The translations under genes were made by a program, and so were the position numbers. From assembly GCA_030684395.1 (NCBI GenBank), contig JAUXTT010000033.1, positions 1 through 45,709 of the forward strand: DNA of 45,709 nucleotides, given 5' to 3'. How positions within the stretch are numbered: position 1 is the stretch's first letter; each line of letters opens with the position of its first letter. Source of the DNA: Bacteroidota bacterium. GTDB taxonomy: Bacteria > Bacteroidota > Bacteroidia > B-17B0 > Aurantibacillaceae. A model generated the notes under the pieces. The model saw only the letters and a list, made by a program, of their open reading frames with translations, had not been told where the DNA came from and searched no databases. Positions 1-45,709 of this stretch are shown here, piece by piece.

Positions 1-285
1 CCTAGTTTCTTTCTTAAACCAATATTTTGTCCCTAAAGGGACAAATAATTAGAAATAACAGTCCTAGAGGGACTAAATATTTGTGACAAGTGCAACCTAG
101 TTTCTTTCTTAAACCAATATTTTGTCCCTAAAGGGACAAATAATTAGAAATAACAGTCCTAGAGGGACTTAATATTTGTGACAAGTGCAACCTAGTTTCT
201 TTCTTAAACCAATATTTTGTCCCTAAAGGACAAATCAGAAGTGATAACAGTCCCGTAGGGACTTAATATTGGTAACACGCCAAAA
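1..285. repeat. Three 95-bp tandem units carrying paired palindromes (REP/BIME-like)
   Basis: Units start at 1, 96 and 191, each with CCTAGTTTCTTTCTTAAACC. Units 1 and 2 are almost identical; unit 3 diverges after about 40 bases. Each unit holds two palindromes. The first is TTTGTCCCTAAAGGGACAAA at 26-45 and 121-140, and at 216-234 with one G lost. The second is AGTCCTAGAGGGACT at 60-74 and 155-169, and AGTCCCGTAGGGACT at 249-263, where the changes improve the pairing. A further palindrome, ATCCCTTTAGGGAT, lies at 302-315. The array lies just upstream of a single-strand-type (Y1) transposase gene, the usual setting of REP elements and the RAYT transposase thought to mobilise them. Apart from this array, bases 1-411 show nothing coding. 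Confidence 0.8.
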
Positions 286-384
286 CTAATACGTTTCTTA
301 AATCCCTTTAGGGATGATATAGGAAAATCACGATACTACATAAAAACCATCAAAAGAACCTATCATCTCAAAAAAAATAAATTG

Positions 385-409
385 TACTTTTAATCTTAAA
401 ATAAAAGTA
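385..409 (+). promoter_or_regulatory. Inverted repeat just before the transposase start codon
   Basis: TACTTTT (385-391) and AAAAGTA (403-409) are perfect 7-base complements separated by 11 bases, and the transposase ATG begins at 412. A hairpin here would occupy the ribosome-loading region. Translational control by a 5' stem-loop is known for IS200 transposase, but the stem is all A/T apart from one pair and may be weak. Its function is inferred. Confidence 0.3.
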
Positions 410-411
410 TA

Positions 412-873
412 ATGCCCAACACTTACACTCAAATCCATCTGCAATTTGTATTTGCAGTTAAACACAGAGAAAACATAATAAAACGGGAATGGAAAGATGA
501 ATTATACAAATACATAACCGGAGTTATTCAGAAAAACAATCACAAATTAATAGCTATTAATGGTGTTGCTGACCATATTCATATTTTGGTTGGAATGCGG
601 CCAAACCAATCGGTATCGGATCTACTTCAAGATATAAAGGCAGGCTCTTCCAAATGGATAAGCGAAAAAGGATTTACCAAAGCTAAATTCGAATGGCAGG
701 AAGGTTATGGTGCATTCTCATACAGCAAATCACATGTTAAGAATGTTATAAATTACATTAACAATCAGGAAGAGCATCATAGAAAAAAGACATTCAGAGA
801 TGAGTACATTGAATTTTTAGAGAAATTTGAAATTGAGTACGATGAGAAGTACATTTTTCATGAGCTTTTATAA
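412..873 (+). CDS. IS200/IS605-type Y1 transposase, probably REP-associated (RAYT-like)
   Basis: This 153-residue protein is a full-length Y1 (HUH) transposase, which cuts and rejoins single-stranded DNA at hairpin ends. The metal-binding HUH motif is H55-I-H57 (in GVADHIHILVG). The family signature GYGAFSYSKSH lies at 99-109, and Y115 in NYINNQEEHH (114-123) is the expected nucleophile, with Q119 as the usual helix ligand. There is no tnpB. The upstream array of palindromes (1-315) is a plausible substrate; no matching palindromes follow the gene, so this is not a simple IS with paired ends. It converges on the SpoIIE gene that ends at 883. Family assignment is firm. RAYT rather than plain IS200 is inferred from the repeats. 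Confidence 0.88.
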   Translation: MPNTYTQIHLQFVFAVKHRENIIKREWKDELYKYITGVIQKNNHKLIAINGVADHIHILVGMRPNQSVSDLLQDIKAGSSKWISEKGFTKAKFEWQEGYGAFSYSKSHVKNVINYINNQEEHHRKKTFRDEYIEFLEKFEIEYDEKYIFHELL

Positions 874-882
874 ACGCAGCAA

Positions 883-2850
883 CTATAATCTAAATCCTAT
901 AACACACACATCATCGACCTGTTCCAAATTCCCTTTCCACTGAACAAATTTTTGCTTCAGTATATCTGCTTGTTCTTTTAGTGGCAAATGCTTATTATCT
1001 ACAAGTGTGGCTTGTAATTGTTTGTACTTGAATTTCTTTCCTTTCTCTCCTCCAAACTGATCTGCATATCCATCAGTGAACAAATAGAAAACTGTGCCTT
1101 GAATGTGATTTATTTCATGTGTTGTGAATGGCACTGGTTGATCAGTTTTTCCAATAGGTTGTTTATTTGGTTTGATCTCTTTTAATTCGTTTTCTGTTAT
1201 ATACCATAAAGGGTTATTAGCTCCACTCCAGAATACCTTTTTCGTTTCCTTCTCAATTGCTATCAACGAAATATCCATCCCGTCTTTCACTTCGTTGTTG
1301 TTTTTGGAAAAGGTTTCTAAAACCAATTCACGTGTTTTATCCAATATTCTACCCGGATCACTTAACTTAAATTCCTTAACACATCTCGATAAAGCATTCG
1401 CACAAACAACACTTACCATCGCTCCCGGAACACCATGCCCCGTACAATCTGCAGCCGCATAAAAAATATGAGTATCAATTGTTTCAAAAAAGTAAAAATC
1501 GCCTGCTACTATATCTTTCGGCTTATAGTACAAAAAATTGTCAGGCAAATACGAATTAATTTCTTCTCTCGTTGCTAAAATTGCCTGCTGCAATCGCTTT
1601 GCATAATTTATTGAATCGGTGATCTCTTTGTTTTTTATATCGACCACTAGCTTTTGATGTTGAATCTCACTCTTTTGATTTCGTAATAAATGGTTCGCTT
1701 TGTTCTTATTTTTAAACGCAAATGCAAGAACTATAATTAACAAAAGGGCAAGAGAAACAATTCCAATATAAAAATACCTCGATGTTTCATGACGCTCAAT
1801 TTCTATCGATTGCAACTGTTTGTCTTTGTTCAGTAATTCAATTTCTTTTTCCTTTTTTTCGCTTTCGTATTTAGATTGCATTTCAGTTATGGCATCACCG
1901 GTTTCTTCTGTAAACACACTATCGCTTAATTCAATATGCCTTCTTAAATATTTGATTTCATTTTTCAGGTCATTTTTTCCTGCATATACGTCAGCCAAAG
2001 TCATGAATGAATAAGATAATTCTCTTTTAGAACCTAATTGCAAACCAAGTGCTACCGATTTATTTGCATATTCCAGAGCCTTCTGATGTTGCCCTAATTT
2101 AGAATAGGTATAAGGTATCCCACTGTATAAAACCATTAAGGTGAAATTATCTTGTGCTTCAATAAGCAATGGTTCAGCTTTTATTTGGTAATCGAGTGCT
2201 TCCGGGTATTTTTTTTGTTTTCTGAAAAGATCTCCCACATTGGTATACCACAAGCCTAAATACCTCGCATTGTTTTTCATCTTCAAATAAATGGGCAAGG
2301 ATTTATTATAGTATACGAGTGCTGAATCCAGCATCTCTCTGTTATCGAAAGAAACTGCCAGATTTGTATAGATAATAGCAACATTCAAACTATCCCCAAG
2401 CTCACCATAAAATTTTGCAGCATACAAATAATTCTTATCGGCCAACTCAAAGTTGAACATATTTAAATACGCGTTGGCTATGTTAGTGTATGCTTCTGCG
2501 GTAAGATGTTTATCTTTTATACTTTCTGCAATTTTTAATGCCTTAATCGAGAAATCGAGTGATTCCTTATAAGCAGATTGCTGAATTTTTGAATAAGCAA
2601 GATTACTGTATGAGGCAATAATCCCTTTTTTGTAATCTAATTTAAGGGAAAGTGCCAAAGCCTCATTGGCATACTTATCCGACTTCGTTTCATCATTACG
2701 GTGGTAATAATCTGCCAGGTCATTTAATGTATTTATTTTCTTCTCCCCATTAAGTGATGGCAATACTGCTTCCAGAGAATCAGCTACGGATTGCTGTGCT
2801 ATAGCCCTCCCCATCAGCAAACAAAAAAATATGATAAGTACTTTTCTCAT
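883..2850 (-). CDS. TPR sensor protein with SpoIIE-type PP2C phosphatase output
   Basis: The start is set at the ATG at 2850 (655 residues), because it opens a signal peptide (MRKVLIIFFCLLMGRAIAQ); the frame extends upstream into the neighbouring gene. Order of parts: signal peptide; TPR-like helices about 40-310; coiled coil about 320-355; one transmembrane segment about 359-379; second coiled coil with an INYAKRLQQAIL linker; SpoIIE/PP2C domain about 430-655. Metal-binding aspartates are visible in AGDFYF (D451), AADCTGHG (D468), FTDGYADQFGG (D593) and EQVDDV (D646/D647). It should be a periplasmic TPR sensor controlling a cytoplasmic serine/threonine phosphatase. It starts one base after the preceding gene's stop, so the two are probably co-translated. 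Target unknown. Confidence 0.9.
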   Translation of the reverse strand: MRKVLIIFFCLLMGRAIAQQSVADSLEAVLPSLNGEKKINTLNDLADYYHRNDETKSDKYANEALALSLKLDYKKGIIASYSNLAYSKIQQSAYKESLDFSIKALKIAESIKDKHLTAEAYTNIANAYLNMFNFELADKNYLYAAKFYGELGDSLNVAIIYTNLAVSFDNREMLDSALVYYNKSLPIYLKMKNNARYLGLWYTNVGDLFRKQKKYPEALDYQIKAEPLLIEAQDNFTLMVLYSGIPYTYSKLGQHQKALEYANKSVALGLQLGSKRELSYSFMTLADVYAGKNDLKNEIKYLRRHIELSDSVFTEETGDAITEMQSKYESEKKEKEIELLNKDKQLQSIEIERHETSRYFYIGIVSLALLLIIVLAFAFKNKNKANHLLRNQKSEIQHQKLVVDIKNKEITDSINYAKRLQQAILATREEINSYLPDNFLYYKPKDIVAGDFYFFETIDTHIFYAAADCTGHGVPGAMVSVVCANALSRCVKEFKLSDPGRILDKTRELVLETFSKNNNEVKDGMDISLIAIEKETKKVFWSGANNPLWYITENELKEIKPNKQPIGKTDQPVPFTTHEINHIQGTVFYLFTDGYADQFGGEKGKKFKYKQLQATLVDNKHLPLKEQADILKQKFVQWKGNLEQVDDVCVIGFRL

Positions 2851-2851
2851 T

Positions 2852-5227
2852 TTACAAGTTAAGCCCAATAATACAAACGTCATCGACCTGTTCAATTCCC
2901 GATTTCCACTCTTCAAATTTTGAATTCAGAATTTCTTTTTGTTTAACCATTCCTTCAACAGAAATTTCGAGTAGCAGCTCTTCCAACTGCTTGTATTTAA
3001 ATTTTTTTCCTTTTGGCCCACCAAACTGATCGGCATAACCATCCGTAAACAAATAAAACGAAGTTCCCTGAACATAAGGAATAACATGGGTTGTAAACGG
3101 AGTAGGGTTATCTGTTTTACCTATTGGCTGTTTGTTGGCTTTGACTTCAACAAGTTCAGTCGGGCTTTCGTTTTCTTTTGCAGGGCAAGTGTACCAAAGT
3201 GGATTGTTTGCCCCGCTCCAGTTTACTTCTGACACCTCTCCATTTTTTCGGATAACTGCAAGCATACTGATATCCATTCCATCTTTCACATCGCTGCTGC
3301 TTTTAGAGAATGTTTCTAACACCAATTCGCGTGTTTTATCCAGGATCTCTCCTGTGTTTGTTAACTTAAATTCCAATACCGCCCTGTTTAATGCATTACT
3401 ACAAACAACCGAAACCATTGCCCCGGGAACTCCGTGGCCTGTACTGTCTGCAGCTGCTATGAAAGTTATTTCCTTCTCATCCTTAGTTACAACTTCCATC
3501 CAATAAAAATCCCCGGCTACTAAATCTTTTGGCGTATATAAAATGAAATTATTTGGTAATTGTTTATCAACCGCTCCCTGTGCAGGAAGAATTGCTTCCT
3601 GTAATCGTTTTGCATAAGTAATACTGTCCAAAATTTCTTTTTGTTTTTCTTCAACTAAGTGCTTTTGGCTTTCTACTTCATTCTTTTGTGCAGTTATTAT
3701 ATCCTTTTGTTGCGCCAATTCTTTATTGATCTGTTTCCTGATAATATTGGACCGAACAACAAAGATCATAAGGATCCCGAAAATAATAGCTCCGAAAATA
3801 AATAGTGAGATCGTGTTTTCTCTGTTTGATATTTCCGCATCCTTTGCTTTTATCTTAACATCATTCATCTCCTGATCTTTTTGTAACATGGTGATCTTTT
3901 TCTCTTGCTTAACCGTTTCATATTTCATAGCAAGTTCCGCCAACTGAGCAGCCATGTTATCCTTGTTATTTGCATTAGCCTTTGTGAAGAGCTCATTCAA
4001 CACCGTCATTTCCATATACCTGATATTTGACTGATATCCGGTTAAAGTAGTGTATACCGTTGCCAATGGTTCATGATTAAAATTGGCATTCTCCCATGTT
4101 TCAATTTCTTCATCCCTGTTTTTAACATCGCTAAAATTAAAAGGATTCGATTGTTTAAGCTGAAGTGTATATTCTTCAGGAACGATCGAATCAAGTACTT
4201 TGATAAAGGTCAGCAATTTTGTTTTCAATTCTTTAGCTGTATTTGGGCCATCTACAGGGTTGTTAGCATCATCTCCTATCAACATATGCGTAGGAAAATC
4301 ATAATTTGTTTTTTGCATTATATTATCAAATGAGATCGAGTCCCTTGCCGATTCAGCTAAGCCATCCGTTTGTATAACCAGGTCGGTTTTAAGTTTAAAT
4401 ATATAATCATTGCAATAGTTCGTGAGCGACTTGAGTTCCTGAGCCTTATTCTTCAGCTTTACAAAAGAGCTATCCTTATTCCCGGATTTCTCAAATGCTT
4501 CGTAAAGGAATTTATTTTTTGATTCATATAAACGCAGGTTATTCTCTACACTCAATTGTGTTTTATTATCAGAAGCAAATCGTGTATTAGCTTGTTTCAT
4601 ACTCGCTATTCCGCTGAGAATATAAGCGATCATAAAACCAAAAATAAATGTGATGTTAAACGAAAAATAATTTTTCTTCCTTCTGAAAAGCAAAGTAATT
4701 AGCCCGAATGGGATCAGAATATACAAACCAATATTAAAAGTTAAGTTCGTAAGAAGAGTCCCGCCCGGCCAATGCATTACTTTGAATTGATGCATTGCGA
4801 GCATTAAACCCAGGGTGGTGCAAAAAACAAAGCTCAGGATCCGCTGATACCAATCACTTTCTTTAAAATTAGCAACATACCAAGCGGGAACAAAATTCAA
4901 ATAAAAGACCATACAGCCTACCACAATGATAGGACCCGCACCCGGTAAATGCCAAAGTTTTAGGAATACGCCTATCATTATAAATGATAAACTAAAGATC
5001 CCGATATTATTTACGATCTGATGCTTGTTTTCGAGCTTGTTTCCATACAATTTGAAAGTTAAGATAGGGAAGTACACAAGGGTTAATATCAACATCGATC
5101 CGATTACCGATATCCAGCCAATGCTCTCCATTGCTTCAGAAGTAGAAAAAATGCCGCAAACTGCACCAATAATGCCCAACAATACAAATAAGCCGGGAAT
5201 TTTTGGATCGGTAATTTTAAGTTTCAT
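2852..5227 (-). CDS. Polytopic membrane sensor with SpoIIE-type PP2C phosphatase output
   Basis: The ATG at 5227 (791 residues) is preferred; an in-frame ATG nine codons upstream adds only a polar stretch. The N-terminal ~210 residues hold six or seven membrane spans with two related motifs, LKLWHLPGAG (89-98) and FKVMHWPGG (148-156), which resemble the HWPGAG segment of the gliding-motor protein GldL. Next come a ~250-residue helical region, a further transmembrane segment (near 475-500), a coiled coil, and a C-terminal SpoIIE/PP2C domain with AGDFYW, AADSTGHGVPGAM, FTDGYADQFGG and EQVDDV metal motifs. The catalytic domain is very close to that of the next gene (shared TRELVLETFSK), which suggests tandem duplication with exchange of the sensor half. 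The membrane part is not a known sensor family to me. Confidence 0.88.
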   Translation of the reverse strand: MKLKITDPKIPGLFVLLGIIGAVCGIFSTSEAMESIGWISVIGSMLILTLVYFPILTFKLYGNKLENKHQIVNNIGIFSLSFIMIGVFLKLWHLPGAGPIIVVGCMVFYLNFVPAWYVANFKESDWYQRILSFVFCTTLGLMLAMHQFKVMHWPGGTLLTNLTFNIGLYILIPFGLITLLFRRKKNYFSFNITFIFGFMIAYILSGIASMKQANTRFASDNKTQLSVENNLRLYESKNKFLYEAFEKSGNKDSSFVKLKNKAQELKSLTNYCNDYIFKLKTDLVIQTDGLAESARDSISFDNIMQKTNYDFPTHMLIGDDANNPVDGPNTAKELKTKLLTFIKVLDSIVPEEYTLQLKQSNPFNFSDVKNRDEEIETWENANFNHEPLATVYTTLTGYQSNIRYMEMTVLNELFTKANANNKDNMAAQLAELAMKYETVKQEKKITMLQKDQEMNDVKIKAKDAEISNRENTISLFIFGAIIFGILMIFVVRSNIIRKQINKELAQQKDIITAQKNEVESQKHLVEEKQKEILDSITYAKRLQEAILPAQGAVDKQLPNNFILYTPKDLVAGDFYWMEVVTKDEKEITFIAAADSTGHGVPGAMVSVVCSNALNRAVLEFKLTNTGEILDKTRELVLETFSKSSSDVKDGMDISMLAVIRKNGEVSEVNWSGANNPLWYTCPAKENESPTELVEVKANKQPIGKTDNPTPFTTHVIPYVQGTSFYLFTDGYADQFGGPKGKKFKYKQLEELLLEISVEGMVKQKEILNSKFEEWKSGIEQVDDVCIIGLNL

Positions 5228-5309
5228 ATGCGAATTTCCAACGAAAATAGGCAAATCAATCCTAAGTAAAAAATACTTCTATTTGACCCTGATAAGCCTA
5301 AAAATCAGA

Positions 5310-5327
5310 TCCCAATAGCTATCGGGA
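5310..5327. repeat. Near-palindrome related to one inside ftsK
   Basis: TCCCAATAGCTATCGGGA differs at one base from the perfect 18-base palindrome TCCCGATAGCTATCGGGA found at 40006-40023. It lies between the divergent SpoIIE and ffh genes, just upstream of the ffh -7 box. It may be a dispersed repeat or a protein-binding site; its short length and separate copies favour a repeat family. Confidence 0.6.
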
Positions 5328-5353
5328 CTAGCAGAAATTTCAAATAAAACCCC

Positions 5354-5361
5354 TATCTTTG
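5354..5361 (+). promoter_or_regulatory. Bacteroidota-type -7 box for ffh
   Basis: TATCTTTG matches the TAnnTTTG consensus of Bacteroidota housekeeping promoters and lies 20 bases before the ffh ATG. No good -33 TTG is present at the usual spacing. Confidence 0.5.
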
Positions 5362-5381
5362 CACCTTCTAATTTCAAAAAC

Positions 5382-6716
5382 ATGTTCAATAATTTAAGCG
5401 ATAAAATAGAAAGAGCGTTTAAGGTTTTAAAAGGCCAGGGTAAAATTACCGAGATAAACGTTGCAGAAACTATGAAAGAGGTGCGTAAAGCCCTTTTAGA
5501 CGCCGATGTTAACTTTAAAGTCGCAAAGCAATTTACAGATACCATCAAGGAAAAAGCCCTTGGACAAAATGTACTTACATCTGTTTCTCCCGGGCAGTTA
5601 CTAATTAAAATTACTCACGACGAACTTGCCCAATTAATGGGTGGCGAACGTGCTGATATAAAACTGAACAGTAATCCAACCATTATTTTAATGTCGGGTT
5701 TGCAGGGTTCGGGTAAAACAACGTTCTCCGGAAAATTAGCGAATCACTTAAAAACTAAAAGAGGCAAAAACCCTTTGTTGGTTGCCTGTGATATTTATCG
5801 TCCGGCTGCGATTGATCAGTTGCATGTATTAGGTGAACAAATTGGTGTAGAAGTATTTTCTGAAAGAGATAATAAAAATCCGGTTGACATTTGTAAGAAA
5901 GCTATTGCTCAGGCAAAACAAAATGGTAACACGGTTGTAATTATAGATACTGCAGGTCGTTTGGCTGTTGATGAGCAAATGATGAACGAGATCGCATTGG
6001 TTAAAAAAGAAATTAAACCGGACGAGATCTTATTTGTAGTAGATTCAATGACAGGTCAGGATGCGGTGAACACTGCAAAAGCATTCAACGATCGACTGGA
6101 TTTTGACGGTGTGATACTTACCAAATTAGATGGTGATACACGTGGTGGAGCCGCACTTTCCATTAAGTCAATTGTAAACAAACCTATTAAATTTATTGGT
6201 ACGGGTGAAAAAATGGATGCTATCGATGTATTCCATCCTGATCGTATGGCCGACCGTATCTTAGGTATGGGTGACGTTGTAACTTTAGTTGAGCGCGCGC
6301 AGGAACAATTTGATGAAGAAGAAGCAAGAAAATTATCTAAGAAGATCGCGAAGAATCAATTCGGGTTCAACGACTTTTTAGCTCAGTTACAGCAGATCAA
6401 AAAGATGGGTAATATTAAAGACCTTGTTGGGATGATCCCGGGAGTTGGTAAGGCGGTGAAAGATATGGACATTAACGAAGATGCTTTCAAATCTATTGAA
6501 GCCATCATTTATTCGATGACACCTACAGAACGTGAAAAGCCTGAGCTATTGAATGGCGCAAGAAAAGCACGTATTGCAAAAGGTAGTGGAACAAACATTC
6601 AGGAAGTAAACAAGCTGATCAAACAATTTGATGAAACCCGTAAGATGATGCGTATGATGCAGGATAAAAATGCAATGGCAAAAATGATGCGCAACATGCC
6701 TAAGATGGGACAATAA
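5382..6716 (+). CDS. ffh: Signal recognition particle protein Ffh (SRP54 GTPase)
   Basis: At 444 residues this is a normal-length Ffh, the GTPase that binds SRP RNA and hydrophobic signal sequences and delivers ribosomes to FtsY and the translocon. The N domain is about 1-90. The G domain has the P-loop GLQGSGKTT at 106-114, DTAGR at 189-193 and TKLDGD at 247-252. The M domain (about 300-444) ends in a methionine-rich tail (KMMRMMQDK, MAKMMRNMPKMGQ) that lines the signal-sequence groove. The leader is A-rich (CAAAAACATG) with no Shine-Dalgarno, as usual for this phylum. It is followed by folD after a repeat-like spacer. No SRP RNA gene was recognised in the window. Confidence 0.98.
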   Translation: MFNNLSDKIERAFKVLKGQGKITEINVAETMKEVRKALLDADVNFKVAKQFTDTIKEKALGQNVLTSVSPGQLLIKITHDELAQLMGGERADIKLNSNPTIILMSGLQGSGKTTFSGKLANHLKTKRGKNPLLVACDIYRPAAIDQLHVLGEQIGVEVFSERDNKNPVDICKKAIAQAKQNGNTVVIIDTAGRLAVDEQMMNEIALVKKEIKPDEILFVVDSMTGQDAVNTAKAFNDRLDFDGVILTKLDGDTRGGAALSIKSIVNKPIKFIGTGEKMDAIDVFHPDRMADRILGMGDVVTLVERAQEQFDEEEARKLSKKIAKNQFGFNDFLAQLQQIKKMGNIKDLVGMIPGVGKAVKDMDINEDAFKSIEAIIYSMTPTEREKPELLNGARKARIAKGSGTNIQEVNKLIKQFDETRKMMRMMQDKNAMAKMMRNMPKMGQ

Positions 6717-6842
6717 ATAGTTTAGAGTTGGGAGTATAAAGTCAAGAGTTGGTAAATTGGAGTTTAGAGTAGAGAAACCACAAACTCAAAACTTCTAGCT
6801 CAATACTAATAACTACCTACTCAAAACTCAAAACTACGAACT
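6717..6842. repeat. Repeat-rich spacer between ffh and folD
   Basis: The left half has AGTTTAGAGT twice (6719-6728, 6761-6770). The right half has ACTCAAAACT three times (6784-6793, 6819-6828, 6826-6835), which is its reverse complement but for one base. The 126-base spacer could therefore fold into a long imperfect hairpin in the transcript joining ffh and folD. No coding potential was seen. Confidence 0.5.
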
Positions 6843-7727
6843 ATGCAATTAATAGACGGAAAAAAAATATCACTTGAGTTACAGGAAGAAATTGCACTGG
6901 AAGTTAGGAAACTAAAAGAGCAAGGAAAAAAAACACCGCATCTTGCTGCAATTCTTGTTGGAAGTGATGGTGGAAGCGAGACTTACGTTGCAAGTAAAAT
7001 AAAGGCCTGCGAAAAAGTTGGATTCAAATCAACATTACTTCGATTTCCTCAATACACTACCGAAGAAAAATTATTACACGCAGTTCATGAATTAAACAAC
7101 GATCCGGATGTGGATGGTTTTATTGTTCAGCTTCCATTGCCGCGTCAGATTAACGAACACAAGATTATTGAATCTATATTACCTTCAAAAGATGTGGATG
7201 GTTTTCATCCTATCAATGTAGGACGAATGGTTTTAAATTTACCTTGTTATGTAAGTGCAACTCCATGGGGAATTGTTCATTTGTTACATCAATACAAAGT
7301 AGAAACATCCGGTAAACATTGTGTAGTAATCGGAAGAAGCCATATTGTAGGTTCACCTATGAGTATTTTAATGGCTAAGAACACGCACCTTGGAAATTGC
7401 ACTGTAACGCTTTGTCATAGTAAAACAAAAGATTTGAAATCGCATACATTAAGTGCCGATATTTTAATCTGCGCCCTAGGAAGTCCTGAATTTGTAACAG
7501 CCGATATGGTTAAAGAAGGTGCTGTTGTAATTGATGTAGGAACAACCCGCGTAGAAAGCACCGAAACAAAATCGGGGTACAAATTAAAGGGTGATATTAA
7601 GTTTGATGAAGTAGCGCCTAAATGCAGTTTAATAACTCCGGTACCGGGCGGTGTTGGCCCTATGACCATTGCATCTTTATTGAGGAATACGTTGATGGCT
7701 GCCAAAAAAGAAGTATATCCTGCTTAG
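6843..7727 (+). CDS. folD: Bifunctional methylenetetrahydrofolate dehydrogenase/cyclohydrolase FolD
   Basis: FolD interconverts 5,10-methylene-, methenyl- and 10-formyl-tetrahydrofolate with NADP in the cytoplasm. The 294-residue length is normal. The active-site lysine is K52 within Y48-V-A-S-K52, QLPLP lies at 96-100, KDVDGFH with D119 at 116-122, the nucleotide-binding GRSHIVG at 164-170, and the conserved [11 protein letters not shown] near the C-terminus. All key residues are present. It lies downstream of ffh on the same strand and converges on the RNA methyltransferase gene 6 bases away. With metK, purS and ftcD it is one of four one-carbon or purine genes in the window, but they are not in one operon. 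Confidence 0.98.
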
Positions 7728-7733
7728 CTCTCA

Positions 7734-8942
7734 CTATTTGTTTCGTTTAAGCTTAGCCATATAAAAACCATCAACATTTTGCTTGTCAGGGTGAATACGC
7801 TTTTCTTCAATTAATTCCCATTGAGGATTATTCTTTAAAAATTCAACTATTTGCTTTTCACCCTCGGAAGGTAATACGCTACAATTGGCATATACCATCA
7901 TTCCACCCGATTTGCACATAACAGAGTATTCTTTCAGGATGTTTTTTTGTATTTGAATAAGGTTAGAAATGTTATCAGGTGTAATCTTCCACTTGGCATC
8001 GGGATTGCGTTTAAACACACCTGTTCCACTACAAGGAACATCTAACAATACTTTATCTGCAAAATCAGTATAACGTTTTATTGATCTGTCACCTTCTATC
8101 AAACGTGTTTCGATAATTTGCACATTGGCCCTTGCTGCACGTTTTTTAAGCTGCTCCAGCTTCTTTTCAGTAACATCCATTGATACCAGCTTACCTTTGT
8201 TTTGCATTAAACTTGCAAGGTGTAATGATTTTCCACCGGAACCTGCACATGCATCAATTACTTTATCACCTTTTTCCGGAGCTAAAAATTCGCTTACCAA
8301 TTGCGATGATATATCCTGAATTTCAAAAAAGCCTTCTCTGAATGCAGGCAATGAAAACACTACTGCATCTGAAGAAATTTCGAGTGCAGTTGGAGAGCCG
8401 CTCACCTCTTTCACACGAATCTTTTTCTTTTGTAAAATATTCATCAATTCCTGCTTACCTGTTTTCAAAGTATTGATACGAATGTATCTCACAGGCCTTT
8501 GTTGCAATGCATCCGAAACACTGTTCCATTTCTCTTCACCCAAATCATTTGCACAATATGCATCAAGCGCATCGGGATAGGAATTACGAAATTTCCTTTG
8601 TGTTAAATTTTCAGTTAAACGTTTATTAAATTCCCACTTATTAAATGTCACACGTTTCAGTGTATCCGGCAATTCTATTTTTTTATAGTAATAATAAGAA
8701 GGGAAAAACGCGAATGGATGTTTAAAAATGTATTCGTTATTCTGCCCAAAGCTTTCCTGAAGTAGCCTCCAGTTACGGATCAGGTCATAAACTACTTCTG
8801 CAACAAACTCTTTATCTTCGGGAAGCAGGGTAGTTTTTTTCTGAAAATAGAATTGCAAACTCTTGTCTGCATTCTTCTTTTCGATCAGTACTTCTTTTAC
8901 AATATAAAAAATGGGGAGAACTAATTTTTCGTTGAAATGCAT
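7734..8942 (-). CDS. RsmB/NOP-family rRNA (cytosine-C5) methyltransferase
   Basis: A 402-residue SAM-dependent m5C RNA methyltransferase of the Fmu/RsmB/NOL1 family. The SAM-binding motif I is VIDACAGSGGK (228-238). The two family cysteines are both present: C304 in DVPCSGTGVFKRNP (motif IV, needed for product release) and the nucleophile C354 in YANCSVLPSEGEKQ (motif VI). The N-terminal ~140 residues are helical and may correspond to a divergent NusB-like or RNA-binding region. By similarity it would modify 16S rRNA, but paralogues with other targets exist, so I leave out the symbol. It is divergent from the T9SS gene at 9092. Confidence 0.9.
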   Translation of the reverse strand: MHFNEKLVLPIFYIVKEVLIEKKNADKSLQFYFQKKTTLLPEDKEFVAEVVYDLIRNWRLLQESFGQNNEYIFKHPFAFFPSYYYYKKIELPDTLKRVTFNKWEFNKRLTENLTQRKFRNSYPDALDAYCANDLGEEKWNSVSDALQQRPVRYIRINTLKTGKQELMNILQKKKIRVKEVSGSPTALEISSDAVVFSLPAFREGFFEIQDISSQLVSEFLAPEKGDKVIDACAGSGGKSLHLASLMQNKGKLVSMDVTEKKLEQLKKRAARANVQIIETRLIEGDRSIKRYTDFADKVLLDVPCSGTGVFKRNPDAKWKITPDNISNLIQIQKNILKEYSVMCKSGGMMVYANCSVLPSEGEKQIVEFLKNNPQWELIEEKRIHPDKQNVDGFYMAKLKRNK

Positions 8943-9076
8943 TTTTGTCCGTTTCGGATTTTTTTGTGAACAATGATTTAAATTCGGGTCCTATACCTCT
9001 ATTGGCAACAAGGTTAAGCGAGGTCAAAGATATTACAATAATTCCGTTCCAAAACTGTTTCTATCTCTATTTTAGT

Positions 9077-9084
9077 TATTTTTG
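9077..9084 (+). promoter_or_regulatory. Possible -7 box for the 942-residue T9SS protein
   Basis: TATTTTTG fits TAnnTTTG and ends 8 bases before the ATG at 9092. The transcript would be leaderless or nearly so. No clear -33 TTG is at the expected spacing. It also argues that the longer frame opening at 8945 is not used. Confidence 0.35.
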
Positions 9085-9091
9085 TATACCT

Positions 9092-11920
9092 ATGAAATCC
9101 ATTTTATTTTTTCTTTTATTTACATCACTATCGCTACGTTTTTGTGCTCAATCCAATATTGGAGGTATAATAAATAATTATACTCCGGTTATTTCGCTCA
9201 GTTGTAATACTGTAACTGTTACAAATGCTTCAGCATTTTCTATTGGTGACAGGGTTCTTATCATCCAGATGAAAGGCGCAAAAGTGGATTCCAGTAACAC
9301 AGCTACTTTTGGGACTATCTTAAGTCTCGATGATTGTGGCAATTACGAATTTGGAAACATTACATCCATTTCAGGAAATATTATTTCGCTTCAATTTCAG
9401 CTTTTAAACAGTTATACTCCTTCTGGACTTGTGCAACTGATAAGAGTTCCTCAATATACTGATGCAACAGTTGTTTCTACCCTTAACCCAATGGCATGGA
9501 ATGGAAGTATTGGAGGCGTCCTTGTTTTTGAGGTTTCAGGAAAACTCACTTTAAATGCTCCAATAGATGCTAATGGTAAGGGATTCAGAGGAGGTACTCA
9601 ATGTGCTAATCCTGATGGTGGTTGCGGCGCAGGATACTCTTCCTATTATTACAACATATCATCCGGGTTTGGAGCAGAAAAAGGCGAAGGTATTGCAGTA
9701 TTGAGTGCAAATAAAAGTGGGGGTCGTGGGTCAATAGGTAATGGTGGTGGTGGTGGCAACAAACATAATTCCGGTGGTGGTGGTGGTGGTAATTACAGCA
9801 CTGGTGGAAAAGGAGGCGACCAGGCTAATTTCTGTGCTTCTTCTTCAGTTGGAGGGATCGGTGGTAATGGATTAAACTATACAGCCAATAAAATGTTTAT
9901 GGGAGGCGGAGGCGGAAGTTCAGATTATAATAATGGTGTAGGTTCTTTTGGAACGAATGGTGGCGGGATCATCATTATTAAAGCCGATACGCTCATAGGT
10001 GGAAACAATGTAATAGCATCAAAAGGACTGGATGTGAACTTGATTAACAATGGTATTGGTGATGGGGCAGGAGGAGCAGGAGCCGGTGGTACGATCCTGC
10101 TTCACATAACAGAATACATTACTAATTTAACCGTTGAAGCAAATGGTGGTCATGGTGGCGATCAAAACTGTACCTACCCGGGTTGTTTTGGTCCCGGTGG
10201 TGGTGGTGGAACAGGTGCGATCTGTTTTTCATCTGCTTCTACACCCATAAATGTTTCTACGTTTACTTTATCTGGTTTAGCCGGTATGGATACTTATTCT
10301 GGATCACCTTGCTTTAATTCAAATTTTGGTGCTGCTGACGGCCAAAGCAGTAACGGAGTTTTATACAACCTTACCTTACCCGAAAGTGCCACTATCATTA
10401 ACGACCCCATTGACCTCGGAAATGATACTACCTTATGTTTAGGGCCTGTTACTCTTGATGCATTTCTTGCCGGTGCAACCTATATGTGGTCAACGGGCAG
10501 CACAAGTTCTTCTATTGTTGTAAATACAGCAGGAATGTATTTTGTAGACGTCAGTGTAGGTGGGTGCATTTTTCATGACACTATTAATATATTTAGCGGC
10601 CCGGCAGTACCAACCCTACTTGGAAATGATACTACACTATGTATAGGACCTGTTGCTCTTGATGCATTTATTGCCGGTGCAACCTATATATGGTCAACAG
10701 GTAGCACAAATTCTTCAATTGTTGTAAATACAGCAGGAATATATTTTGTAGATGTCAGCTTAGGTGGATGTGCTTTCCATGACACTATTAATATTTTAGG
10801 CAGCCCGGCAGCACCAAACCTACTTGGAAATGATACTACCTTATGTTTAGGACCTGTAACTCTTGATGCATTTATTGCCGGTGCAACCTATATGTGGTCA
10901 ACAGGCAGCACAAGTTCTTCCATTGTCGTAAATTCGGCAGGAATGTATTTTGTAGACGTTAGCACAAGTGGATGTACTTTTCGTGACACCATCAATATAT
11001 TGGGCAATTCAGGGGCATTAAGTCAACTTGGAAATGATACTTCCCTTTGTGGCTCTTCATTAACGCTAGATGCAAGTTTTGCAGGAGTATCTTCTTACTT
11101 ATGGTCTACCGGTGAAACCACTCCAATTATTTCAGTAAATGCTGCCGGTACCTATTGGATAACCACTCAGCTTAATGGTTGCAACACCTCAGACACCATA
11201 CATATTTTTCCACCTTCAGTCATTTCACTTGATCTTGGAAATGACACAGTAGTATGTAGTTTTCCCGTTACATTAAATGCTGCGAATACAACCAGCTCTT
11301 ACCTGTGGTCTACCAATGAAGTGAGTCCGACCATTTCGGTTAATAGCTCCGGATCATACTGGGTTACTGTAAGCACCAATGACTGTGCATATACCGACAG
11401 CGATACTATCTCAATAAATTTAACATCGACAGGCCCTTTATCTACTGACAATGATACAATCATCTGTGGAGATCCAATCACTTTGAGTGTAAACTATCCG
11501 CGGGCGACAGATTACCTTTGGTCAACAGGAGAAATAACGCCATTTATAAACATTGCGGATGAAGGTATATATTGGGTGCAGGTCATTCAGGATAATTGTG
11601 TGAATATAGATTCGTTTGAAGTAAAGGGATCTATAAGTGGAGGAGAATTATATGTTCCTAATGCATTTACACCGGATTCTGACCATCTCAATGGGGTGTT
11701 TTATGCCGAAGGCGAATCAATAATAACCTTTAGCATGAAAATATTCAATCGTTGGGGTGAACTGATTTTTGAAAGTAATAAACAAGCTGAAGGATGGGAT
11801 GGAACTTATAAGGGCAAGTTAGTACAATCGGACACTTATGTGTGGATCATTGATTACGTGTCAGATTGCAATTATCAGGCAAGTCAAAGAAAAACAGGAA
11901 CTGTTATGGTTGCAAGATAA
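9092..11920 (+). CDS. Large secreted T9SS (type B) protein with glycine-rich region and six tandem modules
   Basis: The start is set at the ATG at 9092 (942 residues), because MKSILFFLLFTSLSLRFCAQ is a signal peptide; the frame is open from 8945, but those 49 codons look non-coding. After an N-terminal domain comes a glycine-rich section (roughly nt 9550-10220, runs of GGGGG), then six modules of about 68 residues that begin LGNDTTLC or similar, contain a YxWSTG core and end in GC. Modules 1-3 are nearly identical. The C-terminal ~85 residues are a type B sorting domain (LYVPNAFTPDSDHLNGVF, FNRWGELIFES, W-D-G-T). It should be exported and attached or released by T9SS, perhaps as an adhesin. 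No enzymatic motif was seen. Confidence 0.88.
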   Translation: MKSILFFLLFTSLSLRFCAQSNIGGIINNYTPVISLSCNTVTVTNASAFSIGDRVLIIQMKGAKVDSSNTATFGTILSLDDCGNYEFGNITSISGNIISLQFQLLNSYTPSGLVQLIRVPQYTDATVVSTLNPMAWNGSIGGVLVFEVSGKLTLNAPIDANGKGFRGGTQCANPDGGCGAGYSSYYYNISSGFGAEKGEGIAVLSANKSGGRGSIGNGGGGGNKHNSGGGGGGNYSTGGKGGDQANFCASSSVGGIGGNGLNYTANKMFMGGGGGSSDYNNGVGSFGTNGGGIIIIKADTLIGGNNVIASKGLDVNLINNGIGDGAGGAGAGGTILLHITEYITNLTVEANGGHGGDQNCTYPGCFGPGGGGGTGAICFSSASTPINVSTFTLSGLAGMDTYSGSPCFNSNFGAADGQSSNGVLYNLTLPESATIINDPIDLGNDTTLCLGPVTLDAFLAGATYMWSTGSTSSSIVVNTAGMYFVDVSVGGCIFHDTINIFSGPAVPTLLGNDTTLCIGPVALDAFIAGATYIWSTGSTNSSIVVNTAGIYFVDVSLGGCAFHDTINILGSPAAPNLLGNDTTLCLGPVTLDAFIAGATYMWSTGSTSSSIVVNSAGMYFVDVSTSGCTFRDTINILGNSGALSQLGNDTSLCGSSLTLDASFAGVSSYLWSTGETTPIISVNAAGTYWITTQLNGCNTSDTIHIFPPSVISLDLGNDTVVCSFPVTLNAANTTSSYLWSTNEVSPTISVNSSGSYWVTVSTNDCAYTDSDTISINLTSTGPLSTDNDTIICGDPITLSVNYPRATDYLWSTGEITPFINIADEGIYWVQVIQDNCVNIDSFEVKGSISGGELYVPNAFTPDSDHLNGVFYAEGESIITFSMKIFNRWGELIFESNKQAEGWDGTYKGKLVQSDTYVWIIDYVSDCNYQASQRKTGTVMVAR
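10415..11230 (+). repeat. 204-bp tandem coding repeat
   Basis: The LGNDT codons of modules 1-4 begin at 10415, 10619, 10823 and 11027, an exact 204-base period. Modules 1-3 are nearly identical in DNA over about 170 bases; module 4 keeps the period but has diverged. Modules 5 and 6 follow at the protein level. This pattern points to recent unit duplication or gene conversion in the surface-exposed part. Confidence 0.9.
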
Positions 11921-11931
11921 AAACGAATTGT

Positions 11932-12291
11932 TCACCTGAATAACTGAACAAAACCTTTATACTCCAGTTTGGAGGCATTAACGGTTAGTTGAAGAATATA
12001 AAAATAGGTTCCATCTGAGCAGGGCATTCCTGAAGTTGTCCGTCCATCCCACCATTGATTGATTTTGTCGCTACTATACATTTTCACCCCAAAACGGTCG
12101 TAGATTTCCACAGAATAACTTTGTGTTTTGCTTTCGAAAGTCATTATAGGCTTAAAAACATCATTCACTCCATCCATGTTTGGTGTAAAAACATTTGGAA
12201 CTTTAATACTATCCTGCAAGGTTTGTGATTTTACTGATATAAAACCCAAACAAAAGATAAAGGCGATATAATATTTAATCAATGCTTTCAT
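11932..12291 (-). CDS. Small secreted protein consisting of a T9SS type B sorting domain
   Basis: The start is the ATG at 12291 (119 residues), opening the signal peptide MKALIKYYIAFIFCLGFISVKSQ; the frame is open further upstream only through a repeat element. Almost everything after the signal peptide is a gliding-motility-associated C-terminal domain: VPNVFTPNMDGVNDVF near 30-45, a YDRFGVKMYSS segment, then W-W-D-G-R and a final GFVQLFR. There is practically no passenger. It converges on the 942-residue T9SS gene, with 11 bases between stops. It could be a remnant of a larger adhesin or a genuine minimal T9SS substrate. Confidence 0.8.
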   Translation of the reverse strand: MKALIKYYIAFIFCLGFISVKSQTLQDSIKVPNVFTPNMDGVNDVFKPIMTFESKTQSYSVEIYDRFGVKMYSSDKINQWWDGRTTSGMPCSDGTYFYILQLTVNASKLEYKGFVQLFR

Positions 12292-12328
12292 TTTCAAAAT
12301 ACTAAGGTACAAAAAATTACAATACACC

Positions 12329-12370
12329 TTAACCACAAAGAGTACGCAATTTGTCGCGTAGATCACTAAG
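12329..12370 (-). repeat. Dispersed intergenic repeat, copy 1
   Basis: Read on the minus strand this is CTTAGTG, 23 bases, then CTTTGTGGTTAA. The same two blocks, 24 bases apart, occur at 33830-33872 on the plus strand. The inner bases are only partly alike but both contain TTGCG. It lies between phbB and the small sorting-domain gene. Confidence 0.55.
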
Positions 12371-12398
12371 TTTTTTAATGCTTTAGGTATATATTTAT

Positions 12399-13145
12399 TT
12401 AGTAAACATGTTGCCCCCCATTAATGCTATAGTTAGCCCCGGTAATAAAACTAGTTTCTTCGCTGGCCAAAAAACTTACCAGGTGGGCAACCTCATGAGT
12501 TCCGCCCAAACGTCCGATTGGCACCTGAGCTACAATTTGATTTAATACCTTTTCAGGAACGGCCATCACCATATCCGTTGCAATATAGCCTGGCGAAATA
12601 GTGTTTACAGTAATGCCATATTTAGCCACTTCCATCGCAAGAGATTTTGTAAAACCATGCATCCCTGCTTTTGCAGCACTATAATTGGTTTGTCCAAACT
12701 GCCCTCTTTGTCCGTTAACAGATGAAATATTGATGATCCTTCCGAAATTTCTATCGATCATTCCCTGAATCACATGCTTGGAGCAATTAAAAACGCTATT
12801 CAAATTAGAGCCAATTACTGCGTGCCAGTCTTCCGGTTTCATATTTATTAAACGCGAATCTTTAGTAATTCCGGCATTATTTACCAGCACGTCAATGGTC
12901 CCAATCGATTTTTCAATTTCAACGATCATTTTTCCTGTTTTCTCAAAATCGCTCACATCACCTTCAAAAAGCTCTATCGAATAATCTTCCGCTTCCATTT
13001 TACTTTTCCATTCATCTGCTTTTTGTTTGTTCCGATAATTACCAATCACGGTATAACCATCGTTGTACAATTTTTTGCACATGGCAGTTCCCAGTCCACC
13101 TGTAGCTCCTGTTATAAGTGCTACCCTTTTGTTATTCTTATCCAT
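12399..13145 (-). CDS. phbB: PhbB-type acetoacetyl-CoA reductase (SDR family)
   Basis: A 248-residue classical short-chain dehydrogenase. The nucleotide-binding motif is TGATGGLG (12-19), with NNAG at 89-92 and the catalytic S142, Y155 and K159 (YSAAK). The stretches NGQRGQFGQTNYSAAKAG, ISPGYIATDMV and the final INGGQHVY are characteristic of PhbB, which reduces acetoacetyl-CoA to (R)-3-hydroxybutyryl-CoA with NADPH for polyhydroxybutyrate synthesis. No synthase (phaC) or thiolase gene is nearby, so a role in another 3-oxoacyl reduction cannot be excluded. It is the last gene of a five-gene minus-strand run and starts 27 bases after the YbbR gene ends. Confidence 0.85.
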   Translation of the reverse strand: MDKNNKRVALITGATGGLGTAMCKKLYNDGYTVIGNYRNKQKADEWKSKMEAEDYSIELFEGDVSDFEKTGKMIVEIEKSIGTIDVLVNNAGITKDSRLINMKPEDWHAVIGSNLNSVFNCSKHVIQGMIDRNFGRIINISSVNGQRGQFGQTNYSAAKAGMHGFTKSLAMEVAKYGITVNTISPGYIATDMVMAVPEKVLNQIVAQVPIGRLGGTHEVAHLVSFLASEETSFITGANYSINGGQHVY

Positions 13146-13172
13146 AAAAATAATTTTGATAGAAGCAATTTA

Positions 13173-14153
13173 CTACTTCCTAAGCAGATATTCAACCTTT
13201 TCGGGTGAAATTTTAGTTATCTTTACGTTAGCGGGGGCTTTTACAATTTCAACTTTTAACTTGTTCTTGCTTGATTGGTTTCCTTTGTAATCTACTACTA
13301 CCTTAAAAAGAGAAGGGTTGAGTTTTTCAAATTCGCTCATAGGAACCTGGAGTTTAAGGGTAATCCTGTCAGGAAAGGTTTTTAGCTGAAAATTAGCAGG
13401 AACATTTACCGTTTCCAAAGGAACTTCAATAATTTTTTCGGTAAATTTATCTACATTAATCTCTAATAATACTTCATCTGCTGACAATCCAACCCTTTGG
13501 GTCAACTCTTCGGGTATATTTAATTTAGCTTTTTGAGAAATGTTAGAATTAAAATCGTTTAATACAATTTTTTCCGTGTTGATACTATCTATGGAAGAAA
13601 GTAAGGTGCTATCTCCGAATAGGGTAACAAATGAAGGTGTGATCTTAACTTTATTGGTATAATTATAAAAAGGATCGAAGTTTATTAAAATTGTTGGTTT
13701 CACCGGAACTACTTTTTGGTATGATTTACCAAAACTGAAATAAATTGAGTCGGGCTTCACTTTTATCAACTCTACTTCTGTATTTAATATTTTCGAAAAG
13801 CTTCCGGCAGCAAGGGCAGTATTTATTGCAACGGTGCGTTGGGAATTCTTTTTATTCAAAAATTTAGAAACATCAATCTCAATTTCTGTTTTACTTAAAT
13901 TCAGTTTAATGAACATTAACTTTGTTCCTGAAGTTTTGAATTCTACCTGAATTGATTTTGGTAATTCTACAGAGAGAATTTTGTTCTTAGGTAAATTAAC
14001 AAACCTAACCGGTATTGGAATTGTATCAATATAATTTCTGTTTAAAGCATTTATAAACCATAAAAAAGATGCGATAAAAAGGCATATAAAAAAGGTTGCG
14101 ACTTTTTTATTAAAAAAAGCCTTTCTTAAATATTTATATAATTTATTATTCAA
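13173..14153 (-). CDS. YbbR-like domain protein, membrane-anchored
   Basis: A 326-residue protein with a short cytoplasmic N-terminus, one transmembrane helix (KKVATFFICLFIASFLWFI, about 17-35), then beta-rich repeats outside the membrane. The opening IPIPVRFVNLPKNK and the repeated VEF/I-x-VDVS-like strands fit YbbR repeats. YbbR (CdaR) regulates the diadenylate cyclase CdaA in Firmicutes; in Bacteroidota its role is not settled, and no cyclase gene is adjacent here. It is 27 bases from the genes on both sides and so probably co-transcribed. The fold assignment rests on general pattern, hence moderate confidence. Confidence 0.75.
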   Translation of the reverse strand: MNNKLYKYLRKAFFNKKVATFFICLFIASFLWFINALNRNYIDTIPIPVRFVNLPKNKILSVELPKSIQVEFKTSGTKLMFIKLNLSKTEIEIDVSKFLNKKNSQRTVAINTALAAGSFSKILNTEVELIKVKPDSIYFSFGKSYQKVVPVKPTILINFDPFYNYTNKVKITPSFVTLFGDSTLLSSIDSINTEKIVLNDFNSNISQKAKLNIPEELTQRVGLSADEVLLEINVDKFTEKIIEVPLETVNVPANFQLKTFPDRITLKLQVPMSEFEKLNPSLFKVVVDYKGNQSSKNKLKVEIVKAPANVKITKISPEKVEYLLRK

Positions 14154-14180
14154 AATGTATCAATGCTCTAAAGTACGAAT

Positions 14181-15059
14181 TTATAAATCTTTCTGAGTAT
14201 TTAAATGAAAGCTGAATCCGCAAACGTACTGCTGCCCCTTTGCCAGTTTTATTATGCCCTCTTTCTCTTCCAGTTTTCCTGAAGAGTCCAGGCTATCTGC
14301 AATTCCTGCCCATGGCTCTATACATATAAATTGTTCTGTTCCTTTTTTTGTCCATATTCCAAAATAGGGCATATTGAACCAATTAAAATTTAAACAGTAC
14401 TTTTCAGAAAAAAGTTTTAACGAGGTTGATTTAAGATCATCAAATACTACAGCGTCTTTATCAAAAAAACTTTCTGATAATACTAATGAGTTAGGTGATT
14501 CAAAAATAGTTTCGTATGCGCCGTTAAACAAACCATCCTTTAATACTCTTCTTCGCGAATTTTCTACGGTTCCAAACTCAATCCTGTAATCCAACAATCT
14601 CTCACCATCATACATCGGGCATATAAATCCCGGATGTGCACCAATGGAAAAGTAAAGATCCTTATTTCCCGGATTGCAAACCGTATAACTGCATTTAATT
14701 ATCTCTCCAGCTAATTCGTATACAATTTGGAGATTGAACTGAAAAGGGTATATCAAATGTGTTTCTTCGGTTTCCTTTAGCTCAAGTAGTATTGAATCAT
14801 TATTTTTCTTTATAACTTTAAACTCCTTATCTCTGGCAAATCCATGCTGTGGCAGATGAAAATCTTTTCCTTCATACTCGTATGTATTATCTTTTAGCTT
14901 TCCAACTATTGGGAAAAGTACGGGAGCATTTCTTGCCCATACGTTTTTATCAGCATGCCATAACATTTCCTTTTTTATCTTTTTTGAAAACACCGAATTT
15001 AACTCTGCACCTAAAGCAGAAATACTGATCTTATAAAATTCATTTTCAAGAGTATTCAT
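14181..15059 (-). CDS. Aldose 1-epimerase family protein (LacX-like)
   Basis: A 292-residue protein of the galactose mutarotase-like fold. Visible family features are the early GAELNSV, FPIVGKLKDNTY, the first active-site histidine H72 in LPQHGFARD, the second H142 in SIGAHPGF, and a glutamate in CIEPWAG near the C-terminus that matches the general base. Such proteins interconvert anomers of aldoses or hexose-6-phosphates; the substrate cannot be read from sequence. It follows the metallo-hydrolase gene by 19 bases and precedes the YbbR gene by 27, in the run that starts with the hybrid kinase. Confidence 0.88.
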   Translation of the reverse strand: MNTLENEFYKISISALGAELNSVFSKKIKKEMLWHADKNVWARNAPVLFPIVGKLKDNTYEYEGKDFHLPQHGFARDKEFKVIKKNNDSILLELKETEETHLIYPFQFNLQIVYELAGEIIKCSYTVCNPGNKDLYFSIGAHPGFICPMYDGERLLDYRIEFGTVENSRRRVLKDGLFNGAYETIFESPNSLVLSESFFDKDAVVFDDLKSTSLKLFSEKYCLNFNWFNMPYFGIWTKKGTEQFICIEPWAGIADSLDSSGKLEEKEGIIKLAKGQQYVCGFSFHLNTQKDL

Positions 15060-15078
15060 TGACAGGCTTCATTAAGTT

Positions 15079-15714
15079 TTACTGCAAATACGGGTTCGAT
15101 CGTTTTTCTTCTCCAATAGTTGTGTTGGGGCCATGACCACAATATACAACTGTTTCATCAGGCAAACTGAAAAGCTTAGTTTTAATACTGTTAATTAACT
15201 GATCGTGATTTCCAAATGTAAGATCCGTTCTTCCTATACTACGCTTAAATAATACATCCCCGTTTAATAGCGCTTTTTGCTCTTTATTGAAAAACACAAC
15301 ATGCCCCGGAGCGTGCCCCGGAGTGTGGATCACCAACAATTTAGTATCGCCAAATTCAATTATATCTCCTTCTTTCATATACCCTTCCGGCTCTGGAGAA
15401 ATATTACATGGCAAACCATACATTTCGCTCACTCTTTGTTGATTATTTAAAATCACCAGGTCATCTTTATGAATGATAGGCTTAAAGCCGTACGTATCAA
15501 ACACAAAAGCATTACCTGCCACATGGTCTAGGTGGCAATGTGTGTTTAACAATTTCACCACTTTCAATTTTTTTGTAGTAATAAAATCCTTAAGTTCTTT
15601 TTCTTCTGCCCCCGAATAACATCCGGGATCTACTATAACACATTCCTGCGAATCATCATAAAGGATATAAGTATTTTCCTGGAAAGGCCCGAATGTAAAT
15701 GATTGTATGTTCAT
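15079..15714 (-). CDS. Metallo-beta-lactamase-fold hydrolase (glyoxalase II-like)
   Basis: A 211-residue MBL-fold hydrolase. The metal-binding motif THCHLDH spans 58-64, followed by TPGHAPGH, LLNGDVLF and VYCGHGPNTT, which supply the remaining histidines and the bridging aspartate. The N-terminal FGPFQENTYIL is typical of the YcbL/GloB-like subgroup of short glyoxalase II relatives; the C-terminal substrate domain of true GloB is absent. It probably hydrolyses thioesters, but the substrate is not certain. It begins 14 bases after the hybrid kinase gene ends and is likely co-transcribed with it. Confidence 0.9.
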   Translation of the reverse strand: MNIQSFTFGPFQENTYILYDDSQECVIVDPGCYSGAEEKELKDFITTKKLKVVKLLNTHCHLDHVAGNAFVFDTYGFKPIIHKDDLVILNNQQRVSEMYGLPCNISPEPEGYMKEGDIIEFGDTKLLVIHTPGHAPGHVVFFNKEQKALLNGDVLFKRSIGRTDLTFGNHDQLINSIKTKLFSLPDETVVYCGHGPNTTIGEEKRSNPYLQ

Positions 15715-15728
15715 GATTTATTATACTG

Positions 15729-18581
15729 CTATTTATACTTTGCAAGTTCTGACCTTAATTCATCTATTGTTTGAACACATAAGGCATTAGACTTGTTTAT
15801 TTTTTCATTGATTATCTCCAACTCAATGCCTTTTACTGCTTCTATTTCTATTTGTTGGTAAAGATCCTTTAACTCACTTGCACCCATCAACGCGATAGGG
15901 CTCTTCATTTTATGCGCTTGTTTACTTATTTCCTCTCTATTTTTTTCTTTTCTGAATGTTTCCATCTCTGTAATGTAAACAGTCATTTCATCAATATAAC
16001 ATTCCAGCATTTCTTTCAAAAATTCATTATCTCCTTCCGCCCTATTATACAGCATTTGAAGATTTGTTAGCCTTTTTGCTTTTTTATGCTCTGTTAATTT
16101 CAGAATTTTTTCCAATAGATCCTCCGGTTTAAAAGGTTTTGAGATATAATCATTCATTCCCGCAGTTATACATTTTTCTTTATCCCCGATAAAAGCCGCC
16201 GCCGTATTTGCAATAATAGGCACATAACATACAGGTGCTTTCATATTTGTGCGTATAAATTTCGTAGCCTCAAACCCATCCATATCCGGCATAGTTACAT
16301 CCATTAAAACAAGATCAAACATTCCCTGTTCCAAAAGTTCGAATGCGTCCTGCGCGCTATCTGCAATACTTACATTCACATTCCATTTTTGCAGAGTTAA
16401 AAATGCGACTTGCTGATTAATTTTATTATCATCAACAATTAAAATAGAAATCCCGCTTAGATCTGCTTTAGACTGGCCTGCTGCTTTAAAACCAGGATCC
16501 ACCAGCTCACCATTAGCTGTTGTAATTTTACTAAAAGGCAAGGTAAAACTAAAAGTGGAGCCCTGATTTAATTTACTCTTTACAAAAATTGATCCTCCCT
16601 GCTGTTCTACCAGTTGTTTACAAATAGCTAAACCCAAACCTGTTCCGCTATACTTACGTGTAGTTTTAGCATTTACCTGAGTAAATGTTTCAAATATTCT
16701 GGTTAATTTATCCTCGGGTATTCCAATGCCCGAATCTTTAATTATGAATTTTAGAACTATAGTTGATTCATTATTTTCCAACAATTCTACCTTTAAACTA
16801 ACTTCGCCTTTGTGGGTAAATTTTATAGCATTTTCTGCAAGGTTCAGAAGTATTTGCTTGAGCCTTGAGGCATCTCCCAATATTGTTTCCGGAATACCCT
16901 TATCAATTTCTTCTTTAAAAAGTATGCCCTTCTCCGCAGTTCTGAACTCCAACAAATGTGAAAGGTTTGCAATGATCTCAGACAACTTAAAAGGTTTGTT
17001 TTCAAATATTATTTTTCTGGCGGTAATTTTTGAAAGATCCAACAACTCATTGATAAGTGAAAGAAGGCTATCAGAAGATTCCTTGATTGCTTTTACATAT
17101 ACCAATTGCTTCGGGTCGAGCGGAGTGTCCATCAAATGGTTTGTCATCCCAATGATTCCGTTCATTGGAGTTCGTATCTCATGACTTGTGTTGGCTAAAA
17201 ATTGTTCTTGTGTTTCTTTTGCATTTTCGGCAAGCTCTTTTGCCTTTATGATCTCCGCCGTTGATTTTTGTTTTTCGCGGTAAAGAAAAAGTATCACAAA
17301 TAAAAGTGCTGCTGAAAAAACAATACCTGCGATCAAATAACTTCTTTCCGTATTCTGAGTTTTAATCTCCCTGGTTTGCTCAACTTCATGCCTTTTTAAG
17401 AACTCTATATCTTTATCCTTTCGTTCCATATCCAACTCCGTTTGTAAACGGGCAATACTTAATGCCGAGTTTTCATTGATTACACTATCCTTTGTATCAT
17501 TATATAATTTGTAATAGGTAAACGCTTCTTTATACCTGTTTTGTTTTGAATAAATTTCGGCAAGTAATCTATAATTATCACAGAGGTGCTGCGAAAGATG
17601 CTGTTCATTACCAAATTCAATTGCTCTCTTAATATGTTCAATTGCTTTATCATAATTATTATCCGAATAATATGTTTTTCCGAGTAAAGAGTTCGTATTT
17701 AAAAGCCATGATTTATCACCCAGTTTAGTGTATTTCTGTTCAGCCAACTCAAAATTAGTTATGGCTCTATTCGTTTGTTTTAAACTTGTATACGCTTCCC
17801 CCAGGTTCAAATAACTTATAGCTTCGTACTCTTCGATTTGGTTTTGTTTAGCAAGTTTTAAACTAAGGTTAGAGTACTCCAAAGATTTGTTCAGGTGTTT
17901 GGTGTTTGCGGCTTTTCTTCCTAATATATTATAGGCATCAGCCAGAGCAATACAGGTACTTATATAATAAAGGTTTTGCCCGTTCTTTTCTGAAATACCT
18001 TTTGCCTTTTCATAAATTCCGATTGCTTTATAAAAATAATTTGTGTCATTTACTGCACCTCCCTTGTCCATGTACCGGTTGCCAATTCTATCCAAACTGG
18101 TTATTTCCACATCAAAGTCATGCGAAATGTTATTTAGTTCGTGAGCTTTGTTATAGTTATCAATTGCTTTATCGTAATTAAGGAGAACTGAATAAACATC
18201 ACCTATACTAATATAAGTTTTTGCCATTGCAACCGAATCCGGAATAGCTTCGGCAATAATCAAAGCTTCTTTGAGTTTACTGAGTGCTTTACTGTACCTA
18301 CCTTCATTCTTGTCAATAATGGAGAGTTCATTAAGAGCAGTTATCACTCCTATTTTATCGTTTGTTTTTTTTGCCAATGACACTGCATTTTGCCCATACC
18401 GATATGCCTTTTGAGCATCCAGGTTTATATACACGTGCGACAATTTACATAAGGCTCCGATCCTTTTTTTATTATCAGGCGAAGAGGAAACAATTTTTTG
18501 AAGAGAATCAGTTAAACGCGCATCTTGTGCTTTGCCCAAAACAAAACAAAAAGAAATAAATGCGATAAGATAAACTCTCAT
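15729..18581 (-). CDS. Hybrid sensor histidine kinase with TPR sensor, receiver and HPt domains
   Basis: The ATG at 18581 (950 residues) is preferred over a GTG 21 bases upstream, because it opens the signal peptide [22 protein letters not shown] repeats fill about 40-370. A coiled coil (about 375-405) leads to a transmembrane helix near 414-433, then HisKA with H467 in [11 protein letters not shown], a HATPase with N, G1 (DSGIGIPE) and G2 (GTGLGLAI) boxes, a receiver with phospho-acceptor D761 in [10 protein letters not shown], and a C-terminal HPt with H890 in [13 protein letters not shown]. All phosphorelay residues are present. The output regulator is not encoded next to it. The sensor scaffold matches that of the SpoIIE proteins at 883 and 42433. 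Confidence 0.95.
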
Positions 18582-18662
18582 GAATCTGGAAAGGTTTTCC
18601 ACAAAGTTACACTTATTGGCGGGGAAATAACAGGATTACCGGGGAGAATTTAAAAGCCTTCC

Positions 18663-19439
18663 CTATAAACTCCAACCATCGTCTACCACAATATTTTGCC
18701 CATTTATAAACTGAGAAGCATCCGAAAGTAAAAAGATTAATGCACCATTAAGGTCGTTTTTATCAAGCATTCCTTTGTTAGCGGCATATGAATTATATTT
18801 TGCAATAAAATCTGCTTGCTGATGATTTTCTATGCCACCGGGGCTAATGCAATTAAAGCGAATATGGCTTCCTTTAAAATATTTTACAAAGTACTTAGTA
18901 AGATGTATGACCCCGGCTTTAATAGCAGCGTACTCTACAGGCATAGTGAAACCCGCATTTTCATACACTTCAAATCGTGGTGCAACAACCCCGTATATCG
19001 ACGACATACTTATAATATTACCGTATCCCTGCTTTTCGAAAAACAGTGCGTATTGTTGCATACATAAAAAATATCCACCCAAATGCTTACTTACATTATC
19101 TGCAAAATCTGCGTATTCAACCTCTTCGAGCTTTCTGCCGTAATGAGCATTGCGGGGATATGCATTGTTGACCAAAGCATCTATTCTCCCCAGCTTCATG
19201 GAAATATCATTTATTGATGATAAAACAGAATCTTTTGACGTGATATCCAATTCATGAAAATGCAAATTCTCAATTGGCAATTGTTCTTTCCTTACTTCAG
19301 AAACAAGTTCTTCAGAAACCGTTATATAAATATCAGCTACAACTGCTACTCCTCCGGCTTTTAAAATTGCTTTAACAAAAGATCTGCCGAGCAAACCCAA
19401 ACCACCGGTAACAACAATTATTTTATTTTTCAGCTCCAT
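18663..19439 (-). CDS. Short-chain dehydrogenase/reductase, possibly surface-glycan related
   Basis: Two starts are possible: ATG at 19454 overlaps pyrE by 13 bases, ATG at 19439 (258 residues) does not and begins directly with MELKNKIIVVTGGLGLLG, so I prefer it. The nucleotide motif is TGGLGLLG (11-18), NNA at 91-93, and the catalytic S146, Y170 and K174 are in place. The NNAYPRN and SIYGVVAPRFEVYE stretches recall SDR enzymes found in O-antigen and flagellin-sugar clusters (PtmA-like), but no such cluster is here. Substrate unknown. It is coupled to pyrE upstream. Confidence 0.8.
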   Translation of the reverse strand: MELKNKIIVVTGGLGLLGRSFVKAILKAGGVAVVADIYITVSEELVSEVRKEQLPIENLHFHELDITSKDSVLSSINDISMKLGRIDALVNNAYPRNAHYGRKLEEVEYADFADNVSKHLGGYFLCMQQYALFFEKQGYGNIISMSSIYGVVAPRFEVYENAGFTMPVEYAAIKAGVIHLTKYFVKYFKGSHIRFNCISPGGIENHQQADFIAKYNSYAANKGMLDKNDLNGALIFLLSDASQFINGQNIVVDDGWSL

Positions 19440-19441
19440 AT

Positions 19442-20083
19442 TTAAACGCCCCATTTATCAGGAGCTTCACGCCACTTCTTTAATGATTCTACATCTTTTT
19501 CAGTAATATAATTGTTGCGCAATGCTTCATCAACAAGTATATGATAATTGCTCAATGTTTCTAACGGACATTTGGCTGCCGCGAAATTATCTTCTGCTGT
19601 TTTAAATCCGTATGTAAAGATCGCAGCCATGCCCTTTACAATACAACCCGCTTCCCGTAATGCTTCAACCGCTTTTAAACTGCTCCCACCGGTACTGATC
19701 AGATCCTCTATAACAACAACTCTCTGCCCGGCTTCAACAACTCCTTCAATCATATTAGTAAGCCCATGTTTTTTAGCTTCACTTCTAACATAAACAAAAG
19801 GCAAGCCCATATCCTGAGCTACCAATGCCCCCTGTGCAATGCCCCCTGTGGCAACTCCCGCAATAACATCCGGCTTTCCAAATGCTTCCATAATCACATC
19901 AACAAATTGCTGACGGATAAATGTTCTAACTGCAGGAAAAGATAATGTTTTTCTATTATCGCAGTAAATCGGCGACTTCCATCCGGAGGCCCATGTAAAT
20001 GGATTTTCAGGTTGAAGTTTTATAGCTTTGATTTGAAGTAAATATTCTGCAATTTTGTGAGATGAAATATCAGTGTCTGTCAT
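19442..20083 (-). CDS. pyrE: Orotate phosphoribosyltransferase PyrE
   Basis: PyrE joins orotate to PRPP to give orotidine 5'-monophosphate, the fifth step of pyrimidine synthesis. The 213-residue length is normal. The PRPP-binding motif VVVIEDLISTGGSS lies at 122-135; the N-terminal WASGWKSPIYCDNR (31-44) and AGVATGGI (75-82) are also typical. It has its own -7 box (20088-20095, minus strand) and leads a two-gene run with the SDR enzyme. It diverges from the Nudix gene across only 43 bases. Confidence 0.97.
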   Translation of the reverse strand: MTDTDISSHKIAEYLLQIKAIKLQPENPFTWASGWKSPIYCDNRKTLSFPAVRTFIRQQFVDVIMEAFGKPDVIAGVATGGIAQGALVAQDMGLPFVYVRSEAKKHGLTNMIEGVVEAGQRVVVIEDLISTGGSSLKAVEALREAGCIVKGMAAIFTYGFKTAEDNFAAAKCPLETLSNYHILVDEALRNNYITEKDVESLKKWREAPDKWGV

Positions 20084-20087
20084 GGCA

Positions 20088-20095
20088 CAAATTTA
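20088..20095 (-). promoter_or_regulatory. -7 box for pyrE
   Basis: On the minus strand this reads TAAATTTG, an exact TAnnTTTG match ending 4 bases before the pyrE ATG, so the transcript would be leaderless or nearly so. No TTG is at the usual -33 spacing. Confidence 0.4.
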
Positions 20096-20126
20096 CCATT
20101 CTCTCTAAATTCCTTAAAACCGAGTT

Positions 20127-20750
20127 ATGAACAATTTAACCATCTATTTTGGCAATAAGCAAATCTGTTTTCTCCATGAAAATGCACCATTACCTATTGT
20201 AGAAAGCAAATTCTCCATAATAAGTTCTTCCAACACGGAAAAAGAGATTAAACTGGATTTTAACTGGTTTATTAAACAAAAAAAATGCTCTACACTTATA
20301 TTTCACACAAGTAATGGTGTTTTGGCGGAAAAAAAATTCCTTAACTCATTTAAAATAATTGAAGCAGCGGGAGGTTTTATAACCACAAAAGAAGGTGCTT
20401 TGTTTATATACAGAAGTAAAAAATGGGACCTTCCAAAAGGCAAACTGGATAAAGGAGAAAGCCATGCAAAAGCTGCTATTCGTGAGTGTGAAGAAGAGTG
20501 CGGTGTTACAGGACTATTAATCAGAAAACAATTACCTCAAACCTTTCATATTTATAAACTGAAGGGAAAATATGTTATTAAAAAAACATTTTGGTATGTA
20601 ATGTCAACTCATAGCGGGCAAAAACTAAAACCCCAAAAGGAAGAAGGAATAACACAACTAAAATGGTTTAAAAAATCAGAAGTAGATAAACCATTAAAAA
20701 ACACTTTCCCAAGTATAAAAGATGTACTGAGAAATGTTGATTGGATCTAA
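20127..20750 (+). CDS. Nudix hydrolase
   Basis: A 207-residue protein with a complete Nudix box at 105-127 (G-x5-E-x7-RECEEECGV), the Mg-binding catalytic helix of nucleoside-diphosphate-X hydrolases. It is preceded by W-DLPKGKLDKG, typical of the MutT/ADP-ribose/diadenosine group. The N-terminal ~85 residues form a separate region seen in Bacteroidota Nudix proteins whose function I do not know. It probably cleaves a nucleotide derivative or damaged nucleotide; the substrate cannot be told. It is 29 bases upstream of bshC on the same strand and divergent from pyrE. Confidence 0.9.
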   Translation: MNNLTIYFGNKQICFLHENAPLPIVESKFSIISSSNTEKEIKLDFNWFIKQKKCSTLIFHTSNGVLAEKKFLNSFKIIEAAGGFITTKEGALFIYRSKKWDLPKGKLDKGESHAKAAIRECEEECGVTGLLIRKQLPQTFHIYKLKGKYVIKKTFWYVMSTHSGQKLKPQKEEGITQLKWFKKSEVDKPLKNTFPSIKDVLRNVDWI

Positions 20751-20779
20751 GTACTAAGCATTAATCACAAAACGGCACA

Positions 20780-22381
20780 ATGAATTTCACGAAAGAACAT
20801 ATCCCTTTTTCAGATACACACCAATTCTCAAAGTTATTTCTTGATTATGTGAATCAGGAATCTGCTTTATCATCTCATTATAATAACTACTTTGATAAAG
20901 AAGGAATAAAAAAGTACCTGCATACGTGTGACTTCTCGTACATAAACAGGAATATTCTATATACCTCAGCTAAAAAACAGAATGTTCAATTAAACCTTTC
21001 CCCTCTTACTTTAAAAAACATTGAAAGCCTACAAAGTACAAATACCTACACAATCACTACAGGGCATCAATTGTGTTTGTTCACCGGACCCTTATATTTT
21101 ATCTATAAGATTCTTACCACCATTAATTGTTGTGAATACCTAAACAAAACCATACCAAACAAACACTTTGTTCCGGTATATTGGATGGCAAGTGAAGATC
21201 ATGACTACGAAGAAATAAGCAGTGCAAACATTTTTGGAAAAAAAATAAAATGGGAAACACAACAAACCGGCAAAGTAGGTCAGTTTTCTACAAAAGGAAT
21301 TGATGCTACTATAAAGGAATTACAACAAATACTGGGTGAGAATGAACAAAGTAACAGCATTATCACCCTCTTCAAAAGTTGCTATTCAAATCAAAACCTG
21401 GCTGATGCCACACGTATGTTGGTAAATGAATTGTTTGGCGAATACGGGTTGGTGGTTTTTGATGGTGATTCTTCCGAATTAAAAAAACTTTTCGCAAAAG
21501 AAATAAAAGAAGAATTAGAAACCGGCTTCTCTTACAATGCTGTAAACGAAACAAACGAAACACTAAAAAACCTGGGATATTCACTTCAGGTGAATCCCCG
21601 TGAAATTAATTTGTTCTACGCAAAGGACGGGATCCGTGAGCGGATCGAAAAAAATGGAAACGAATACAAAGTTTTGAATACCGGGTTAACGTTTTCCCAT
21701 GCAGAAATAATTGAGTTATTAAATATAGAACCGGAAATATTTAGTCCAAATGTAATCACAAGACCATTGTACCAGCAAAAAATATTACCGAATATTGCTT
21801 ATGTAGGCGGACCCGGAGAAATAGCTTATTGGTTACAATTGAAAAAGGAATTTACAGTTTCCTCTATTAACTTTCCGGTTTTAATTCCCCGTAAATTTGC
21901 TTTGATAATAGATGTGCCAAGCCAAAATAAAATTCAAAAATCGGGATTAAACGAAAAACAATTATTCAATGATACCGAAAGTTTAATAAAAGAGCTTATA
22001 AGTAACGATGCGGGGCAAATTGATCTTTCTCAGGAAAAAGACAAACTTGTTATTGCATTTGGCACTTTAAAACAAAAAGTTGAATCTATTGATAAATCGC
22101 TTGTGGGTAACGTAGAAGGTGAGTTACAGAAAGCTTTAAAAGGAATAGAAAACATTGAGCAGAAAATTATCCGTGCGCTTAAAACAAAAAATGAAACTTC
22201 TATCAACCAACTAAAAAACATTAAGCAAAAACTATTTCCCGAAAACTCCATTCAGGAAAGGCACGATAATTTTACCTCTTACCTTTTGAAAAATGAAAAT
22301 TTTGTTGATGACATTAAATCTGCTTTTAAAACGGAATTAACTGATTTGAATATTTATTTAATGCTACTCGAAAAAGGTTAA
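20780..22381 (+). CDS. bshC: Bacillithiol biosynthesis cysteine-adding enzyme BshC
   Basis: A 533-residue BshC, which adds cysteine to glucosaminyl-malate to complete the thiol bacillithiol. Recognisable signatures are TTGHQLCLFTGP (93-104) and PVYWMASEDHDYEEI (132-146) in the Rossmann core, followed by YVGGPGEIAYW and the long C-terminal coiled coil (about 400-510) through which the enzyme dimerises. Length is normal for the family. The partner genes bshA and bshB are not in the window. It is downstream of the Nudix gene and converges on the histidine kinase gene 4 bases away. Confidence 0.93.
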   Translation: MNFTKEHIPFSDTHQFSKLFLDYVNQESALSSHYNNYFDKEGIKKYLHTCDFSYINRNILYTSAKKQNVQLNLSPLTLKNIESLQSTNTYTITTGHQLCLFTGPLYFIYKILTTINCCEYLNKTIPNKHFVPVYWMASEDHDYEEISSANIFGKKIKWETQQTGKVGQFSTKGIDATIKELQQILGENEQSNSIITLFKSCYSNQNLADATRMLVNELFGEYGLVVFDGDSSELKKLFAKEIKEELETGFSYNAVNETNETLKNLGYSLQVNPREINLFYAKDGIRERIEKNGNEYKVLNTGLTFSHAEIIELLNIEPEIFSPNVITRPLYQQKILPNIAYVGGPGEIAYWLQLKKEFTVSSINFPVLIPRKFALIIDVPSQNKIQKSGLNEKQLFNDTESLIKELISNDAGQIDLSQEKDKLVIAFGTLKQKVESIDKSLVGNVEGELQKALKGIENIEQKIIRALKTKNETSINQLKNIKQKLFPENSIQERHDNFTSYLLKNENFVDDIKSAFKTELTDLNIYLMLLEKG

Positions 22382-22385
22382 ATTT

Positions 22386-23180
22386 CTATTCCTTTAGTTT
22401 AAAACACAACTCATAAGAAGTTCCGTTATTGGAAGAAACCTTCAGTTTTGCATCTATCTGATCGGCTAACATATAAATTAGTTGAACACCTAAACTTTTA
22501 GCTTCTTTGTGATTAAAATCTTTAGGAATTCCTATTCCGTTATCTGTTATCGAAAGCAAGATACACTCCTCTCTTGCCTTTAATTCAATAGAGATGATCC
22601 CCTTTTTATTAGGAAATGCATATTTTAGTGAATTACTTACAATCTCATTCAGAATCAAACCTATGGGTATCATCCTGTCAATTTCCAGAAAAAAATTGCG
22701 ATCCACGTTATACTCAAACAGTATTACTGAATCCTTGGCATGAAACGACTGATATACACTTTGACTAAGCTTAATAACATAATCGTTAATATTTATCCGG
22801 CTCAGGTCTTTTGTAAGATAAAGCATTTCGTGTATCAACGCCATAGAGGTAATACGATTCTTACTCTCTCTGATCATCGAATGAAATTGCTCATCTTCAA
22901 TATAATCAGATTGAAGGTTCAATAAACTTGATATAATTTGGAGGTTATTCTTTACCCGATGATGAACCTCCTGGAGTAATTGTTCTTTCTCCCGAAGTGA
23001 TACAGTTGAATTTTCCAGTTCTTCGCCGAGCATATTAACACCCGTACCAATCGAATCAAAAACATCTTCTTTGAGAGTAATACAAATCTTTTGTTTAAAA
23101 TCAAGACGCGCATAAGCCATTACAACTTCCAAAATTTCATTTGCCCTTTTATCGGCATATTTTTTCGTTTCCACTGCCAT
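22386..23180 (-). CDS. Soluble histidine kinase, HisKA_2 type
   Basis: A 264-residue cytoplasmic kinase with no transmembrane segment. The phospho-acceptor region [20 protein letters not shown] (71-90, H74) is the HisKA_2/HWE-like dimerisation box. The HATPase follows with the N box in [18 protein letters not shown] and the G box in [12 protein letters not shown]. The first ~65 residues form a helical N-terminus with no recognised sensor domain. Its start codon overlaps the stop of the STAS-like gene by one base (TAATG), so the two proteins are probably made together, with the STAS-like protein a plausible input or partner. Confidence 0.9.
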
Positions 23181-23575
23181 TACTCTTTGTCAATTTGCAT
23201 TAACCATTTTAAAGCATCTGCTTCACTTGTAAATAAACGCGCAGGAACTTCCGGTTTATTGATTCCCATGAAAAAATTACCAATTACTTTGCTTATGGCT
23301 GAATCGATCACAATAGCAAAAGCTTTTGCCCCCGAATCTCTTCCCCGCAAAGAAAATTGATTACGGGCTTCTCTGGTCATAGAGCGAATTCCTCTTGCAT
23401 CAACTAACAAAGGGAATTTCTGTCCATAATAGAAAGAATTTACGGCGCCGGAATTTTCCTTAGCCTCCTTTAATGTAACTTCCGAGCCCGGCTTTACTTT
23501 GGTACGTACAACTCCATCCTTCCCTTGCCAGGTATGATAACAAGTAACTTCTATAGCATTTGACGGTATTTCCAT
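23180..23575 (-). CDS. STAS/SEC14-like small protein
   Basis: A 131-residue protein with no signal peptide. Its core ([18 protein letters not shown] near 64-81, then [18 protein letters not shown] near 95-112) matches the beta-strand, helix, strand pattern of STAS/SEC14-like regulators common in Bacteroidota. No clear phospho-serine site of the classical anti-anti-sigma DxS type was found. It overlaps the histidine kinase start by one base. Function is inferred only from fold pattern and coupling: probably a signal-transduction partner of the kinase. Confidence 0.7.
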
Positions 23576-23652
23576 GATTCGTTGGTTAAATGTAAGAAAT
23601 ATTTTCTATGCCAATACTATTTTTGATCCATCGTTGTTGTTCAAATCTTAGA

Positions 23653-23683
23653 TTTGCAGAACCAATAAAATATAGCATTTTTG
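23653..23683 (+). promoter_or_regulatory. Probable promoter of ftcD
   Basis: TTTG at 23653-23656 and CATTTTTG at 23676-23683 are separated by 19 bases, close to the TTG / TAnnTTTG arrangement of this phylum with one mismatch in the -7 box. The ftcD ATG lies 20 bases downstream. Confidence 0.45.
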
Positions 23684-23702
23684 TTCCCTATTTTAACTTA
23701 TT

Positions 23703-25394
23703 ATGAACCAACTTATAGAATGTGTACCTAACTTTAGTGAAGGTCGCGACATGAATATTATCAAACAAATTACAGATGAAATAGAATCTGTAGAAGGTGT
23801 GCTTTTATTAAATGTTGATCCGGGAAAAGCTACCAACCGAACTGTTGTAACCTTTGTTGGGCAGCCGGAAGCTGTTATCAATGCAGCATTTTTAGCAATC
23901 AAAAAAGCCGGCGAATTAATAGATATGAGTAAACACAAAGGCGAACACCCTCGTATGGGTGCAACTGATGTGTGCCCGCTTATTCCCATTGCAAACATTA
24001 GCATGGAAGAAACCGCGAAGTATGCACAAAAATTAGGGAAAAGAGTAGGCGAAGAATTAAACTTGCCTATATATTTTTATGAAGCGGCTCAATCCAATAA
24101 AAACAGAAGTAATCTTTCCGTTATCCGTGCTGGTGAATACGAAGGCTTTTTCAAAAAAATAAAATTAGCTGAGTGGAAACCCGATTTTGGTCCGCAAGAA
24201 TTTGATGCAAAACGTGGTGCAACTGTAATTGGGGCAAGGGACTTCCTAGTTGCTTTTAATGTAAACCTCAACACTACCTCTACCCGCCGTGCAAACTCAA
24301 TTGCATTTGATGTGCGAGAAGCAGGGAGGGTTATGCGTGAAGGAAATCCGATTACAGGAAAAATTGTTACCGATGAAAAAGGGAATCCGAAATCAAAACC
24401 GGGAACATTAAAATGTGTAAAAGCTATCGGTTGGTATATTGAAGAATATGGCGTTGCACAGATCTCTATGAATCTTACCAACATTAATACAACCCCTGTT
24501 CACATTGCTTTTGACGAGGTTTGTAAAAGCTCTACTGCTCGCGGAATTCGCGTTACCGGAAGTGAATTGGTTGGATTAATTCCTCTGAAAGCAATGCTGG
24601 ATGCAGGAAAGTACTTTCTATTAAAACAAGAACGTTCAATTGGTGTAAGCGAAAAAGAACTAATAAAAATCGCCATCAAATCAATGGGGCTGGATGAACT
24701 CGGGCCATTTAAACCGGAAGAGCGCATTATAGAATATATGCTGAAAGACAAAGCTGATAGCAAATTGGTAAACATGAATCTGGTTGCTTTTGCAGATGAA
24801 ACTGCAAGCGAAAGTCCTGCACCGGGCGGCGGCTCTATTTCAGCTTATGTGGGCTCATTGGGGGCGTCTTTGGCAACTATGGTAGCAAATCTTTCTTCTC
24901 ACAAAAAAGGGTGGGATGACAGATGGAAAGAATTTAGCGACTGGGCCGAAAAAGGTCAGACATACAAAGATGAATTGATTCGTTTGGTAGATCTGGATAC
25001 AAAATCTTTTAATCAGATCATGAATGCGTTTTCTTTACCGAAAACAACGGACGAAGAAAAAGCTTCCCGCGATAAAGCTATTCAGGATGCAACTAAATAT
25101 GCAATTGAAATTCCATTTAAGGTAATGCAAGCAGCTTATGGAAGTATGGAAGTTATTAAAGCAATGGCCGAACAGGGAAACCCAAATTCAGTAACGGATG
25201 CCGGTGTTGGTGCACTTTGTGCACGAACCGCAGTAATTGGTGCATTTATGAATGTAAAAATCAATGCTTCAGGATTTAAGGACAAAACTTTTGTAAATGA
25301 AATTATTGCCAAAGGAAGTGATATTGAACAAAAAACAATTACACTGGAAGCTGAAATTATAAAACTGGTGAACAGTAAAATAAAATTGGATTAA
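23703..25394 (+). CDS. ftcD: Bifunctional glutamate formimidoyltransferase / formimidoyl-THF cyclodeaminase
   Basis: A 563-residue fusion. Residues about 1-330 are the two formiminotransferase subdomains (CVPNFSEGRD at 7-16; the catalytic H82 in GEHPRMGATD). Residues about 355-555 are the cyclodeaminase (SPAPGGGSISAYVGSLGASL). Together they pass the formimino group of histidine breakdown to tetrahydrofolate and release ammonia, giving methenyl-THF, the FolD substrate. The fused form is also that of animals and of several Bacteroidota. No other hut gene is adjacent. It has its own promoter and a bidirectional terminator after it. Confidence 0.95.
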   Translation: MNQLIECVPNFSEGRDMNIIKQITDEIESVEGVLLLNVDPGKATNRTVVTFVGQPEAVINAAFLAIKKAGELIDMSKHKGEHPRMGATDVCPLIPIANISMEETAKYAQKLGKRVGEELNLPIYFYEAAQSNKNRSNLSVIRAGEYEGFFKKIKLAEWKPDFGPQEFDAKRGATVIGARDFLVAFNVNLNTTSTRRANSIAFDVREAGRVMREGNPITGKIVTDEKGNPKSKPGTLKCVKAIGWYIEEYGVAQISMNLTNINTTPVHIAFDEVCKSSTARGIRVTGSELVGLIPLKAMLDAGKYFLLKQERSIGVSEKELIKIAIKSMGLDELGPFKPEERIIEYMLKDKADSKLVNMNLVAFADETASESPAPGGGSISAYVGSLGASLATMVANLSSHKKGWDDRWKEFSDWAEKGQTYKDELIRLVDLDTKSFNQIMNAFSLPKTTDEEKASRDKAIQDATKYAIEIPFKVMQAAYGSMEVIKAMAEQGNPNSVTDAGVGALCARTAVIGAFMNVKINASGFKDKTFVNEIIAKGSDIEQKTITLEAEIIKLVNSKIKLD

Positions 25395-25431
25395 GCTTCG
25401 CACTCATTTTGTAGTTATATAATAGAAACAA

Positions 25432-25467
25432 AAAATCCCTCTCACGCCAAGGCATGAGAGGGATTTT
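25432..25467. terminator. Bidirectional intrinsic terminator
   Basis: AAAATCCCTCTCA (25432-25444) and TGAGAGGGATTTT (25455-25467) are perfect 13-base complements around a 10-base loop, with A and T tracts on the two sides. It serves ftcD from the left and the T9SS gene ending at 25488 from the right. Confidence 0.9.
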
Positions 25468-25487
25468 ATTATAAAGACATTAAGTTA

Positions 25488-27956
25488 CTATTTCTTAATA
25501 ACGATCTTTTGTTTCACTACTTTGTTTGCAGTTACTCCACTAATGATATAAACACCATTACTCAAATCGCTGATTGTAACAGTATAATTATTTTTAGCAC
25601 TCAACTCAATAGTTTTAACTACTTGCCCTAATTCGTTATAAATAGTATAAGTACCTTCTGTTCTTGCTTTGATAACAAAAGTTCCTGTACTAGGATTAGG
25701 ATAAATATTTAATGCTTCAGTAGAAGCAACTTGTTGAGCAATACCCACAACTGTTACTAAAACGCAAGCAGATGTATCTGAACAAGAATTTTCAGTTACC
25801 ACTACCGCATAGTTACCTGTTACAGATGGAGAGAAAGACTGATTGGTTTCTCCGCCAATTACTGCACTTCCATTATCACAATCTAACCATTGGAATGTTC
25901 CGGAAGTAGCATTTGCACTAACAGTAGATCCAACCAAAGATGTTGAAACATCAATAACTCCATTTACTGTAAGGTCAGTTGTTACAATACTATCGCAACC
26001 ATTAACTGCGGCTGCAACCAAAGTATCAACATAAATACCTGTTGTGTTATGTGTAACTGTTCCAACAACTACTGATCCACCTGCGCAAAACACCAATGTT
26101 TGAGAACTTGTTACAGCAGGAGAAACAGTAAGATTAGTAGTAACCGTACTATCGCAGCCATTGGCCGCAGCACCGGTTAACACATCTGTAAATAAACCTG
26201 ATGTATTGTGAGTAATTGTTCCAACAACAACTGAATCTCCTGCACAAATAGTTAAAGTTTGTGAGGAAACAACTTGAGCGGGTTCACTGATAGTTAGGTA
26301 TACAGTATCCTTACATCCCTGAATATCTTCAACGTAAACTGAATAAAATCCCGGCAATAAGTTTGAAGTTGATGTGCCTGTCATACCATTACTCCATAAA
26401 TAAGAAACTGAGCCAATACCGCCTGTAGAAGTAACTGTTGCTGCTCCATCGTTTGATCCATAACAGCTTATATTTGTTGAGCCAACTAAAGAAGCTGCAA
26501 GGTTACAAACAATTCCAAAATTAGGTCTGATAACAAAAGGCTTAGCGAAACCTGCACCAAAATCTTCAGCGTTAGCCCAAGGCAACATTGGGCTTGTTGG
26601 CCAAGTTATCCACGTTCTGTTTGTAGTAAAGATCTCTGCAGTTTGAGCCAATGACAATGTACTATCAAACTCTACTGCTGTTACAGCATAGCGACCTGGT
26701 AATAAATTTATAGAACCACCATAAATATCAAGTGTATAAACACGTGCACTATCGTCAGGGTAAAGCAAAGTATCGGTACTTGCTATAATTGCGTTAGGAA
26801 CTCCGGCAACCATATCCCATATAACCGCTGCACATGGTTTTCCGGTATAACCTCTTGTATATGCCATAGTAACAGAAGTAAGTTCATCAGCAGTGATCAC
26901 TTCAAAATCCTGACCAATATACCCTCCGTTACCTGCTCCAATACCTAAACCACCGGTTATTGCATTCCAATCTCTTGCATATACGGTATCAGTGATAGTA
27001 AAATAATCCATCAGTGTATCATTTGAATTTAACTGATCTGTTTCTGTTGCACTGGTATAAAAAGTAACTGAGTAATCATCCACAACTGAAGGTGTAAAAG
27101 GTGCAACAGTAAAAGTACTTGTAGCGCCTGAAGCTAATCCTGCAGGAGCACTTGAAGCAGCATAAACACTTATGTTAGAGCTGTTTTTTACATTTACATT
27201 TAACATTACGTTGGTTAAAGCATTAACACCGTTATTTCTAATATCTCCTGAAAAATTCATAGGTGCCACCTGAGTAATAGGAATTAATGAATACTCAGTT
27301 ATTGTATCTGTAGAAACCAATTGCGCGTCAAAATTGATCATATTCTCTACGAGAATATCATCAATTAATAATAAAAACTTATCATTACTGGTATTTCTGA
27401 AACCTACATAAATTGATTGTCCTGCATAAGCAGATAAACTCAAATTCCTTGCAGTCCAAGCTGTATTTTCAGCGACTATAGAAAAAACCTGGGTTGAGTT
27501 TGTAAGCTGGTTTCCAATTACACCCGTTCCACCTGTTGGAGGTCCGCCTGCAGAAGTCATTATTCTTACTTCATAACCATCGGGATACAATGCGTCATAA
27601 GTAACTGCATTCCAACTTAGATTTGTATTAGCAGTGATAGGTCCAATGAGTGGCGTCCACATCCAGTCATCAGCAGCACCTGCAGGAGAATACCACGACG
27701 TGCTAAAAGCAGCTGAGTCTGCAACATTGAAGTTGAAGTCCTCTCTACGCTCCCATGCCTCATTTACATAAGACACCGAACCAGAAGGTGTTCTGTTATC
27801 TACGTTCATGATTAAAAATCCGGAAGGAAAAGCATAAGTTCCTGCCCCACCCGCTGTAGGACCCGGAATATTCTCAAAATTTTGAGAATAAAGAATCTGA
27901 CTTTGTGCACCATAAAAGGAAGTCAGTGTTAAAAAGGTAAGTAAGAGTTTTTTCAT
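25488..27956 (-). CDS. Secreted T9SS (type A) protein with choice-of-anchor/cleaved-adhesin and SprB-like domains
   Basis: An 822-residue protein. A signal peptide (MKKLLLTFLTLTSFYGAQSQ) is followed by a jelly-roll, cleaved-adhesin-like domain (about 20-210: YSQNFENIPG, W-T-P-L-I, YEVRIMTSAGG). A middle beta-rich region leads to a SprB-like repeat near 500-560 (SCYGSNDGAATVTSTGG ... YLWSNG). Two ~60-residue repeats with SVVVGT(I/V)THNT and NGCDS(T/I)VTT follow. The C-terminal ~80 residues are a type A sorting domain (LNIYPNPSTGTFVI ... GVYII, final KQKIVIKK). It should be exported by T9SS and processed at the surface. A -7 box lies upstream. The other three T9SS substrates here carry the type B signal. 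Confidence 0.9.
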   Translation of the reverse strand: MKKLLLTFLTLTSFYGAQSQILYSQNFENIPGPTAGGAGTYAFPSGFLIMNVDNRTPSGSVSYVNEAWERREDFNFNVADSAAFSTSWYSPAGAADDWMWTPLIGPITANTNLSWNAVTYDALYPDGYEVRIMTSAGGPPTGGTGVIGNQLTNSTQVFSIVAENTAWTARNLSLSAYAGQSIYVGFRNTSNDKFLLLIDDILVENMINFDAQLVSTDTITEYSLIPITQVAPMNFSGDIRNNGVNALTNVMLNVNVKNSSNISVYAASSAPAGLASGATSTFTVAPFTPSVVDDYSVTFYTSATETDQLNSNDTLMDYFTITDTVYARDWNAITGGLGIGAGNGGYIGQDFEVITADELTSVTMAYTRGYTGKPCAAVIWDMVAGVPNAIIASTDTLLYPDDSARVYTLDIYGGSINLLPGRYAVTAVEFDSTLSLAQTAEIFTTNRTWITWPTSPMLPWANAEDFGAGFAKPFVIRPNFGIVCNLAASLVGSTNISCYGSNDGAATVTSTGGIGSVSYLWSNGMTGTSTSNLLPGFYSVYVEDIQGCKDTVYLTISEPAQVVSSQTLTICAGDSVVVGTITHNTSGLFTDVLTGAAANGCDSTVTTNLTVSPAVTSSQTLVFCAGGSVVVGTVTHNTTGIYVDTLVAAAVNGCDSIVTTDLTVNGVIDVSTSLVGSTVSANATSGTFQWLDCDNGSAVIGGETNQSFSPSVTGNYAVVVTENSCSDTSACVLVTVVGIAQQVASTEALNIYPNPSTGTFVIKARTEGTYTIYNELGQVVKTIELSAKNNYTVTISDLSNGVYIISGVTANKVVKQKIVIKK

Positions 27957-27989
27957 AAGGTTTATCTTAGTTGTTTATATAATTGAACT

Positions 27990-27997
27990 CAAAAATA
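27990..27997 (-). promoter_or_regulatory. -7 box for the type A T9SS gene
   Basis: On the minus strand this reads TATTTTTG, an exact TAnnTTTG match, about 33 bases before the ATG at 27956. No TTG is at the -33 position. Confidence 0.4.
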
Positions 27998-27998
27998 A

Positions 27999-28526
27999 TT
28001 ATTTTTTTGGGTTTAGAAAGTTTTTCACCTCTAAATAATTCTTCTCCGTCAACGAAGTTATGTACGACTCAAGGCTTAATTTCTTTGGTACAAGCGTGTT
28101 AGGTTGATTAAGGGTTTGTGAATTAATTACAACAGTATCTTTTCTGAATTCAACAATTTGTTTTGATTGGGTATTTTCCAATACTAGGATTTCCTGTAAT
28201 CCAATGAATGGTTTTCCATCAGCAGTTTTTGCCCCACATCGTTCTGTAATGATAAATTCTGTTTTACTTACTATGTAGTGTGATTTTCCCAATGATTTAT
28301 TTTCCCTTATTTTAAATTTTTCAATTGAATTATCGGATGCCTTTGAGATTCTTGTTTTAAAAGTAGAATCGGTTTTTAATTCGGAAACAGCGGAAATTTT
28401 ACAGGAAGACCTGATTTTAACTTCCACGTTCTTTTCTCCTTTATAAAGGGCCAAACCTCCCTTTTCTTTCGATTTACAACAGATCAGTACAAATACACAC
28501 AAACATACGGGAATAACTTTCATCAT
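27999..28526 (-). CDS. Hypothetical small lipoprotein-like protein
   Basis: A 175-residue protein that I do not recognise. It starts with a hydrophobic segment ending in two cysteines and a charged run (VFVLICCKSKEKGG), which looks like a lipoprotein signal although the residues before the cysteine do not fit the lipobox well. The mature part is rich in lysine, serine and threonine with alternating strands and no catalytic motif. Two adjacent ATGs (28526 and 28523) are both possible. It is the upstream neighbour of the type A T9SS gene on the same strand, 42 bases apart, but that gene has its own -7 box inside the gap. The 189 bases on its other side hold no recognised feature. Confidence 0.65.
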   Translation of the reverse strand: MMKVIPVCLCVFVLICCKSKEKGGLALYKGEKNVEVKIRSSCKISAVSELKTDSTFKTRISKASDNSIEKFKIRENKSLGKSHYIVSKTEFIITERCGAKTADGKPFIGLQEILVLENTQSKQIVEFRKDTVVINSQTLNQPNTLVPKKLSLESYITSLTEKNYLEVKNFLNPKK

Positions 28527-28715
28527 CTAAAACGGGTTTTCTTCACAATATTACAACAAATTACTTTGCCTGCTTATCAAAAATGTCCCACTCAAGGTTG
28601 AACAGCAATCCATCGATTCCCTGAACCCTAATAATGAACATTTTTATTTTCGCGATTATTTGCTGTAGTATTTCAATTAGTATACATTTACTAAATCAAT
28701 TTAGTTTTTTATCAC

Positions 28716-31700
28716 ATGAAAACACTTTTTTGCATTCTTCTTATTTCCTTATCAGGCATCTGCTCTGCACAATGTACTTTTAGTCTTGGTTCCGATGTTA
28801 CCTATTGTCAGGGGCAAACAATAAATTCCACATTCAGCGCACCTGCCGGACAAGCATCTTATGCATGGAGCACAGGAGCAACTACTCAAAACATAACAGC
28901 TACTGCTGCAGGAGTATATACCTGCACCGTAACTTTATTGAGTGCCAATTTAGTAACCAATGGAAACTTCTCTTCGGGTAATACTGGCTTTTCAAGTTCT
29001 TATTCTGTTGGAGCGGGTGGTAGTTGGGGACCAATTTCTAATCCGGGCACCTATTATATAACAAACAATGCAAACTCAGCACACACCAATTTTCCGTCTT
29101 TTTCGGACCATGCAGGAAGTGGCAATATGATGGTATGCAATGGATCTGATATTGCCGGTACAAGTGTATGGTGCCAAAGTATAACGGTTACTCCGAATAC
29201 CAATTATAACTTTTCTGCCTGGGCTGCAACATGTGTAAGCGGAACAATGACAGAACTAGCCGACCTGCAGTTCTCTATTAACGGATCCTTAATTGGAAGT
29301 CAGTTTTCACCATCAATCAGCCCCGGAGTGTGGACACAATTTAATGCCACCTGGAATTCGGGAGCCAATACCACTGCTAACATTTGTATAGTAAATCAAA
29401 ACACTACTGCATCCGGAAATGATTTTGCACTGGATGATATTTTCTTTCAACAGGTGTGTACTGCTAATGATAATGTTTCCATCATTGTTAATCCACAACC
29501 AACAGTTACGGTTCCTACCAATACTACAGTTTGTAACGGAGCAACAATTCCGGCAACAGCATTTACAAGTACTCCTGTGGGTGCAACCTATACCTGGACC
29601 AATTCAAATACGGCAATCGGGCTTGCTGCAAATGGAGTTGGAGATATTTCTTCTTTTACGGCTTCAAATGCGGGATCAATAGCTATATCAGGAGTAATAA
29701 ATGTAATTCCTACATTAAACGGTTGTGTTGGTAATGCAACCAGTTATACCATAACAATAAACCCGACCCCTGTTTTAACTGCAGTTACAAGTCAAACTAT
29801 TTGCGTAAATAATTCTACCTCAACAATTAATTTCACAAGCACCCCTGCCAGTGCAAGTGTTAACTGGACCAACACCGATGCTACAATCGGATTAGCAGCA
29901 AGTGGTTCTGGCAACATCGCTCCTTTTGTTGGACAAAATAGTGGAGCAACTCCTGTAACGGGTTCTGTTTCTGTAACTCCAATTCTTAATTCATGCGTTG
30001 GGCTTCCGATCACATTTGATATTGTGGTAAGCCCCGGCCCTACTCTATCACCTGTAACCAGCCAAACAGTGTGTGAAGGAAATCCAACCACAGCGATTAC
30101 TTATGTAACAAATCCTCCCGGAATAACTACAGTTAACTGGACCAGCTCAAATACTGCAAACGGACTTGCTGCAAACGGAAGCGGAGATATTCCTTCATTC
30201 ACCGCTTCAAACGGAACAAATGCTTCTATCAGTTCAACAATAACAGCAACACCTTCCATTGGAACTTGTATCGGTAATCCGGAAACCTTCACAATAACTG
30301 TTGATCCTTCTCCTGTTTTAAATGCGGTTACAAGTCAAACTATTTGTGTAAGCAATAATACATCAATAATTAATTTCACAAGCAATCCATCAGGTGCAAT
30401 TGTTGACTGGACAAACTCTGATGCTGCCATAGGTCTTGCCGCAAACGGGAGTGGAGACATTTTATCATTTGCAGGGCAAAATGCCGGAGCGAATCCTTTA
30501 ACGGGAACTATTATTGCAACACCAACTCTCAATACCTGTGTTGGACAGTCCATCTCCTTTGATATTATTGTAAGCCCGGGACCAACATTATCAACTTTAG
30601 TAAATCAAACGGTTTGTGCAGGTACAGCAAGTAATCAGGTAACATTTGCTACTATCCCTGCGGGAATAGCAACTATTAATTGGACAAACTCTGATCCATC
30701 AATAGGCATTGGCGCATCAGGTATTGGAGACATAGCACCTTTTATTACTTCAAACGCAACAAGTAATTCAATTGATGCAGTTTTTAGTGCAATACCTTCT
30801 ATTGGAACCTGCGTCGGAAATCCGGTAACTTTTACAATAACGGTAAGCCCATCTCCAACAGTTACTCCTGTTACAAATACTACTGTCTGCAACACAAATA
30901 CCATTAATACGTCTTCTTTCACAGGCTCAGTTGGAGCGACATTCAGCTGGACTAACTCTAATACTAACATTGGACTCGCTGCAAACGGAAACGGAAACTA
31001 CACTTCTTTCACAGTAAATAATATTTCGACTACTCCCGAAATTGCTACCATTACTGTTACCCCAGGTTTGAATGGTTGTATAGGAGCTCCGATAAATTAC
31101 CTGATCACCATTAATCCAACTCCTGTTCCTCCGTTAACAAGTAATGTTTCTCCTTATTGTTTAAATGAAAGTGCTGTCCCCTTAATTGCAACACCAGGCA
31201 CAGGAGGTTCTTTACTGTGGTGGGGAACAAACGCTGCGGGAGGAACATCGAGTGTGACAGCAACAACACCTTTAACCAATACGGTTGGTACAACAATTTA
31301 TTATGTATCGCAAATTATAAATGGATGTGAGAGTCCTAGGGCACCAATTACTGTCACCGTTAGTACTTTACCAAGTATTACAGATCCATCCGACATAATT
31401 GTTTGTTCAGGTGCAAACGTTCCTGTACAAAATTTTGTAAGCAATCCTGTGGGTGCAACAATTAACTGGGCAAATACAAACGCAACGATTGGATTAGCTG
31501 CTAACGGAACCGGAAATGTACCTTCATTCAATTCTGCAAATTCCGGATCAAGCGCTGTTACTTCCATCATTACTGTTACTCCAAACATTGGGACCTGCTT
31601 TGGAACTCCGATAACTTATTCTGTAACCGTTAACCCAATTCCGATAGCCATTGTAAATAATGTTACTGCCTGTAATAATACAACTGTAGCAAACATTAAC

Positions 31701-32930
31701 TGGAGTAGTACCCCCGTTGGCAGCGTTTATACCTGGACAAATACTAACAGCAGCATTGGTGTAGCTTCTTCCGGAACTTCTTCCATAAATTCATTCACAG
31801 CTATAAATTCAAATTCAGTGGCAGTGAATGCAACGGTAAATGTTACCCCAACTTTAAACGGTTGTGTAGGACCTCCTTCTTCTTTCACTATTACTGTAAA
31901 TCCTACTCCAGCGGCTCCTAATACATCAAACAATAGTTACTGTAAAAACGATGTTGCCTCAGCTCTTAGCCCGAGTGGCGCAGGTTATTTATGGTATACA
32001 ACATCCGTTGGAGGTATAGGAACAACAAGCGCTCCAACACCTTCAACTTCACTGATTGGAACAAACTCTTACTATGTTTCTCAAACAGTAAATGGATGCG
32101 AAGGTTCACGTTCAACTGTTACAATTACAATAAACAATTTACCTTCAGCAACACTCGCAACGGTTAGTCCTAAATGCCCGCCTTTGCTTACGGATTTGGC
32201 ATTATCAACGACTGACAATTTAGTATCATATAATTGGGTTTTAGGAGATGGAAGTACTTTTTCGGGAAATGATACCGTTAAAAATCATACTTATTCTACT
32301 TCCGGAAATTACAACGTTTCGGTAACCGTTACTGATAATAACAATTGTGAAAACATACTTACATTCCCAAGTGCTGTGGTAGTATTTGAAGTTCCCGAAG
32401 CACAATTCAGTTATGGCCCTCAACCAACAACACTTCTTGATCCTATCATCAACTTTTCAAATATTTCAATTGGGACAAGGCCTTTGGCTTATCAGTGGAA
32501 TTTCGGTACCGAACCCGGAACTTATGTTACTAGTGAAAACCCGTCATATACTTATGAAACGGCCGGAGAATATGTTGTTCAGTTGATCACTACAAACGGA
32601 TTTGGCTGCCGGGATACCACTTACAAAACAGTTGTAATAGAAAATGATATTGTTATTTATGTTCCAAATTCCTTTACTCCTAATGGCGATGGAGTGAATG
32701 AAAGTTTTTATGCACAAGGTATTGGGATTGATGAAAAAGATTTTAGCATGATGATATTTAACAGATGGGGAGAAAAAATATTTCAATCACAAAGTCTAAG
32801 CGAAGTGTGGACAGGAAAAGTAAATGACAAGCCTCTTGTTGATAACGAAACTTTTATTTGGAAAATCATCTACAGAAGTGGGACAGGCGATAAACTGGTA
32901 AAGTCGGGGCATGTAACGCTAGTTAAATAA
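28716..32930 (+). CDS. Giant secreted T9SS (type B) protein with PKD-like and Ig-like repeats
   Basis: A 1404-residue protein. After a signal peptide (MKTLFCILLISLSGICSAQ) comes a short YAWSTGATTQN module, then a carbohydrate-binding-like jelly-roll (about 80-250: LVTNGNFSSGNTGF ... W-CQSITVTPNTNYNFSAWA). Eight ~90-residue PKD-like modules follow, each with (V/I)C near the start, WTN in the middle, IGLAANG and a C(V/I)G close, with two Ig-like modules inserted (Y-C-x-N ... YYVSQ(I/T)(I/V)NGCE). Two classical PKD domains and a type B sorting domain (IYVPNSFTPNGDGVNESF, FNRWGEKIFQS) end it. No enzyme motif was seen; a filamentous surface adhesin is likely. Confidence 0.9.
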   Translation: MKTLFCILLISLSGICSAQCTFSLGSDVTYCQGQTINSTFSAPAGQASYAWSTGATTQNITATAAGVYTCTVTLLSANLVTNGNFSSGNTGFSSSYSVGAGGSWGPISNPGTYYITNNANSAHTNFPSFSDHAGSGNMMVCNGSDIAGTSVWCQSITVTPNTNYNFSAWAATCVSGTMTELADLQFSINGSLIGSQFSPSISPGVWTQFNATWNSGANTTANICIVNQNTTASGNDFALDDIFFQQVCTANDNVSIIVNPQPTVTVPTNTTVCNGATIPATAFTSTPVGATYTWTNSNTAIGLAANGVGDISSFTASNAGSIAISGVINVIPTLNGCVGNATSYTITINPTPVLTAVTSQTICVNNSTSTINFTSTPASASVNWTNTDATIGLAASGSGNIAPFVGQNSGATPVTGSVSVTPILNSCVGLPITFDIVVSPGPTLSPVTSQTVCEGNPTTAITYVTNPPGITTVNWTSSNTANGLAANGSGDIPSFTASNGTNASISSTITATPSIGTCIGNPETFTITVDPSPVLNAVTSQTICVSNNTSIINFTSNPSGAIVDWTNSDAAIGLAANGSGDILSFAGQNAGANPLTGTIIATPTLNTCVGQSISFDIIVSPGPTLSTLVNQTVCAGTASNQVTFATIPAGIATINWTNSDPSIGIGASGIGDIAPFITSNATSNSIDAVFSAIPSIGTCVGNPVTFTITVSPSPTVTPVTNTTVCNTNTINTSSFTGSVGATFSWTNSNTNIGLAANGNGNYTSFTVNNISTTPEIATITVTPGLNGCIGAPINYLITINPTPVPPLTSNVSPYCLNESAVPLIATPGTGGSLLWWGTNAAGGTSSVTATTPLTNTVGTTIYYVSQIINGCESPRAPITVTVSTLPSITDPSDIIVCSGANVPVQNFVSNPVGATINWANTNATIGLAANGTGNVPSFNSANSGSSAVTSIITVTPNIGTCFGTPITYSVTVNPIPIAIVNNVTACNNTTVANINWSSTPVGSVYTWTNTNSSIGVASSGTSSINSFTAINSNSVAVNATVNVTPTLNGCVGPPSSFTITVNPTPAAPNTSNNSYCKNDVASALSPSGAGYLWYTTSVGGIGTTSAPTPSTSLIGTNSYYVSQTVNGCEGSRSTVTITINNLPSATLATVSPKCPPLLTDLALSTTDNLVSYNWVLGDGSTFSGNDTVKNHTYSTSGNYNVSVTVTDNNNCENILTFPSAVVVFEVPEAQFSYGPQPTTLLDPIINFSNISIGTRPLAYQWNFGTEPGTYVTSENPSYTYETAGEYVVQLITTNGFGCRDTTYKTVVIENDIVIYVPNSFTPNGDGVNESFYAQGIGIDEKDFSMMIFNRWGEKIFQSQSLSEVWTGKVNDKPLVDNETFIWKIIYRSGTGDKLVKSGHVTLVK
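29772..30857 (+). repeat. 543-bp two-module super-repeat
   Basis: Within the PKD-like region, module pairs 2+3 and 4+5 resemble each other more than adjacent modules do. The block starting GTTTTAA(C/A)TGC(A/G)GTTACAAG begins at 29772 and again at 30315, 543 bases (181 codons) later. Modules 2 and 4 share VTSQTICV and SPGPTL; modules 3 and 5 share INW or VNW after GI(A/T)T and a TITV-x-PSP end. Confidence 0.7.
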
Positions 32931-32945
32931 TTACTGCTTCAACTC

Positions 32946-32974
32946 TTGTACATCTATTTAATTATTTACTTTTG
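32946..32974 (+). promoter_or_regulatory. Promoter of pssA
   Basis: TTG at 32946-32948 and TACTTTTG at 32967-32974 are 18 bases apart, an exact match to the Bacteroidota TTG / TAnnTTTG promoter. The pssA ATG is 33 bases after the -7 box. Confidence 0.65.
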
Positions 32975-33006
32975 TGAACGGTTGATTATTCAATTGTTTA
33001 CAGAAA

Positions 33007-33834
33007 ATGAGTTTTATAAAACGAAATATTCCCAACGCCATAACCTGCGGAAATTTACTTTGCGGTTGTTTGGCAATTGTAAAAGCATTTGAAGGTGACT
33101 TAGTGTGGGCAGCATATTTAGTAGGTATTGCAGCAGTACTTGATTTTTTTGACGGCTTTGCTGCACGTTTATTAAAGGTAAGTTCACCTATTGGAAAAGA
33201 TCTGGATAGTTTGGCTGACATGGTGACTTTTGGGGTGGTGCCGGGTGTGGTGATGTTTCAGATGTTACGCTTTTCAATACTAGGAGGTTTAACCTTTTTT
33301 GAAATAAAACCTTCAACCCCGTATTTAAATTTCATCCCATACATAGCCTTTATAATTCCAATTTTTTCCGCAATAAGGCTTGCTAAATTTAACAATGACA
33401 CGAGACAATCAGACTCTTTCATTGGAGTGCCTACTCCTGCCAATGCAATTCTTATTTGTTCATTAACATTTAATGCTCTATATGTATATTCTGTAGACCA
33501 ACCTATTTCTGATGATTTGACCATTCGATCCAGTGCGAACTCTGTTTTATTAGGTTCCTTTACCGAATCTTTTTTTATGAAATACATTTTAAATAAGTAT
33601 TCCCTTATCACATTAACACTAATCATGTCCTTCCTTCTAGTTGCCGAACTACCACTGATAGCCCTTAAATTCAAAAACTTCAAATGGAAAGGAAATGAGA
33701 TCCGTTTTATTTTTCTTGGCGGGGCAGTAGTTTTATTAGCTACACTACAATTAGTTGGTATTCCTTTAGTAATCGTTTTTTACATCCTTATTTCTATCAT
33801 CAATAATTTATTAAACAAGAAAAAAACAACTTAG
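33007..33834 (+). CDS. pssA: CDP-diacylglycerol-serine O-phosphatidyltransferase
   Basis: A 275-residue integral membrane enzyme that makes phosphatidylserine from CDP-diacylglycerol and serine, the precursor of phosphatidylethanolamine. The CDP-alcohol phosphotransferase motif is complete: D49-G50-x2-A53-R54-x8-G63-x3-D67-x3-D71. It has about seven hydrophobic spans. NIPNAITCGNLLCG at 7-20 and the IFSAIRLAKFN segment are typical of PssA as opposed to PgsA. The usual partner psd is not here. Its stop codon lies inside a dispersed intergenic repeat. Confidence 0.95.
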   Translation: MSFIKRNIPNAITCGNLLCGCLAIVKAFEGDLVWAAYLVGIAAVLDFFDGFAARLLKVSSPIGKDLDSLADMVTFGVVPGVVMFQMLRFSILGGLTFFEIKPSTPYLNFIPYIAFIIPIFSAIRLAKFNNDTRQSDSFIGVPTPANAILICSLTFNALYVYSVDQPISDDLTIRSSANSVLLGSFTESFFMKYILNKYSLITLTLIMSFLLVAELPLIALKFKNFKWKGNEIRFIFLGGAVVLLATLQLVGIPLVIVFYILISIINNLLNKKKTT

Positions 33835-33872
33835 TGTTCCTTTGTGAAAACCTTTGCGCCCTTTGTGGTTAA
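33830..33872 (+). repeat. Dispersed intergenic repeat, copy 2
   Basis: CTTAGTG, 24 bases, then CTTTGTGGTTAA; the same blocks as at 12329-12370 (minus strand). CTTTGTG-like words recur inside it (CCTTTGTG, CCTTTGCG). It includes the last bases of pssA, so the repeat provides the stop codon. Confidence 0.55.
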
Positions 33873-33926
33873 ATTTATGTCGCAAACCCCATTTTCAACA
33901 ATCTACTAACAATACGCTCAACAAAA

Positions 33927-33956
33927 TTGCCATAATTGGCAGAATTAGTATATTCG
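33927..33956 (+). promoter_or_regulatory. Probable promoter of purS
   Basis: TTG at 33927-33929 and TATATTCG at 33949-33956 are 19 bases apart; the -7 box has one mismatch to TAnnTTTG. The 12-base word AGTATATTCGTA around it recurs upstream of metK at 34306-34317. Confidence 0.45.
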
Positions 33957-33978
33957 TACCCTCATTTTAAAACGCACG

Positions 33979-34233
33979 ATGAAGTTTATAGCAGAAATAG
34001 ATGTAATGCCTCTTAAAGCATTATTAGATCCACAAGGAAAAGCGGTTACAGGAAGTATGAAAAACTTAGGCTTACCTGAAATTGAAAACGTTCGTATTGG
34101 TAAACATATTACTTTGGAAGTAGAAGCTACAAGTAAAGAAGCCGCTCATGCAAAAGTAGATGATGCCTGCAAAAAATTACTTTGCAACCAAATTATGGAG
34201 TTCTACCAATTCGAAGTGGCAGAGGCTAAATAA
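33979..34233 (+). CDS. purS: Phosphoribosylformylglycinamidine synthase subunit PurS
   Basis: An 84-residue protein of the PurS family, the small dimeric subunit that bridges PurL and PurQ in the multi-subunit FGAM synthase of purine synthesis. Typical features are the opening strand KFIAEIDVMPLKALLDPQG, the central GLPEIENVRIGKHITLEVE and the helical end with CKKLLCNQIMEFYQFEV. Length is normal. purL and purQ are not next to it, as they often are in other phyla. It lies between pssA and metK on the same strand, with its own promoter. Confidence 0.92.
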   Translation: MKFIAEIDVMPLKALLDPQGKAVTGSMKNLGLPEIENVRIGKHITLEVEATSKEAAHAKVDDACKKLLCNQIMEFYQFEVAEAK

Positions 34234-34305
34234 ATCATTCCGAACAAGAATAATTTAATACGAATTGTTACGAACGTGCCAATGATAGCTCAACAAGTAA
34301 CAATA

Positions 34306-34381
34306 AGTATATTCGTAAAAAAATTCATATCAATTTGTACAAAACAATAAAATCATAAATCAACAATCTAAAATCATAAAT
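34306..34381 (+). promoter_or_regulatory. Leader region of metK with shared box and direct repeat
   Basis: AGTATATTCGTA (34306-34317) repeats the -7 region of purS. TAAAATCATAAAT occurs twice (34348-34360 and 34369-34381) and ends 5 bases before the metK ATG. No TTG is correctly spaced, and no SAM riboswitch fold was recognised in this 153-base gap. Confidence 0.35.
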
Positions 34382-34386
34382 TAAAA

Positions 34387-35640
34387 ATGGGATATTTATT
34401 TACATCCGAATCAGTTAGTGAAGGACATCCGGACAAAGTAGCGGATCAAATTTCAGATGCATTAATCGATAACTTTTTAGCATTCGATCCACAAAGTAAA
34501 GTAGCTTGCGAAACGCTTGTTACAACAGGTCAGGTAATACTTGCCGGTGAAGTTAAATCTAAAGCTTATTTAGATGTTCAGGAAATTGCGCGTGAAGTGA
34601 TCCGTAAAATTGGATACACTAAGTCGGAATATATGTTCGAAGCAAACTCTTGTGGTATTCTTTCTGCTATTCACGAACAATCTCAGGATATTAATCAGGG
34701 TGTAGATCGTAAGAAAAAAGAAGAACAAGGTGCAGGTGATCAAGGGATGATGTTTGGTTACGCAACTAACGAAACGGCTAACTACATGCCTTTAGCTTTA
34801 GATCTTGCTCATGGTATTTTAATTGAACTTGCTGCTTTACGCCGCGAGAACAAACAAATTAAATACCTACGTCCTGATGCAAAATCTCAGGTTACATTAG
34901 AATATGATGATAACAACAAACCGATACGTATCGACGCAATTGTTGTTTCTACTCAGCACGATGATTTTGATTCAGAACCAAAGATGTTGGCTAAGATCAA
35001 AAAGGACATCATTGATATTTTGATTCCACGCGTAAAAAAGAATTACCCTAAATATGCTCATTTGTTCAACAACAAAATTGCATACCATATTAACCCAACA
35101 GGTAAATTTGTTATTGGCGGGCCACACGGAGATACCGGTTTAACAGGTCGTAAAATTATCGTTGATACTTATGGTGGAAAAGGTGCTCACGGTGGTGGTG
35201 CTTTCTCAGGAAAAGATCCAAGTAAAGTAGACCGTTCAGCAGCTTATGCAACCCGTCACATTGCTAAAAATCTAGTAGCGGCCGGAGTTTGTTCAGAAGT
35301 ATTGGTTCAGGTTTCTTATGCTATCGGTGTTGCTAAGCCAATGGGTATTTTTATTGATACTTATGGAACTGCAAAAGTAAAAATGACTGATGGTCAGATT
35401 GCTAAAATAGTAGAGAGCGTATTTGATATGCGCCCTTATTTTATTGAGCAAAGGTTCAAATTACGTACTCCAATGTACAGCGAAACTGCTGCATACGGAC
35501 ACATGGGCCGCAAAAATGAAATAGTTACTAAAACTTTCAAATCGCCTGATGGAAAAACAAAAACTATGAAAGTGGAATTGTTTACATGGGAGAAGTTAGA
35601 CTATGTAGCTAAAGTAAAAGCAGCTTTCAAATTGAAATAA
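34387..35640 (+). CDS. metK: S-adenosylmethionine synthetase MetK
   Basis: A 417-residue enzyme that makes SAM from methionine and ATP. HPDK with H14 ([14 protein letters not shown]) is at the N-terminus; the [12 protein letters not shown] loop, the [20 protein letters not shown] signature and the [19 protein letters not shown] phosphate-binding segment are all intact. Length is normal; a [19 protein letters not shown] stretch is standard. It supplies SAM to enzymes such as the RNA methyltransferase at 7734. A strong terminator follows. The 153-base leader contains repeats but no recognised riboswitch. Confidence 0.98.
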
Positions 35641-35660
35641 ATAAAGCTCCCATAATAATT

Positions 35661-35700
35661 AAAAACCCCGCCTTCGACTAGTTCACAGGACGGGGTTTTT
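35661..35700 (+). terminator. Intrinsic terminator after metK
   Basis: AAAAACCCCG (35661-35670) pairs perfectly with CGGGGTTTTT (35691-35700) around a 20-base loop, giving a GC-rich stem followed by a T run, 20 bases after the metK stop. Confidence 0.9.
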
Positions 35701-35736
35701 AATTTAAACCGAAACACTAAACCAAAACCGCCAGAG

Positions 35737-38700
35737 ATGAAAAAAATCATACTCCTCCTTTTAATAATCGCCTTTCTTCCAACAGCTCATTCTCAGGACA
35801 ACACTGTACTGTGGAAAATATCTGGAAACGGACTTAGCAAGCCCTCCTACCTATATGGAACTGTCCACCTTTCGGATAAGCGGGTATTTTTCGCTAATGA
35901 TTCTTTACCTTATTTTATTGGAGCATGCAATACATTTGCTAACGAATTACATCCCGATAGCCTTAATGCGTTGATGTTTAACAAAGCAAGCAAAGAAGAT
36001 ACGTCTGATGTTTATAAAAACACTTTTGACCAAAATGATTATGACCTTATTAATCAAAAATTATTAAAAGAGAAAGGAATTAATCTAAGCCAATTAAAAA
36101 GAAAGGATTTGCGTACACTACGCATGTTAATGAATCCTTCAAAGAAACATAAGGATGATTATCCTACTTTCCTCGATGGATATCTAACCGGAATAGCCAA
36201 GAGAAGCGGATGCGACATAATTGGGCTGGAAAGCATCGATAATCATGAAAAAGCCCTTGATATATTTAAGGATGATGACCAATACAAAAAAAATCTGATT
36301 GAATTAAGTAAAGAAAAAAAAACTACAGAAATTTACATTGAAGAATTGATAAAAACATATCAAAAAGGTGATTTGAAATCAATAGAAAATCATTATGCAG
36401 ATTTCTCTTTTGAGTTTTTAGAGAGCCTGCTCTTTTACAGGAACAGGGTTATGACCAGGACGATAGATAGTGTTATTCAAAAACAAACACTTTTTGCCAC
36501 CTGCGGAGCTGCACATCTTGTTGGAGAAAAAGGTATAATTGAGCTATTAAGAAAAAAAGGCTACGTACTTACGCCTATTCTAAGCAAAGGGCGGGAATAT
36601 CTTGATATGAGCAAGTTGCCTGAGAGTTATCGATTTTGGAAAACCACTAACATCCCTAATCTCGGAATAAGCTGCAAATTTCCTGGTATACCTGGAAACA
36701 CAGTAAAATCACTCTTATATTCTGAAATGAAGTTATACAGTGATATTACCAGTGGTTGTACTTATGTACTCTTCCCTGTTTCAGCAGCTATAAATATTGA
36801 TGATAAAGAAAAATTCTTTGCAAAATACAAGGAAATTATGGCAAGCAAATATTTAGAATATGAATTGAAAGAAGAAAAAAAAATTGTAGATAAAGGTCTT
36901 GAAGGAAAGCAGTTTCTATTTAGAAACGATAATTTTTTGGTAAAAACACGACTCTTCATTGAAAACAACATCTTATACGTTGCGGTTGCAAACTATAATG
37001 ACAATAAAATTTGTGAAACCGAAACAGATTATTTCTTCAACAACATTTCTATTTTTAAACCTGTGGAGGAAGAAACCTATCATTACACAAACACAAAGTG
37101 GAACTTTGAAATGGATTTCCCATCTAAACCTGTTGAAAAATCAGGTGCAAATAAAAAAAACGGACCGCGAACAGAAACTCTTTCCCTGAAATCGGTTGAC
37201 AATATTCGGGGCATTTATTACCTGATTGAAGCCAGTGAAGCCGGTCCCGGTCACTATTTTCCTAACGACACTTCTGTTCTGAATAAAGTTGCCTATTCAT
37301 TGAAAAGCATGGAAAAAGCCCTATTTATAAAGGATAGTATTTTCTTTCATGAAGGTAACATGTGTGTTCAGGTTGAAGGTTTTTTTACTGACAGTTCATA
37401 TCTCATAAACACTTCCATCCTAAGGGGATTTAAATATTATAACACAATGGCTGCTATGCCTGTAGCAACATACAGACAACACAGGCATGAAGCTTTTTAT
37501 AACTCCTTCGCCTTTATTCCGTTTAAAGAAGAGCCGTACGAGTACTACACTTGCCCCATTGATTCTACGCTGCTGATAAAATTTCCGGAAAAGCCATATA
37601 TAAATAAAAATGATACTATTGACGAAAAAGAAACTCCTCTGTACAAAGCCTATGATAAGCAAACTGCATATACGTATTATGTTCAAAAAGATCTTGAGGG
37701 AAGTTATTATTATACTCAATCGGACTCAGACAAGTGGGCTACAATAGAGAATGTGCTTGTTGATTATAATGATACACTTTTATCGAGTAAAGGTTTGCAA
37801 TTTGGAAACATTCAGGGGCGAAAATTTGTGATTGGTTCAAAAACAAAATCTAGTGTAGATGTATTTACTATACTCGATTTTGGCACGTATAAGATTAAAG
37901 TTTTAGGATATTTTCCAAAAAACGATAACGAATCGCAAAAAAGTGAAGTCTTTGAAGACATTATATATAAAGGCACCAAAGGACCTGAAATCATAAGTGA
38001 TACAATTGCATTTAGAAAACTAATAAATGACCTCAACTCAAGCGATTCTACCAAGAGAGACGAAAGCAGAAGAACATTATCTTCCTTCAAAATAAAGGAT
38101 AATCTTTTTACCGAATTAACCAATGCTATTGATACATTAAATATTGAAGCTGATAGCCTGGATTATATTGACTACAACACCAGTCTTATTTTAAAATTGC
38201 GTGATTTAGATAGTAAGAAAACGTTCCCATACATTAAAAAGAAATTAAGAGGTGATGAATACGCCAGCACATATGCAACTTTGTTGGCTGATATAAAAAC
38301 AACCGAATCATACGATAATCTCAAGGTAATCTATTCACAAAACATTAATCGTTTAAGCGAGTTTTCTACTTCATTATACAAAATGCAGGATTCTATGGCA
38401 TTATCACTTACTCTTTTTCCTGACATTCTTGAAGCACTGGAAAAAGACACTTCTGAAAATTATGCATTGATAAATTTAGCCAATGCTCTCCTGGACTCAG
38501 GCATTTTAAGTTATGATATTATTCTGCCTTATGAAGCAAAACTAATGAAGATATCATCAGATCAGGCTAAAACAATCACAATTGAGAATGATCTTTACTC
38601 TACCTACTATAATAATAGTATACTGGAGCTATTGGAGCATAACAAAAACAAAAGTGGTTTCCACTCGCACTTAAAAGACCTTAGTAATTCAAAAAACGTG

Positions 38701-39162
38701 TGGGCCGCGTACTCCGGAATGTTTTACCTCGTAAAGGATTCTATACCTATAAATGAAAAGGTGATGAAAAAAATATGTGCTATTCCTTATTTCAGGAATG
38801 TACTATTTGATGACCTTATATCTTTTAACAAACTGAAGCTCTTTCCTTCAAAATACAATAATCAAAAAGCGTTGGCCGAAGGCGACTTGTATCATGTTTT
38901 ATATGATTATGACGAATTGATTCCACTAAGTGTAAAATTTATAAAATCAGTTAATATCGATGAGAGCTATGCTAAAGGAACTTACTTTTTATATGAAGTG
39001 ATATTAACCGGTGAGGAAAAGGGAACGTCGTACTTGTATACAACAGGGCCTTATAATGAAGAAAAAAACGTAAACAATGGGGCTCAAACCGGATATATTG
39101 GCGAATATTTTAAAGACATTGAGGATATTATGTTAAAAGGCTACCTGAGCGGTTCAAACTAA
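35737..39162 (+). CDS. Oversized TraB/GumN-family protein, 1141 residues
   Basis: A signal peptide (MKKIILLLLIIAFLPTAHS) is followed by a TraB/GumN domain (about 20-285) with GTVHLSD (41-47), a conserved glutamate E70, GLES (163-166), RNRVM (235-239) and CGAAHLVGEKG (256-266). This domain is related to Tiki-type metalloproteases, and the two GxxH-like motifs and glutamate are the expected metal or catalytic residues. Ordinary members are about 290 residues; here ~850 more follow. That extension holds two related beta-rich segments opening with aromatic-rich strands and FP(S/E)KP (near 455 and 620), then a mostly helical, possibly HEAT-like C-terminal third. I do not recognise the extension. 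No promoter was seen after the metK terminator. Confidence 0.8.
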   Translation: MKKIILLLLIIAFLPTAHSQDNTVLWKISGNGLSKPSYLYGTVHLSDKRVFFANDSLPYFIGACNTFANELHPDSLNALMFNKASKEDTSDVYKNTFDQNDYDLINQKLLKEKGINLSQLKRKDLRTLRMLMNPSKKHKDDYPTFLDGYLTGIAKRSGCDIIGLESIDNHEKALDIFKDDDQYKKNLIELSKEKKTTEIYIEELIKTYQKGDLKSIENHYADFSFEFLESLLFYRNRVMTRTIDSVIQKQTLFATCGAAHLVGEKGIIELLRKKGYVLTPILSKGREYLDMSKLPESYRFWKTTNIPNLGISCKFPGIPGNTVKSLLYSEMKLYSDITSGCTYVLFPVSAAINIDDKEKFFAKYKEIMASKYLEYELKEEKKIVDKGLEGKQFLFRNDNFLVKTRLFIENNILYVAVANYNDNKICETETDYFFNNISIFKPVEEETYHYTNTKWNFEMDFPSKPVEKSGANKKNGPRTETLSLKSVDNIRGIYYLIEASEAGPGHYFPNDTSVLNKVAYSLKSMEKALFIKDSIFFHEGNMCVQVEGFFTDSSYLINTSILRGFKYYNTMAAMPVATYRQHRHEAFYNSFAFIPFKEEPYEYYTCPIDSTLLIKFPEKPYINKNDTIDEKETPLYKAYDKQTAYTYYVQKDLEGSYYYTQSDSDKWATIENVLVDYNDTLLSSKGLQFGNIQGRKFVIGSKTKSSVDVFTILDFGTYKIKVLGYFPKNDNESQKSEVFEDIIYKGTKGPEIISDTIAFRKLINDLNSSDSTKRDESRRTLSSFKIKDNLFTELTNAIDTLNIEADSLDYIDYNTSLILKLRDLDSKKTFPYIKKKLRGDEYASTYATLLADIKTTESYDNLKVIYSQNINRLSEFSTSLYKMQDSMALSLTLFPDILEALEKDTSENYALINLANALLDSGILSYDIILPYEAKLMKISSDQAKTITIENDLYSTYYNNSILELLEHNKNKSGFHSHLKDLSNSKNVWAAYSGMFYLVKDSIPINEKVMKKICAIPYFRNVLFDDLISFNKLKLFPSKYNNQKALAEGDLYHVLYDYDELIPLSVKFIKSVNIDESYAKGTYFLYEVILTGEEKGTSYLYTTGPYNEEKNVNNGAQTGYIGEYFKDIEDIMLKGYLSGSN

Positions 39163-39229
39163 CGTGCTTCCTAACATCCCAACGTTTATAACTCTGCTAT
39201 TTTCAAACAAATAGCACTCGTGGACGGCT

Positions 39230-39237
39230 TATCTTTG
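39230..39237 (+). promoter_or_regulatory. -7 box for ftsK
   Basis: TATCTTTG, an exact TAnnTTTG match, lies 22 bases before the ATG at 39260, which supports that start over the upstream TTG at 39248. No TTG is at the -33 position. Confidence 0.5.
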
Positions 39238-39259
39238 TGAGGATAAGTTGGAATATAAA

Positions 39260-41872
39260 ATGTCGGAACCGAAGCGAAATAAACTTAAGATACCTGAATC
39301 CCCTTCCCCTCAAACAGAAGTGGAAGAACCCGTTATTGTTGAGAAAGTAAAAACTAAAAAAACAACTGCAGAAAAAGTTACACGTCCGGCAAATGGAAAA
39401 GAGAAGTCTGTTGCACCTACAAAGCCTAAAGTTTCATTAAAAGAGCGTTTTGCCAAATTCCTTTCCTTTTACAATAATGAACGCACTCAAAAGGTATTAG
39501 GTTTATTGTTGATCCTGGGAGGTGTGTATTTAGCGATCGCATTTGCATCTTTTGTGTTTACCTGGAAAGAAGATCAGGACAAGGTTTTGGGTCCTGCATC
39601 TCAATTTTTCTCAAACGAGACCAAAGTTCAAAACTGGCTAGGGAAAGTAGGAGCATTGATTTCTCACTTATTTATGTTCAAATGGTTTGGCATGAGCTCG
39701 TTTTTGCTTGTGCCTGTTTTATTTGTTGCAGGTTTAAAACGATTGATTTCAAAAGACTTTACTTTTTTTAAAAAGGTAAATTACTCTATACTTTTCTTTT
39801 TATTTTTCACTCCGGTTGCTTTAGGTTTTTTCTTTACCGATCATTTTTTATTCATGGGCGGAGGTTTGGGATATGTGATCAACCAAAAACTCTCTGCCAT
39901 CATTGGTTCTGCCGGAACAATTGCCCTGCTTGCTGTTACTCTATTAGGTTATTTAGTGATTGCTTTCAACTTTTCTTTTGAAAGAAAAAAAATAACTGAA
40001 GAAGATCCCGATAGCTATCGGGAGGAAGAAGAAAATATAGTTCAAAATGAAACAATTACTGTTCCAAACAAATTAAAAGTTACTGAAGACAGATCTGAAC
40101 CGGAATTAACACCTGAAGAAGAAGAGGAGTTAATGAATATTGAATTAGTAACCCCTTCTACAAACTCAGAGCCAGTTGAAAGAGAAGAAGAACAAATTGA
40201 AGAGGAAACAAATGAAATTCCTCTTGAGATAGAGCCTGCTTCAATAGAAAAAAAAACGGGTGAAATTGACTTCGTTGTAGAAGCTCCGAAAAAAGAAGAA
40301 GTTTTTGAAGAAAATGAACCGGAAGAAAAAGCAAAACATTTAGTAGAACAGTTCGGAGAGTTTGATCCAACACTTGATCTCGGTTCTTATCAGTTTCCAA
40401 CATTAGATCTACTTCAAAATTTTGGACATGTTGAAACAAAGGTCAATCAGGAAGAATTAAACGGAAACAAGAACCGTATCATTGATACCCTGAAAAATTA
40501 CGGAATTGAAATTGCGAGTATTAAAGCAACTGTTGGTCCTACCGTTACTCTTTACGAAATAGTTCCTGCTGCAGGTGTTCGTATCTCTAAGATCAAAAAC
40601 TTAGAGGATGATATTGCATTAAGTCTTTCTGCATTAGGAATTCGTATCATTGCTCCTATTCCCGGAAAAGGAACTATTGGTATTGAAGTTCCTAATCAAA
40701 CTCCGGAGATGGTGCCGATGCGTAATGTAATTGGATCCGAAAAATTTCAGAACTCAACCTTTGATCTTCCGATCGCATTAGGCAAAACAATTAATAACGA
40801 AACTTTTGTTGTTGATCTCGCCAAAATGCCTCACTTATTAATGGCTGGTGCAACAGGCCAAGGGAAATCAGTAGGTTTGAATGCTGTACTTGTTTCTTTG
40901 CTTTATAAAAAACATCCTGCACAAATTAAATTTGTACTGGTTGATCCAAAAAAAGTAGAGCTTACCTTATTCAATAAAATAGAAAGACATTTTCTTGCAA
41001 AGCTTCCCAATTCCGAAGATGCTATTATTACAGACAATACCAAAGTAATTCACACATTAAATTCATTGTGTATTGAAATGGACAACCGTTATGCTTTGTT
41101 ACAAGACGCACAGGTAAGAAATATAAAAGAATACAATACAAAATTTGTTGCACGTAAATTAAATCCGAACGAAGGTCATAAATATCTTCCATACATTGTT
41201 TTAGTAGTTGATGAGTTTGCCGATCTGATCATGACAGCCGGTAAAGAAGTAGAAACACCAATTGCACGTTTGGCTCAGTTGGCGCGTGCCATCGGAATCC
41301 ATTTAATTTTGGCTACCCAACGTCCTTCTGTAAACATTATCACCGGTTCTATTAAAGCGAATTTCCCTGCTCGTATTGCTTTCAGAGTGACTTCTAAAAT
41401 CGACTCAAGAACTATTTTAGATTCAGGTGGAGCAGAACAATTGATTGGACGTGGAGATATGTTACTTTCTACAGGTAATGATCTTATTCGTATTCAGTGT
41501 GCTTTTGTAGATACGCCAGAAGTAGAAAAAATAACTGACTTTATTGGCAGACAACGTGCTTACCCAAGCGCATTTATGTTGCCTGAGTACGTTGGCGAAG
41601 ATGGTGATACAGGAAAAGACGATGTTGATCTTTCTGAAAGAGATAAAATGTTTGATGATGCTGCCCGAATTATTGTTCAACACCAACAAGGCTCAGCTTC
41701 CTTACTCCAACGTAAATTGAAACTGGGTTACAATAGAGCAGGAAGAATAGTTGATCAATTGGAAGCGGCTGGTATCATTGGTCCTTTCGAAGGCTCCAAA
41801 GCGCGTGAAGTATTGATTAAAGATGCAGTGAGGTTGGATGAGATCCTTAAGAATTTAAAGGAGAATCATTGA
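39260..41872 (+). CDS. ftsK: DNA translocase FtsK
   Basis: The ATG at 39260 gives 870 residues. FtsK is the septal DNA pump that clears chromosomes before division. A basic N-terminal tail (about 1-70) precedes four membrane spans (about 75-235). A glutamate-rich linker runs to about 370. The motor follows with Walker A GATGQGKSVGLNAVL and Walker B YIVLVVDEFADLIM, and the C-terminal winged-helix gamma domain (ARIIVQHQQGSASLLQRKL ... GRIVDQLEAAGIIGP) that reads KOPS sites. The linker contains an 18-base perfect palindrome at 40006-40023. The next gene starts 5 bases after the stop. Confidence 0.97.
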   Translation: MSEPKRNKLKIPESPSPQTEVEEPVIVEKVKTKKTTAEKVTRPANGKEKSVAPTKPKVSLKERFAKFLSFYNNERTQKVLGLLLILGGVYLAIAFASFVFTWKEDQDKVLGPASQFFSNETKVQNWLGKVGALISHLFMFKWFGMSSFLLVPVLFVAGLKRLISKDFTFFKKVNYSILFFLFFTPVALGFFFTDHFLFMGGGLGYVINQKLSAIIGSAGTIALLAVTLLGYLVIAFNFSFERKKITEEDPDSYREEEENIVQNETITVPNKLKVTEDRSEPELTPEEEEELMNIELVTPSTNSEPVEREEEQIEEETNEIPLEIEPASIEKKTGEIDFVVEAPKKEEVFEENEPEEKAKHLVEQFGEFDPTLDLGSYQFPTLDLLQNFGHVETKVNQEELNGNKNRIIDTLKNYGIEIASIKATVGPTVTLYEIVPAAGVRISKIKNLEDDIALSLSALGIRIIAPIPGKGTIGIEVPNQTPEMVPMRNVIGSEKFQNSTFDLPIALGKTINNETFVVDLAKMPHLLMAGATGQGKSVGLNAVLVSLLYKKHPAQIKFVLVDPKKVELTLFNKIERHFLAKLPNSEDAIITDNTKVIHTLNSLCIEMDNRYALLQDAQVRNIKEYNTKFVARKLNPNEGHKYLPYIVLVVDEFADLIMTAGKEVETPIARLAQLARAIGIHLILATQRPSVNIITGSIKANFPARIAFRVTSKIDSRTILDSGGAEQLIGRGDMLLSTGNDLIRIQCAFVDTPEVEKITDFIGRQRAYPSAFMLPEYVGEDGDTGKDDVDLSERDKMFDDAARIIVQHQQGSASLLQRKLKLGYNRAGRIVDQLEAAGIIGPFEGSKAREVLIKDAVRLDEILKNLKENH
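40006..40023. repeat. Perfect 18-bp palindrome inside ftsK
   Basis: TCCCGATAGCTATCGGGA is perfectly self-complementary and is translated in frame as part of D-P-D-S-Y-R-E in the flexible acidic linker, just after the last membrane span. A one-mismatch copy is at 5310-5327. A repeat that inserted where sequence is unconstrained would look like this. Confidence 0.7.
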
Positions 41873-41877
41873 TATTT

Positions 41878-42378
41878 ATGATCCGATTTAAGCAAGGTTT
41901 TTTCTTCCCTTTCACTATGCGCATCTTTTGCGGAATTCTTATTCTTGTTTCTTTTGGTATTCTTATTCAAATTCCGGTTTTTGGTTTTATTCTGATTTGT
42001 ATTTTCGGGTTGGCCTTTGGAATTGTAAAGGGAATTGAGTTTGACACTCAGCGAGCTATCTTCAGACCTTACGTTGCTATATATGGAATGAAAACGGGCA
42101 AGTGGTTACCACTACAAGATTACCCCTTTATCTGCCTGCTTCGCAGGAACTATACTATGAAAACTGGATTAAAAGGTGCAAGCATAAATAGCAATTTTTC
42201 AACCGCAGAAGTAATCCTGACAGATACCCAACACAGAAAAAAAATATTTATCCTAGAGATGCCATCAGAAGAAGCGGGAGTAAAAGAAGCTGAACGAATT
42301 GCTCAATTACTGGGGAAAGATTTTGTTCCCTATGCTCCTAAAAGGCACCCTAATAATCCAAGAAGAAAAAAGCTTTAA
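41878..42378 (+). CDS. Small membrane protein of unknown function downstream of ftsK
   Basis: The ATG at 41878 gives 166 residues (a TTG at 41869 overlapping the ftsK stop is possible but less likely). Two closely spaced hydrophobic helices (about 15-55: FCGILILVSFGILIQIPVFGFILICIF) form a hairpin, followed by a soluble part with RPYVAIYGMKTGKWLPLQ, a predicted beta-rich PH-like or DUF-type fold, and a basic tail ending RHPNNPRRKKL. I do not recognise the family. It is 5 bases after ftsK and so probably translated from the same transcript. Confidence 0.75.
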   Translation: MIRFKQGFFFPFTMRIFCGILILVSFGILIQIPVFGFILICIFGLAFGIVKGIEFDTQRAIFRPYVAIYGMKTGKWLPLQDYPFICLLRRNYTMKTGLKGASINSNFSTAEVILTDTQHRKKIFILEMPSEEAGVKEAERIAQLLGKDFVPYAPKRHPNNPRRKKL

Positions 42379-42417
42379 GTAAAAATTATTCCAATTTCTT
42401 TCCCTATTTTTAGATTT

Positions 42418-42425
42418 TATCTTTG
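42418..42425 (+). promoter_or_regulatory. -7 box for the third SpoIIE gene
   Basis: TATCTTTG, an exact TAnnTTTG match, ends 7 bases before the ATG at 42433. With normal spacing the RNA would begin at or within a few bases of the start codon. Confidence 0.5.
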
Positions 42426-42432
42426 GACTTAG

Positions 42433-44328
42433 ATGAGGAAATTCCTGTTTATATTTTTGCATTTCGTTTGGGTACTTACTACTCAAGGGCAGACCGTTTC
42501 TATGAATTGCAAGCAGTATCTTACAATAGCTGACTCTATTTACGCTTCCAATCCTGATTCCTCTTTTACACTAAGTTGCCTTGCCGAAAAATGCGGACTA
42601 GAAAAAAAAGACTCGTTAATAATAGCCAAATCCTATACGAACAAGTCGAAGTACTTTCTTCTTAAATCAATGTTGGAAGAAGCCGGCATTGAGCTTAACA
42701 AAGCGTATAATTTATACAGTATCAAAAAAGATACATTAGGACTCGCTTATGTTCTTAAATTAAGGTCAATACTTCTTGAAAGAGTTGATAATCATGAAGA
42801 ATCTCTAAGGCTTCTCGAACAGAGTTATGGCCTTTATAAAAGGTCGAAAAACTATAAAAACATGTATAGCGTCTTACTCAACCTTTCCAGTCGCTACACA
42901 TTGACCAATATGCTTGACAAAGCCAAACGCTGCTTCGAAGAACTGGACAGCCTGAAAGAGTACCAGGGAACAACGAACATTTATTATTACAATCAGAACA
43001 AAGGTATCTTTGAAGTTCGTCTCAAAAATTATAAAGTCGCGGAAGAATATTTAACTATAGCCTGGAAATTTGCACACGAAAAAAAGATGATAGATAGTGA
43101 AGCTACCATATTAACTTATCTGGGGCAAAATAGTCGCTTAAGTGGGGATCTAAAACAAGCTGAAGAATATCTTTTAAGTAGCGAAAAGATTGGTAAAGAA
43201 AACGCACTTGATCATGAATTACTGGAAGCTTATGATGAGATCATTATGCTTTATAATGATGCTAAAGATTTCAAAAAAGCTTTTGATTACCAAAAATTAA
43301 AAGAAGAATTATCAAAAAAGCTAATGAATCTTGAACGTGTAAATAAAATTGCAGCTCTCGAAAAAAAACTGGCGCTTAGCGAAAAGCAAAAAGAAGTAGA
43401 TCTGGAAAAAGTCCATACCGAAGAAGAGCAAAATAAGTCGAAGCGATTGATTGCAGGTATGATTGGAACCGGAATCATTGCCCTCTTATTAGTGTTCCTT
43501 TTTATCAGAACCAGAAAGTTGAAAAACAAGATCCATGAAAAAAGTGTGATCGTGGAAGAAAAACAAAGAGAAATTTTAGATAGTATTCATTATGCCAAAA
43601 GAATCCAACGAGCCTTACTTACTCCTGAAACATATATAAAAAAATACCTCAACGATTTTTTCATTTTGTACAAGCCAAAAGATATTGTGAGTGGAGATTT
43701 TTACTGGTCAGTTTATTACGAAAATAAATTTTATCTGGCTGTTGCAGACTGCACAGGTCACGGCGTTCCCGGTGCTTTTATGAGTATGATTGGGATCAAT
43801 TTACTAAATGAAATAATAATAGAACGAAGGTGCAGTAATCCGGGCTTGATACTCGATATTATGCGCGAGGAAGTAATAAGAAATTTGAATGCGGAAGGAG
43901 CTGAAGAAGAGTCGAGAGATGGAATGGATATAGTATTATTTAAGATCGATCTTCAAACAAAACAAATCGAATTTGCCGGGGCAAACAACTCATTATATGT
44001 ATTGCACTCAAACAACAATGAACTAAAAGAATATAAAGGGAATAAAATGCCTGTTGGAAAACACATGGATCATATTGATTCATTTGATAGACATAACCTG
44101 CAATTAACATCAGGCGATATATTATATTTATTTACTGATGGTTATCCCGATCAGTTTGGCGGACCCAAAGGAAAAAAATTCAAGTATAAACAATTGGAAG
44201 AACTGCTTCATAAAAATGCTCACCTGCCAATGAACATGCAAAGAGAAACACTTAACCTTGCTTTTGAAGAATGGAGAACGGATTATGAGCAGGTCGATGA
44301 CGTTTGCATTATAGGTATTCGCTTATAG
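42433..44328 (+). CDS. TPR sensor protein with SpoIIE-type PP2C phosphatase output (third copy)
   Basis: A 631-residue protein with the architecture of the gene at 883: signal peptide (MRKFLFIFLHFVWVLTTQGQ), TPR-like helices (about 40-290), coiled coil, one transmembrane helix near 338-358 (LIAGMIGTGIIALLLVFLFI), second coiled coil with a DSIHYAKRIQRALL linker, and a SpoIIE/PP2C domain (about 395-631). Metal-site motifs SGDFYW, VADCTGHGVPGAFMS, RDGMDIVL, FTDGYPDQFGG and EQVDDVCIIG are intact. It lacks the TRELVLETFSK stretch shared by the other two copies, so it is the more distant paralogue. The -7 box is so close that the mRNA may be nearly leaderless. Confidence 0.9.
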   Translation: MRKFLFIFLHFVWVLTTQGQTVSMNCKQYLTIADSIYASNPDSSFTLSCLAEKCGLEKKDSLIIAKSYTNKSKYFLLKSMLEEAGIELNKAYNLYSIKKDTLGLAYVLKLRSILLERVDNHEESLRLLEQSYGLYKRSKNYKNMYSVLLNLSSRYTLTNMLDKAKRCFEELDSLKEYQGTTNIYYYNQNKGIFEVRLKNYKVAEEYLTIAWKFAHEKKMIDSEATILTYLGQNSRLSGDLKQAEEYLLSSEKIGKENALDHELLEAYDEIIMLYNDAKDFKKAFDYQKLKEELSKKLMNLERVNKIAALEKKLALSEKQKEVDLEKVHTEEEQNKSKRLIAGMIGTGIIALLLVFLFIRTRKLKNKIHEKSVIVEEKQREILDSIHYAKRIQRALLTPETYIKKYLNDFFILYKPKDIVSGDFYWSVYYENKFYLAVADCTGHGVPGAFMSMIGINLLNEIIIERRCSNPGLILDIMREEVIRNLNAEGAEEESRDGMDIVLFKIDLQTKQIEFAGANNSLYVLHSNNNELKEYKGNKMPVGKHMDHIDSFDRHNLQLTSGDILYLFTDGYPDQFGGPKGKKFKYKQLEELLHKNAHLPMNMQRETLNLAFEEWRTDYEQVDDVCIIGIRL

Positions 44329-44441
44329 TCATATAAACAAAAAGCCCAAATTTCTTCGAGGCTTTGTGGACTTCACAGACAAAATCTCGAACCAGTTACT
44401 AAAAGACATTGAAGTGCTTTCTGAATTAAAACGATATATTT

Positions 44442-44654
44442 CTAACCATTAATACCCTCCCTTAAATATCTCCTAACATAATCAAAATTTATTTGTTCAT
44501 AAATGCAATATTCGTGAATTGTTAATCTTCTCTTTTTTCGAGTTGATAGACTGTCCCGAATAGCCCTGTGTTGGTTAGCACAGCTATTGTAATTATTGCT
44601 ACCTGTCAATCGCATTAAATCTTTAACGCTCAGAAATATTCCTTCTCTTAACAT
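44442..44654 (-). CDS. Small putative helix-turn-helix protein
   Basis: A 70-residue basic protein. The pattern LSVKDLMRLTGSNNYNSC at 8-25, then QHRAIRDSL and a lysine/arginine-rich turn (TRKKRRLTIHEYCIYE), looks like a small winged-helix or excisionase-like DNA-binding protein of a type common beside mobile genes in Bacteroidota. It is divergent from the DUF3800 gene across 76 bases and may regulate it. I do not recognise a named family, and a short frame of this size could be chance, but its composition favours a real gene. Confidence 0.55.
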   Translation of the reverse strand: MLREGIFLSVKDLMRLTGSNNYNSCANQHRAIRDSLSTRKKRRLTIHEYCIYEQINFDYVRRYLREGING

Positions 44655-44666
44655 GCATTTTTGGTT

Positions 44667-44698
44667 TTTGTTTCACCATCAATTTAATTCGTATTTTG
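44667..44698 (+). promoter_or_regulatory. Possible promoter of the DUF3800 gene
   Basis: TTTG at 44667-44670 and TATTTTG at 44692-44698 are 21 bases apart; the -7 box is one base short of TAnnTTTG. It lies in the 76-base divergent region shared with the putative HTH gene. Confidence 0.3.
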
Positions 44699-44730
44699 CA
44701 TTACAATTTTAATTGATTGAAATTTGATTT

Positions 44731-45417
44731 ATGAAGTCGTATTTGTTTATAGATGAGAGTGGAGACCCGTTTTTCTTTGCTAACCGAAATAAATTATTGG
44801 TTGACACAGAAGGATTTCAGCCCTATTTAATAATTGGATTAATTCAAACGGATAATAGAAAAGCGTTAAGAAAAGCCGTTGTTTCGTTTATTGAAAACAT
44901 CAAAGCCGATAAAATGTACAATTCGATTCCTTCAGTTAGTAATCAAAAAGGATGGTATGTTCACGCACGTGCCGATCATCCTGAAATAAGAGCAAAGTTT
45001 TTTGAAATGCTAAGAGCTCTTCCGGGTTTTAAAGCACATATTGTAATTGCTAAAAAGAATCTCAATATATTCAACCGAAAACACAATAATAATCCTACCG
45101 AATTTTATTTCGATGTTTTACATCACTTACTAAAAGAAGTATTAACTGACAATACAAAAGACTACAATCTTTATTTATCGCAACGTGGTAATAACTCTAT
45201 ACATCGTTTTGAAGAAGCGGTTAAAAAAGCATTAAACTCTGAACAGAAAATAAAATATATTTTAGAAATTGTGCCAAGTAGTGATATGCCTGAGTTAAGT
45301 ATTATTGATTATTTGATGTGGGCTGTACAACGTAATTTATTGAAAGGCGAAAGCAGATATTTCGATGCTTTAAAAGATAAATACGGTAGTGTGGTTAATC
45401 TTTATGAAGAGGAATAA
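44731..45417 (+). CDS. DUF3800 domain protein
   Basis: A 228-residue protein that opens with the DUF3800 signature FIDESGDPFF (6-15), giving acidic residues D8, E9 and D12, followed by WYVHARADHPEIR (~ 83-95) and a C-terminal block DMPELSIIDYLMWAVQRN. This acidic layout suggests an RNase H-like nuclease fold, but activity is not established. DUF3800 genes are typically scattered accessory genes near mobile elements and some defence loci. Here the gene sits with a divergent small HTH gene on one side and an IS on the other. The role is unknown; defence is a guess from context. Confidence 0.85.
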   Translation: MKSYLFIDESGDPFFFANRNKLLVDTEGFQPYLIIGLIQTDNRKALRKAVVSFIENIKADKMYNSIPSVSNQKGWYVHARADHPEIRAKFFEMLRALPGFKAHIVIAKKNLNIFNRKHNNNPTEFYFDVLHHLLKEVLTDNTKDYNLYLSQRGNNSIHRFEEAVKKALNSEQKIKYILEIVPSSDMPELSIIDYLMWAVQRNLLKGESRYFDALKDKYGSVVNLYEEE

Positions 45418-45435
45418 AAAAAGCTAAAAAATCCA

Positions 45436-45491
45436 AACGCCCCCGTGCCAGTACTGGCATCACCCATCATGGGATGAGATTTGTAAGCGTT
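45436..45491. other. Structured non-coding element downstream of the DUF3800 gene
   Basis: Within 56 bases there are a perfect 14-base palindrome TGCCAGTACTGGCA (45446-45459), a second hairpin CCCATCATGGG (45463-45473), and closing arms AACGC (45436-45440) and GCGTT (45487-45491). It could fold as a two-hairpin junction. There is no T run, so it is not an obvious terminator. Otherwise 45418-45634 shows nothing coding. Confidence 0.4.
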
Positions 45492-45569
45492 AAACTCTTT
45501 AGCCACTACAAATATAAGAAATTATTTCATATAAAGTAACAAGACCAATTGGTTCTAAAAAACAAAAAA

Positions 45570-45709
45570 GGGATCAGGTTAAAAAGTTGTGGGGAAAGGA
45601 ATTATTTTGAATTTTGTAGGATAAATTAAAAATTGTGAACGAGTCCTACAGTAGCTTATTAAAGATGATTCTTCCAGAATCGATTAGTGAATATTTTGAG
45701 TTAATTGCA
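45570..45709 (+). mobile_element. Left end of an ISAon1-like insertion sequence, cut by the window edge
   Basis: The likely end begins near GGGATCAGGTTAAAAAG at 45570, followed by a short leader and the start of a transposase gene at 45635. The boundary is a guess, as the other end and the target duplication are outside the window. Identification rests on the encoded N-terminus. Confidence 0.45.
45635..45709 (+). CDS. Partial ISAon1-type transposase N-terminal region
   Basis: From a GTG at 45635 the frame is open for 25 codons to the last base of the window, with an alternative ATG at 45665. The peptide includes SLLKMILPESISEYFELI, which closely follows the LLK-x-ILP-x(5)-(Y/H)F-(D/E)-L opening of the N-terminal protein of ISAon1-family elements, normally ~100-120 residues and followed by a DDE transposase frame. 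Only the first fifth is visible. The start codon is uncertain. Confidence 0.55.
   Translation, partial: MNESYSSLLKMILPESISEYFELIA

Follow-up and report, generated by a model that had tools for sequence, protein, structure and literature searches.

Relatives of the T9SS motor proteins GldL and GldM joined to a SiaA-type phosphatase in a predicted membrane receptor of Bacteroidota

GldL is the wheel and GldM the axle of the T9SS motor. As judged from sequence comparison, relatives of both motor halves, in the order of their operon, are joined to a SiaA-type phosphatase in a single protein encoded in the window, the whole stretch of 45,709 nucleotides of Bacteroidota DNA analyzed here. An earlier, sequence-only reading of the window had proposed a fusion of a GldL-like membrane module with a SpoIIE phosphatase and knew of no description of such a protein. 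In the literature we searched, a limited coverage with preprints and most subscription papers outside it, none of the listed titles and opening lines of abstracts described GldL/GldM-phosphatase fusions or like proteins either.

Organization of the fusion protein

The open frame at 2852-5227 of the minus strand had been delimited exactly, and its features are given in Table 1 together with the gene downstream. Hydropathy, loop charges and the structural models suggest an N-in topology in which three hairpins (residues 9-182) are followed by one span at about 187-213, by a domain in the periplasm up to about residue 470 and by a return span at 473-491, with the coil and the phosphatase inside the cell. 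The full AlphaFold model was obtained with 25 sequences (pLDDT 75.2) and a model of the sensor alone, comprising 435 residues, with five (pLDDT 70.9); the membrane parts of both are of modest confidence. A comparison of residues 1-210 with GldL had been suggested, and a membrane module is indeed present there; the sensor half is larger than had been described and takes in a GldM-like domain as well.

Table 1. Coordinates of the fusion gene, its encoded features and the adjacent gene in the window
Feature	Position	Strand	Residues and remarks
Fusion gene, whole	2852-5227	minus	791 aa, ATG at 5227; GldL-like hairpins, GldM-like span and D1, return span, coil, PP2C
Extra N-terminal hairpin, without HWPG motif	5042-5203	minus	residues 9-62
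GldL-like hairpin 1	4865-5026	minus	residues 68-121, K90 to P114
Motif LKLWHLPGAG, turn between two spans	4934-4963	minus	residues 89-98
GldL-like hairpin 2	4682-4852	minus	residues 126-182, K149 to P173
Motif FKVMHWPGG	4760-4786	minus	residues 148-156
GldM-like membrane span, predicted to lead into the periplasm	4589-4669	minus	residues 187-213; alignment with 7sax and 6ys8 starts at the span
GldM D1-like domain (GldM_1st), predicted periplasmic	3986-4546	minus	residues 228-414
Return membrane span	3755-3811	minus	residues 473-491
Long helix flanking the return span on both sides	3590-3964	minus	residues 422-546
SpoIIE/PP2C domain	2861-3466	minus	residues 588-789
Downstream gene, TPR domain, span and PP2C	883-2850	minus	ATG 1 nt past the fusion stop

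The extra N-terminal hairpin recurs in the fusion of locus L013, and the other nine complete fusions start at hairpin 1; the HWPG-type motifs of the window protein thus sit in the turns of its second and third hairpins, corresponding to hairpins 1 and 2 in the numbering of the shared family. Two copies of a (W/M)H(L/W)PG(A/G) motif had been announced for residues 89-98 and 148-156, and both are found within these limits, as WHLPGA at residues 92-97 and MHWPGG at 151-156. They had further been assigned to the start of membrane spans, a placement that we revise, as hydropathy, loop charges and helix breaks in the models apparently put them in the periplasmic turn between two spans. Shuffling of residues 1-213 produced at least one motif copy in 3 of 200,000 trials. 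Among 1,595 ORFs of the fetched loci the broader motif K..H[WYLF]P[..] occurred 103 times versus 1.15 times expected from shuffled ORFs, an excess that arises partly by choice, because the loci had been fetched with the GldL/sensor family as bait and include some duplicates; a single one of the 67 ORFs bearing it falls outside the GldL/sensor family. A chance motif is ruled out by these two tests. An assembly artefact is likewise ruled out, since separate assemblies yielded eleven distinct proteins that share this domain order.

Elsewhere in the window, a short frame at 412-873 may encode an IS200/IS605-type transposase, and 8945-12366 holds two surface-protein genes whose ends resemble C-terminal domains of the gliding/T9SS type.

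Relationship to GldM

The Pfam family GldM_1st matches the window protein at residues 228-414 with 76.2 bits against a cut-off of 25 (E 4.5e-21), and it exceeded this cut-off in all ten fusions searched, that is, all except L042. The NCBIfam model of full-length GldM, TIGR03517, aligned with residues 231-428 only and with 39.5 bits (E 3e-10) stayed far below its equivalog cut-off of 180. A profile search of the PDB with eight fusion sensors returned, at E up to 0.1, nine distinct sequences, eight of them GldM or PorM and one GldL; the best match, GldM 7sau_A (E 1.6e-16), starts within the membrane span. Fold searches yielded nine GldM/PorM entries for the sensor-only model (Z 14.9-20.8, the next row at 8.2) and eight for the full model (Z 18.1-21.4), and a library of viral structures gave no match at E up to 0.001.

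The fusion thus shares with GldM/PorM (TIGR03517, PF12081) a single span followed by the helical domain D1, for which solved structures match at Z of about 15-21, but it lacks D2-D4, and its chain recrosses the membrane to reach the PP2C domain. The order of hairpins followed by GldM span and domain is that of gldL and gldM in their operon. A tree of D1, in which three rows were wrongly labeled, namely two GldL sequences admitted by mistake (L036_545, L024_2334) and a GldM (L028_607), required three label changes, one of them forced, and is compatible with one origin.

Two further proteins bear on the GldM family. The nearest that we saw to a one-chain GldLM is encoded at L164 1261-2934, where an HWPG-like hairpin is followed by GldM_1st (110.6 bits) and GldM_2nd (45 bits). 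The window genome itself holds a second full-length GldM paralog (L012 1270-2964; G000, C43), with no GldL gene in the surrounding 3.5 kb.

Distribution and association with T9SS

The full fusion (profile positions 2 or 5 to 431, frame 689-808) was found in 9 of the 395 sampled genomes of the class, from five families, and is set off from the remaining matches by a gap in score from 387.7 to 211.3 bits. Genome G011, of the same family, contributed a tenth and L042, of a named assembly, an eleventh distinct fusion; a fusion fragment lies at a contig end in G002 (L014). Siblings spanning the hairpins and the GldM domain occur in at least 32 of the 395 genomes, as counted by hand among the matches listed (those starting at profile position 10 or before and ending at 340 or beyond, without the nine fusions; four candidates scored per genome), and in six of the 32 (G436, G473, G690, G029, G010 and G650) the sole match of this kind is interrupted by one or two stop codons. 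None of the siblings fetched contains a PP2C pattern.

Several siblings (L010, L017, L146, L147 and others of L145-L165) are proteins of about 410-430 residues in which a soluble N-terminal part precedes the HWPG hairpins and the GldM-like D1, again without PP2C; in L010 the soluble part had no Pfam match over cut-off. A PadR regulator gene lies beside L010, L017, L146 and L147, the four loci scanned, which had been picked for a visible candidate, and by eye none was seen at L145 and L163. At L022 1069-3598 and L160 531-2955 sibling genes are arranged in tandem, the longer of each pair with three HWPG hairpins, and by eye the GldM-like span (LLAMNVSKDIL type) is kept in all four. The proteins of L176-L179 (381-403 residues) consist of a soluble N-terminus and two HWPG hairpins, and for L176-L178 the listed profile match ends after the membrane part. 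In L180 2161-3579, finally, the 472-residue product of the gene seen in part as L017 1-867 carries GldL-like hairpins straight on a PP2C domain, with no GldM domain.

SprA was detected in 303 of 395 genomes of a phylum-wide sample and in 383 of the 395 class genomes, among them 8 of the 9 fusion genomes of the latter sample, and a GldM of canonical length is present in 9 of 10 fusion genomes. The exception, G469, has no SprA and no GldM_1st besides that of the fusion itself. It nevertheless contains at least 150 T9SS tail domains (150 of 313 candidates scored), a figure to be compared with 113-150 in six genus mates and 1 each in two SprA-less genomes; it was therefore set aside as an instance of the fusion without T9SS, and the bin probably lacks its core genes. 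The sequence-only reading had held that occurrence in many lineages without T9SS or GldL would speak against it, and among the 395 genomes of the class and the others studied the fusion was seen in none shown to lack T9SS.

A receptor that uses its GldL/GldM-like parts to assemble with, or dock to, the GldLM motor or the partners of that motor in the periplasm, and that informs the phosphatase of whether the motor is in place or at work, would fit both the T9SS-motor origin of the domains and the T9SS carried by the fusion genomes. As SprA occurs in nearly all genomes sampled from the class (383 of 395), however, this co-occurrence is without weight and cannot decide on T9SS sensing. The fusion was found in nine of these genomes only. 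No T9SS core gene was recognized by eye beside the fusions, and among the missing domains D2-D4 is the one, D4, by which GldM meets the GldKN/PorKN ring, according to PMC8986121. We regard such a reporter of T9SS state as possible, but on this evidence rather unlikely.

Relationship to GldL

The kinship of the hairpins with GldL was assessed by aligning profiles of 11 fusions and 17 GldL sequences with hhalign, which gave probabilities of 97.9 (score 61.9) for hairpin 1 and 97.1 (score 53.2) for hairpin 2, compared with maximum scores of 19.4 and 20.8, respectively, in 100 column permutations. When the nine columns of the motif were masked, hairpin 1 still aligned in the same register with a score of 20.5 versus a null maximum of 16.5. 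Hairpin 2 lost its GldL match, 60 of 100 nulls scoring equally high, so that the signal to GldL comes in large part from the motif. Similarity to GldL beyond the short motif, the test that the sequence-only reading had set, is thus found for hairpin 1.

Individual sequences differ in this respect. Our own GldL profile recognized the window protein with an E of 2e-4, and the fusions of L013, L043 and L045 were below significance. With Pfam GldL_N (cut-off 24) the window protein scored 17.8 bits at residues 81-107; among four other fusions scanned L015 passes with 30.8, L144 remains just below with 23.1, and L043 and L013 gave no match at E up to 0.1. In six siblings carrying a GldM domain or PP2C the same model reached 35.8 bits for L010, 44.5 and 53.3 for two proteins of L022, 33.6 for L161 and 27.5 for L017 1-867, and was absent among the matches listed for L164. 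The GldL chain found by the PDB profile search, 7sau_C, matched over 36 residues at hairpin 1 (E 0.013), and GldL was not among the matches listed in the fold searches of the full and sensor-only models.

The proposed GldL-like membrane module is therefore upheld by the profile alignments, by those relatives that pass GldL_N and by the GldM domain that follows, and is weakened by hairpin 2, which fails without its motif, and by the sub-threshold score of the window protein. We consider the kinship to GldL supported, and reinforced by the subsequent GldM domain. Common to the fusion and GldL/PorL (TIGR03513, PF22827) is the two-span hairpin with a turn of the FKxxHWPG type; the fusion differs in having two or three hairpins in tandem within one chain and no GldL cytoplasmic tail.

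The hairpins might instead be generic membrane scaffolding of Bacteroidota having a short loop motif in common with GldL, and only the GldM part would then truly derive from the motor. The behavior of masked hairpin 2 would agree with this, as would the hairpins on a PP2C without GldM domain (L017 1-867, L180) and proteins such as those of L176-L178. That masked hairpin 1 retains its match, that four of the six scanned siblings pass GldL_N with 33.6-53.3 bits and a fifth reaches 27.5, and that the hairpins precede the GldM span and domain just as gldL precedes gldM all argue against it, and we hold it to be improbable.

Loss of the proton-carrying glutamate

For F. johnsoniae GldL, PMC8986121 reports residue E49 to be strictly conserved and essential. 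Counted from the lysine of the motif (K), the corresponding Glu occupies position K+18 in 19/19 GldL sequences of the fetched loci, but in 0/22 fusion and 0/51 sibling hairpins; the former have F, L, G, S, M or A instead and the latter never an acidic residue. Conversely, a Pro six residues further on, at K+24, is found in 22/22 fusion and 47/51 sibling hairpins, but in 0/19 GldL. Note that these counts comprise hairpins recognized by a text pattern, those missing the pattern lying outside, and that hairpins out of register, one among 23 in the fusions and five among 56 in the siblings, were removed. An acidic residue anywhere from K to K+25 occurs in 2 of the 22 fusion hairpins only, at K+12 in both (L013, L016), and the motif Lys and His are kept in 21 and 20 of the 22, respectively. 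In the alignment a Glu lies within or next to the first span of a hairpin in several fusions, for example L015, L043, L044, L045 and L143, and none is present in the spans of either HWPG hairpin of the window protein.

Models of rotation rest on the 5:2 mismatch of wheel to axle, as set out in PMC9389320. A proton-driven rotary motor of this kind requires the two parts on separate chains, and in the fusion they reside on one; a dimer would hold four or six hairpins per two axles instead. Neither rotation nor proton harvest is to be expected, as the Glu is gone and wheel and axle form one chain, and we conclude that the fusion is not a GldLM-type motor. The earlier suggestion of a membrane-energy sensor that still responds to protons can point to the retained Lys and His and to the Glu residues in or beside the first spans of other fusions, but with the proton-carrying Glu absent from all 22 hairpins counted, acids nearly so, and a stoichiometry that would depart from 5:2, sensing in the manner of GldL is not supported and the suggestion as a whole appears very unlikely.

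The phosphatase domain and its modular origin

The SpoIIE phosphatase domain, also part of the original proposal, was confirmed by Pfam PF07228 at residues 588-789 with 46.2 bits versus a cut-off of 25 (E 6.5e-12). Residues D573, D594, D729, D782 and D783, which we take to bind metal ions, are invariant in alignments of 8 and of 25 sequences. The best-scoring solved structure for this part of the full model is the PP2C domain of SiaA from Pseudomonas aeruginosa, 6k4e, with Z 27.4 and 2.7 Å over 242 residues at 29% identity; the equivalog model for SiaA, NF038263, was matched with 138 bits, far from its cut-off of 700. Both proteins are membrane-bound PP2C phosphatases, but SiaA, as drawn in PMC7647112, has two membrane spans and a HAMP domain, unlike the fusion.

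A closer relative of the C-terminal half is encoded next door. The TPR-PP2C protein at 883-2850, one of the TPR-PP2C receptors of Bacteroidota, shares coil, span and PP2C with the fusion, at 48% identity over a C-terminal alignment of 406 columns that begins at about the long helix and runs onward, but has a TPR domain in place of the GldL/GldM part. Given this identity, the GldL/GldM part replaces a TPR sensor on a common effector. By pattern and by eye, no TPR-PP2C gene was seen as direct neighbor at the other fusion loci.

In a quick tree of PP2C domains, with 80 of 104 other PP2C rows drawn at random and 39 of 88 inner branches without support, the 11 fusions fell in several places with seven label changes, at least four of which are forced by supported branches, versus a mean of 10.6 after shuffling. 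This speaks against a single origin of the fusion, and from the scatter of the PP2C parts sensor and phosphatase seem to have been re-paired.

Connection to SiaC

SiaA dephosphorylates SiaC, and its PP2C domain forms a dimer, as reported in PMC7647112. Genes for SiaC were present in all ten fusion genomes tested, with two to eight copies each, and in none of 14 control genomes. Of the six in the window genome, five have a PP2C domain no more than 5 kb away; zones of this kind make up 11.4% of this genome, and the chance of finding at least four of five SiaC loci within them is 8e-4 if the loci are independent. The neighborhood scan covered the fusions of ten genomes, with the neighbors of L042 outside it. 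Two SiaC genes lie directly upstream of the fusion at L044 (genome G473) and one is located 4.1 kb upstream of it in G436; the remaining eight genomes showed no SiaC gene at 5 kb or less from the fusion, contig ends cutting the region in G469 and G702. The presence of SiaC in all ten fusion genomes may be background.

The window genome (G000, 4.87 Mb) encodes 63 SpoIIE domains, of which that of the fusion is the lowest-scoring. It also has two stand-alone STAS proteins, judged by frame length, and one RsbW-like kinase, and these could be alternative partners of the phosphatase. As an observation in its own right, 63 SpoIIE domains stand against six SiaC, two stand-alone STAS proteins and one short RsbW-like kinase in G000, so that a great many phosphatases would converge on a small number of possible partners. 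From its kinship to SiaA and the gene neighborhoods, SiaC is probably the substrate of the fusion.

Proposed mechanism and implications

We favor, with reasonable though by no means full confidence, the view that the fusion is an unpowered, motor-derived and dimeric receptor of the inner membrane that sets the activity of its phosphatase, probably on SiaC proteins. Each chain would contribute two GldL-like hairpins, or three in the window protein, one GldM-like span and a periplasmic GldM D1 domain, and the second span would return to the cytoplasm, where the coil carries the SiaA-type PP2C. A signal acting on the periplasmic D1 or on the packing of the hairpins could shift the long helix slightly and in this way reach the PP2C dimer, which would then dephosphorylate a partner-switch protein, most likely one of the SiaC family. 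Both the dimer and the direction of the signal are features that we infer for this receptor.

Few proton-driven rotary motors besides GldLM are known, and the finding of relatives of both its halves fused, disarmed and placed on a signaling enzyme suggests an exchange of roles between motor parts and receptors. The fusion also offers a single-chain system for studying how GldL-like and GldM-like spans are coupled without the proton residue of the motor. Should it communicate with the T9SS, it would also show by what means such cells monitor the state of this secretion motor. More speculatively, and in our estimation doubtful, a whole class of Bacteroidota receptors and regulators might have been built from GldLM, with wheel and axle on one chain and the proton-carrying Glu removed, and its phosphatase members might keep SiaC partner switches informed of the assembly or torque of the live T9SS motor. 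If true, this would constitute a direct signal line from the motor of secretion and gliding to the behavior of the cell.
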